A stretch of DNA of 45,586 nt from Kiritimatiellia bacterium (GTDB lineage: Bacteria > Verrucomicrobiota > Kiritimatiellia > CAIVKH01). The stretch lies in the NCBI GenBank assembly GCA_025054615.1, contig JANWZO010000003.1:1-45586 (forward strand), read 5' to 3'. Numbering within the stretch: the first letter of the stretch is position 1; each line of letters begins with the position of its first letter. The notes beneath the pieces are model-generated. The model was not told the DNA's origin, did no database searches, and worked only from the letters and a program-made list of their open reading frames with translations. The position numbers and the translations under genes were made by a program. Of this stretch, positions 1-45,586 are shown piece after piece.

Positions 1-515
1 AGCAGATTCAACCCAAATCGCTTTTGCTCTTCGCGCGTGGCGGTGGATGTGCCTTCAAGATACGGATGGTCCGCGGCCTCGATGCCTTCCATGCCGTACT
101 TCGCGTCCACGTAGCCGACGATGTGGCAGGCAGCGGGGCCGAGCGGATAAACGCGCGTGCCGGACAGGTCGGGATCGTCATAGGCGAGCTGCTCCCCGTT
201 GCGGTCGCGAATTTCGCCGCGCACCATTCGTTTCGCTGGATTGTCGGGGCGGCGATTGTATTTGCGCATGAAATCGACAAATTGCGGCCGCGCGAACCCG
301 CCGAGCTGCCAGGTGGCCTGGTAGGCGTACACGCCGAGAAACGCGAGCGCGAGAAAGACGAAAAATCCGCGATGAATGCGCCGCTTCGGGGTCAACGGCT
401 CGCGCCCGCGACGGAACCAGAGTGCGAGCAGCAAGAGCGCAAACGCGGCGAAAAAAGCCGCTTTGATCCACGAGGCCAGGGCCGCCGCATCGACGAGATG
501 ATTCTGATCAATCAC
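1..515 (-). CDS. class B penicillin-binding protein, N-terminal part (partial at window edge)
   Basis: Peptidoglycan transpeptidase of the PBP2/FtsI type, anchored in the inner membrane. About 171 residues are visible; the catalytic domain lies beyond position 1. The N-terminus has two hydrophobic segments (about residues 10-30 and 42-60). These are followed by the PBP dimerisation-domain signature G-E-I-R-D-R-N-G-x-x-L-A, then R-V-Y-P-L-G-P-A-A-C-H-I-V-G-Y and Y-G-M-E-G-I-E, which are typical of PbpA/MrdA-like proteins. I chose the GTG at 515 because an in-frame TAA lies about 22 codons upstream and an AGGA motif sits just before it. The frame continues open to the window edge. Two N-terminal membrane segments instead of one is slightly unusual. 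A broken second copy of this N-terminus lies near 1484-1585. Confidence 0.8.
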   Translation of the reverse strand, partial: MIDQNHLVDAAALASWIKAAFFAAFALLLLALWFRRGREPLTPKRRIHRGFFVFLALAFLGVYAYQATWQLGGFARPQFVDFMRKYNRRPDNPAKRMVRGEIRDRNGEQLAYDDPDLSGTRVYPLGPAACHIVGYVDAKYGMEGIEAADHPYLEGTSTATREEQKRFGLNL

Positions 516-944
516 GGCGCGAAAGGATCCTACGCGCGCCGCCCCATTGCACGCCGAATTGGAAGAAATTGCTTATAGTGCACTGAAATTCGAATCCGCT
601 CTCGGCGATGATTGGGAGCATCTCATTGAGACGACCCATGCATGAGGCACGCATGAAGCCACCTTCAAATTCGGTTCACGCTATGAGGCTTTTGAACTGC
701 TGAATCGTCAAATTTAGGAAACCATCGATAAGAAATCGGATTATATGGCCTCACACCTCAGAAAGACGATTCGGCCAGTTGTTCGATAAGGCCGTTTCGC
801 GAAAGCGGCGCGCGAGTTGCATAAAAGACCGCCTACGCTTTCGCGCATCGCGCAAGGACTGGAAAGCAGACCAGGCGCCCCTAAAAATCTACAATCCCTC
901 CGCGCGGCGACATCATCGGGGTGCCGCTTGTTCAGGCGCCCCAC

Positions 945-1199
945 TCATGCCGCCGCCCATTCCGCAGACGGCAGTTCCGCCTGCTCCAGTACCGTCTGCG
1001 TCGCCTTTTCCTGCTTGTCCGGCGGATAGCCATGCTTGCGGAGGATCCGTTTGACCAGCACGCGCAGTTGCGCGCGCACGTTTTCGCGCACCGTCCAGTC
1101 AATCGTCACATTTGCGCGCACGGTCCGCACCAGTTCCTGCGCGAGGATGTGCTCCCGCTCCGCCTGGCAGCAGGGCGCGGGTCGGCCTCTTCGTAACAA
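945..1199 (-). pseudogene. remnant of type I restriction enzyme HsdR, C-terminus only
   Basis: About 65 residues ending in a stop resemble the extreme C-terminal domain of type I restriction endonuclease R subunits. The recognisable stretch is [15 protein letters not shown], then [14 protein letters not shown], then T-V-L-E-Q-A-E. The motor and nuclease domains (about 900 residues) are absent, and upstream sequence in this frame is unrelated. No HsdM or HsdS is visible. I read it as the stump of a deleted restriction-modification locus. Confidence 0.65.
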
Positions 1200-1585
1200 C
1201 TCTTCGAATGATATGACCCGCGTTGAACCCTATTGTCAGGCTTTTTGAAAGCATTAGTCATCATTACATCCAGCTCAGAGCGGAATCCGACCCTATCGCG
1301 GTCGCGCAGCTTGGTGGAGAACTTCCCATAGTCTTTCGGCGAAAGCATGTTGGACTGGTATCGCGTGGTCAGCCTCTTGTTTTCCAGCCACTCGTCGAGC
1401 TGAGCGGATAGAGTCCGCGAAGTTCGCGGTTGAGTAGCGCGGCTCGCTAGCGGTTGACTCGGTATCGCGGCGTCAAGGGGGCGCGCGCGGCAGCCCCAGA
1501 GCGCCAGCAGCAGGGCGGTCCACGCGCCCCAAAAGGCCGCCTTCAGCCAAGGGACGATCCCCGCAGATCCGCGCTCTCGTGCCAA
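1106..1585 (-). pseudogene. chimeric broken reading frame beginning with a PBP-like N-terminus
   Basis: The first ~45 residues (W-L-K-A-A-F-W-G-A-W-T-A-L-L-L-A-L-W) closely parallel the N-terminal membrane segment of the PBP at 1-515 (W-I-K-A-A-F-F-A-A-F-A-L-L-L-L-A-L-W), and the DNA is visibly similar too. After this the similarity stops and about 70 residues follow that I do not recognise (L-D-E-W-L-E-N-K-R-L-T-T-R-Y, then R-S-E-L-D-V-M-M-T-N-A-F-K-K). The frame then runs antisense-like into the HsdR remnant in another frame. Interpreted as a duplicated PBP start joined to other debris. Confidence 0.45.
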
Positions 1586-1732
1586 TCGCTCATCGTGCAG
1601 CAGGATTATGGGACAGATTCTGGACTGAACGATTTTTCCAGCGAATCCGTCGGCGTCGCCGGAACGTATGCGCCGCCGGCAGCCGTTTTTTTGGATTTTC
1701 AGGCGGCGGATAAATCGGCTTTATTGCCGCCC

Positions 1733-4393
1733 ATGGCCGATTTGCCGAAAACATACGACCCACATGCCATCGAGGACAAATGGTATGCCCGATGGTTGGA
1801 AAAGAATTGTTTCGGAACGAGCGCCGCTCGGGGGGGCGAGCCATACTGCATCGTGATCCCGCCGCCCAATGTGACCGGCATTCTCCACATGGGCCATGCG
1901 CTGAACAACTCCATTCAGGACGTTCTGATCCGATGGAAGCGTATGCAGGGTTACAACGCCCTGTGGGTGCCGGGGACGGATCACGCAGGCATCGCGACGC
2001 AGAACGTCGTGGAGCGCGAACTGAAGAAAGAAGGCCTGACTCGACAGCAACTGGGACGCCAGGCCTTTTTGCAGCGGGTGTGGGCGTGGAAGGAAAAGTA
2101 CGGCAACACGATCATCAGCCAATTGAAGAAACTGGGAGCCTCCTGCGATTGGAGCCGATGCCGATTCACGATGGATGAGGGGCTTAGCAATGCCGTCAAG
2201 GAGGTTTTCATCCGGCTTTATGAGAAAGGGCTGATCTACCGCGGAACCTACATCATTAATTGGTGCCCCCGGTGTCAGACGGCGCTATCCGACGAGGAGA
2301 GCGAACATCGCACCATCCGAGGCCATCTGTATTACATTAAATATCCCATCAAAGACTCGCCCGGCGGATTTGTCACCGTAGCCACCACACGGCCCGAAAC
2401 CTTTCTCGGCGACACGGCCGTGGCGGTGAACCCCGAGGATGAACGATTCCGGCATCTAGTCGGCAAGACGCTGGTTCTCCCGGTGCTAAACCGCGAAATT
2501 CCCGTCATTGCGGACTCCTTTGTTTCAAAAGAATTCGGGACCGGTTGCGTCAAGGTCACGCCGGCTCACGATCCCAACGACTTCCAGATGGGGCAGAGGC
2601 ACAACCTGCCGCAAATCAATGTGATGACCGAGGACGGCCGCATGAATGAAAACGCGGGACCCTATGCCGGCCTCGAACGTTTCGCCTGCAGAAAGAAAAT
2701 CGCGGAAGACCTTTCGGCAAGGGGCTTGTTGGAGAAGGTGGAACCTCACGAGCACGCCGTGGGGCATTGTTACCGGTGCTCGGCCATTGTCGAGCCGCGG
2801 GTCTCTCCCCAATGGTTTGTCCGGATGAAGCCGCTGGCAGAGCCCGGCATCCGAGCCGTTCGGGAAGGCAAAATCCGGTTCATTCCGGAGCGGTGGAATA
2901 AGGTCTACCTCGAATGGATGGAAAACATCCGCGATTGGTGCATCTCGCGCCAGATCTGGTGGGGCCATCAAATCCCGATTTTTTATTGCGACGCGTGCGG
3001 CCACCAATGGGCGGACCGCGGCAAGCCTTCCGTATGCCCCCGATGCGGCTCAGCAAACGTCCGGCAGGACGAGGACGTCCTAGACACGTGGTTTTCCTCG
3101 TGGCTCTGGCCGTTCAGCGTGTTCGGCTGGCCGGATTCCAACGACGATCTCACCTTTTACTATCCGACGAACACGCTCGTCACCGCGTCGGAAATCATTT
3201 TCTTCTGGGTCGCCCGCATGATCATGGCCGGTTACGAGTTCATGGGCGATCTGCCGTTCCGCGAGGTGTACATCCACGGCACGGTCCGCGACGACATCGG
3301 CCGCAAAATGTCGAAAAGCCTCGGAAATTCGATTGACCCGCTCGAGATTATTCAGGAATTCAGCGCCGATGCGCTGCGGTTCAGCCTCATCATGCTCACG
3401 GCGACGGGCCAAGATGTCTACATTTCGAAGGAAAAATTCGAGGTCGGCCGGAATTTCGGCACCAAGCTGTGGAATGCCGCGCGCTTCATGCAGATGCAGA
3501 AGCTCACCGAGCCATTGAACGTGCGCGCGATTTCGCTGCATCCCGACCGCTGGACGGCCGATGACTGGCACATCCTGGCCAAAATCGAGGACGCCGCCAA
3601 GGCGGCCACCGATTGCCTTGAGCGCTACCGCTTCAACGACTACGCGCACGTCCTCTACGACTTCCTTTGGCACGAGTTCTGCGACTGGTATGTCGAGTAC
3701 GCAAAGCCTGTTTTCCGAAGCGGCGATGAACCGCGCCGGCGCGAGGTGCTCTCCATCATGCACCACGTGTTCGAGCGCGCGTTGCGACTTTTGCATCCGC
3801 TGATGCCGTTTTTGACCGAGGAACTGTGGCACGCGATGGGATACGGCTCCGACGAGGAGTTCATTATGTTCGCGCCGTGGCCGCGGGCCGAAAATTCAAC
3901 GCTCCGCGGCATGGCGCAGCCGTATGTGGAGTACGTCGACCTGAAACACGACCTGATCCGCCTCGCCAGGCAACTCCGCGCGGATTACAACATCCCGCCT
4001 CATGCGAAGGCGGACTTCGCCATTCGTCCAGCTTCCGAAGAGCGGGCCAACGCGCTGCGCGCCGATGCGGAGTCCATCGCGCTTCTGATCCAGGCGGGGA
4101 ACCTTTCGATTGACACGTCGTTCTCGCCCGGACGCCCCCTGCCTAGCGCCCTCAACGATCTGGGCACGGTGTATCTCGTCCTCGGCGAAGTAGACCTTGA
4201 GGCGGAACGCGCGCGACTCGCCGAAAACCTCGCAGCGGTTAGTCGAGAGATCGAAAAGATCGATGCGCGCCTTGCGAACCCCGATTTCCTGCAAAAGGCG
4301 AAGCTGGACGTCATCCAGCAGACGAAGAGCCGTCGGGAGGAGCTGGTCGCCCGACGCGAGAAATTGTCCGCAATCCTGAGTGGATTGTCGTGA
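1733..4393 (+). CDS. valS: valyl-tRNA synthetase
   Basis: Class I aminoacyl-tRNA synthetase that charges tRNA-Val in the cytoplasm. It is 886 residues, normal for ValS. The HIGH-type motif H-M-G-H is at residues 52-55 and the K-M-S-K-S loop at 525-529. Between them lies the CP1 editing domain, with T-T-R-P-E-T-F-L-G-D-T-A and the G-T-G-C-V-K-V-T-P-A-H-D-P-N-D motif of ValS. Cys pairs in the middle (C-x-x-C twice) match the zinc-type insertion seen in some ValS proteins. The last ~60 residues form the ValS C-terminal coiled coil. The frame is open upstream to 1454, but the ATG at 1733 (M-A-D-L-P-K-T-Y-D-P) matches the family N-terminus and the extra 93 codons look non-coding. No clear ribosome-binding site precedes 1733. 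Confidence 0.95.
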   Translation: MADLPKTYDPHAIEDKWYARWLEKNCFGTSAARGGEPYCIVIPPPNVTGILHMGHALNNSIQDVLIRWKRMQGYNALWVPGTDHAGIATQNVVERELKKEGLTRQQLGRQAFLQRVWAWKEKYGNTIISQLKKLGASCDWSRCRFTMDEGLSNAVKEVFIRLYEKGLIYRGTYIINWCPRCQTALSDEESEHRTIRGHLYYIKYPIKDSPGGFVTVATTRPETFLGDTAVAVNPEDERFRHLVGKTLVLPVLNREIPVIADSFVSKEFGTGCVKVTPAHDPNDFQMGQRHNLPQINVMTEDGRMNENAGPYAGLERFACRKKIAEDLSARGLLEKVEPHEHAVGHCYRCSAIVEPRVSPQWFVRMKPLAEPGIRAVREGKIRFIPERWNKVYLEWMENIRDWCISRQIWWGHQIPIFYCDACGHQWADRGKPSVCPRCGSANVRQDEDVLDTWFSSWLWPFSVFGWPDSNDDLTFYYPTNTLVTASEIIFFWVARMIMAGYEFMGDLPFREVYIHGTVRDDIGRKMSKSLGNSIDPLEIIQEFSADALRFSLIMLTATGQDVYISKEKFEVGRNFGTKLWNAARFMQMQKLTEPLNVRAISLHPDRWTADDWHILAKIEDAAKAATDCLERYRFNDYAHVLYDFLWHEFCDWYVEYAKPVFRSGDEPRRREVLSIMHHVFERALRLLHPLMPFLTEELWHAMGYGSDEEFIMFAPWPRAENSTLRGMAQPYVEYVDLKHDLIRLARQLRADYNIPPHAKADFAIRPASEERANALRADAESIALLIQAGNLSIDTSFSPGRPLPSALNDLGTVYLVLGEVDLEAERARLAENLAAVSREIEKIDARLANPDFLQKAKLDVIQQTKSRREELVARREKLSAILSGLS

Positions 4394-4417
4394 GCGACCT
4401 CCGGAAAGATTCCGCCC

Positions 4418-5446
4418 ATGAATGAGCCCCTCGGAACCATTCTGGCCGGCGATCGAGACACGCTGCTCCGCGCATGGGAACGGATGCAGGCGCAGCCGAT
4501 AGACCGGGATTTGTCGAACACGGCGCCCCCGGCTCCGGATGAACGTCAGCGGACCCTCGCGCGCAGCACCTCCGTCTCCGGCCCGGGCACATTTCTGGGC
4601 AAGGCGACTAGCACGCTGACGTTTGAGCCCACCGATCTCGAGGGGTGGTGGTTCGAACGGGCCGACCTCGACGACTGCCTGCCGGTCCGCGTCTCCATCC
4701 GCAACGTGTGGACGACCGGCGACATCGTCAGCAACATCGTCCTGCGGAGCGGTCCGCCGCAGAATTATGTTCGGATGGTGGAGCACATCATCGCCCTCAA
4801 ACTTGGCATGCGGATCGACAATGTGCTGATCCGCTGTTCCTCCGGCGACCCGCCCCTGTTCAAGCTCGGAAGCCTCCCGCTCGTTGAGGCGCTCGACGCC
4901 GCGGGCTTCGTGGAAACCGCGCGGCCGGTCGCCTACTGGACCGTAAAGGAACGCGTGACGGTGGGCCTTCCCAACGGTAGCTTCCTTCTCTTTTCGCCAG
5001 ATGACGGCTCGCGAACCCTGTGGGTCGACTGCGCAATTGATTTCCCGAATGCGATTGGGCGGCAGCGCATCAAATTTCCGCTAACCGACGAGGGGTTCCG
5101 GTTCGGCGCCGCCGCGCGGACGAACGCCCCCTTTTCGAAGATGATCTGGGCGAAAACGATCGGCCAGATCTTCGCGGACGTGAGGAATCTCGGCTACAAT
5201 ATGGAGAACGTCCTGGTCGCGGGCAAACGGCGCTACATCAACGAGCCTCGCCTGATGCACGATGGAAAATCGCTGGAAGCGGTGTGGCATCGCGCAGCGC
5301 TGGATCTCCTCGCCGCGCTCTCCCTGTTGGAAGAGGGGCGATTTGTTGGCCGCGTTGAGTCCTATCGGGCTGGCCACTTTCTCGATTGTTACGCCATGCG
5401 CCTTCTCTACAAGCGAGGGCTCTTGTGCCGGGCGGCCGCGCGGTAA
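4418..5446 (+). CDS. LpxC-like UDP-3-O-acyl-GlcNAc deacetylase homologue with altered metal site
   Basis: A 342-residue homologue of LpxC, the zinc deacetylase that commits lipid A synthesis. The two-domain LpxC layout is recognisable: V-E-H at 121-123 (catalytic Glu and first zinc His), I-D-N-V at 133-136, A-R-T at 233-235, and A-G-H at 318-320 (the late active-site His). However, the second zinc motif, normally H-x-x-x-D, reads H-R-A-A-L-D (H291, D296), one residue too long. The conserved G-V-G-L-H-S-G loop reads G-P-G-T-F-L-G, and the D of P-I-M-D-G-S is lost. It follows valS by 24 bases. It may be a weak or inactive LpxC paralogue, or an enzyme with another substrate; a canonical lpxC would have to be elsewhere. 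Homology is clear, activity is not. Confidence 0.75.
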   Translation: MNEPLGTILAGDRDTLLRAWERMQAQPIDRDLSNTAPPAPDERQRTLARSTSVSGPGTFLGKATSTLTFEPTDLEGWWFERADLDDCLPVRVSIRNVWTTGDIVSNIVLRSGPPQNYVRMVEHIIALKLGMRIDNVLIRCSSGDPPLFKLGSLPLVEALDAAGFVETARPVAYWTVKERVTVGLPNGSFLLFSPDDGSRTLWVDCAIDFPNAIGRQRIKFPLTDEGFRFGAAARTNAPFSKMIWAKTIGQIFADVRNLGYNMENVLVAGKRRYINEPRLMHDGKSLEAVWHRAALDLLAALSLLEEGRFVGRVESYRAGHFLDCYAMRLLYKRGLLCRAAAR

Positions 5447-5455
5447 TGTCCGCGA

Positions 5456-6481
5456 TCAGGGGTTGGGGCCAGACTCTTGCAAAGCCCTGGCGATGACGTC
5501 AGCCGCGAAGGCGTGGCCTGCATCGTTCCAGTGCGGATCGGTCGCGAAATAGAGGGAGCGCGGATTCGGGTGGGCTTCAAACGCCGGCTTGAGATCGATC
5601 ACCTTGAGCCCGCGCTGACGGATGCGGTCCGCAAAGCTTTCATGAACCCGGCGTTCCATAGCGGGATCATCGGCAAGCCAGAGCGCAAGGGAGGGAATCA
5701 AGACGAAATAAGTTGAAGGGGACCCGATGACGCGCGCCAGCTCGACGGCCTTTTCCGCGGAACTCTCGAGAATTTCCTCATCATAGAGATTTTGCAGCGT
5801 CAGCTCGCGTATATCGCGTGCGACACCCAAACGTTCGAAAAGACCCCGAAACGCCGGAATGCGCTGCAATTCATAGCTGCAGAAGAGATACACTGCGGAA
5901 TGAGATTGCATCCAGACGCGGAGACGCGCCTTCCAGGGTTGCCGATCTCCGTAGATGGCCTTTTGTTGTTTCTCCGCCGTCCGATAGTTTTTCAAGTCGT
6001 TGTTCATGCAAACGCCCACGATGGCGTTGCTGATCACCGCGCCGCAATCGCGGGCATATCGGACCAGGCCGATGTACTGGTCCAGATCGCTCGGAACGGC
6101 AATATTGAAGATGCGCCAGCCCAGCTTCTTCTCGAGCAGGTCACTGTAGCGCCCGCCTTCGGGGATGCCCCAGCCGAACGTGAACGAATCGCCCACCGCG
6201 AACCAATCGGTCGGCGACGAGCTGCTCAAATCTTTCGTGTCCCGAAAGCCATGTCGGTTAAACTGAATCCAGAGATCAAAGTCGCCCTTGGGCGTGCGTT
6301 GCCGGATGCGCTCGTTTTTCGGACCGATCGCGGCGTCGTTGTACATCGGCATGGTCGGGAACACGATCTGCCGACGCGGATCATAAAAGGGCAAAAATCG
6401 TCGAATCGCCCACTCCAGCAACACGAAGGAGGCCGCCAGCGAACATGCCAACAAAATCATTCGGAATAGAACGTGTTTCAT
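5456..6481 (-). CDS. membrane-anchored SGNH/GDSL-like hydrolase
   Basis: A 341-residue protein with an N-terminal hydrophobic anchor (about residues 4-26) and a putative periplasmic SGNH-hydrolase fold. The nucleophile block is V-G-D-S-F-T-F-G-W-G (G97-D98-S99), and the C-terminal catalytic pair is in T-D-P-H-W-N-D-A-G-H (D315, H317). An M-N-N-D segment near residue 170 could supply the Asn block. Such proteins usually esterify or de-esterify sugars or lipids in the envelope; the substrate is unknown. It is the last gene of a minus-strand cluster, 24 bases after plsY, and ends 9 bases from the convergent lpxC-like gene. Confidence 0.7.
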   Translation of the reverse strand: MKHVLFRMILLACSLAASFVLLEWAIRRFLPFYDPRRQIVFPTMPMYNDAAIGPKNERIRQRTPKGDFDLWIQFNRHGFRDTKDLSSSSPTDWFAVGDSFTFGWGIPEGGRYSDLLEKKLGWRIFNIAVPSDLDQYIGLVRYARDCGAVISNAIVGVCMNNDLKNYRTAEKQQKAIYGDRQPWKARLRVWMQSHSAVYLFCSYELQRIPAFRGLFERLGVARDIRELTLQNLYDEEILESSAEKAVELARVIGSPSTYFVLIPSLALWLADDPAMERRVHESFADRIRQRGLKVIDLKPAFEAHPNPRSLYFATDPHWNDAGHAFAADVIARALQESGPNP

Positions 6482-6505
6482 GCCGAATTCAATGCCTGCA
6501 CAGTT

Positions 6506-7141
6506 CTAAACTTCTCTTTTCTGACCGAAACGGTGTTCCGTTCCGCTCGCGAGTCGACGTATGTTGTCACGGTGGCGATACACGACAAGGATCGCCAGCA
6601 TCGTCAGCGCCGCGGGGACGACTGCGCTCTCGGACCGGTACAGCAGCCAGGCCGCGACCGGCACGGCGACAGCCGCACCGATCGACGCCAGGGACACGTA
6701 CTTGAAGGCAAAAAACAGCAGGCCCCACACGCAGAGGCCCGCCAGTCCCGCCAACGGCGCGATGCCCAACAGCGCCCCCGCGCTGGTCGCAACGCCCTTG
6801 CCGCCCCGGAACCGAAGATAGACGGGGAAACTGTGCCCGACGACTGCCGCCACGCCACCGGCGAGCCGGGCAATTTCCATGCTATGGAAATCCGCGCCCC
6901 ATCGGCTTCCAAGGTATGGAAAAACCATGGCGGGTATAAAGCCCTTGAGCGCATCGAGCACAAAAGTCAGGATTCCCCACGGTTTGCCCACCGACCGCAA
7001 TACGTTGGTCGCGCCAATGTTGCCGCTGCCGACCTTCCGGATATCGACCCCCTTCGCCCGCGCAATCAGGAAACCAAACGGGATCGCACCGAGCAGATAG
7101 GACGCGACCACCAGGAGGATCCACGTCGCCGCGCCGCTCAT
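6506..7141 (-). CDS. plsY: glycerol-3-phosphate acyltransferase PlsY
   Basis: Integral membrane enzyme that transfers an acyl group from acyl-phosphate to glycerol-3-phosphate, the first step of phospholipid synthesis. PlsY motifs are clear: G-S-I/G-A-I-P-F-G near the start, G-S-G-N-I-G-A-T-N, and G-H-S-F-P-V-Y-L-R-F-R-G-G-K-G-V-A-T-S. Several transmembrane segments are evident and the length (211 residues) is normal. The chosen ATG at 7141 overlaps the aroD stop as ATGA, implying translational coupling; an upstream in-frame start would lie within aroD. Odd feature: between P-Y-L and L-A-G the loop is about seven residues longer than in Bacillus PlsY as I recall it. That segment is built from two copies of the palindrome annotated at 6874-6922. 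Confidence 0.93.
   Translation of the reverse strand: MSGAATWILLVVASYLLGAIPFGFLIARAKGVDIRKVGSGNIGATNVLRSVGKPWGILTFVLDALKGFIPAMVFPYLGSRWGADFHSMEIARLAGGVAAVVGHSFPVYLRFRGGKGVATSAGALLGIAPLAGLAGLCVWGLLFFAFKYVSLASIGAAVAVPVAAWLLYRSESAVVPAALTMLAILVVYRHRDNIRRLASGTEHRFGQKREV
6874..6922. repeat. two TTTCCATNNNATGGAAA-type palindromes inside plsY
   Basis: Copy one is TTTCCATGCTATGGAAA at 6874-6890. Copy two is CTTCCAAGGTATGGAAA at 6906-6922, slightly degenerate. Start-to-start spacing is 32 bases, the same as in the intergenic array at 27230-27326. Both lie in frame in plsY and encode part of the long loop (F-H-S-M-E-I and F-P-Y-L-G-S). Confidence 0.75.
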
Positions 7142-7863
7142 GCACGCTGCTCCCAATATTCGGGCAGGCTCTCGCGGAGGCGCCTCACCCATTCTCCCGC
7201 GTGCAGCTGACCCGGTGCGGTCGGCTCATCCAAAAACCCGTAGATCAAGCATGAGCCGGCCAGCGCGAGTCGCAGCCGGGACTGAACACCCAAAGGACCC
7301 ATTCCCATCGCCGCGATCGGACACATCGCTGGCCCGCGAAGCAGCGCCTCAAGCGTCTCCACATCCGATTCGCGGGCGGACCACGTTGCCACCTTCACCA
7401 CGCGCGCACCGAGCTCGATCCCTTTCGCCATCTTCGCCCGCAAAAGGTCCGCCCCGGGAGTTTCGCTGAAATTATGATAGGACCCAATCACGCATATCGA
7501 CCGTTCGGCGGCCTCTCGGGCGATCGGGGCGATGATTTCGGAATCGATTTCGACGTCAACCGCGTCCACGCAAGGCAAAATGGCGCGGTACAACTCCATG
7601 CGCTCTGTTTCCAATCCATCCCACCGGCCTCCCTCTCGCGCGTGGCGGATGGTCAGGATCACCGGGACTTGACGCGGCGCGGAAAGCAGCGGGATCACCG
7701 CGCGGGGGGCCTCCAGGTAATCGGCCCGCAATTCCACGAGGTCGCAGGGCGGGCGGTGCGCCCGCAACCGCTCGAGTGTGTCGATCCGCGTTGCAACCCC
7801 CACCACCGCGGGCGCTGAGCAAAGATCGACCGATCCGATCCGGCAATGGGATTCGGCAGCCAT
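7138..7863 (-). CDS. aroD: type I 3-dehydroquinate dehydratase
   Basis: Third step of the shikimate pathway: dehydration of 3-dehydroquinate through a Schiff base. At 241 residues it matches the type I (AroD) length. Family residues are all visible: the V-E-L-R-A-D block (E44, R46), the general base H130 in G-S-Y-H-N-F, and the Schiff-base lysine K157 in V-V-K-V-A. The C-terminal G-M-G-x-x-G-x-x-S-R block and the Q-L-H substrate loop are also present. It starts one base after the upstream Cys-cluster gene and its stop overlaps the plsY start (ATGA), so the three are co-transcribed. Nothing about it is unusual apart from sitting with a phospholipid gene. Confidence 0.93.
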   Translation of the reverse strand: MAAESHCRIGSVDLCSAPAVVGVATRIDTLERLRAHRPPCDLVELRADYLEAPRAVIPLLSAPRQVPVILTIRHAREGGRWDGLETERMELYRAILPCVDAVDVEIDSEIIAPIAREAAERSICVIGSYHNFSETPGADLLRAKMAKGIELGARVVKVATWSARESDVETLEALLRGPAMCPIAAMGMGPLGVQSRLRLALAGSCLIYGFLDEPTAPGQLHAGEWVRRLRESLPEYWEQRA

Positions 7864-7864
7864 T

Positions 7865-8134
7865 TCAGCGAGGGCCCTTCAACGGGTGAACCCCGTCGCG
7901 GTGGGTTTGGGTGCGCGCCGCTTTCGCCTTTTCGACGCGGACCGTTTTCCGCGCGCGGGCGCCCTCCGGCTTGAGGTTCAGCTCGTAATGGCGGATGTAC
8001 ATCGGATTGTTATAGCCCTCGCACTTCCGGTCCTTCCACTTCAGCGAAGGGTGGAGGAAAATGGCGCACGAATCGCCGAGGTTTAGCGCACACCCTTTGC
8101 ACTGACGAACTGGTTTGGTTCCCGGCTTTCTCAT
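7865..8134 (-). CDS. small four-cysteine protein, function unknown
   Basis: An 89-residue basic protein with a Cys cluster: C12-x-x-C15, C23 and C38 (C-K-G-C-A-L-N-L-G-D-S-C, then K-C-E-G-Y). This spacing could bind zinc or an iron-sulfur cluster. The C-terminal half is rich in Lys and Arg (R-K-T-V-R-V-E-K-A-K-A-A-R). I chose the ATG at 8134, next to a GGCAGG motif; the frame is open further upstream to 8203 but that part is unlike the rest. The stop is one base from the aroD start. Not recognised as a named family; likely a small metal-binding, perhaps nucleic-acid-binding protein. Confidence 0.55.
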   Translation of the reverse strand: MRKPGTKPVRQCKGCALNLGDSCAIFLHPSLKWKDRKCEGYNNPMYIRHYELNLKPEGARARKTVRVEKAKAARTQTHRDGVHPLKGPR

Positions 8135-8507
8135 CCTGCCAACTGAGCCTATTTTACAAAACTCCGCGTCAACTCCAAGCATTCTCGGCACGCAGGCCGC
8201 CACCGACCGTTGCGTTTGAATCGATCAGGCGACCTCTGGATCGCTCTGGTGCGTTCAAGATGCTGCAAAAACCGAGCGAGTTATGGCAATTCCGGCTGCC
8301 CCTTTGCGCGGTAATGCCTCAGTTGAAGTGGCACCTCCTCAGTGCTCCGAGCCGGGAGTCGGGAGGTTTCTCTTGCCGTCCGACGCATCCCTAGCAACTT
8401 TGCACCGACCCTATTTTGCCCATGCCTTGGACTGGGTGGTTGGGGAGGAAGATAATTGAGTTTTTTATGCAGGTAGCCGTTCAAAACGGAAAAGTGAAAG
8501 GATTCAG
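8135..8507. other. intergenic stretch without recognisable gene
   Basis: Upstream of the minus-strand aroD cluster. I see no convincing coding sequence, RNA gene or terminator. The last 17 bases (8491-8507) are a direct repeat of 9087-9103 and flank the element annotated next. Confidence 0.5.
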
Positions 8508-8538
8508 TGTCAAAACTGTTCTAGAAATGTCCCCTTTC

Positions 8539-8580
8539 CGGATGGGCGGGAGGGCACGCCGAAGCCCGCTCGCCCATCCG
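8539..8580. repeat. 10-bp perfect inverted repeat inside the element
   Basis: CGGATGGGCG at 8539-8548 pairs with CGCCCATCCG at 8571-8580. It sits just inside the left terminal repeat. Confidence 0.6.
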
Positions 8581-9010
8581 CGCCGCCGCCAGCACTATCG
8601 CCGCATACCTCGCCCCACGGCCTGCGCTGAGTTCACCATGCTCACCTTCACGCTCAACTTCGTCAGTCTTGCGTGAGCACGCGTTCGCCCCGACGATCTT
8701 CATCCACTCACTTGAAGGGGCGTCTCCCTCGTCGTACGAAAATATGATCCGGAACGGCGCCGGTGGAACGGCGCCCTCCATTGCCCCCCTCGGGATGAGC
8801 CGTTCCTCTCTGCCGGTCATTTGGGGAGGGCAAGCAATGCAAGCCGCTCCTCCATGGGCGGCGCCTTTCAGCCAAAATTTCGCCAGTCGCAAAGGGCTGG
8901 CCTTCGAATTCGCAATCGGGATTCGATCGCAGAAAACCAGTATCGGGGTTGAACGGGAATGATGCAGTAGCTGATGCAGTTGGCTCCGGAAATTTCCGTC
9001 GATGTTCTCC

Positions 9011-9037
9011 CATGGCGGCGCCCCTCCAGCCGCCATG
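9011..9037. repeat. 9-bp perfect inverted repeat near right end of the element
   Basis: CATGGCGGC at 9011-9019 pairs with GCCGCCATG at 9029-9037, with a 9-base loop. With the similar hairpin near the left end it gives the element a structured edge on each side. Confidence 0.55.
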
Positions 9038-9103
9038 TGGTCATTTCTATCGAGTTTCCGAGGGACATTTTCAAAGCGTCATGACAAAGGTGAAACGATT
9101 CAG

Positions 9104-9132
9104 TTGACATAAAATCTCCATTTCGGTATGAA
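9104..9132 (+). promoter_or_regulatory. sigma-70-type promoter of the secreted CBM gene
   Basis: TTGACA at 9104-9109 (perfect -35) and TATGAA at 9127-9132 (-10, 4 of 6), separated by 17 bases. The start codon lies 29 bases further on. It begins one base after the direct repeat that borders the element at 8508-9086. Confidence 0.7.
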
Positions 9133-9160
9133 GTAAATCGTTTTACCAAAGGAGACATCT

Positions 9161-10456
9161 ATGAAACATTTATTGCTGTTACTGGTCTTCGCCACTGGCA
9201 TGCAAACCGCCAGCGCGTTCCCGACTTGGATGGGCGTGTTCGGTTCCTACCAGCGCCATGACGATTCGGCAAACCCCGGGCAATTCACAATCCTGATGAA
9301 TCGGGACTATCCCGGGCTCCAAGCTCGAGTCGGCATTCAGGTCAATGGCGGGAACTGGGTGGTTTACCCGATGCGATATGCAGGCAATGTGCAGGGCAAC
9401 TCGTTATGGACTTTCACGCCTAGTTTCCAGTTCCCTGCGGGCGCTACGGTGCGGTACTACTTCCAGGGGACGGATCGGAGTGGCAGGAATATCTGGGACA
9501 GCCGAAACGGCCAGAATTACCAGTTCACGGTTCCTGCCACGACCCCCATCGTTCAACGACTTGCTGATGGCCTTTACGTTTCAGAGTCGAACGGTAATGG
9601 CATCACGACTACGCACCGATTCAACTTCTGGCTGGATTTCTCCGTCAGGCGACTCGGCGATCCCGAGGCGATTGGGATAGTGTGGACATGGAACAATTGG
9701 GCCGATTGGCGTTCCGCGACGGCCGTCAAAGAGGCGGACCTCCCCAGCGGATATGAGCGATGGGGCGTAGACATTACACCGATCGGCGACGCGTACTTCC
9801 ACCGAAGTCTGGGTTTCGCGCGCTGGTATCCGGCGGGATCCACAAATTTCATGGTCGTGACGAACAGTCGGCTCACCGTCAAGTATGCCATCTTCTATCG
9901 GGTAGGGGGAACCTGGTATTGGGACAACAACAACGGGCAAGACCACTCGTTGACCATCGGCAGCACGGCCGACGTATATGATTCCGATGCCGACGGCCTG
10001 GCGGATTCATGGGAGCGGGAACACTTCGGTCACTTGCTTCAAGGCCCTGAGGACAATCCCGACGGCGACGGTCCGCCGGGCATGCCGATGGCAAACATTG
10101 TGGAGTTTCTGAACGGCACCAACCCGAGGGTGCCGGAGGACACAAGCGCGAGGGGTGTCCGCCTCGTCTGGGGTCCGGCGTATCCCGCCAAGGGCGGCAC
10201 AGTGACCCTATCGTATGCCGTTGGCCATCCCGGAAGCCCTCTCTTCGGCAAGCCGATCTATGCCCACGTCGGATACAACAACTGGCAGGGAGTTTATCAG
10301 ACGGCACAATTGACCCCCAATGGATTCACTGGGCGGCATGAAATCACTATTCCCGTCCCGCCCCATGCGACAGAGCTGAATATCGTTTTCACCGACAAGA
10401 ACGGGTCGTGGGACAACAATGGCGGCCGGAACTGGAAAATTCTCGTGAGGCCCTAG
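9161..10456 (+). CDS. secreted multi-module carbohydrate-binding protein
   Basis: A 431-residue exported protein. It has a signal peptide of about 19 residues ending in A-S-A and a good ribosome-binding site (AAAGGAGA). Three beta-sandwich-like modules resemble starch/glucan-binding CBM25-type domains. Module one (about 22-126) ends in N-I-W-D-S-R-N-G-Q-N-Y. Module two (about 130-270) contains W-T-W-N-N-W and ends W-Y-W-D-N-N-N-G-Q-D-H. Module three (about 330-431) ends G-S-W-D-N-N-G-G-R-N-W. The W-D-N-N-x-G-x-N-(Y/W) ending is the signature. Between two and three is a D-S-D-A-D-G-L-A-D-S-W-E calcium-type motif followed by D-G-D-G, common in PVC exported proteins. No catalytic domain is visible. 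Probably binds polysaccharide outside the cell; the target is unknown. Confidence 0.75.
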   Translation: MKHLLLLLVFATGMQTASAFPTWMGVFGSYQRHDDSANPGQFTILMNRDYPGLQARVGIQVNGGNWVVYPMRYAGNVQGNSLWTFTPSFQFPAGATVRYYFQGTDRSGRNIWDSRNGQNYQFTVPATTPIVQRLADGLYVSESNGNGITTTHRFNFWLDFSVRRLGDPEAIGIVWTWNNWADWRSATAVKEADLPSGYERWGVDITPIGDAYFHRSLGFARWYPAGSTNFMVVTNSRLTVKYAIFYRVGGTWYWDNNNGQDHSLTIGSTADVYDSDADGLADSWEREHFGHLLQGPEDNPDGDGPPGMPMANIVEFLNGTNPRVPEDTSARGVRLVWGPAYPAKGGTVTLSYAVGHPGSPLFGKPIYAHVGYNNWQGVYQTAQLTPNGFTGRHEITIPVPPHATELNIVFTDKNGSWDNNGGRNWKILVRP

Positions 10457-10722
10457 AACGGCTCTCGTGCCTGCCGCCCCGTAAGTGCTCCGGGTTCCGG
10501 CTGGGGTCCGACGACAGGACAGCGGCGCAGGTCTAGCTGCGCTGCGCTGAGATCGGCCCCCTGCCGGACCCGAGAGCGGGCTGCAGGCTGATCTTCGCTA
10601 AAAGTCCATTCCCTTTCCGTTCCCTCATCGCAATCAGACGCCGTTTGCGTTGCCCGCGCCAGCGGTCCTAAGGGAAGTGAACTGCCGACCGTCATTCGGA
10701 CGGTGTCCCGTCCCCACAGACG
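10457..10722. other. structured non-coding stretch after the CBM gene
   Basis: No convincing gene. It holds a perfect 6-bp hairpin, ACCGTC at 10689-10694 and GACGGT at 10700-10705. There is also an imperfect inverted repeat around 10543-10586 (GATCGGCC...CTGC / GCAGG...GATC). It could be a long 3' untranslated region or a small RNA ending at the terminator at 10723-10748. I compared it by eye with tmRNA, SRP and RNase P hallmarks and found none. Confidence 0.4.
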
Positions 10723-10748
10723 CCCGATAAGGTCGGGTTTAGTTTTTT
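10723..10748 (+). terminator. rho-independent terminator
   Basis: CCCGA (10723-10727) and TCGGG (10733-10737) form a short stem followed by TTTAGTTTTTT. It would end plus-strand transcripts from the CBM gene or from a small RNA between. Confidence 0.6.
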
Positions 10749-10810
10749 CCGCCTTGACCCGGCTTGACGGGCGTGGCACCGTCGTAGTGCTTTTGGGATG
10801 CCGCCGATGA

Positions 10811-10837
10811 AGAGTGGGTCACAAACCCACTCTTTTT
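10811..10837 (+). promoter_or_regulatory. terminator-like leader hairpin in front of nusA
   Basis: AGAGTGGGT (10811-10819) and ACCCACTCT (10825-10833) form a perfect 9-bp stem with a 5-base loop, followed directly by a short T-run (to 10837). Only 36 bases separate it from the nusA start, too few for a full promoter. nusA mRNA therefore probably passes through it. That placement fits attenuation, for instance by NusA itself, which promotes intrinsic termination. TTGACC (10754) and TTGACG (10764) lie upstream, but I see no good -10. Confidence 0.6.
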
Positions 10838-10873
10838 CATCTGTGGCTCGGGCGCCGTTTTGGAGCGAATATC

Positions 10874-12154
10874 ATGAACAGTGAATTGATTGCGGTTTTG
10901 GAATATATGGAGCGCGAGCGCGGCATCGACCGCGAAACGCTCATCAAGGCCGTGGAGTCCGCTCTGATGACGGCAGCGAAAAAGAGCGTCAGCCCGGCCA
11001 AGGACCTCCGCATCGAAATCGACCGCAAGACCTGTGACATTCGCGCCTTTGCCCGCGTCAAAGTGGTGGAGTCAGTTCGGGCGCCTCACGATGAGATCTC
11101 GCTAGCGAACGCCCAGCGAATCAAACCGGATGTCCAGGTCGGCGAAACCCTCGAAATCGAGGTGACGCCGCGGAATTTTGGCCGCATCGCAGCCCAGACG
11201 GCCAAGCAGGCGATCCTCAACCGCATCCGCCAGGCGGAGCGGGACCGGGTGTACCAGGAATACAAGGGGCGCATTGGCGACATCGTCAGCGGAACCGTTC
11301 GGAGGTTCGACCGGAGCGACGTGATCCTGGGACTCGACGGATTTGCCGAAGGGTTGCTGCCGGCCAAGGAGCGCGTGCCCACGGAGGAATATCAGATTGG
11401 CGACAAAATCCGCGCCCTGGTTCTCGATGTCACCACCGACGCGTCGGGAACCCGTATCATCCTCTCGCGAAGTCACCCAGACTTCGTGAAACGGTTGTTC
11501 GAACTTGAGGTTTCCGAAATCAACGACAAGACGGTGGAAATGCGCTCCATCGCGCGCGAGCCGGGGTATCGGACGAAAATCGCCGTGGCCTCCAAGGATG
11601 AAAAAATCGATCCCGTTGGCGCGTGCGTCGGCATGCGGGGCATCCGCGTAAAAAACATCGTGCGGGAGCTTTCCGGTGAAAAGATCGATATCGTCCGCTG
11701 GAACGAGGACATCAAGGTCTTTGTTACCAACGCCCTGTCACCCGCAAAACTGACCAAGGTGACGGTCGACGAGGCCACGCGGACGGTCCACGTTGTTGTC
11801 GCGCCGGACCAGTTGTCGCTGGCGATCGGCAAGAAGGGCCAAAATGCGCGGCTCACCTCGAAGCTGACCGGCTGGAAGATCGACATCCAGCGCGACGAGT
11901 CGGCCATCGGCTTCGAGGAAAAGGTGGCCAACGCCATTTCGGCGCTTGCGGCGATCGAAGGAATCGGCCGCGAGCGGGCCGAAAAACTCGTCCATGCCGG
12001 TTTTGCCACGCTGGAAGGATTGCAGTCCGCGGAACTCGAGGATCTGCTGGCCGTTGAAGGCTTCACGGAAGAGGACGCGAAAGCGGTCCACGCCGCCATC
12101 GCATCGCTGTCGTCGGGCGCGGGTCGGGCGTCAGCGCCGCCTGAGGTGCCATGA
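10874..12154 (+). CDS. nusA: transcription termination/antitermination factor NusA
   Basis: RNA-polymerase-binding elongation factor controlling pausing, termination and antitermination. It is 426 residues. In order: N-terminal RNAP-binding domain (residues 1 to ~125, M-N-S-E-L-I-A-V-L-E-Y-M), S1 domain (G-D-I-V-S-G-T-V), then two KH domains with D-P-V-G-A-C-V-G-M-R-G-x-R and I-G-K-K-G-Q-N-A-R-L. A short C-terminal helix-hairpin-helix region (I-E-G-I-G-R-E-R-A) follows. I chose the ATG at 10874, preceded by TTGGAG; the frame is open to 10814 but the extension overlaps the leader hairpin. The usual upstream partner rimP is missing. The stop overlaps infB (ATGA). Confidence 0.95.
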   Translation: MNSELIAVLEYMERERGIDRETLIKAVESALMTAAKKSVSPAKDLRIEIDRKTCDIRAFARVKVVESVRAPHDEISLANAQRIKPDVQVGETLEIEVTPRNFGRIAAQTAKQAILNRIRQAERDRVYQEYKGRIGDIVSGTVRRFDRSDVILGLDGFAEGLLPAKERVPTEEYQIGDKIRALVLDVTTDASGTRIILSRSHPDFVKRLFELEVSEINDKTVEMRSIAREPGYRTKIAVASKDEKIDPVGACVGMRGIRVKNIVRELSGEKIDIVRWNEDIKVFVTNALSPAKLTKVTVDEATRTVHVVVAPDQLSLAIGKKGQNARLTSKLTGWKIDIQRDESAIGFEEKVANAISALAAIEGIGRERAEKLVHAGFATLEGLQSAELEDLLAVEGFTEEDAKAVHAAIASLSSGAGRASAPPEVP

Positions 12155-14319
12155 GAGTTTTTGAGTTAGCCAAACAGCTCGATCGGCCGACGAAGGACAT
12201 CCTGGACAAGATCCAGGCCCTCAACCTTGGCGAGGTGCGCAACCACATGAGCATGCTCACCAAGGAACAGGAGGAGGCGCTTCGCAAGGCCTTCGCCCCG
12301 CCGCCCGCCGCCGCGCCCGCTCCGACGCAGGCGCCTGCTGCCGCCGCCGGCAAGCCGAACGCGTCAACCGCTCCGTCAACCGCTCCGTCAACCGCTCCGT
12401 CGGCCGCGACGCAGACCGCCGCCCCAAGCGCAGACGCGCCGGCCCCAACGGCCCCGACTCAGGGGCAGCCGATGTCGGCAATCCCTCCGGATGCGGCGAT
12501 GGTTGCGGTCCCGGAGTCGAAGCAGATCTTTGTGAAACCGGGCGCGCCGATCATCGTTCGCGACCTGGCGGAGCACATGGGGCTTAGGCCGAATCAGCTC
12601 ATTCGCGAGCTGATGAGCCTCAACATCTTCGCCTCCATCAACCAAAAGATCGAACTGAAGATTGCCCAGCAGATTTCCCAGAAGTGGGGCTGGACGGTCG
12701 AGCTGGAGAAAAAGCAGGAGGCGAAGCCGCCGCCGGCACCGCCAAAACCCAAGCCGAAACCCGTCGTCGAGAAAATCGACGCCCCGGAAAACATCATTAC
12801 GCGACCCCCGGTGGTCGTGTTCATGGGTCATGTCGACCACGGGAAGACCTCGCTGCTCGACAAGATCCGAAACACGCGCGTCGCCGCGGGCGAGGACGGC
12901 GGCATCACCCAGCACATCGGCGCTTACACGGTGACCCTCAACGACAAAGACAAGCACAAGATCACGTTCCTGGACACGCCGGGCCACGAGGCCTTCACGG
13001 CCATGCGGGCCCGCGGCGCAAACCTGACGGACATCGCGGTGATTGTCATCGACGGCGTCGACGGCGTGATGCCCCAGACCCGCGAAGCGATCCAGCATGC
13101 GAAGGCGGCCAAGGTCGCCATCATGGTGGCCATTAACAAGAAGGACCTCCGAGGCTTCAACGCAGACCGCGTGAAACAGCAGTTGCAGCAGCTCGGCCTC
13201 ACGCCGGAAGACTGGGGCGGCGATGTGATCTGCTGCCCCGTCAGCGCGCTGACGGGCGACGGCATCCAGAATTTTCTCGAGAACATCATCGCGCAGGCCG
13301 AAATCCTCGAGCTGAAGGCCAACCCCAAGTTGCCGGCACGCGGATACGTCGTCGAATCCCGCATGGAAACCGGGATGGGCCCGACCGCAACGCTGCTGCT
13401 CCGCGACGGCACGCTTCGCGTCGGCGACGCGATCCTCTGCGGGCCGTACTGGGGCCGCGTGCGCGCGCTGATCAACGACCGGGGCGAGCGGGTGAAGTCG
13501 GCCGGCCCGTCGGACGCCGTGAAATGCCTTGGCCTGACGGGGGTGCCTGAACCGGGCTCAGAATTTGTGAAAATGCCCGACGAGAAGGCGGCCCGCGAGG
13601 AGGCCGAGGCGCGGCAGGCCGCGCTGCGGGCATCGGAGATGGCCGAACAAAAGCCGCGCCGGCTTACGCTGGAGGACATCCTCCAGGCGGGCGCGGAAAG
13701 CGGCAAGAAGACCCTCTCCATCGTGTTGAAGGCGGACACGCAGGGTTCTCTGGAGGCCCTTGAATACGCGATAAACAACATCAAGAGCGAGAAGGTCCAG
13801 CAGCAGATCATCCTCTCCGGCGTCGGCAGCATCACGGTCAATGACGTCATGCTGGCCAGTGCGTCCAAGGCGGTCATTCTCGGCTTTCATGTCAGCAAAG
13901 AGCCTGATGTCGGCGCCGCAGCCAAGCGCGAGGGGGTGGAGATTCGCCTCTTCAGCATCATTTACGAGCTTCTCGATAACGTCAAAGAGCTGATGAAAGG
14001 CCTCCTGGAGCCGATCGTGCGGGAGACGATTTTCGGTCACGCGCAGGTCAAGCAGATCTTCGACCTGGGGAAGAAAGGCAAGGTCGCCGGGTGCCTGGTC
14101 ACCGACGGGCGCGTCACGGCTCGCGGCCGCGCTCGCGTCAAACGCAAGGGAGATGTGCTCTACGAGGGAAGCGTGGCCTCCCTGCGCCGCTTTCAAAATG
14201 ATGCGACCGAAGTCCGGGAGGGTCAGGAGTGCGGCATTCGGCTGGACGGCTTCGGGGACTTTGAGCCCGGCGACGTGATCGAAATTTACGAAGTCGAAAA
14301 AATCGCCCAACAACTCTGA
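12151..14319 (+). CDS. infB: translation initiation factor IF-2
   Basis: GTPase that delivers initiator tRNA to the ribosome. It is 722 residues. An N-terminal IF2_N-like domain starts V-F-E-L-A-K-Q-L-D-R-P. A Pro/Ala-rich linker follows that contains three perfect 12-base repeats (12363-12398, encoding S-T-A-P). A second IF2_N-type segment comes next, then the G domain: P-loop G-H-V-D-H-G-K-T at 226-233, D-T-P-G-H-E-A-F (G3), N-K-K-D (G4) and S-A-L (G5). The C-terminal domains end with an intact IF-2 terminus (F-G-D-F-E-P-G-D-V-I-E). The start overlaps the nusA stop. A GC-only inverted repeat (14322-14337) lies between its stop and rbfA. Confidence 0.96.
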   Translation: MRVFELAKQLDRPTKDILDKIQALNLGEVRNHMSMLTKEQEEALRKAFAPPPAAAPAPTQAPAAAAGKPNASTAPSTAPSTAPSAATQTAAPSADAPAPTAPTQGQPMSAIPPDAAMVAVPESKQIFVKPGAPIIVRDLAEHMGLRPNQLIRELMSLNIFASINQKIELKIAQQISQKWGWTVELEKKQEAKPPPAPPKPKPKPVVEKIDAPENIITRPPVVVFMGHVDHGKTSLLDKIRNTRVAAGEDGGITQHIGAYTVTLNDKDKHKITFLDTPGHEAFTAMRARGANLTDIAVIVIDGVDGVMPQTREAIQHAKAAKVAIMVAINKKDLRGFNADRVKQQLQQLGLTPEDWGGDVICCPVSALTGDGIQNFLENIIAQAEILELKANPKLPARGYVVESRMETGMGPTATLLLRDGTLRVGDAILCGPYWGRVRALINDRGERVKSAGPSDAVKCLGLTGVPEPGSEFVKMPDEKAAREEAEARQAALRASEMAEQKPRRLTLEDILQAGAESGKKTLSIVLKADTQGSLEALEYAINNIKSEKVQQQIILSGVGSITVNDVMLASASKAVILGFHVSKEPDVGAAAKREGVEIRLFSIIYELLDNVKELMKGLLEPIVRETIFGHAQVKQIFDLGKKGKVAGCLVTDGRVTARGRARVKRKGDVLYEGSVASLRRFQNDATEVREGQECGIRLDGFGDFEPGDVIEIYEVEKIAQQL

Positions 14320-14355
14320 GCGCGCGCGTTCGCGCGCCACATAAGGAGCGAAGCC

Positions 14356-14757
14356 ATGCGCCCGCAGCGGATGACGCGTATCAACCAACTGCTTCGCCAG
14401 GAAGTGGCGGAATACCTCTTTCGCCTCGTGAACGAGCCGGACTTCGATCCGGCGCGCGTGACGGTCACCCGCGTATTGACCACGGCCGACCTGCGTCAGG
14501 CGCGCGTGCTGGTTTCCGTCCGCGGAACGCCGGATGAACAGCAGAGATCGCTCGCGCTGATCCGACGGCACCGCGTCGAGCTGCAGGGGCTCATCAACCG
14601 ACACATCAAAATGAAGTACACGCCGCATCTCGTCTTCGAGCTTGACCACTCCATCGCGCAGGGGGACCACGTCCTTTCGCTCATCGCAGAAATGGAAGCC
14701 GAGCACCCTGAATGGTCCGCGCCACCGCCGAAGTCCGGCGATGCGGCCGGCGCATGA
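14356..14757 (+). CDS. rbfA: ribosome-binding factor A
   Basis: Small KH-like protein that helps mature the 30S subunit and process the 16S rRNA 5' end. It is 133 residues, normal. Typical features: M-x-R-I-N-Q-L-L-R-Q-E-V-A, then V-T-V-T-R-V-x-T-x-A-D-L-R-Q-A-R-V, and the terminal P-H-L-V-F-E-L-D-H-S block. The C-terminal ~20 residues are a Pro/Ala-rich tail. Ribosome-binding site AAGGAG precedes the ATG. Its stop overlaps truB as ATGA. Confidence 0.92.
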   Translation: MRPQRMTRINQLLRQEVAEYLFRLVNEPDFDPARVTVTRVLTTADLRQARVLVSVRGTPDEQQRSLALIRRHRVELQGLINRHIKMKYTPHLVFELDHSIAQGDHVLSLIAEMEAEHPEWSAPPPKSGDAAGA

Positions 14758-15500
14758 GCGCGCGCCTCCAGAGCCGCTCCGGGCGAGGCGCCGATCCGGA
14801 CGGCCTGCTCCTCGTGGACAAGCCGGCTGGACCGACCTCGCACGACATCGTCGATGCCGTCCGGCGCCTGTTTCATTTTCGAAAGGTGGGCCACGGCGGC
14901 ACGCTAGATCCCGGCGCAACCGGACTGCTCGTCCTTCTAATCGGCCGCGCCACCAAGGTTTCGCAGGTCGTCATGGCGGCGGACAAGGAATATGAGGGCT
15001 CCATGCTGCTCGGCGTCACCACCGACACGCACGATGCCGACGGTGCAGTGGTCCGCCGGCGGGATCCCTCCTCCATCACGCGCGAACGGCTCGCCGAGGA
15101 GTTCCGGAAATGGACCGGCGACATTGAGCAAGTTCCGCCGATGGTGTCCGCCGTCAAAAAAGAGGGAGTCGCGCTCTACAAGTTGGCCCGTCACGGCGAA
15201 TCCGTTGAGCGGGAGCCCCGCGTGCTCCATATTTACGAGTTCGCGCTGCTGGAATTCCATCCGCCGCTAGCGCGTTTTCGAGTGCGCTGCTCAAAGGGAA
15301 CCTACGTTCGAACGCTTTGCCATGATGTGGGTGAAGCGCTCGGATGCGGCGCCTGCCTCAACACCCTCCGCCGCACGCGTTCGGGCCCGCTGGACGTGGC
15401 CGAGGCCGTTCCCTTTGAGTCACTTGTGGACCTGTCGCCGGAGCAGCTTGCCCCGCTGATCCGTCCGCTTTCATCGATTTCCCTGCGTGCGGCTCCATGA
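14754..15500 (+). CDS. truB: tRNA pseudouridine-55 synthase
   Basis: Makes the universal pseudouridine at position 55 of the tRNA T-loop. It is 248 residues, slightly short, and apparently without a full PUA domain. Motif I is L-L-V-D-K-P-A-G-P-T-S-H-D. The catalytic aspartate D52 lies in G-H-G-G-T-L-D-P-G-A-T-G. The K-E-Y-E-G segment and C-S-K-G-T-Y-V-R-T-L are also present. The ATG at 14754 overlaps the rbfA stop; the frame is open a few codons upstream, inside rbfA, but the overlap start fits the family. The stop overlaps ribF (ATGA). Confidence 0.94.
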   Translation: MSARLQSRSGRGADPDGLLLVDKPAGPTSHDIVDAVRRLFHFRKVGHGGTLDPGATGLLVLLIGRATKVSQVVMAADKEYEGSMLLGVTTDTHDADGAVVRRRDPSSITRERLAEEFRKWTGDIEQVPPMVSAVKKEGVALYKLARHGESVEREPRVLHIYEFALLEFHPPLARFRVRCSKGTYVRTLCHDVGEALGCGACLNTLRRTRSGPLDVAEAVPFESLVDLSPEQLAPLIRPLSSISLRAAP

Positions 15501-16426
15501 TCCGCGTCGTCTCCAGCATCCGCGACACGGGTACCGTGGATCGCCCCGTGGTCTTCGCCGCCGGCGCATTCGACGGCGTTCACCGCGGTCACCAGGCGGT
15601 GTTCCGCGCGGCGATCGACCTGGCCGCGAGCTGCCATGGCGAAGCGTGGGCACTCTCCTTCGACCCGCACCCGCTCAAGGTGCTGCGGCCCGAAAGCGCT
15701 CCCCCGCTGATCACCTCCACGCCTCACCGACTACGCCTGCTTGCGGAAACGGGCATCCGTGGCGTAGTGCTCATCCCCTTCAACGAGGCGATGGCCTCGC
15801 TGGAGCCGGAATCCTTCATCTTCGCAGTGCGCGAGCAAACGCCGCGCCTCCACGCCTTCGTCGTCGGCGAAAACTGGACGTTCGGTCGGCGCGCGAGCGG
15901 CGATGTCGCGCTGTTGCGCAAGCTCGGAGCCCGATTTGGATTCGACGTGGTTGCGGTTCCCCGCGTCCAGTGGAACGGAGCGCCGATTTCCAGCACACGT
16001 ATTCGGCAAGCCGTCCGGGAGGGCGATCTCGCTGCCGCGGAGGCGATGCTCGGCCGCCCGTTCAGCATGTTCGGAACCGTCATCCATGGCGCGAAAATCG
16101 GGCGCCAACTCGGCTATCCCACGGCGAATGTGGATCCCCACAACGAGGTCCGCCCGCCGCCCGGCGTCTACGCGTGCCGAACGAGGGTCGATGGCCGGGT
16201 GTATCCGTCCGCGGCATTTCTGGCCGCCCGCCCGGATCCGCGCAAAGGCCCTCCGGATCTAGTCGAGGTGCACCTGCTCGATGTCTCCCTCGACCTCTAC
16301 GGCCGGGACATCGATGTGGAATTTGTCAAAAAATTGCGGGACGAATGGCAGTTTGAATCCGTTGACGTCCTCAAGACCCAGATTGCTCGCGATTGTGAGG
16401 AAGCCCGCGCCGTCTTGTCCGCTTGA
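15497..16426 (+). CDS. ribF: bifunctional riboflavin kinase/FAD synthetase
   Basis: Converts riboflavin to FMN and FMN to FAD. It is 309 residues, normal. The N-terminal adenylyltransferase half has G-A-F-D-G-V-H-R-G-H-Q, F-D-P-H-P and I-S-S-T-R-I-R. The C-terminal kinase half has G-x-x-I-G-R-Q-L-G-Y-P-T-A-N, P-P-G-V-Y-A, V-E-V-H-L-L-D and L-Y-G-R-D-I-D-V. One oddity: the conserved N-I-G-x-R-P-T block after G-V-Y-A reads S-A-A-F-L-A-A-R-P-D-P. That may be tolerated or may weaken kinase activity. Last gene of the nusA-infB-rbfA-truB-ribF run, a widely conserved order. Confidence 0.93.
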   Translation: MIRVVSSIRDTGTVDRPVVFAAGAFDGVHRGHQAVFRAAIDLAASCHGEAWALSFDPHPLKVLRPESAPPLITSTPHRLRLLAETGIRGVVLIPFNEAMASLEPESFIFAVREQTPRLHAFVVGENWTFGRRASGDVALLRKLGARFGFDVVAVPRVQWNGAPISSTRIRQAVREGDLAAAEAMLGRPFSMFGTVIHGAKIGRQLGYPTANVDPHNEVRPPPGVYACRTRVDGRVYPSAAFLAARPDPRKGPPDLVEVHLLDVSLDLYGRDIDVEFVKKLRDEWQFESVDVLKTQIARDCEEARAVLSA

Positions 16427-16477
16427 TCCGTTCGCGCTTGTTCAGGTATCGTCGCACATTTATTCGGAGGAATCCTC

Positions 16478-17560
16478 ATGGCAAAGATTGACTTTGGCGG
16501 CGTGATCGAGGAGGTGGTGACCCGCAGCGAATTCCCACTCGCAAAGGCTCGCAAGGCTCTCAAGGACGAAGTTATCGCTGTCATCGGTTACGGCGTTCAA
16601 GGCCCGGCGCAGGCGCTAAATCTCAAGGATAACGGATTCAACGTCATCGTCGGCTGCCGCGACTGGACACGCGCCAAGGAGGACGGCTGGAAGCCCGGGA
16701 AGGACCTCTTCACCATCGAGGAAGCCGCTGACCAGGGGACGATGATCCTCTACCTCGTCTCCGACGCCGGGCAGCGCGCGCTCTGGCCGACCATCCGGAA
16801 ATTTCTGACGCCCGGGAAGGCGCTCGGCTTCTCGCACGGGTTCTCGATCGTCTTCAAGCACCAGACTAAGGTCATTCCGCCCAAGGATATCGATGTGATC
16901 ATGGTGGCCCCCAAAGGTTCTGGGCTTAACGTTCGGCGCAACTTCCTCGCCGGCGCGGGGATTAACTCGAGCTACGCCATTTATCAGGACGCGACAGGCC
17001 GGGCGCTGGAGCGAACCCTCGCCCTAGGGATCGGCATCGGATCCGGCTACCTGTTCCCCACCACGTTTGAAAAGGAAGTGGTCAGCGATCTCACAGGCGA
17101 GCGCGGTGTGCTGATGGGCGCGCTAGCCGGCATCATGGAGGCCCAGTACGAGGTGCTCCGTGCCAACGGCCATTCGCCCAGTGAGGCGTTTAATGAAACG
17201 GTCGAGGAGCTAACGCAGAGCCTCATCCGCCTCGTGGACGAGAAGGGCATGGACTGGATGTACGCGAATTGCTCGACCACGGCGCAGCGCGGCGCATTGG
17301 ACTGGAAACCCAAATTCAAGAGGGCAACACTGCCCGTATTCCGGGCGCTGTACAAATCGGTCAAATCCGGCAAGGAATCCGCCCGCGTCCTGCGCGCCTG
17401 CAGCAAGCCCAACTATAAGGAGCTGCTCGCGAAGGAACTTGCTGAAATGGCCAATTCGGAGATGTGGCGCGCCGGCGCCGCGGTGCGCGCGCTGCGTCCG
17501 AAAACCGCCCGTGAGACCGCGCCGAAAGCCAAAGGGACCGCGGGCCGAACGATGGGCTGA
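16478..17560 (+). CDS. ilvC: ketol-acid reductoisomerase
   Basis: NADPH- and magnesium-dependent enzyme of valine, leucine and isoleucine synthesis. It is 360 residues. The Rossmann motif is V-I-G-Y-G-V-Q-G-P-A-Q-A. F-S-H-G-F-S-I and V-A-P-K-G-S-G follow, then the metal-binding helix D-L-T-G-E-R-G-V-L-M-G-A and E-L-T-Q-S-L. The last ~20 residues are a Lys/Ala/Arg-rich tail outside the family core. Strong ribosome-binding site GGAGGA at the right distance. It stands alone here: no ilvB, ilvN or leu genes are adjacent. Confidence 0.95.
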   Translation: MAKIDFGGVIEEVVTRSEFPLAKARKALKDEVIAVIGYGVQGPAQALNLKDNGFNVIVGCRDWTRAKEDGWKPGKDLFTIEEAADQGTMILYLVSDAGQRALWPTIRKFLTPGKALGFSHGFSIVFKHQTKVIPPKDIDVIMVAPKGSGLNVRRNFLAGAGINSSYAIYQDATGRALERTLALGIGIGSGYLFPTTFEKEVVSDLTGERGVLMGALAGIMEAQYEVLRANGHSPSEAFNETVEELTQSLIRLVDEKGMDWMYANCSTTAQRGALDWKPKFKRATLPVFRALYKSVKSGKESARVLRACSKPNYKELLAKELAEMANSEMWRAGAAVRALRPKTARETAPKAKGTAGRTMG

Positions 17561-17636
17561 CCCACGGCGTATCGGGTCCGGAATCGCCGTCGGAGCCCGC
17601 GCGTAATTCCCGCGCATCGCACCCGAATGAACGGGT

Positions 17637-17999
17637 GTGACGGACCTTCAAACGATCCCCCGATGCAGCGTCTGCGCGCTGCCATTGCCCCGCGGCTCGA
17701 CGTCCGACGTGTGCAGCCGCCGATGCGCGGGCCGGCGCGCCGATGCGGAATTCGTGCGGCGGGAATCTGCACGGCTGGAGCACGAAATTCTAAAATATCT
17801 CCGCAGTCTGCCCCGCGGATCCACCCTGTGTCCCGGCCTGCTCGCGAGGCGTGTGCTTCCAAGCATGGAGGAACCGCTCACCGTGTTGCGGCCGCTGCTG
17901 TTCCGCCTGCAGGACCGCGGGCGGATCACGCTGTCCCAGAAAGGCTCCGCGGTGCCCTGGTGGAAAATACGAGGGCCGTTTCGCGTCCGAGCGCGGTAA
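17637..17999 (+). CDS. zinc-ribbon plus DUF3253 winged-helix protein
   Basis: A 120-residue protein starting at a GTG. Residues 10-30 hold a C-x-x-C ... C-x-x-x-C ribbon (C-S-V-C and C-S-R-R-C). The remainder resembles the DUF3253 family: E-H-E-I-L-K-Y-L, then T-L-C-P-G-L-L-A-R-R-V-L-P, then V-L-R-P-L-L-F-R-L-Q-D-R-G-R-I-T-L-S-Q-K-G, closing with I-R-G-P-F-R-V. DUF3253 is a small winged-helix-like domain of unknown role. The combination with a metal ribbon suggests nucleic-acid binding, which is inference. Confidence 0.65.
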   Translation: MTDLQTIPRCSVCALPLPRGSTSDVCSRRCAGRRADAEFVRRESARLEHEILKYLRSLPRGSTLCPGLLARRVLPSMEEPLTVLRPLLFRLQDRGRITLSQKGSAVPWWKIRGPFRVRAR

Positions 18000-18044
18000 G
18001 GAAATTCCGAAGAACGCGATATTCCATCGAAGGAGATTGCAATT

Positions 18045-18509
18045 ATGTCCCTTGAAGGAAAAAAGGCTCCGGATTTTGCGCTAAAGGGAACCGACGGAAA
18101 AACCCATTCCCTGAAGGATTACAGTGGCAAAACGGTCGTCCTGTATTTTTATCCGAAAGATGACACGCCCGGCTGCACGAAGGAGGCGTGCGGTTTTCGG
18201 GATCATTTCAAGGAGATTTCAAAGCGCGCTGTCGTTCTGGGCGTGAGCAAGGACAGCCTCTCTTCACACGAGAAATTCGCGTCAAAGTACAAGTTGCCGT
18301 TCGTCCTGCTGTCGGACCCGGAAGCGGAGACCATGAAGGCCTATGGCGCCTATGGTGAAAAAATGATGTACGGGAAGCCTGTGACCGGAACGATCCGGTC
18401 GACGGTCGTGATCGGTCCGGATGGCAAAGTCATCAAACACTGGCCCGCCGTGAAAAAAGCTGAGACCCATCCGGAAGAAGTGCTTGCTTTTCTTCAATCC
18501 CTTGGTTGA
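18045..18509 (+). CDS. bcp: thioredoxin-dependent peroxiredoxin (Bcp/PrxQ)
   Basis: Cytoplasmic peroxidase that reduces hydrogen peroxide and organic hydroperoxides. It is 154 residues, standard for Bcp. The peroxidatic site is F-Y-P-K-D-D-T-P-G-C-T-K-E-A-C, with the peroxidatic Cys and a resolving Cys five residues later, the PrxQ arrangement. The A-P-D-F and G-V-S-K-D-S motifs are also present. Good ribosome-binding site (AAGGAG). It is followed by a desaturase only 9 bases downstream, so the two are probably co-transcribed. Confidence 0.95.
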   Translation: MSLEGKKAPDFALKGTDGKTHSLKDYSGKTVVLYFYPKDDTPGCTKEACGFRDHFKEISKRAVVLGVSKDSLSSHEKFASKYKLPFVLLSDPEAETMKAYGAYGEKMMYGKPVTGTIRSTVVIGPDGKVIKHWPAVKKAETHPEEVLAFLQSLG

Positions 18510-18518
18510 AACGCGTTC

Positions 18519-19472
18519 ATGTCCCAACCGCCTGCAGAATCGATAGCGAGCCGGCTGCGTCGCGCCATACATCTGTATCTTTTCGGCGATGAGGACAACA
18601 TCACGCTGATTCAGAGTACTCCGCTCCTCTTCATGCACGTGATGGCCCTCGGCGTATTCTTTGTGCCGTTCAGTTGGGCGGCAGTCGCCGCCTGCGCGGC
18701 AACCTATGCGATTCGCGTCTTTGCACTTACGGCAGGCTATCACCGGTATTTCTCCCATAATTCGTTCAAAACGAGCCGGGTTTTCCAGTTCATCCTCGCG
18801 TTTCTCGGCGGCACGGCGGCGCAACTGGGTCCCCTGTGGTGGGCCGCCCATCACCGCTATCACCACCAACACGCGGACACGGAGAATGATATTCATTCCC
18901 CGATCACGAAGGGCGTGTTTCGCGCCCACATGGGCTGGATCATGTGCAAGAAATACGCGAAGACGGAGTTGGATCGCATCCCTGACTTCGCGAAATATCC
19001 CGAATTGAGATTCCTTGATCGCTTCCATTCGATTCCGCCGATGGTCCTGGCCGGCTCGTTGTTCGCCATCGGCGAATGGCTTGCCGCAGCTCGCCCGGCA
19101 TGGGGCACCACGGGGTGGCAGTTCGTTTTCTGGGGATTCTTTCTAAGTTCGGTCTTCGTCTATCACGCGACATTCTGCATCAATTCACTGACGCACATGG
19201 TCGGCAAACGGCGCTTCAACACGAGCGACCACAGTCGCAACAGTTTCATCCTCGCGCTCATCACGTTTGGCGAAGGGTGGCATAACAATCATCACCGGTA
19301 TCCCGTCGCGGCGCGTCAGGGACTCTATTGGTGGGAGATCGATATCACCTATTACATTCTCAAAGTTCTGTCGTGGCTCGGAATCGTTTGGGATCTTCGA
19401 GGGCACCCCGCAAAACTGTACGAGGAGGCCGCGACGGTTCCCGTTCGGCCGCTTGCCGACCGCGCGCGCTGA
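18519..19472 (+). CDS. membrane fatty-acid (acyl-CoA delta-9 type) desaturase
   Basis: Di-iron membrane enzyme that introduces a cis double bond into a fatty acyl chain. It is 317 residues. The three histidine boxes are complete: H-R-Y-F-S-H, H-H-R-Y-H-H-Q-H and H-N-N-H-H-R-Y-P. Four or so hydrophobic segments surround them, as in the stearoyl-CoA desaturase family. A downstream partner reductase is not visible. Its position 9 bases after a peroxiredoxin gene is sensible, because unsaturated lipids need protection from peroxides. Probably adjusts membrane fluidity. Confidence 0.92.
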   Translation: MSQPPAESIASRLRRAIHLYLFGDEDNITLIQSTPLLFMHVMALGVFFVPFSWAAVAACAATYAIRVFALTAGYHRYFSHNSFKTSRVFQFILAFLGGTAAQLGPLWWAAHHRYHHQHADTENDIHSPITKGVFRAHMGWIMCKKYAKTELDRIPDFAKYPELRFLDRFHSIPPMVLAGSLFAIGEWLAAARPAWGTTGWQFVFWGFFLSSVFVYHATFCINSLTHMVGKRRFNTSDHSRNSFILALITFGEGWHNNHHRYPVAARQGLYWWEIDITYYILKVLSWLGIVWDLRGHPAKLYEEAATVPVRPLADRAR

Positions 19473-19535
19473 CGGCCGGCGCCGCTCGAATTCTGCGTCG
19501 ATCATATTCAGCGGGTTTGGTAGGCTGCGTCATTG

Positions 19536-21104
19536 ATGAAAATCGTTTCTTCCGCGGTCATGCGGGAACTCGATCGACGGGCGATCGAGGAATACAAAAT
19601 CAAGGGCACCGAGCTGATGGACAACGCGGGTTATGGCGTGGCGTTCCACGTCCGCCGACTCGCCGATTCGGCCGGCCTCACCGGCCGCCTGGTGCATGTC
19701 ATCTCGGGACGGGGCAACAATGGCGGCGACGGCTTCGCCGCGGCGCGTTACCTCAAGGACATGGGCTTCGATGTCGAGGTCTGGCTCGCCGGCGCGGCCG
19801 CCCAGGTGACAGGTGACGCCGCGTATTTTTTGAGCAAATGCAAGTCCGCCAAAATCCGGGTCGAGGAACTGACAACGCTAGAGGATTGGCAATATGCCAT
19901 CGACGATCCCTTGACGGCCGATCTAATCGTCGACGGTGTCCTCGGCATCGGCATGAACGGTCCTGCGCGCGGACCTGTTGCCGGAGCCATTCAGTACATT
20001 CGCGCACGGGCGGATGAATCGCTGATTGTTTCCATCGATATCCCCTCCGGACTCAACGCGGACACCGGCGAGCCGCAGGGCGATACAGTCACGGCGGATG
20101 TTACAGCGACGATGGGACTGCCGAAGCGCGGACTTGTTGCGCCGGCGGCGATTGATTTTGTCGGCTCGATCGAAGTGGTCGACATTGGATTGCCCAAGGA
20201 GCTCGTGGCAGAGGCCGAGGCCGACGAGCTTGAAATGATCTACCTGACGGATTTGTTCGATTTGTATCCCCGACGCCGGCGGAACACGCACAAAGGAGAC
20301 TACGGCCATGTCGTCATCATCGGAGGTGGCGGCCCATACACCGGCGCTGTGACGTTGGCAGCCAGGGCGGCCGTCCGGTCGGGCGTGGGTCTAGTGACAA
20401 CCATTGTTCCCCAATCGCTTCGCGCGACGGTTGCGTCGGCCGTGCCCGAAGCCATGGTGGCCGGCGCAATGGAAACGGCCGAGGGCGGGCTCGCCGAGTC
20501 GGCGTTGGAGGTGATCCGATCCTACTTTGGAAAGTCCCGCGCCTTCGTCGTCGGACCGGGTCTTACGCGCTCGCTCGCATCCCGCAAAATTGTGGAGACG
20601 CTTCTGCACGAGGCGCCAGGGCCGCTGCTCCTCGATGCGGATGCGCTTGCCGTTATGGCGGGCGAACCTCGCGCCCTGCGAGCCGCCGCGAACGGCTTGG
20701 TGGTCACGCCGCACCCCGGCGAGGCCGCCGCGCTGCTGAAAACCTCACCTGACGCCGTCCAAGCGGACCGCATCGGCGCGGCACGGAGACTCGCGGAGGA
20801 AACGGGCGCCGTCGTTGTGCTCAAGGGGGCTGGCACGCTGGTTGCCCGGCAGGACCGTCCGATCCAAGTGAACATGACCGGAAATCCAGGCATGGCGAAA
20901 GGCGGATCCGGAGACGTGTTGAGCGGCCTATTGGGAGGGCTCCTCGCACAAGGGTTTGACCCCTACGACGCAGCGCGAGTGGCCGTCTATGTGCACGGAC
21001 ACGCAGGAGATTTGGGCGCTTGGAGGAAGTGCCAGGTCAGCCTAACGCCGGGGGACCTGATTGAGGAATTGCCCTACGCCTTTCGGGAGCTGTCGATGCG
21101 CTAG
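19536..21104 (+). CDS. nnr: bifunctional NAD(P)H-hydrate epimerase/dehydratase
   Basis: Repairs damaged NADH and NADPH hydrates. It is 522 residues, a two-domain fusion. The N-terminal epimerase (YjeF_N) has N-A-G-Y-G-V, G-R-G-N-N-G-G-D-G-F and D-I-P-S-G-L-N-A-D-T-G. The C-terminal ADP-dependent dehydratase has K-G-D-Y-G-H-V-V-I-I-G-G, D-A-D-A-L, T-P-H-P-G-E and the catalytic N-x-G-M-A-K-G-G-S-G-D-V-L-S-G block. The ATG at 19536 is preferred over a TTG one codon earlier. The ribosome-binding site is weak. Confidence 0.95.
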   Translation: MKIVSSAVMRELDRRAIEEYKIKGTELMDNAGYGVAFHVRRLADSAGLTGRLVHVISGRGNNGGDGFAAARYLKDMGFDVEVWLAGAAAQVTGDAAYFLSKCKSAKIRVEELTTLEDWQYAIDDPLTADLIVDGVLGIGMNGPARGPVAGAIQYIRARADESLIVSIDIPSGLNADTGEPQGDTVTADVTATMGLPKRGLVAPAAIDFVGSIEVVDIGLPKELVAEAEADELEMIYLTDLFDLYPRRRRNTHKGDYGHVVIIGGGGPYTGAVTLAARAAVRSGVGLVTTIVPQSLRATVASAVPEAMVAGAMETAEGGLAESALEVIRSYFGKSRAFVVGPGLTRSLASRKIVETLLHEAPGPLLLDADALAVMAGEPRALRAAANGLVVTPHPGEAAALLKTSPDAVQADRIGAARRLAEETGAVVVLKGAGTLVARQDRPIQVNMTGNPGMAKGGSGDVLSGLLGGLLAQGFDPYDAARVAVYVHGHAGDLGAWRKCQVSLTPGDLIEELPYAFRELSMR

Positions 21105-21218
21105 CTGGGGCCGCCTATCCGGTCGCCGCTCCGAAATCTGCTTCGTTTGGACATCAGGCGGCTGGCAAAGCCGCATTCTCGGCTGCACCCGATTCCACCC
21201 CCGCAAATTGCGTCCCGC

Positions 21219-23202
21219 TTACGGAGAGAGGGCCTCGAGCCGGCGAAGCCTTTCGCGGGCAAGCTGAAAGGCCGGATCCCGCGGGTGGCGTCGTAAAACG
21301 CCCAGTTCCTCCAAACGGCTGTAACAGAGGCGGGCCAGTTCCCATTTTTTCAGCGCATAAAATGCGTGCCCCGCATTGAGTAGCAGGTCCGGATTGGGCG
21401 ACGAGGCGAGTCGCAGCCCTTCAAGGGCAAATCCGGCCGCCGCAGAATATCGGCGCGTGGCGAGGCAGAACGCCGAAAGTCGAATGTTTCGGATCGGATA
21501 GACCCGCCTTTCGAACAGCCGATGCAGAATCGGGCCCCGTGACGTGCCATGCGCCACAATGATTTGACCCGCCTCAGAATCCGACCAGTCCGGATGATCC
21601 TTCCCGGGCTGGAAGGCCCCCAAAGCCGGAACATGGTCTGCAAATCCCATCCTTAAATAGACGGCGTCGCGAGCATCGAAATAGGCGAGGCGCCATTTCG
21701 GATCCCGATCGAAGTACGCGAGCCATTTGGGGGGATGTCCGAATACGGTATGACCACTGCGTCGGGCCGCCATCGGGCGAGGAATGAGGGCAACTCTCGC
21801 AGGTCCTTCGAACGCGCGTATTCGCGATAGAACATTCCGGGGATCGATTCGAGCGAGCCGTCAATAAAAACATCCCGTCGGGTCGCGAACGCCAAATAGC
21901 CGCCTGCATCGAGATTGTTCAGGATCCGCGCGCCCGAGGGCAAACCGGCGGCGTTGATGAAGGCCGCCGCGCCCACCGGGAGGAAATCCGGATTGAATCG
22001 ATGCCCGGTTCGCATAGGTGATTTCAAATATTCAAAATAGTTGCCGGATAACACCCACCAAGTCCCGGCTGCCGCGAGGGCCGCCGTGGCCGCCGGGAGT
22101 GCACGAATGAGTTGGGCCGATCTGCCGGCTGTCTGCCGCGAAGCCAGCCCGTCGAGATGGCCGGCCACGATTGGAAATGCGGCGATGAGGAAATATCCGA
22201 AGTTTTTCTCCGCCAAGCTGTACACATAGCCGAACAGGCCGACGAGAAGCCACTCCCGGAGGCATACGCGTCGAATGGATATCAACAGCGTCAGCGCGGC
22301 CAGGGCTGTGAACAGGTGCATCGCGAGAACCGGCTGAACGAGTCGGAATTCTCCGGTCGCCGCGAAATACCGGAAGAGCGAAAACGGCGACAGATGCTCA
22401 TGGATCCCGAACTCGGCCGATTTGAACGCGCTTCCCGTCTGCAAATTCTGCCACTGCTGAAATGGGACACAGATGCCCTGCCACCCGTATGGATTCGCCA
22501 GCGGCGCCGCGAGCGATAGCGCCGCGGCGAACCAGAACCGTCGATGCGCTCCAGCTTTGCCAAGCCGAAAAACCTCGACCGCGTGCGCAGCGATCGCGAC
22601 CCAGCCCAGAATGAACAGCGAGTGCGCATTCGCCCACACCAGCATCAAAACCGGCGAGATCCAGATCCAGCGGGTATCACGCCGATCCAGCAACCCCAAC
22701 AACAGCGCCAGGAAAAGCCATGAAACGACATGCGGACGAACCTCCCAATAATTGCCGAATAGCCCTATCAGCAGCAGGGGCGCCAGCCACGGCGAGATTC
22801 CGCCAGCGCGTTTGACGGCCTGGCTCGCCACAAGCGCATACGCCACGATCGCTGCAAGATAATGAGAGGCGACAAGTCCCGCCGTCCCCCAAACGCGGTA
22901 AATCGTCCACACGGTGATCTGATAAAGCCAATAGCTGTTGAAATATGGCGCGTCGACGGTGAGAGGAACAATTTGCGATCCGGCGCCCGTACGTGCTCGA
23001 TAATCCATCGACCTGTATTCAGGTGAAATCCAATATCCGGACTGAAGATTTCAACCCACGCCAGCGCCGCAGCAAAACCCGCCAAAAGCACCAACGAAAC
23101 CCACCACAACACGGCATCCCATGCTCTCTGCCCATGGCCAAGCCGATCAGATCCGGCGGCCTGCAGTCGGGCGGGGCTTTCTCGTGGGAGATTCTTTCGC
23201 AT
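21219..23202 (-). pseudogene. polytopic membrane protein with TPR-like tail, broken by two one-base frameshifts
   Basis: Three overlapping frames read as one ~660-residue protein. The N-terminal part (ATG at 23202) has a membrane segment and D-I-G-F-H-L-N-T-G-R-W-I-I-E-H. It shifts near 22965 into a long hydrophobic stretch with about ten membrane segments (A-P-Y-F-N-S-Y-W-L-Y-Q onward). Near 21730 it shifts again into the tail, W-L-A-Y-F-D-R-D-P-K-W, which ends in TPR-like helices (R-R-Y-S-A-A-A-G-F-A-L-E-G-L). At each junction restoring one C in a C-run gives a smooth reading (L-F-P-L-T-V-D-A-P and D-I-P-P-K-W-L-A-Y). The layout recalls GT-C-type membrane glycosyltransferases, but I see no diagnostic motif. 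Either a recent pseudogene or a sequencing artefact. Confidence 0.65.
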
Positions 23203-23401
23203 GGGCCGACGCTCCACCGTCACTCCGTTCGGCGGCGGCAAGGCGCTCTTCGGGCGAAATCAAAAAGGTCACCTTGCCGCGCAGCGTGCAGCCTGGCCGG
23301 CCAGGCACGCAGGTACACATCGCCCTGCGGCACAGGTTCGCCGCCTCATCGAAATGGGGGCAGTAAAAGCTCACGGTTCTCAAAGGGAAATGTCTCCCCA
23401 T
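23147..23401 (-). CDS. small cysteine-rich protein, function unknown
   Basis: An 84-residue frame with a Cys-rich core: F-Y-C-P-H-F-D-E-A-A-N-L-C, then M-C-T-C-V-P-G-R-P-G-C-T-L-R-G-K-V. That gives six cysteines in about 25 residues, plausible for a metal or Fe-S site. The ATG at 23401 is the first sensible start, though a GTG at the V-S-F-Y-C segment is also possible. The C-terminal part overlaps the start of the broken membrane gene by about 56 bases. Not recognised; coding status is moderately supported by the Cys pattern only. Confidence 0.4.
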   Translation of the reverse strand: MGRHFPLRTVSFYCPHFDEAANLCRRAMCTCVPGRPGCTLRGKVTFLISPEERLAAAERSDGGASAHAKESPTRKPRPTAGRRI

Positions 23402-23529
23402 CCTGCCCGTCGGGCAAGCGCAGAGAGTCGCGCGCCACGGCGGAGCGGCGCGCCGCGCTTCCGTAGTGAACCCGGCGAGCTCGAAAGCCTTCGGAGGCGG
23501 AGCGTTACCTGCTATTAAACGACAATTTT

Positions 23530-23565
23530 GAAACAAAATTTTGAATTATACTACATTTTTGTTTC
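23530..23565. promoter_or_regulatory. inverted repeat, candidate activator site of glnN
   Basis: GAAACAAAA (23530-23538) and TTTTGTTTC (23557-23565) are a perfect 9-bp inverted repeat in an AT-rich block. Its centre is about 145 bases upstream of the predicted sigma-54 start, where enhancer-binding proteins usually sit. The sequence is not the NtrC consensus. Confidence 0.45.
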
Positions 23566-23666
23566 GATCGATTTTCAAATTGACAACGCTTTGCGCGATG
23601 TCGATTCTTTCGCGAGTTTATGGAAAAACGAAGGTTGCGCAAACCGGTTGCCGGCGGGGCGGCCTA

Positions 23667-23682
23667 TGGCACAAAGCCTGCT
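23667..23682 (+). promoter_or_regulatory. sigma-54 (-24/-12) promoter of glnN
   Basis: TGGCACAAAGCCTGCT matches the consensus TGGCACG-N4-TTGC(A/T) at all but two specified positions. The GG-to-GC spacing is exactly 12 bases. It predicts a start near 23693, 54 bases before the glnN ATG. A glutamine synthetase gene behind a sigma-54 promoter is the classical nitrogen-regulated arrangement. Confidence 0.7.
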
Positions 23683-23746
23683 TCACGTGAGCGCGCCTTT
23701 GTTTTGTAAAGAAATTGTAAGGCCAACCAATGAGGAGCATGATCGT

Positions 23747-25930
<2,184 letters not shown>

Positions 25931-25954
25931 TCCGGCAAGCGAGGTTTGAAATCC

Positions 25955-25986
25955 GAAAAGGCCCGGGCACTCGCTCGGGCCTTTTC
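25955..25986. terminator. bidirectional rho-independent terminator
   Basis: GAAAAGGCCCG (25955-25965) and CGGGCCTTTTC (25976-25986) form a perfect 11-bp stem with A- and T-runs on the outer ends. It lies between glnN and the convergent 3D-domain gene and can serve both. Confidence 0.85.
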
Positions 25987-26028
25987 ATTTCCGCACGACT
26001 TCTAGGGGCGGGCTGCGTCGGACAAGAG

Positions 26029-26514
26029 CTAATTGCCCGCCGAGACCTCGGGAAACCACACGCGCACTTTCATCCGCTTCCGGCCATGCGCCTGCGCCTC
26101 CGTGTGCGTGCGGTAGAACAGGTCGATGTGGTAGCCGCGTATGTCGCCGCCGCGGTCCTCGACCCGGCCATATCCATATCCGGGCACGTATATGATGGTG
26201 CCGAAGGGGAAGACAGACGTATCGGCTGCGATCGTACCCGGTCGCGCCCTGGAACCGCTCGCCGTCTGGCCAATAATCTTTCGTTTGCCCTTGTTCGGCC
26301 CGGATGCGTAAACCGGCATCCCGATCCAGTTGCGCTTCCATCCGCAACATTCGCTGCAGGGGCAGTAACCGGTGGTAATGACGATATAGTCGGAATATTT
26401 GCTGGGATGGGCAGGGCGAATGGCTCGTCGTGGTTCAAACAACAGGCAGCCTCCGCCCATCGCCATGGCGAAAGCTGCAAGCCCTGCCAACATGAGAAGC
26501 GTGCGCTTGTTCAC
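26029..26514 (-). CDS. 3D-domain (MltA-like) exported protein
   Basis: A 161-residue protein with an N-terminal hydrophobic export signal and a Cys at its end (M-G-G-G-C), possibly a lipoprotein although the lipobox is not ideal. The rest is a 3D domain: T-G-Y-C-P-C-S-E-C-C near the start, I-G-Q-T-A-S-G-S-R-A, G-T-I-A-A-D, F-P-F-G-T-I-I-Y-V-P-G-Y-G, V-E-D-R-G-G-D-I-R-G, and I-D-L-F-Y. The three aspartates that name the domain are present. Such domains occur in lytic transglycosylase-type and resuscitation proteins acting on the cell wall. The GTG at 26514 is chosen for its GGAGGGG ribosome-binding site; the frame extends upstream without support. Confidence 0.8.
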   Translation of the reverse strand: MNKRTLLMLAGLAAFAMAMGGGCLLFEPRRAIRPAHPSKYSDYIVITTGYCPCSECCGWKRNWIGMPVYASGPNKGKRKIIGQTASGSRARPGTIAADTSVFPFGTIIYVPGYGYGRVEDRGGDIRGYHIDLFYRTHTEAQAHGRKRMKVRVWFPEVSAGN

Positions 26515-26640
26515 TGCCCCTCCCGACACCGGCGCTTCTGTTGACGAAATCGCTGGTCGGCGCGGCCGGAAGCGGGGATCCGCTTCTGCGCAGACATCGG
26601 TCTGCGCACCAGGGGGCCTTCGCTCGGCCAGCAACAAAGC

Positions 26641-27207
26641 CTATCCGGCAGGAGATCGATAAATCGGCAAATCCGACGGGTCCACGTCCCGCAGGCGGGG
26701 CAACCGCCGGTCGCGTTCGGAAAGCACCGGGTCCTCCACCGGCCAGGTAATTCCGATGTCGGGATCGTTCCAAGCAATGCCCCGCTCGTCCGCCGGATCA
26801 TAGAATGCACTGCATTTATATTGGAACGACGCGCACTCGCTCAACACGCAAAATCCGTGTGCGAAGCCCTCCGGGATGAACATCTGGCACCGGTTCCCGC
26901 TGGAGAGCACGCGGGCGCACCACCGGCCAAATGTGGGCGACCCCCTGCGGATGTCGACCGCGACGTCCAGGACCTCGCCGTCCGTGACATACACCAGTTT
27001 CGCCTGGGGTTTGTGCAACTGATAATGCAGCCCGCGAACGATTCCCCGCCGTGAAAACGAAAAATTGTCCTGCACGAAGTCGCGGTCGATGCCCGCGGCG
27101 CGGTAGCGGGCCGCGTGAAAGGTCTCCATAAAAAAGCCGCGGGCATCGCCAAACACGACCGGCTCCACCAGGAGCACATCGGGAATTTCGAGGGGAGTCA
27201 CCTTCAC
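26641..27207 (-). CDS. rmlC: dTDP-4-dehydrorhamnose 3,5-epimerase
   Basis: Cupin-fold epimerase, third step of dTDP-L-rhamnose synthesis for surface polysaccharide. It is 188 residues. Family motifs are complete: D-A-R-G-F-F-M-E-T-F, F-V-Q-D-N-F-S-F-S, G-I-V-R-G-L-H-Y-Q (catalytic His), K-L-V-Y-V-T-D-G-E-V-L-D-V-A-V-D, I-P-E-G-F-A-H-G-F and Y-K-C-S. It starts with GTG (27207). It follows rmlA downstream on the minus strand, with the palindrome array between. rmlB and rmlD are not in the window. Confidence 0.94.
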   Translation of the reverse strand: MKVTPLEIPDVLLVEPVVFGDARGFFMETFHAARYRAAGIDRDFVQDNFSFSRRGIVRGLHYQLHKPQAKLVYVTDGEVLDVAVDIRRGSPTFGRWCARVLSSGNRCQMFIPEGFAHGFCVLSECASFQYKCSAFYDPADERGIAWNDPDIGITWPVEDPVLSERDRRLPRLRDVDPSDLPIYRSPAG

Positions 27208-27229
27208 GGCGCATCACGGAGCGCGGCGA

Positions 27230-27326
27230 TTTCCATAGGATGGAAATTTCCATGGCATGGAAACGCCCGCGATGGTTTTTTCCATCGAATGGAAATTTTT
27301 TGGGCCGATTTTCCAAGGCATGGAAA
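27230..27326. repeat. array of four TTTCCATNNNATGGAAA palindromes
   Basis: Copies at 27230-27246 (centre AGG), 27247-27263 (centre GGC), 27279-27295 (centre CGA) and 27310-27326 (left arm TTTCCAA). Start-to-start spacing is 17, 32 and 31 bases. They fill the gap between rmlA and rmlC. The same motif with 32-base spacing occurs inside plsY. Each copy can form a 7-bp stem with a 3-base loop. Confidence 0.85.
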
Positions 27327-27335
27327 TTTCTCCGC

Positions 27336-28202
27336 CTATTCCTCCAGCAGGCTCAGGAGATACCGGCCGTATTCGTTTTTCGCAAGGGGTTCTGCCAGCG
27401 CCCGCAGTTGATCCGATGTAATCCAGCGTTGGCGATAGGCGATTTCTTCGATGCAGGCGATTTTCAGCCCCTGCCGCTCTTCGATGGTCTGCACAAAGTT
27501 TCCGGCCTGCAACAGCGATTCGTGCGTGCCGGTGTCGAGCCAGGCGATCCCCCGGCCGAGCAGCTCGACGCGAAGCTTGCCGCGCTGGAGATATTCCCGG
27601 TTGACGTCCGTGATTTCCAGTTCGCCGCGCGCCGAGGGCTTGAGGGCGGCGGCGATGTCGAGGACGCTGTTGTCATAAAAGTAGAGGCCGGGGACGGCAT
27701 AGCGGGACTTGGGTCTCGCCGGCTTTTCCTCGATATCGGTCACACGTCCCTGGGCGTCGAACGCAACGACGCCATAGCGCTCGGGGTCCTTGACGCGGTA
27801 GCCGAAGATCAGCGCGCCATCGTGCAGCCGGCCCGCCTCGCGGAGAGATCGGGAGAGGTCGTGGCCGAAGAAAATATTGTCCCCGAGAATCAGGCAGACG
27901 GGGTCCCGACCGATGAAATTCCGGCCGATGATAAAGGCCTGCGCAAGGCCTTCCGGTCGCGGCTGTTCCGCGTAGGCGAGTCGAAGACCCAATTGTTCGC
28001 CGGAGCCGAAGAGGTCGCGGAACCGCGGAAGATCGGTGGGTGTGGAGATGATGAGAATCTCGCGGATGCCCGCCAGCATGAGCACCGAGAGCGGGTAGTA
28101 GATCATCGGCTTGTCGTAGACTGGCAGGAGCTGCTTGCTGACCGCGCGCGTGATTGGGTAGAGGCGAGTGCCGGCGCCCCCGGCGAGGATAATGCCTTTC
28201 AT
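27336..28202 (-). CDS. rmlA: glucose-1-phosphate thymidylyltransferase
   Basis: Makes dTDP-glucose, the first step of the dTDP-rhamnose route. It is 288 residues, normal. The nucleotide-binding signature is [13 protein letters not shown], followed by [36 protein letters not shown] and the [10 protein letters not shown] block are all there. ATG at 28202 with an AAAGG ribosome-binding site. Together with rmlC it points to O-antigen or exopolysaccharide synthesis. Confidence 0.95.
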
Positions 28203-28271
28203 GACGGACCTTTTCTATCAGGTTTCCGTCTCCTTGGCGAGGCGGCGAGTGGCAAGGCCCTCTGGTGATCT

Positions 28272-29090
28272 CTATTTTTGAGGGCCAAGGACACTGTCGA
28301 TGAATGCGCTCAGGACGGGCCAATAGCCGGGGGTCTGGTTCCAGCCGCCCTCATCATGGCTGCCGCGTAGTTCGTAAAACTGTTTGGGTTCCGCCGCTGC
28401 TGTAAACAGCGCATAGCCCAGGTCAAACGGGATGAGCTGGTCATCCCGGGAACTGGCAAAGAGTTTGGGGACGGTGAGCCTGGCGACTCGCTCGGCGGCA
28501 TCATACCGATTGACCGCCACCCATCGGACGGGCAGCCACGGGAACAGGCGCTCGCCGACATCGACCACGCTGGTGAATCCCGCTTCCAAAATGGCGCCGC
28601 GGACAGGCTTGTCCATCGCCAGTTGAGCCGCGATGGCCGCGCCGAGCGATACGCCATAAACAATGACCGGGGGATTTTCGGCATCGTCATATCGGGCGCG
28701 GACCACCTCGTACGCGGCCCGGGCGTCGCGGTAGGTTCCCTTTTCCGACGGGAAGCCTTTGCTTTGGCCGTAGCCCCGATAGTCGAAAATGAACAGGTTG
28801 ACCCCGAGGGCATGCAGATCCCGGCAGATGCCCACGCGATTGGCGATGTTCAGCCCGTTGCCATGGCAGTAGAGGATGGTCCCGCGCGCGGCGGGGTGCG
28901 GAATCCACCAGCCGTGAAGCCGGACCCCGTCCTCGGCCACAAATTCGACGTCCTCGAAATCCAGTCCGACATCTTGGGGCGTCGAATCGATCACGCGGGA
29001 GGGTGCATAGAGGTTGCGCCATTCGAACCAGCGCAGGCCCAGCCAGACGACAACAACCAAGAATCCTATGCGGAGCAGGACAAGGGTCAT
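28272..29090 (-). CDS. membrane-anchored alpha/beta hydrolase (Bem46/FrsA-like)
   Basis: A 272-residue serine hydrolase with an N-terminal membrane segment (residues 3-20). The oxyanion region is Y-C-H-G-N-G. F-D-Y-R-G-Y-G-Q-S-K-G follows, then the nucleophile in Y-G-V-S-L-G-A, the acid in S-S-R-D-D-Q-L-I-P and the catalytic His in G-S-H-D-E-G-G. This order matches the Bem46/YqkD-like family of lipases and esterases; the substrate is unknown. Its ATG overlaps the stop of the M24 peptidase gene (ATGA), so the two are co-translated. Confidence 0.88.
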   Translation of the reverse strand: MTLVLLRIGFLVVVVWLGLRWFEWRNLYAPSRVIDSTPQDVGLDFEDVEFVAEDGVRLHGWWIPHPAARGTILYCHGNGLNIANRVGICRDLHALGVNLFIFDYRGYGQSKGFPSEKGTYRDARAAYEVVRARYDDAENPPVIVYGVSLGAAIAAQLAMDKPVRGAILEAGFTSVVDVGERLFPWLPVRWVAVNRYDAAERVARLTVPKLFASSRDDQLIPFDLGYALFTAAAEPKQFYELRGSHDEGGWNQTPGYWPVLSAFIDSVLGPQK

Positions 29091-30214
29091 GGCAATTCGA
29101 ATGGGTACGGATAGGAAGCCAGAATTTTGGCGCCATCCGACTGAATGACCACTGTGTCCTCGATTCGCACTCCGCCCAGTTCCGGATCGTAGAGTCCGGG
29201 TTCGACGGTAACGACATGGCCGCTGCGAAGATGCGTTTTTACCGTCGAAATGGAAGGCGGCTCGTGAATCTCGAGTCCCACGCCGTGACCTGTGCCGTGA
29301 ATGAAGCCGGTGGGGGGATTGCTGTCCGCTTTCAGCGGAAAACCAGCCGCTTCGAAGCGGCGCAGGATTTCCGCATGGATCCGATCAGCACGGACGCCGG
29401 GTTTCAGCGATCGGACCGCCCACGCCTGGGCCTCCCTCACGGCGCGATACATGGCGCGCACCTTTGGAGGCGCCTTGCCTTTCACGACAGTCCGCGTGAT
29501 GTCGCCCCAGTAGCCCGAGCGTTGATGTTGCGGGAAGATGTCGAGCACGATGGTCTGGCCGGCCCGCAAGGGGCCTTCTCCGCGATGGTGAGGGTCCGCT
29601 GCGTGCGGACCGCATGCCACTATGGGATCTCGCGCACTGCAGTCGTGGTCAAGGAGAGTGGTTGCTATGATCCGCTTGAGGCGTTCGGAGGTCAGTGGGC
29701 GGCCGTCGAGAACGAGCACATTTTTCCGGCCGATTTCTGCCCGGCGAATCGCTGCAATGGCTGCGCGCATGGCGGTCACCGCTGCGCGTTGCACTTTTGC
29801 AATCTGCTCGATTTCGTGCGGCGACTTGGTCTCGCGTTCGGGATAGAGCGGCCCACTGACAACCTCGATGTCAATACCGGCATCCTTGAGCGCAAACGCG
29901 ACATCCACGGGAAACTGAGGCCCGACACGAACGCTTTGAACTCCGGCACGACGACTGGCTTCCAACGCCCAATAAACCCGAGATCGCCGCTTGTCTACAG
30001 GAAGACCGAGCGAAATCGGCGTCCAAACCTTTGTGGACGGCGCTTCCGCACAGGCTCGCGCGAATTCGAGCAGTGGCACAACGAGATGTCGGTTGCCCGC
30101 GCCGGCGTCGAGAAACACGACGGGATCGACGGGCGAAAATCCGCAGGCGTATTTGAGATCCGCAGCGTCGTTTGATCCGGCCACGATCATGCGGGCTGTT
30201 GATGACTTTTTCAC
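29087..30214 (-). CDS. M24-family metallopeptidase (Xaa-Pro aminopeptidase-like)
   Basis: A 375-residue pita-bread-fold peptidase with a creatinase-type N-terminal domain (residues 1 to ~140) and a C-terminal catalytic domain. Metal-site blocks are visible: I-V-L-D-I-F-P-Q (first Asp), G-D-I-T-R-T-V (second Asp), I-H-G-T-G-H-G-V-G-L-E-I-H-E (His), T-V-E-P-G-L-Y (Glu) and I-E-D-T-V (Glu). It is probably a proline-specific dipeptidase or aminopeptidase in the cytoplasm. The only neighbours on the strand are the overlapping hydrolase and, upstream, the origin region. Confidence 0.9.
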   Translation of the reverse strand: MKKSSTARMIVAGSNDAADLKYACGFSPVDPVVFLDAGAGNRHLVVPLLEFARACAEAPSTKVWTPISLGLPVDKRRSRVYWALEASRRAGVQSVRVGPQFPVDVAFALKDAGIDIEVVSGPLYPERETKSPHEIEQIAKVQRAAVTAMRAAIAAIRRAEIGRKNVLVLDGRPLTSERLKRIIATTLLDHDCSARDPIVACGPHAADPHHRGEGPLRAGQTIVLDIFPQHQRSGYWGDITRTVVKGKAPPKVRAMYRAVREAQAWAVRSLKPGVRADRIHAEILRRFEAAGFPLKADSNPPTGFIHGTGHGVGLEIHEPPSISTVKTHLRSGHVVTVEPGLYDPELGGVRIEDTVVIQSDGAKILASYPYPFELP

Positions 30215-30621
30215 GCGGAGAACTCCTCTTTTTGCCGAGCATATGCGCTCCTGCCGCCCTCGCCAATTTTCTAGAGTTTTCGCGGCCTAAATTCCGGAAC
30301 CCCTTGCAAACGCGGCACTAATGGTTCTCGAATGCCTCCCACCATATGTTGGGGTTGTTTGAGAATTATCCACCAGAAGTTGCGCGTGGCCTCTTATTTT
30401 TCAAAAATCGTTTTTTTCACCTTGTAGCTCTCTAGACCGGTTTTTAGGTTTCCGCCGTCGCGGGTGACGGACGGGGCCATCCAAGGCTGTTAATAACCTG
30501 TGGATAACCCATTCGCCCGATGGTTGGCCATGCGAGGAGATCGGTCAATACCTAGGACTATTTACAGAGGCCTTTCGCGCCGCTCGTCTACGCGGGCGGC
30601 AGAGGGCGGAAAGGATTTGCG
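30215..30621. other. dnaA upstream region, candidate part of oriC
   Basis: A divergent intergenic region. It holds a perfect DnaA box, TGTGGATAA at 30499-30507, and a near-perfect one, TTATCCACC at 30366-30374. Between them is an AT-rich run (about 30391-30422, with T and A tracts) that could unwind. Next to the perfect box is TTAATAACC. This is the usual place for an origin or for DnaA autoregulation of dnaA. Confidence 0.6.
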
Positions 30622-31998
30622 ATGGACGTATCTGTCGAGACGGTCTGGTCGAATGCCTGCAAAGAGCTCCGAAGCACTTTGTCGAAAGATGTTTTTGACC
30701 GCTGGATCGGCGTAATCGAGGCGCTGTCGATCGAGGGGGATACGCTCCACCTCGGTGTTCAGAACGATTTCTACCAGTGCTGGCTGGAGGAAAACTATCT
30801 TCCTCTCATCCAGGACGCAGTGGCGCTGGCGTATGGCAGCCGTTTAAACATTGTATTTCGAGTCTCCAAAGCGCCATCCGCTCCCCAATCTGATAAACCA
30901 CAATCGGCCGAGGGGACGACAGTGCACCGGGGGCGGTCTTCATCAGGCGCCGTCGCGCCTGCGGCGCTGAACCCAAAATATACGTTTGAAACTTTTGTCG
31001 TCGGGCCCTCGAACAGTTTTCCGCATGCGGCCTCTCTGGCGGTGGCCCAATCGCCCGGCAGGGCCTACAATCCGTTGTTCCTCTACGGCGGCGTCGGCCT
31101 CGGCAAAACCCACCTCATGCAAGCGATCGGCCATTCGGTCCTGCGCACGGGCCGCAGCGTCGTCGCCTACGTCACCTGCGAGGCGTTCACGAACGAGTAC
31201 ATCGATGCCCTGCAGCGGAAGGCGCTGGTTCAATTTCGCAAGAAATATCGAAACGTTGACGTGTTGCTGATCGACGATATCCAGTTCCTCGGCGGAAAAG
31301 AGCGGATGCAGGAAGAGTTTTTCCACACGTTTAACGCCCTCTTCGACAGCCACAAACAGATCGTGCTCACCTGCGACCGTCCCGCGAGCGAAATTCCGAG
31401 CCTCGAACACCGGCTGGTGTCTCGGTTCGAATGGGGGCTTGTGACCGAACTGGAACCGCCCGATATCGAGACGCGCATCGCAATCCTTCGCAACAAACAG
31501 GAAGAGCTCAACGTCAAATTGCCGGAGGAGATCATCAACTTTATTGCCGAGAAAATTCGTTCCAACATCCGCCGTCTCGAAGGGGCGCTGATTCGCGCGG
31601 CATCCTACGCCTCACTGACCGGCCGCCCGCTGACGATTGAGACGGTTGAACATCTATTGCGCGACACATTTGACCAGGAAAAACAGGAAACCCTGACCAT
31701 TGAAGAAATCCAAAAGATTGTCGCGGAATATTTCGACCTGCGGCTGTCGGATATGACGAGCAATCGCCGACCGCAGTCGATCGCGTTTCCCCGTCAGGTC
31801 GCGATGTACTTTTGCCGCCAACTCACCTCCCATTCGCTGCCAGTCATCGGAAGCGCATTTGGGAAAAACCATGCGACTGTGCTTCACGCATGTCGCCTGG
31901 TTCAGCATCGGCTGAAGGAGGACCCGGAATTCCGGCAGAACATGATGGTCCTCCAACAGCGCCTCGAACGACGAACGGACGGACGCCGCCAGTTGTGA
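30622..31998 (+). CDS. dnaA: chromosomal replication initiator DnaA
   Basis: AAA+ ATPase that binds DnaA boxes and opens oriC. It is 458 residues. Domain I starts W-S-N-A-C-K-E-L-R, and domain II is a short linker (~90-115). Domain III has Walker A G-G-V-G-L-G-K-T at 156-163, Walker B L-L-I-D-D-I-Q-F-L, and the sensor and R-S-N-I-R-R-L-E-G-A-L blocks. The domain IV helix-turn-helix has F-G-K-N-H-A-T-V-L-H-A-C, where most homologues read G-R-D-H-(T/S)-T-V. Ribosome-binding site GGAAAGGA. Flanked on both sides by DnaA boxes. Confidence 0.97.
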   Translation: MDVSVETVWSNACKELRSTLSKDVFDRWIGVIEALSIEGDTLHLGVQNDFYQCWLEENYLPLIQDAVALAYGSRLNIVFRVSKAPSAPQSDKPQSAEGTTVHRGRSSSGAVAPAALNPKYTFETFVVGPSNSFPHAASLAVAQSPGRAYNPLFLYGGVGLGKTHLMQAIGHSVLRTGRSVVAYVTCEAFTNEYIDALQRKALVQFRKKYRNVDVLLIDDIQFLGGKERMQEEFFHTFNALFDSHKQIVLTCDRPASEIPSLEHRLVSRFEWGLVTELEPPDIETRIAILRNKQEELNVKLPEEIINFIAEKIRSNIRRLEGALIRAASYASLTGRPLTIETVEHLLRDTFDQEKQETLTIEEIQKIVAEYFDLRLSDMTSNRRPQSIAFPRQVAMYFCRQLTSHSLPVIGSAFGKNHATVLHACRLVQHRLKEDPEFRQNMMVLQQRLERRTDGRRQL

Positions 31999-32233
31999 AC
32001 AACGACGTTTATAGCTGTGGACAAACCGAGGGGTGGACGCATTGTCAACAGCCAGCGACCATCTCGCCCAGTTATCCCTCGATTTATTCACACCCCTCGA
32101 GAAGCCGATCGATCAGCTTTTGCGGCCTGAATGCCCGCTCTCGAGGAGTTGTCATCAGGCATAATACGATGGTATAAATGAAGGATACTTCGCATATCTA
32201 CTATTCAGAGCTGTCGACAAGCGTGATCCCCAT
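31999..32233. other. dnaA-dnaN intergenic region with DnaA boxes (candidate oriC)
   Basis: DnaA-box-like sites: TGTGGACAA (32016-32024), TTATTCACA (32084-32092, fits TTATNCACA) and a weak TTATCCCTC (32072-32080). A CGAGGGGTG / CACCCCTCG inverted repeat brackets the cluster. An AT-richer stretch (32158-32215) follows. Four or more boxes around one gene support an origin here. Confidence 0.6.
32149..32178 (+). promoter_or_regulatory. sigma-70-type promoter of dnaN
   Basis: TTGTCA (32149-32154) and TATAAA (32173-32178), 18-base spacer. About 55 bases upstream of the dnaN ATG. It lets dnaN be transcribed apart from dnaA. Confidence 0.55.
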
Positions 32234-33352
32234 ATGAAACTGACCGTCAACAAACAGAGCTTTATCACCGCGATGGAAAAGGTTTTTCCCGTCGTGCCTG
32301 CGCGCGCGACACTGCCCATCCTCCAGAATGTACTTCTGAAGGCCGAGGGCGAAAGTCTTTCCCTGACGACGAGCGATATTCAGTCAACAGTTCAGACAAC
32401 ATTGCCCGCGAGCGTCGCTCGTTCGGGGGCCACCACAATTCCGGCCCGCCGCCTGTTCAACATCCTCAAGGAGTTGCCGTCGTCCGAAATTGAACTCGAC
32501 ACGGAAGATAAGGGCGACCTGGACATCACGGTCATTCGCGCCGGAGCGTCGATCGTCAAATTGTTCGGGATCAAACAATCCGAATTCCCGGCTCCTGCCA
32601 AGGTGACCGGGGTCCAAAAGTTCGTGGTGAGCCAGTCGCTCTTCAAGACGATCCTGGATTCGGTTCACTATGCGGCCTCGGTGGACGAGAATCGGAAAAA
32701 TTTACAGGGGGTGTTGCTGGGATTTCGATCGGGGAAAATTTTTGGGGTGGCCACCGACGGGCGGCGGCTCGCGCTGTGGGAAGAAGAGTTTCACGTTGAT
32801 CGTCAGCAGGAAGGGGAGTGGACGATTCCCAACGATGCGGTGCGGGAGCTGCTGGCGTTGCTTGGGGAGGAGGGGGATCTGCGGATTCTAATTTCAGACA
32901 CGAATCTTGTCTTTGAAGGGCCTGATTTCAAGTTGATCTCGCAAATGCTGATGGAGAAGTTTCCGAATTTTCGTCAGGCGATACCTGCCGGAAGCGATGT
33001 GCGCGTCAGTGTCGCGAGGGATGAGCTCCTCGGCGCCTTGCGCCGTGCCTCGATCCTGCTTTCGGGGCATGAAGGTTCGGTGTCGCTTTCCCTTTCGGAC
33101 AATTGCCTGGAAATCAGCACGCCGGAAAACGAGGCTGGCGAGTATCGGGAAAAGATAGCGGTCAAGCACTCGGGCCCGAGCATATCGATCCTTTTGAATG
33201 CAGAATGGCTCATGGACCCCTTGAGGAACCTGTCTTCGGATGAGGTCTTTCTTGAATTGAGCGGTTCGTACAGCCCATGCGTGATCAAGACGGACAAACC
33301 GTTCCTGTACGTGCTGATGCCCATGCGCCCGACGACGACCGCAACTCGATAA
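32234..33352 (+). CDS. dnaN: DNA polymerase III beta sliding clamp
   Basis: Ring-shaped processivity clamp that tethers polymerase to DNA. It is 372 residues in three similar domains. It starts M-K-L-T-V-N-K-Q-S-F, carries P-A-R-A-T-L-P-I-L-Q-N-V and T-D-G-R-R-L-A-L (the clamp T-D-x-H/R-R-L motif), and ends P-F-L-Y-V-L-M-P-M-R. Full length with no gaps. Directly after dnaA in the conserved dnaA-dnaN order; no recF or gyrB follows, which departs from the classic arrangement. Confidence 0.96.
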   Translation: MKLTVNKQSFITAMEKVFPVVPARATLPILQNVLLKAEGESLSLTTSDIQSTVQTTLPASVARSGATTIPARRLFNILKELPSSEIELDTEDKGDLDITVIRAGASIVKLFGIKQSEFPAPAKVTGVQKFVVSQSLFKTILDSVHYAASVDENRKNLQGVLLGFRSGKIFGVATDGRRLALWEEEFHVDRQQEGEWTIPNDAVRELLALLGEEGDLRILISDTNLVFEGPDFKLISQMLMEKFPNFRQAIPAGSDVRVSVARDELLGALRRASILLSGHEGSVSLSLSDNCLEISTPENEAGEYREKIAVKHSGPSISILLNAEWLMDPLRNLSSDEVFLELSGSYSPCVIKTDKPFLYVLMPMRPTTTATR

Positions 33353-33369
33353 GCGGGAGAATAATCAGT

Positions 33370-33444
33370 TGGTTGCCCGACTAGGATTTGAACCTAGACA
33401 AACAGATCCAGAGTCTGCTGTGCTACCATTACACCATCGGGCAA
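33370..33444 (-). tRNA. tRNA-Gln (anticodon CTG)
   Basis: Read on the minus strand. Acceptor stem TTGCCCG/CGGGCAA, D-arm with G-T-A-A-T-G-G-T-A-G, anticodon stem GCAGA/TCTGT with loop CTCTGGA (anticodon CTG), and T-arm CTAGG-TTCAAAT-CCTAG. The 3' CCA is encoded (33370-33372). It decodes CAG. Confidence 0.93.
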
Positions 33445-33470
33445 TCGGTGTAGTATTAAGGGCGTTGAAA

Positions 33471-33500
33471 TAAATAAGTCGAACGCGGTCGGCGCGTCAA
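33471..33500 (-). promoter_or_regulatory. sigma-70-type promoter of tRNA-Gln
   Basis: On the minus strand, TTGACG (33500-33495) and TATTTA (33476-33471) with an 18-base spacer. About 27 bases upstream of the tRNA 5' end. It lies back-to-back with the start of the sixA gene. Confidence 0.5.
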
Positions 33501-33512
33501 GGAGCCATCCCT

Positions 33513-33983
33513 ATGCGGATCTTGTTCATACGCCACGCGGAAGCTGTTGATGCGACGGAATTCGCGGGTGACGACCTTGAACGCCCCCTAACGCCAGCCG
33601 GTCGAAAACGATTTGGCAAAGTGGTGGCCTATCTCGCCAGAAACTATCCTAAACCAGAGTGCATTTTGTCCTCCAAGGCCGTCCGTGCGTGGGAAACTGC
33701 AAATGACTATGCGCGGGGCGTCGGCGTGAAGGACATCGTTGTTCGAGATGAGCTCAATCCGGGTGCAACCCCGGATGACATCAGACAGATTCTCAAAGAA
33801 TACAAAGATCTTGAGTGGATTGCGCTTGTGGGCCATGAGCCCGATTTCTCAAAAGCCATCGCCGCGCTCACCAGCAGGGGCAAGCTGCGGATGAAATTCA
33901 AAAAAGGTGCTGTTGCCGAGGTGGAGTGGTCTGGGCGCGGCGATGCGACGCTTCGCGCGCTTATCGACCCGGCCCGATTGTGA
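33513..33983 (+). CDS. sixA: SixA-like phosphohistidine phosphatase
   Basis: A 156-residue histidine phosphatase. The catalytic R-H motif is at residues 7-8 (F-I-R-H-A-E-A). It is followed by D-D-x-x-R-P-L-T-P-x-G, S-S-K-A-V-R-A-W-E-T and the second His in V-G-H-E-P-D-F. This is the SixA arrangement; in other bacteria SixA removes phosphate from His on phosphotransfer proteins. Notably the next gene but one element downstream, ptsP, makes phosphohistidine, so a functional link is plausible. The gap to ptsP is 134 bases. Confidence 0.85.
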   Translation: MRILFIRHAEAVDATEFAGDDLERPLTPAGRKRFGKVVAYLARNYPKPECILSSKAVRAWETANDYARGVGVKDIVVRDELNPGATPDDIRQILKEYKDLEWIALVGHEPDFSKAIAALTSRGKLRMKFKKGAVAEVEWSGRGDATLRALIDPARL

Positions 33984-34117
33984 AGCGCTCCGCCCGCCCC
34001 TGGACAGAGAACTTCACTGCTGCTGGAATCTTCGGGTGACCTCCGGTCGCCGAGCGCCTCACTATTGGTTCGACAGCGGGCTCCGTTCGCGTTACATGCG
34101 GAGCGTGGAATTTCACG

Positions 34118-36403
34118 ATGCGGAAGGACAACGTCGAGCTCATTTGCAACATCGCCGAACTCGCCGGCTTGTTCCAGAAGAGTTCGGGCCTGAGCGACTT
34201 TCTTCAAACGGTTGTCAGCGTGGTGGCCTATCACATGCGCGCCGCCGTGTGCTCAATTTACCTTTATGACGACCAGTCGAGAGAACTCGTTCTGACCGCG
34301 ACCCAAGGTCTTAATCCCGAATCCATCGGCAAGGTTCGATTAAAGCTGGGAGAGGGGTTGACCGGACTGGCCCTCAAGGAACTCCGGCCCATTCGTGAAG
34401 GGCGAGGGTCACGCAATCCGAATTTCAAGTTCATTCCCGGAATTCGCGAGGAGCAATACCAAGCATTTCTCGCTGTTCCGATCCTCCGAGGACTGGAACG
34501 TGTCGGGGTCCTGGTTCTTCAGGATCCGGTGGAAAACTATTTCGACGAAAATGATACCAAGGCCCTGCAGGCAATCGCCGCTCAACTGGCCGCCACAATC
34601 GAGAATGCCAAGCTGCTGATTACCCTGCATCAAATGCAGGAGAGACAGGCGGCCGGGCAAGCAGAGACGAGGCAGACGGCGCTACCGTCCGAGCTTGGCA
34701 TGAAATTCATACGCGGAGTTCCAGCCTCGGCAGGGATCGCCGTGGGGCGGGCTTTGCCGATCGGAATGAGCGAGGACCACTTTGTTGTGAAGCCCGAAGC
34801 CGGCATGCCTTCGTGGACGCTCGACGATTTTCGGCGCGCGCTCGCCAAGACCGAAGACCAGATCGAACAGCTTCAGCTCAGTGTGGAGGAAAAACTGACT
34901 GACGTTGCCTCGATGATTTTCAGCGCACACCTGCTGATTTTGAAGGACGATAAATTTTCCGGCGCGATGGAATCTCTGATTCGCCAAGGGGTGCCGGTGG
35001 CGGACGCCGTCGCGCGCGTCGTCCAGGAATATGTGCACCTCTTTGGAAACAGCAACAATCCGCGTCTCCGGGAAAAGGTTCAGGACGTCAGGGACATCGG
35101 ACGCAGGCTGCTGAACAACCTGCGCTCCGGGGAGGAGTCGCAGTCGGATTATGCGGGACGTGTGATCGTGGCATCGGAACTGATGCCTTCCGACATTCTC
35201 AAATTGTCCGCCCAGCGCGTGGAAGGCCTGGCCCTGGTCGCAGGCGGGCTGACGTCGCATGTCGCCATTCTGGCGCGGTCACTACAGTTGCCGATGGTGA
35301 TTGTCGAAGACCGGTCGCTGCTTCATGTCGACGAGGACACGGTGATCGCCATCGATGGGGAACAGGGCAATCTCTACATCAACCCGACGCCCGATGTCCT
35401 GCGGAACTTTGAGGAACTCCGGCGGACCCGGCAGGTCATGGAGACACACCTCCAAAACGTTGCGGACGAAACTTACACCCGCGACGGACAACGGGTTCAT
35501 GTGCTGTGCAACATCAACATGTTGAGCGAGGTTCCTGCCGCGCTAAGGCTCAAGGCGGAGGGCGTCGGGCTTTATCGCAGCGAATTTCCGTTTATTGTCC
35601 GCAACGATTTCCCTTCCGAGGAGGAGCAATACCGCGTCTACAGAAAATTGATCGACGGCATGGGCGACCGCCCCGTGATCTTCCGGACCCTCGACATTGG
35701 CGGGGACAAGATGTTGTCCTACTTTCCCATCGTCAACGAAAGCAATCCCTTCCTCGGTCTCCGCGCGATTCGCTTCTCGCTCCGGCACCGGCACATCTTC
35801 GAGCAGCAACTTCGAGCGCTGCTCCGCGCGGGTCATCAAACGAAGTTGCACATCATGTTTCCGCTCGTGGCTTCGGTGGAAGACTTCACCGAGGCGCGGG
35901 ACATCGTGCACGCCTGCATGCAAAGCCTCGAACAAGAGGGCATCCCGTACAACCGGGCGCCGAAGCTCGGCGCGATGATCGAGTTGCCTTCCGCCGTGGA
36001 GATTGTTGAAGAGCTTGCCGCCGAGGCGGATTTTCTCTCGATTGGCGGAAACGACCTCGTGCAATACATGCTGGCGGTCGACCGCACAAACGAAGCGATC
36101 TCCGATCTCTATGTCGCACATCATCCGGCCGTGCTGCGGGCGCTGCACCGGGTGGCGCAGGCGGCTCATCGGCATGGCCGGCCGGTTTCCTTCTGCGGCG
36201 AAATGGCGGCGGACCCCAAAATGATCCCTTTTTTGGTGGGAATAGGCATCCGCGTCCTCAGCGTGGAGGCGCGCCAGATTCCCCGCGTGCAGCAGATCGT
36301 CCGCTCGCTGGACGCGGCGCAGGCGGCAGAAAAGGCCCGCCGCATTCTGCAGATGGGGCGGATTCGCGACGTCGCGCGCGCCCTGGAAGGGAATGGAGGA
36401 TGA
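34118..36403 (+). CDS. ptsP: PtsP: GAF-domain PEP-protein phosphotransferase (enzyme I-Ntr type)
   Basis: Phosphorylates an HPr-like protein from PEP, feeding a regulatory rather than sugar-importing PTS. It is 761 residues. The N-terminal GAF domain (about 15-165) has C-S-I-Y-L-Y-D and L-G-E-G-L-T-G. Enzyme I follows: G-V-P-A-S-A-G-I-A-V-G, the phosphorylated H381 in G-G-L-T-S-H-V-A-I-L-A-R, and G-L-Y-R-S-E-F. Further on are the PEP-binding barrel F-R-T-L-D-I-G-G-D-K and the active-site C693 in F-C-G-E-M-A. The GAF domain suggests control by a small molecule. Its stop overlaps the DUF481 gene (ATGA). HPr and EIIA-Ntr are not in the window. Confidence 0.93.
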   Translation: MRKDNVELICNIAELAGLFQKSSGLSDFLQTVVSVVAYHMRAAVCSIYLYDDQSRELVLTATQGLNPESIGKVRLKLGEGLTGLALKELRPIREGRGSRNPNFKFIPGIREEQYQAFLAVPILRGLERVGVLVLQDPVENYFDENDTKALQAIAAQLAATIENAKLLITLHQMQERQAAGQAETRQTALPSELGMKFIRGVPASAGIAVGRALPIGMSEDHFVVKPEAGMPSWTLDDFRRALAKTEDQIEQLQLSVEEKLTDVASMIFSAHLLILKDDKFSGAMESLIRQGVPVADAVARVVQEYVHLFGNSNNPRLREKVQDVRDIGRRLLNNLRSGEESQSDYAGRVIVASELMPSDILKLSAQRVEGLALVAGGLTSHVAILARSLQLPMVIVEDRSLLHVDEDTVIAIDGEQGNLYINPTPDVLRNFEELRRTRQVMETHLQNVADETYTRDGQRVHVLCNINMLSEVPAALRLKAEGVGLYRSEFPFIVRNDFPSEEEQYRVYRKLIDGMGDRPVIFRTLDIGGDKMLSYFPIVNESNPFLGLRAIRFSLRHRHIFEQQLRALLRAGHQTKLHIMFPLVASVEDFTEARDIVHACMQSLEQEGIPYNRAPKLGAMIELPSAVEIVEELAAEADFLSIGGNDLVQYMLAVDRTNEAISDLYVAHHPAVLRALHRVAQAAHRHGRPVSFCGEMAADPKMIPFLVGIGIRVLSVEARQIPRVQQIVRSLDAAQAAEKARRILQMGRIRDVARALEGNGG

Positions 36404-37143
36404 CCGGATTTCGCGTGCTCGCGGCGGCGACCCTCGTGTGGGCCGCGGCAGAAGGAGCCGACGGGAAAGCTCGCCCGCCCAAAGGCCGAGGAGGCGAAGG
36501 TTGGAAACGGCAGGTTCAGGCGGGCGTCAACGTCACCGAGGGCAACCGCGATTCGTCGCTCGCCAGGGCACAGTTCGGCGGGCGAGGCCGCGGCGAGGGG
36601 TGGGACACCGAGCTGAACCTAAAAGCCGAAATCGGCCGTGCCGACGGGGTCCAAAATCGGGAACGCGTCGCGGCGGAGGCAGCCCACCGCCGGGGTCTGA
36701 CCGACCGAGCCTACATGGCGTACCGCCTCGATGCGACATATGATGCCATCGCGGAGCTCGACTATCGGATCATCGGAAGCCTTTCGCTGGGGTGGTATGC
36801 GATTCGGGACGACCAGCAGGAGTTCAGGTTGGAGGTCGGTCCTGCGGGCGTCGTTGAGCGCAAAGAGGGGGTAGAAAGCAGCCGGCCCGCCATTCGCATC
36901 GCTGAAGCCTACGAAGCGCGCATCACAAAGGTCTCGCGCATGGTGCAGGGCGTGGAATACGTCCCGGAGTTGGATGCGGATCCGAACGATTATCTCCTGC
37001 GGGCGCATGTCGAGCTGCGTTCAGACCTGGACGTCCAGCTTAGCCTTCACGTCCGCCTCGAGGCCGACTACGACAACAATCCCGCAGAGGGCAAAGATAA
37101 ACAGGACACAGTTTTTAGCGTGTCGTTCGGTTACTCCTTCTGA
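36400..37143 (+). CDS. DUF481 outer-membrane beta-barrel protein
   Basis: A 247-residue exported protein with a short signal sequence and alternating beta-strand sequence. It ends in F-G-Y-S-F, a terminal aromatic residue as in outer-membrane barrels. It matches the DUF481 family (salt-induced outer membrane protein): Q-A-G-V-N-V-T-E-G-N-R-D near the start and R-V-A-A-E-A-A-H-R in the middle. N-D-Y-L-L-R-A-H-V-E-L-R-S-D and the strand L-S-L-H-V-R-L-E-A-D-Y-D-N-N-P follow late. Function is unknown. It overlaps ptsP by four bases and the HAF-repeat gene by one base (TGATG). Confidence 0.8.
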   Translation: MTGFRVLAAATLVWAAAEGADGKARPPKGRGGEGWKRQVQAGVNVTEGNRDSSLARAQFGGRGRGEGWDTELNLKAEIGRADGVQNRERVAAEAAHRRGLTDRAYMAYRLDATYDAIAELDYRIIGSLSLGWYAIRDDQQEFRLEVGPAGVVERKEGVESSRPAIRIAEAYEARITKVSRMVQGVEYVPELDADPNDYLLRAHVELRSDLDVQLSLHVRLEADYDNNPAEGKDKQDTVFSVSFGYSF

Positions 37144-38504
37144 TGAAGCCGGGCCCGGTATTCTTTGCGGGATGGTTATGTGCGCACGCCGCTTTTGCGC
37201 TGGCTGCCACATCCGGTGTCCTGTATGCCGTGCGGGATCTCGGAGCGCTCGGCGGCTCTTCGAGCCGTGCCCATGCGGTGAGTGAACGGGGCGAAGTCGT
37301 GGGCGAGGCGGAAACAGCCGACGGCCAGATCCGCGCCTTCCTGTGGAGCGCTGAACGGGGAATGCGGGATCTTGGAACCCTGGGAGGCGGGTTCAGCCGG
37401 GCCTACGCCGTCAATGACCGCGGTGAAGTAGCCGGCGAATCGGAAGCGCCCGACGGAGAGATCCGACCGGTCCGGTGGAGGGAAGATACCGGAATGGAAT
37501 CCCTGCCCCTGCCTCCGAACATGTGGGACGGCATGATCAATGGCCTGAACAACTTCGGAATCGCGGTTGGCTGCGCGGAAACGCGGAACGGCCCGCGCGC
37601 CCTTGTGTGGACCATCGACGGCGTTGCCGAGTTAGCGCCTCTTAGGACAGCGACCGAGAGCGCGGCGTATGGCGTGAATGATGTGGGTTGGATCATCGGG
37701 CGACAGTCACTCCCTGTGGAGTCGGGAATCCGCAGCGCACCGTTTCTGGTCGATCTGATCAACGGAAAAGAGGCGCGCAGCAGGCCCATGGACACGGCAC
37801 AGGGCGGGGCTGCGCTGGCCATCAATGCGCAAGGGGTTGCCGTGGGCTACGTGGAATTTGAGGAAGGACTTCGTGCGGCGCGATTTGACCCCGGACCAGA
37901 ACCGTCCGTGCGACTGATCGACACGCTTGAAAATACCTACAGTATCGCCTTCGACATCAACAACCGGGGCGAGATCGTGGGGACGTTTTCAAGCAGCCCG
38001 GAGGACGACGATCGCGCATTCGTCTGGCGCGAGGGCACAATGTATGACCTGAATGAATGGCTCGACAGCGCGGAGCCTTGGCATCTCGTCGAGGCGCGGG
38101 GAATCAACGACCGGGGCGAGATTGTAGGCTACGGCATCCTGCGCGACCGGGAGCGCGCGTTTTTACTCACGCCATTGCCAGGCCCGGCATCGGAACGGCC
38201 CGTCGTTCGCCTGGTGGAGCCGACCCACGGCACCGCCTGGTCAGCCGGCGCTCCGCTGCCGCTGAAAGCGGAAATCGAACCCTCAGGAGCGTCAGTTCGG
38301 AGAGTCCTGTTTTTTGCCAACGGCGTTCCGGTTGCTGCAGCCACATCAGCCCCATATCAGGCTGTCTGGACCCAACCCGGCCCGGGCCCCCAGCATCTCG
38401 TGGCCGTCGTTGTCGCGCCAGACGGAAAGACCCGCCGATCGGCAAGGGTCGCCGTGTATGTTGACTGGGAAGAGGCTGAAAAAAGGGGCGATCTCGTACA
38501 ATAA
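37143..38504 (+). CDS. exported HAF-repeat protein with Ig-like C-terminal domain
   Basis: A 453-residue exported protein. After the signal peptide there are about six HAF-type repeats of the pattern D-L-G-x-L-G-G-x-x-S-x-A-x-A-V-x-x-x-G-E-V-V-G and (N/S)-x-R-G-E-(I/V)-V/A-G, each followed by a R-A-F-(L/V)-W strand (residues ~28-350). Residues ~355-450 form a bacterial Ig-like domain (V-R-L-V-E-P-T-H-G-T-A-W-S-A-G, V-R-R-V-L-F-F-A-N-G). Proteins of this kind are found outside the cell in many environmental bacteria; the role is unknown. The start overlaps the DUF481 stop, so it belongs to the ptsP cluster. Confidence 0.8.
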   Translation: MKPGPVFFAGWLCAHAAFALAATSGVLYAVRDLGALGGSSSRAHAVSERGEVVGEAETADGQIRAFLWSAERGMRDLGTLGGGFSRAYAVNDRGEVAGESEAPDGEIRPVRWREDTGMESLPLPPNMWDGMINGLNNFGIAVGCAETRNGPRALVWTIDGVAELAPLRTATESAAYGVNDVGWIIGRQSLPVESGIRSAPFLVDLINGKEARSRPMDTAQGGAALAINAQGVAVGYVEFEEGLRAARFDPGPEPSVRLIDTLENTYSIAFDINNRGEIVGTFSSSPEDDDRAFVWREGTMYDLNEWLDSAEPWHLVEARGINDRGEIVGYGILRDRERAFLLTPLPGPASERPVVRLVEPTHGTAWSAGAPLPLKAEIEPSGASVRRVLFFANGVPVAAATSAPYQAVWTQPGPGPQHLVAVVVAPDGKTRRSARVAVYVDWEEAEKRGDLVQ

Positions 38505-38612
38505 TCTCCGCCTGCGGGTGAGTAAGGAACCGCAGCCGGCGGCGAATCCCTCATTGGCCCCCGGAATGAACAAAATCGTCCGGTAGCCGTCTAATAGCCG
38601 GAAGGCGGAACG

Positions 38613-39464
38613 ATGATGATGGATTCTGACCGTTCCATAAAGGTGTACTTGCGGGAGATCGGGCAAACCCCGCTGTTGACGCCCGAGCAGGAAGTGGAAC
38701 TGGCGGCGCGGATCAAGAAGGGCGACGAGGAAGCCAAACAGCTCATGATCCGCGCCAACCTCCGGCTTGTTGTCAAAATTGCCCAGGATTACGCGCGGTA
38801 TGGTCTGCCCCTACTCGACCTGATTTCCGAGGGCAATATCGGGCTGATGAAGGCGGTTGAACGGTTTGATCCGAAGAAGGGCGGCAAGCTCAGCACGTAT
38901 GCGGCGTGGTGGATCAAGCAGGCCATCAGACGCGCCCTTGCCAACCAGAGCAAGACCATCCGGCTCCCCGCGCACTTGGTGGACAAGATTGCCCGGATGC
39001 GCAGGGTGGAGCACCAGTTGCGCGAGAAACTGGGAAGGGAACCGACCGAGGAGGAGCTGGCCGCCGAGCTTCGGGTGGAACCGTCGGTGGTTCGTCATTG
39101 GCAAACCGTTTCGTTGAAGCCGGCGTCGCTGGATGCCCCCGTGGGCAATGACCAGGACAGTGCGGAGTTCGGCGAACTTATTGGGGATGAGCGGGTTCGC
39201 AGCCCGGTCGACGAGATCAACGAGCGCCAGCTCAAGGATGAGATTGACGAGTTGATCAATCGACTCGACCGACGGGAACGCGATATTCTTAAATACAGGT
39301 TTGGACTTCGGGGCGCGCGGGTGGAAACACTCGAAACCGTGGGCAAGCGGTTCCGAATCACCCGCGAGCGCGTCCGGCAGATCCAGAATGCAGCCGTGGT
39401 GAAGCTGCGACGTATGATTGACGAGAAGGACGGAATCAAGGTTCCGGAAAAATCCGGAGTATGA
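38613..39464 (+). CDS. RNA polymerase sigma factor (RpoD-type, group 2-like)
   Basis: A 283-residue sigma-70 factor without region 1.1 or the large non-conserved insert of RpoD. Region 1.2 is V-Y-L-R-E-I-G-Q-T-P-L-L-T. Region 2 has N-L-R-L-V-V-K-I-A and D-L-I-S-E-G-N-I-G-L-M-K-A-V-E-R-F-D, then the -10-binding Y-A-A-W-W-I-K-Q-A-I-R-R-A. Region 3 has R-L-P-A-H-L-V-D-K, and region 4.2 T-R-E-R-V-R-Q-I-Q. The short length points to a group 2 or RpoS-like factor, but it could be the housekeeping factor of a lineage with a short RpoD. GGAAGGCGG precedes the ATG. The stop overlaps apt. Confidence 0.9.
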   Translation: MMMDSDRSIKVYLREIGQTPLLTPEQEVELAARIKKGDEEAKQLMIRANLRLVVKIAQDYARYGLPLLDLISEGNIGLMKAVERFDPKKGGKLSTYAAWWIKQAIRRALANQSKTIRLPAHLVDKIARMRRVEHQLREKLGREPTEEELAAELRVEPSVVRHWQTVSLKPASLDAPVGNDQDSAEFGELIGDERVRSPVDEINERQLKDEIDELINRLDRRERDILKYRFGLRGARVETLETVGKRFRITRERVRQIQNAAVVKLRRMIDEKDGIKVPEKSGV

Positions 39465-39982
39465 GCCTCGATGCCATCAGGTCTGCGATACGGGAAATTC
39501 CCGATTTCCCCAAGCCCGGAATCCGGTTCAAGGACATCACGCCCGTCCTGAGAGATCCTGTATTGTTCCACGCGGCCGTGGGATTATTCGTCGATCGTCA
39601 CCGCGGCCGAAAAATTCGTCGGATTGCCGCGATTGAATCCCGTGGGTTCCTCTTGGGGGCTGCCATTGCCCATGAACTCGGCGCTGGGATCGTGCCGATT
39701 CGCAAGAAAGGCAAGCTTCCCTATCGGACCCTCACCGAGACCTACGCGCTCGAATACGGATCGGATTCCGTGGAAGTTCATGAGGACGCATTCGACGCCG
39801 GTGAGGAGGTGCTACTGGTGGATGATGTCCTTGCGACGGGCGGAACTGCTGCCGCGGCGGCCCGCCTGATTGAGCGCGCGGGCGCGCGGGTTGTGGAAGT
39901 TGATGTATTGATTGAGCTAACGTTTCTAAACGGCCGCGCAAGCTTGAATCCACGGACGGTTTTTGCCCCGATTGCGTTTTGA
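39461..39982 (+). CDS. apt: adenine phosphoribosyltransferase
   Basis: Salvages adenine to AMP using PRPP. It is 173 residues, normal. Motifs include I-P-D-F-P-K-P-G-I-x-F-K-D-I-T-P, E-S-R-G-F-L-L-G, and V-P-I-R-K-K-G-K-L-P. The PRPP loop is V-L-L-V-D-D-V-L-A-T-G-G-T-A. The ATG overlaps the sigma factor stop (ATGA), an unusual partnership. It may be co-translated with the sigma factor. Confidence 0.95.
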   Translation: MSLDAIRSAIREIPDFPKPGIRFKDITPVLRDPVLFHAAVGLFVDRHRGRKIRRIAAIESRGFLLGAAIAHELGAGIVPIRKKGKLPYRTLTETYALEYGSDSVEVHEDAFDAGEEVLLVDDVLATGGTAAAAARLIERAGARVVEVDVLIELTFLNGRASLNPRTVFAPIAF

Positions 39983-40074
39983 CGGATTTCGGGGAGTTCT
40001 TCTAGCCGATCCGCAGTGAGGCTTGGAAAATCCCGCGCCGGACAGTAAGGTGGGCGGGCCGGTTGGGCCAGCCC

Positions 40075-41106
40075 ATGCAGAGCCATCCTTCAGAGACCTC
40101 GTTGATCGACATCCGGAACTCGGTTGCCGTCATTGGCGCCGGAATCGCCGGCGCTATCGTCGCGCGTCGGCTTGCCGACCGGGGCCACGAGGTCAGGGTT
40201 TTCGACAAAGGACGCGGCGTGGGCGGGCGAATGTCCACCCGACGAGAGGGCGACTGCGCCTTCGACCACGGATGCCAGTTCTTTACTGTGCGGGATGATC
40301 GATTCCGAAGCTATGTCGAAGCTTGGCAGGACGCGGGCTGGGTAAGCCCGTGGCGGCATCGGCTCGCGCATTGCGACCGGGGCAGCATCACGATGGCTCG
40401 GGATGAGACCGTCCGCTTTGTGGGCGTTCCCGGCATGAATGCCATGATCAAAGGGATGCTCTCCGATATTCCCGTCCACTTGGCCACACGGGTTCGGTCA
40501 ATTCGAGAAGGAGATGCAGGCTGGCAGTTGGAGTCAGACGACGGGCCGATCCCCGATTCATTCGACTGGGTCATCGTTACTGCGCCGTCGGCGCAGGCCG
40601 CCGAGCTGTTGGCGCCTTCGCCGCGTCTCCAGGCGAAGGCTGCATCTGTTCGGATGCAGCCCTGCTGGGCCGTCATGGCGATGTTTGACTTCGAAATGGA
40701 CGCCCCGTTCGAGGCCGCATTCGTGCAAAACAGCCCGCTGGTTTGGATTGCCAACGGCGGTAGCAAACCCGGGCGCGCCGCCCATGAAGCGTGGGTCTTG
40801 CACGCCTCGCCGGGCTGGTCACGTAGTCACTTGGAGGAAAAACCCGAGCGCGTGATCGCCGCGCTACTCGACGCGTTTTACGAGGCGCTCGGCACCAAGC
40901 CGGTAGCGCCATCCATCGCGCTTGCCCACCGATGGCGTTACGCGGCTCCGGAAAATCCGTTGGATATCGGTTTCCTGTGGGATGAGGATCTGGGATTGGG
41001 GGCTGCTGGGGATTGGTGCCTGAACGCCCGAGTGGAAAATGCGTTTTTGAGCGGGTTTCTCCTCGCCGACCATCTGCTTGCCGGCCAGTCGGGCGCCGTT
41101 CAATAA
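40075..41106 (+). CDS. renalase-like FAD-dependent oxidoreductase
   Basis: A 343-residue flavoprotein. The Rossmann start is V-A-V-I-G-A-G-I-A-G-A-I-V-A-R-R-L, followed by V-F-D-K-G-R-G-V-G-G-R-M-S-T-R-R and the D-H-G-C-Q-F-F-T segment typical of bacterial renalase-type NAD/FAD-dependent oxidoreductases. The C-terminal FAD block is W-C-L-N-A-R-V-E-N-A-F-L-S-G. Substrate unknown; human renalase oxidises off-pathway NADH isomers, so a repair role like that of nnr is possible. The ATG at 40075 is preferred over a TTG at 40063. Confidence 0.82.
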   Translation: MQSHPSETSLIDIRNSVAVIGAGIAGAIVARRLADRGHEVRVFDKGRGVGGRMSTRREGDCAFDHGCQFFTVRDDRFRSYVEAWQDAGWVSPWRHRLAHCDRGSITMARDETVRFVGVPGMNAMIKGMLSDIPVHLATRVRSIREGDAGWQLESDDGPIPDSFDWVIVTAPSAQAAELLAPSPRLQAKAASVRMQPCWAVMAMFDFEMDAPFEAAFVQNSPLVWIANGGSKPGRAAHEAWVLHASPGWSRSHLEEKPERVIAALLDAFYEALGTKPVAPSIALAHRWRYAAPENPLDIGFLWDEDLGLGAAGDWCLNARVENAFLSGFLLADHLLAGQSGAVQ

Positions 41107-41124
41107 CCGCCAAGCTACCTTGAA

Positions 41125-41883
41125 TCAAGCGCGTCGAGACCAAAGGGTCGCTTCGGCGAAAATCAATTCATATTTTCGCGCGTGTTCGGGGATGAGGAGG
41201 GGTAGATCTCCCCGCTTGACCAGCTCGAAATCGGCATGAAGAGCGGAGCAGACCCCCTCAAAGGTCTGGACCGGGCCGTGCGCACCGAGGAAGCCTCCGA
41301 TCCAGTTCTCGCGGGGTGTGTATTGTTCCAGCCAACTGGCGGGCGTGGTCAACAACAGCCGACCGCCGGGCCTGACGATGGATGAAAGTCGGGCAAGAAA
41401 CCGTTTCGGTTCGGGCAACCGACATAGCAGGTTGGCCGCGAGTACCAGATCGAACTCACCCAAGCCGTCTAGCGCCATCGCGTCGCCCACGACAAAGCGG
41501 ACGCACTCGGGACGCGCCTCATTGGGCATGCGGGCTTCGAGTTCGGCCGACAGGTCCCCTTCGATCGGAAGCTCGTATCGGAGGGTGTTTCCCTCTCGGA
41601 GTCGATTCGCCGTTCTGATGAAGGAGACCGAGATATCGATGCCCAATACCTCATCGCATGACCTCGAAAGCTCGAAAGCGGCTCGGCCTACGGCACAGCC
41701 GACATCGAGAGCTCGGCGTGGCGATCGGACAACGTCTTCCGCAAGCCAGGAAGCGCAGGTTTTCGGAAACCCAAGCGCCCAGCGGCATTTCTCAAGAAAA
41801 GCCGGCAAAAGGGGCGAATCCTCGCCGTAATGCAGCCAGAGATACTGAGCGAGCGCGCGCTCCGATTCGTAGTACGAGGTCAC
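41125..41883 (-). CDS. standalone ovothiol-type (4-mercaptohistidine) N-methyltransferase
   Basis: A 252-residue SAM-dependent methyltransferase resembling the C-terminal domain of OvoA, which methylates the imidazole nitrogen of mercaptohistidine in ovothiol synthesis. Shared features: Y-Y-E-S-E-R-A-L-A-Q-Y-L-x-x-H-Y-G at the start, A-L-D-V-G-C-A-V-G-R-A-A-F-E-L (SAM motif), D-L-V-L-A-A-N-L-L-C-R-L, and W-L-E-Q-Y-T-P-R-E-N-W-I-G-G-F. The C-terminus is L-I-F-A-E-A-T-L-W. The sulfoxide synthase half of OvoA is missing. It starts at a GTG that overlaps the M29-like peptidase stop (GTGA), so the two are translated together. Confidence 0.8.
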   Translation of the reverse strand: MTSYYESERALAQYLWLHYGEDSPLLPAFLEKCRWALGFPKTCASWLAEDVVRSPRRALDVGCAVGRAAFELSRSCDEVLGIDISVSFIRTANRLREGNTLRYELPIEGDLSAELEARMPNEARPECVRFVVGDAMALDGLGEFDLVLAANLLCRLPEPKRFLARLSSIVRPGGRLLLTTPASWLEQYTPRENWIGGFLGAHGPVQTFEGVCSALHADFELVKRGDLPLLIPEHARKYELIFAEATLWSRRA

Positions 41884-43031
41884 GCGCGCGTCCGGACGCT
41901 CTCGAGAAGGCTCCGCGTGTACGCGCTCGGCTGGTAATCCTTCGCCACCATGATGGTTTCTCCGTTCCGGTGAAGACGGATCTCGCAGCCGACAACCTCC
42001 GGCGTCTTATGGGGCGCAAACAGGATGTCGTCGTGAGTAGCGTGTTTGGCGTCGTTGAACTTATCGGGGGTGAGATGGCCGCCTAGGTGATCACTACGGC
42101 CGGTGGCAATATGGAAAGTACCGAGGACCTTTTCATCCTGGATATCGCGGCCCGACCATGGCAGTTCCTGCGTGCCAAGCCCGAGTTCTCCGATTTCACC
42201 CGTCACTGGATCAACCGCGAGCTTTTCGTTGTGGCGAGCCACAGTTTCAGGATTTCCCTTCAATAATTCCGCCTTGATGATGCGACCGCCGGACACGGTC
42301 ATCAGGGCAATGGTCCCGTCTTCTTCATATTTGAGCGGGAAATGTCCCTCGCCGCCAGTCGGCACCCAGTAGACCTCGCCGGCGGGCAGGTTTGCGACAT
42401 CGGGATGCCGGCCGCGGCAGAGTCCGTGACTTTTTTGCGCTTCCTGGCGATCCAGATCGAGCCGGAGGGTGTAGGTGGATCCGAATATTGTAAAATCGAG
42501 CTCTGCCCAGTCTGAACGCGTCATTCCCGCGCGCAGCGCCTCGGCTTCGCGGCTGACCTCTTCATAATCCACGGCGAGACCAGTGCGGATGATAATGTCG
42601 TTCATCCCGTGCATCGTGGCGCCGCGAAATCCGTACCGCTTGGCAAAAGCAGTCAATGGAGCTGTCGCGGAATAAGTGGTAATCGCCAAAATGATGTCGT
42701 AGTGCGGATAAACATCCGCTTCCAGGCTAACTTCCGTCCCTGCGGCGGTGAAGGCCGTGTCGGGAAGATCCAAATTGCTGCCGCCGGTGATCCGGTACGC
42801 ATACATTTCACCGCCTTGTAGGCCGAGGATTCCGGACTGGATTCCCTTGTGGAAAATTTCGTAGGCATGCCGCTGAATGGAGTACGCTGGATTCTCCAAG
42901 AAACGATACGCGGTCATATCTTGCGGATCTTCGAGATCGATCAAAATGGCTACACGTTCGCCCGGTTCCGGTGCGAAGACAGTTTTGAGAAGACGGGCCA
43001 GATCAAACGGTGGGAATGTACGCCTCATCAT
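41880..43031 (-). CDS. M29-like aminopeptidase
   Basis: A 383-residue protein resembling the M29 (aminopeptidase T) family of metal-dependent leucyl-type aminopeptidases. The conserved C-terminal metal region is recognisable: G-E-L-G-L-G-T-Q, then D-E-K-V-L-G-T-F-H-I-A-T-G, then H-A-T-H-D-D-I-L. The core F-G-S-T-Y-T-L-R-L-D-L and G-E-V-Y-W-V-P-T-G-G-E-G segments fit too. I chose the ATG at 43031 because GGAGG lies six bases upstream. It is coupled with the ovothiol-type methyltransferase, which suggests a small-molecule rather than a general protein-turnover role (inference). Confidence 0.7.
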   Translation of the reverse strand: MMRRTFPPFDLARLLKTVFAPEPGERVAILIDLEDPQDMTAYRFLENPAYSIQRHAYEIFHKGIQSGILGLQGGEMYAYRITGGSNLDLPDTAFTAAGTEVSLEADVYPHYDIILAITTYSATAPLTAFAKRYGFRGATMHGMNDIIIRTGLAVDYEEVSREAEALRAGMTRSDWAELDFTIFGSTYTLRLDLDRQEAQKSHGLCRGRHPDVANLPAGEVYWVPTGGEGHFPLKYEEDGTIALMTVSGGRIIKAELLKGNPETVARHNEKLAVDPVTGEIGELGLGTQELPWSGRDIQDEKVLGTFHIATGRSDHLGGHLTPDKFNDAKHATHDDILFAPHKTPEVVGCEIRLHRNGETIMVAKDYQPSAYTRSLLESVRTRA

Positions 43032-43148
43032 GTAGCACCTCCGATATTTCATTAGCGATTCGCAGCCCTTCGCATGAGCTTACAAACAAATCTGCACCTC
43101 TCCCAAATCCTGACAACAGCAACTCGACTCCGCCGCGAAAGGCTCAGC

Positions 43149-44153
43149 TCAGATCGCGGCGGCCGGATCCCGCAGGAGCGCCGACAACTGTCCCGACTCC
43201 AGCGCGAGAAATTCCACCAGGATGCTGATGGCTACCTGTTCCGGTCCCTCCGCACCGATCGGCAGCCCGGCGGGCTCGCGGACACGCACCCGAATGTCCT
43301 TGGGCAATCGATCGATCCAAGGGGCCCGCTTCGAGCCCCGGCGGACCACGCCGATGTAGGGCGTCGCCGTCCGCGCGAACGCCTGACACCAGGCCTCGTT
43401 CATCGCGGCGTCGTGGTACATCAGGATGGCATAGGTCTGCACATTCCGAGGAATATCGTCCGGCAGGGGCGCGTCCGGCCGGGCGTGCACCAACGCCCGC
43501 GCGGCCGGAAAATTCGCGGGTGACAGCGTTTCATCCCGGTGGTCAACCACCGTGACGCGGAACCCGACGTCTGCCCCAATCCTCACTAAGGGAATCGCGT
43601 CTTCACCGGCTCCCACAACCACGAGGTGCGGCGGCGAATCCACGTGGTGCACGAAGATGCGGTCGCCGTCGTCCAGCACGATCCCGGAGCGCTCGTCCGT
43701 GAACGGAGGACCGACGAAGATTTGTCCCGCATCGAGTCCGTCCAGCACCGTGCGGATGGCAAACGATTCAATTCCCGTGAAGCGTTGATTGATTTCCTCA
43801 AAAACCGGATCCAGCGGCGGCTCGAGCCGTTGGAGGAACACATCGACTCGGCCGTTGGGTTCCATGCCCAACCCCCACAGTTTGTCCTGCGGTCCGGTTT
43901 CGTACTCGATCAGTTCCGGTGGCGCGCCGGACTGCAGCATCCGGACTGCACGTTCGCGAAGGTCGGCCTCCAGACATCCGCCGGTTCGTGGACCGGAAAT
44001 GGATCCGTCCCGATGGATCAGAAGGCGCGAGCCAACCCGCCGGCAGCAGTGGCCCTCGATGCGCACGAGCGTTGCGAGGGCGACGGCTTCGCCGCTGGAC
44101 AAAAGTCGGGATGCGTTGGCGAAAACCGCCTGGGTTTCGCGCCACGTTTTCAT
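43149..44153 (-). CDS. XdhC/CoxI-family molybdoenzyme maturation protein
   Basis: A 334-residue XdhC-type protein. The N-terminal XdhC_CoxI domain has A-T-L-V-R-I-E-G and R-R-V-G-S-R-L-L-I, with the Cys-bearing G-G-C-L-E block. The C-terminal Rossmann-like domain has V-V-V-G-A-G-E-D-A-I-P-L, V-V-D-H-R, Y-A-I-L-M-Y-H-D and Y-I-G-V-V-R-R-G-S-K. Relatives insert sulfurated molybdenum cofactor into xanthine-dehydrogenase-type enzymes. No molybdoenzyme subunit is adjacent here. The gene stands alone, 117 bases from the M29-like gene. Confidence 0.88.
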   Translation of the reverse strand: MKTWRETQAVFANASRLLSSGEAVALATLVRIEGHCCRRVGSRLLIHRDGSISGPRTGGCLEADLRERAVRMLQSGAPPELIEYETGPQDKLWGLGMEPNGRVDVFLQRLEPPLDPVFEEINQRFTGIESFAIRTVLDGLDAGQIFVGPPFTDERSGIVLDDGDRIFVHHVDSPPHLVVVGAGEDAIPLVRIGADVGFRVTVVDHRDETLSPANFPAARALVHARPDAPLPDDIPRNVQTYAILMYHDAAMNEAWCQAFARTATPYIGVVRRGSKRAPWIDRLPKDIRVRVREPAGLPIGAEGPEQVAISILVEFLALESGQLSALLRDPAAAI

Positions 44154-44275
44154 GAGAATAGTATCGAGAGCTAATCCTTTGCGCGCAATCTCATCTCGTC
44201 AGAATCGATTAATTTTTTTTGAGGATCGCGTGTGAATCCCCATTGTGCCCACACACTTCTCGGCGAATAAGACGT

Positions 44276-44587
44276 TCAGTGACAAATCGATCGATTCTGC
44301 CCGCCGGCGGGACAGGCGGGCACCGTGCAGAGGCGGGCCGCGAAATCGAGGGCGATAGGGTTATGGCGCAGGCGGTCCCGCAAACGGACCATCACGACGC
44401 GCCACGCACCGGCGCCGTTGAGCAGTTGCAAATATAACGCGCCGTGACTGCTGCCGATGGCTTCGCCCGCTGATTCATTGAAGGTCCATTCGACCAACGG
44501 AGTTTGCGCCGGCCATGGCAAGGATCCGACTAAGAAGACTGCGAGGGCAAATGCGACAGCTCAATTAATCTTCTGAAAGATCCACAT
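44276..44587 (-). pseudogene. broken exported protein with in-frame TGA in its signal peptide
   Basis: From the ATG at 44587 the frame reads M-W-I-F-Q-K-I-N, then a TGA at 44563-44561, and continues A-V-A-F-A-L-A-V-F-L-V-G-S-L-P-W-P-A-Q-T. That is a normal signal-peptide core. After it comes L-V-E-W-T-F-N-E-S-A-G-E-A-I-G-S-S, like the start of LamG/concanavalin-type exported proteins. Sequence character is then lost. TGA is the ordinary stop codon elsewhere in this window, so recoding is unlikely. I read it as the 5' remnant of a dead secreted-protein gene. Confidence 0.45.
44298..44322. repeat. GC-rich inverted repeat
   Basis: TGCCCGCC (44298-44305) and GGCGGGCA (44315-44322) are a perfect 8-bp inverted repeat around a partly self-complementary loop. 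It lies in the remnant between xdhC and the permease. Confidence 0.5.
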
Positions 44588-44621
44588 GAAGCCATCTCAT
44601 TTTGTGAATGAGTATGCCAAT

Positions 44622-45586
44622 TTAGACGTCGGACCGGCGGAGACACTCCAAGGGAGAGGCGCCATTCCCGCGCCCGGCGAGCAAGCCCACTAGCGCCGTC
44701 GCGGCTGCGAGAGTAAAGGGCAACGCGACGAGCGGCAGCGGATCGGCTGCGGGATCGACCTTGAGCAAAAATTGCGCGGCCGCTGCGCCTCCCAGAGCCC
44801 CGACTCCCGTTCCCACAAGCCCCCCGAATAGGCCGACGCTGGCGTACTCGATTCCCCAAGAAGTAGCCAGGTGACGGAGTGGCGCTCCCAGCGCCCGCAA
44901 AAGGGCGTATTCACGAGCGCGTTGTTCACGGGATGCTCGAACCGCCCCGGCCATGACAAGGAACCCCGCTCCCACCACAAACCATGCGATCCCGCGGACT
45001 GCGTCCGCCAAGCCGGCCAGCACCTCGTTCACCGAGGACAACACGAGCGCCAAATCAATAACCGAAACATTCGGAAACCGTTCAGCGGCGAGCTTCTGTG
45101 CTTTTGCGGCGCCGTAAGGATCCGTAGTGCGCGCGAATAGGGCCCACGTCTTTGGCGAGCGATCGATCGCGCCCTCGGGAAAAACGATGTAAAAATTCGG
45201 CTTCATGCTGCGCCAGTCGACCTCGCGGACGCTCGCGATGAAGCTGACCATCCGCTCGCCTTGTAAATCCCAGACCACCTGGTCGCCTAGGCGAAGCCCC
45301 AGCGTGTCAGCGATGCTGCGCTCGATCGATATGGGCACTGCGGCGCCCGGCGGATGAGACTGCCGATCCCAGCGGTCGATCCATCTGCCATCGATAACAC
45401 GTTCGGTGGGAAAAAGCGTTCCTCGATAGGTGGCTCGGTACTCGCGGCGCAGGGCCCACTCCGGGACATCGCGCGCAGGCTCCCGTTTACCGCCCCGCGC
45501 GGTTCGTCGCCTCAGCTCGTCAATGCGCATGGCGACAATGGGTGTCTGGTATAACGGCGGGAGCCCTGCCTGCTCGAGGGCCGCAG
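44622..45586 (-). CDS. FtsX-family ABC transporter permease, C-terminal part (partial at window edge)
   Basis: The last ~321 residues of a large integral-membrane permease; the frame is open through the right edge (P-L-Y-Q-T-P-I-V-A-M-R-I-D-E-L). The visible part has an extracytoplasmic segment (M-V-S-F-I-A-S-V-R-E-V-D-W and F-Y-I-V-F-P-E-G). A C-terminal FtsX domain with three or four membrane segments follows (R-A-R-E-Y-A-L-L-R-A-L-G-A), ending E-C-L-R-R-S-D-V. This organisation fits YbbP-type permeases, thought to work with an ATPase (YbbA) and often an esterase in envelope maintenance. Confidence 0.83.
   Translation of the reverse strand, partial: AALEQAGLPPLYQTPIVAMRIDELRRRTARGGKREPARDVPEWALRREYRATYRGTLFPTERVIDGRWIDRWDRQSHPPGAAVPISIERSIADTLGLRLGDQVVWDLQGERMVSFIASVREVDWRSMKPNFYIVFPEGAIDRSPKTWALFARTTDPYGAAKAQKLAAERFPNVSVIDLALVLSSVNEVLAGLADAVRGIAWFVVGAGFLVMAGAVRASREQRAREYALLRALGAPLRHLATSWGIEYASVGLFGGLVGTGVGALGGAAAAQFLLKVDPAADPLPLVALPFTLAAATALVGLLAGRGNGASPLECLRRSDV

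Follow-up and report, generated by a model that had tools for sequence, protein, structure and literature searches.

In Pseudomonadota, NtrC is the usual sigma-54 activator of nitrogen genes. At E. coli glnAp2, NtrC has two tandem sites separated by about three helical turns, ~110 bp 5' of the sigma-54 promoter. Paired sites are also described for other members of this activator class: at the anfH promoter of Rhodobacter capsulatus, AnfA recognises two TAC-N6-GTA dyads in tandem (PMC7294313), and VnfA of Azotobacter vinelandii has GT(T/A)C-N6-GTAC pairs upstream of sigma-54 promoters (PMC9542535). In R. palustris, AnfA is inhibited by P-II proteins, which probably act on its GAF domain (PMC12093980), and DVU1949 of Desulfovibrio vulgaris is a predicted one-component sigma-54 activator of operons for nitrogen metabolism and transport (PMC4641369). 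For Kiritimatiellia, we found no papers on nitrogen control in the open library searched. Here we analyzed a stretch of 45,586 nucleotides from a Kiritimatiellia bacterium (the window), which is part of a genome of 2.48 Mb that is 95% complete. The window carries glnN, a gene for a type III glutamine synthetase (GSIII), behind a sigma-54 promoter and a pair of ACA-N4-TGT dyads 31 bp apart, which is probably the operator of the glnN promoter.

The glnN promoter and its paired dyads

A sequence-only reading of the window had placed a near-consensus -24/-12 element with correct spacing 65 bases before the ATG of a GSIII gene, and both the element and the gene identity were borne out (Table 1). 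The glnN product matches Pfam GSIII_N, and TGGCACAAAGCCTGCT agrees with 10 of 12 consensus positions, has 12 bp from GG to GC, ends 65 bp 5' of the ATG at 23747 and is kept 5' of orthologous GSIII genes. The score of this promoter, taken alone, is only suggestive; 93 of 3000 shuffles of 23566-23746 reach 10/12. In the same genome, where the earlier reading had proposed to look for them, we found rpoN. True sigma-54 activators, recognised by the GAFTGA loop, number three: L033, which has a GAF domain, and the response regulators L034 and L035. A sigma-70 promoter was also looked for in the AT block, with a single weak sigma-70-like match that overlaps the dyads as the result.

Table 1. Features of glnN and its upstream region, in window positions.
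Feature	Position	Strand	Basis or remark
glnN, type III glutamine synthetase (GSIII), 727 aa	23747-25930	+	Pfam GSIII_N 263.8 bits, Gln-synt_C
Sigma-54 -24/-12 element TGGCACAAAGCCTGCT	23667-23682	+	10/12 consensus positions; ortholog L003 has TGGCACGCGGCCTGCT in the same place
Predicted transcription start	23693	+	Inferred from the GC element, standard -12 numbering
Ribosome binding site GAGGAG	23732-23737	+	Sequence
9-bp inverted repeat GAAACAAAA-N18-TTTTGTTTC	23530-23565		Arms 23530-23538 and 23557-23565; overlaps both dyads
Enhancer dyad 1 (putative) ACAATTTTGA	23522-23531		5/6 fixed positions of ACA-N4-TGT; 31 bp 5' of dyad 2
Enhancer dyad 2 (putative) ACATTTTTGT, extended TACATTTTTGTT	23553-23562		6/6; centre 109 bp 5' of the -24 box
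Possible degenerate third dyad ACAACGCTTT	23583-23592		5/6, 30 bp after dyad 2; weak, uncertain

The dyad pair of the window scores 11/12 at a spacing of 30-33, a value reached by 0 of 3000 shuffles. Its dyads read GAC-N6-GAA and TAC-N6-GTT, neither of which is a perfect TAC-N6-GTA. Arrays of three dyads in 30-bp steps are present at amtB promoters of relatives. When the best dyad pair was taken from each of 30 Kiritimatiellia GSIII upstream regions, 25 had one with a spacing, counted start to start, of 30-33 (31 in 18 regions, 33 in three, 30 in three and 32 in one). Pairs scoring 11 or 12 of 12 occurred 17 times at spacing 31 in these 30 regions, vs 0.01 from shuffles, which test sequence and not function; the same regions lie behind the logo and were the set in which the dyad was discovered, which contributes to the conservation figures. 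The class dyad has an AT-rich centre and is often flanked by T and A, giving T-ACA-WWWW-TGT-A, and the -24/-12 element usually follows the centre of dyad 2 by 85-110 bp. TAC-N6-GTA, which is contained in the class consensus TACA-N4-TGTA, is perfect in 15 of the 30 regions. The NifA-type sequence TGT-N10-ACA was found in only 4 of the 30, the window's region not among them, and the paired NtrC-type sequence TGCACC-N5-GGTGCA reached at best 7-9 of 12 positions across all of them, in agreement with the earlier proposal that the activator does not use the NtrC site.

Two neighboring genes were also noted. On the minus strand 5' of glnN, a membrane-protein gene at 21219-23241 seems to be split over three frames (ORFs 22768-23241, 21653-23008 and 21219-21773), suggesting frameshifts or assembly errors, and an ORF at 30622-31998, 5 kb 3' of glnN, reads as dnaA.

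A predicted nitrogen-assimilation regulon

The dyad pattern derived from glnN, allowing up to one mismatch, was searched for in its own genome and returned four places: glnN itself; the porin-urtA operon for urea uptake, divergent from the urease genes, with TGGCACGGCTCTTGCC ~110 bp downstream of the dyads; an operon for an ABC transporter, where TGGCACATCGATTGCT follows the dyads by 99 bp; and a GC-rich place that is probably due to chance. Judged from its sequence, the ABC transporter is probably of the polyamine type; in Pfam its binding protein gave only a TAT signal, and its ABC ATPase carries TOBE_2. A scan for -24/-12 matches added a promoter with dyads 30 bp apart, 5' of a circularly permuted ATP-grasp gene (CP_ATPgrasp), and the relative G006 likewise has a dyad target from this Pfam family. 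The members in this genome were identified by pattern searches, and the list may not be complete. Taking all genomes together, two have a circularly permuted ATP-grasp gene among the predicted regulon members, and one has a transglutaminase/DUF2126 gene (L141 1501-2428; L255 1042-2589; L272 2-2242).

Across 288 genomes of the class, the combined pattern of dyad and promoter (TACA-N4-TGT, N80-109, TGGCAY-N6-TGC) matched 139 places, spread over 104 genomes, vs 13 for the reversed pattern, some of the genomes being closely related, so that the places are not all independent. We read the gene 3' of 108 places, made up of 30 loci that had been returned and 78 picked before their genes were known, with several known glnN places left out. 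The downstream gene was taken as the longest ORF starting just 3' and was compared by BLAST with a small local reference set, representatives being confirmed by Pfam. It was amtB at 43 places, GSIII at 30, another glutamine synthetase at 5 and gltB at 4, that is, a nitrogen-assimilation gene at 82 of 108. Because amtB lies outside the discovery set, the test on amtB targets is independent. For roughly one place in four no nitrogen gene is obvious, and among these remaining targets are ABC binding proteins of the NMT1 type as well as outer-membrane proteins. In G021 (L249 2862-5000), a dyad pair lies between an ORF for a GlnE/GlnD-like nucleotidyltransferase and a non-GSIII glutamine synthetase, with nadE beyond. 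These comparisons suggest that the class shares a nitrogen-assimilation regulon that has an operator of its own, and the shared regulon strongly indicates the nitrogen control of GSIII that the sequence-only reading had predicted.

The candidate activator and competing explanations

L033, the candidate activator of the window genome, is a protein of 517 aa with GAF, AAA+ and Fis-type HTH domains and without a receiver domain. It is encoded on contig C2, adjoining nadE and away from glnN, and no dyad pair was found upstream of this nadE-activator operon. L034 and L035 have receiver domains, and neither is linked to glnN. Matches to the GAF activator were present in 58 of 58 relatives searched, and in 13 of them (G004, G007, G010, G011, G016, G017, G019, G027, G028, G029, G032, G049 and G051) the gene lies, by coordinates, within 10 kb of glnN, often in the order glnN, glutamine-dependent nadE, activator. 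The dyads lie between divergent glnN and activator genes in G010 and G019. In G002 and G006 the activator gene is followed by a dyad array and then by amtB, after which G002 also has glnK. The GAF-AAA-Fis protein is likely to be the activator at these dyads.

Against TIGR01817, the NCBI NifA model, the GAF activator scores 551.6 bits, above the cutoff of 528.85. A nifH above cutoff was found in only one of the 58 relatives (G036) and not in the window genome. The HTH of the activator is conserved in the class, with the recognition helix AARLLQTTQRIFGYKV, and differs from the proteobacterial NifA helix of the AARxLGxTPRQ type, which reads TPRQ or TTRQ in plasmid NifA sequences. G036, the genome with nifH, carries two genes of the NifA family that differ in their recognition helix (L264 1595-3199; L265 1617-3155): the NifA-type gene near nifH has GITARMVRYKIQ, and the nadE-linked copy has KTTQRIFGYKVH, which is like that of the window genome. 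In the tree, the closer proteins of the class group together with support (100/98) and are separate from proteobacterial NifA, although its deep branches are long and uncertain. A more distant clade of activators (G010, G019, G025, G032 and G046) has a somewhat different recognition helix although the sites look similar. A plasmid search by HTH for AnfA and VnfA comparators returned unnamed activators only. In these bacteria, most of which do not fix nitrogen, a regulator that would be labelled NifA seems to govern nitrogen supply in general.

Three other explanations were weighed. The dyads might be bound not by the GAF protein but by L034, an NtrC-like response regulator of a divergent NtrBC pair; it is a receiver-AAA-HTH activator with a gene for a PAS histidine kinase just upstream, and its score against the NtrC model is 466 bits. 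This score is below the cutoff of 558.6, however, an NtrC-type site is absent, and whereas the GAF protein is near glnN in 13 relatives, no such linkage was seen among the L034-type matches in relatives; linkage is an indirect argument, but we regard binding by L034 as unlikely. An NtrC-controlled promoter was also rejected, there being no paired NtrC-type site and the glnN-linked activator having a GAF domain and no receiver. It is more improbable again that the dyads are operators of a repressor or of a one-component sigma-70 factor beside an unrelated sigma-54 activator. Such an arrangement would fit the weak sigma-70-like site that overlaps the window dyads, and also glnN of Fibrobacter succinogenes (L095, L099), where paired TACA-N4-TGTA-like dyads lie 29 bp apart, ~210-240 bases upstream, and no recognisable -24/-12 element is evident; across the class, however, the distance between the dyads and -24/-12 elements is nearly constant, which is how enhancers behave, and the reversed pattern occurs ten times less often.

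The sequence-only reading had taken the perfect 9-bp inverted repeat GAAACAAAA-N18-TTTTGTTTC as the site of the enhancer-binding protein. The repeat is present where it was reported, at the usual enhancer distance. Nevertheless, a perfect 9-bp inverted repeat with a spacer of up to 40 was seen in 133 of 2000 shuffles (7%) of 23530-23746, and the whole window contains 33 of them. A genome search allowing up to 3 mismatches gave no other copy, so that the repeat does not recur at other nitrogen genes, and it is missing from the nearest orthologs, including a 91%-identical one, in which the promoter and the dyads are kept. We therefore rejected it as the operator and judge it to be incidental, binding of an enhancer-binding protein to it being the least probable of the explanations considered; the dyad pair that it overlaps is the probable operator.

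Proposed mechanism and comparison with known systems

We consider it likely that glnN has a sigma-54 nitrogen-starvation promoter with an enhancer of two ACA-WWWW-TGT dyads, and that the GAF activator bound there switches on glnN and its regulon. The sequences directly show the promoter and the dyads, how these are conserved and spaced, that a regulon is shared, and that the activator gene is linked to glnN. We infer that the GAF activator binds the dyads and that nitrogen limitation is the signal. RNA polymerase with sigma-54 would sit at 23667-23682, and the one-component GAF/AAA+/Fis activator would bind the two dyads, three helical turns apart and ~110 bp upstream. When nitrogen is short, the activator would assemble on the tandem sites, loop to the polymerase and open it by ATP hydrolysis. 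The predicted outputs in the window genome are glnN, the porin-urt operon for urea uptake, the probable polyamine ABC transporter and the ATP-grasp operon, and in other Kiritimatiellia the same switch may drive amtB-glnK and gltB.

How the activator would sense nitrogen may differ among lineages. In some relatives the activator gene is near glnK. In the window genome, at 95% completeness, no AmtB was found, though relatives have amtB (and glnK) beside the activator, and no canonical GlnK was found either; the single P-II match, a weak P-II-like ORF adjoining an RND-type efflux gene, was rejected as GlnK. With AmtB and canonical GlnK apparently absent, the activator of this genome may sense a ligand directly, and direct sensing by the GAF domain is the simplest reading if the missing 5% hides no amtB or glnK. 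A much broader and more speculative idea, which we hold to be rather doubtful, is that a NifA/AnfA-family activator and not NtrC is the class-wide master of ammonium assimilation, that some lineages sense by GAF without AmtB/GlnK, and that nitrogenase-specific NifA and AnfA could derive from such regulators.

The arrangement proposed for glnN suggests how nitrogen control may work in Kiritimatiellia, and the regulon provides a ready set of promoters for testing it (glnN, amtB, gltB and urt). In addition, automatic annotation likely calls the activator NifA, which suggests nitrogen fixation where no nifH is found. The activator shares the GAF-AAA-Fis architecture with NifA and exceeds the NCBI NifA cutoff, but it differs from NifA in its sites, which are TGT-N10-ACA for NifA, in its recognition helix and in its gene context, and the window genome has no nifH. 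The glnAp2 system resembles the glnN locus in the spacing of tandem sites, in their distance and in being a sigma-54 promoter of a glutamine synthetase gene, whereas the site sequence is different, the likely activator at glnN has no receiver, and the enzyme is of type III rather than type I. DVU1949 is likewise a predicted one-component nitrogen activator, but with iorAB and DVU1952 as its gene context.

The VnfA sites consist of two motifs at similar spacing and have the GTA half in common with the class dyad, but differ in half-site letters and serve a vanadium nitrogenase and transport regulon. AnfA is a NifA-family, GAF-type sigma-54 activator with two tandem upstream dyads, and the class consensus TACA-N4-TGTA has the same core as its sites; unlike the AnfA targets, those of the class regulon are genes of nitrogen assimilation, most of the bacteria have no nitrogenase, and the window genome has no nif or anf genes. 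By analogy of the sites, the class enhancer may work like an enhancer of the AnfA/VnfA type.
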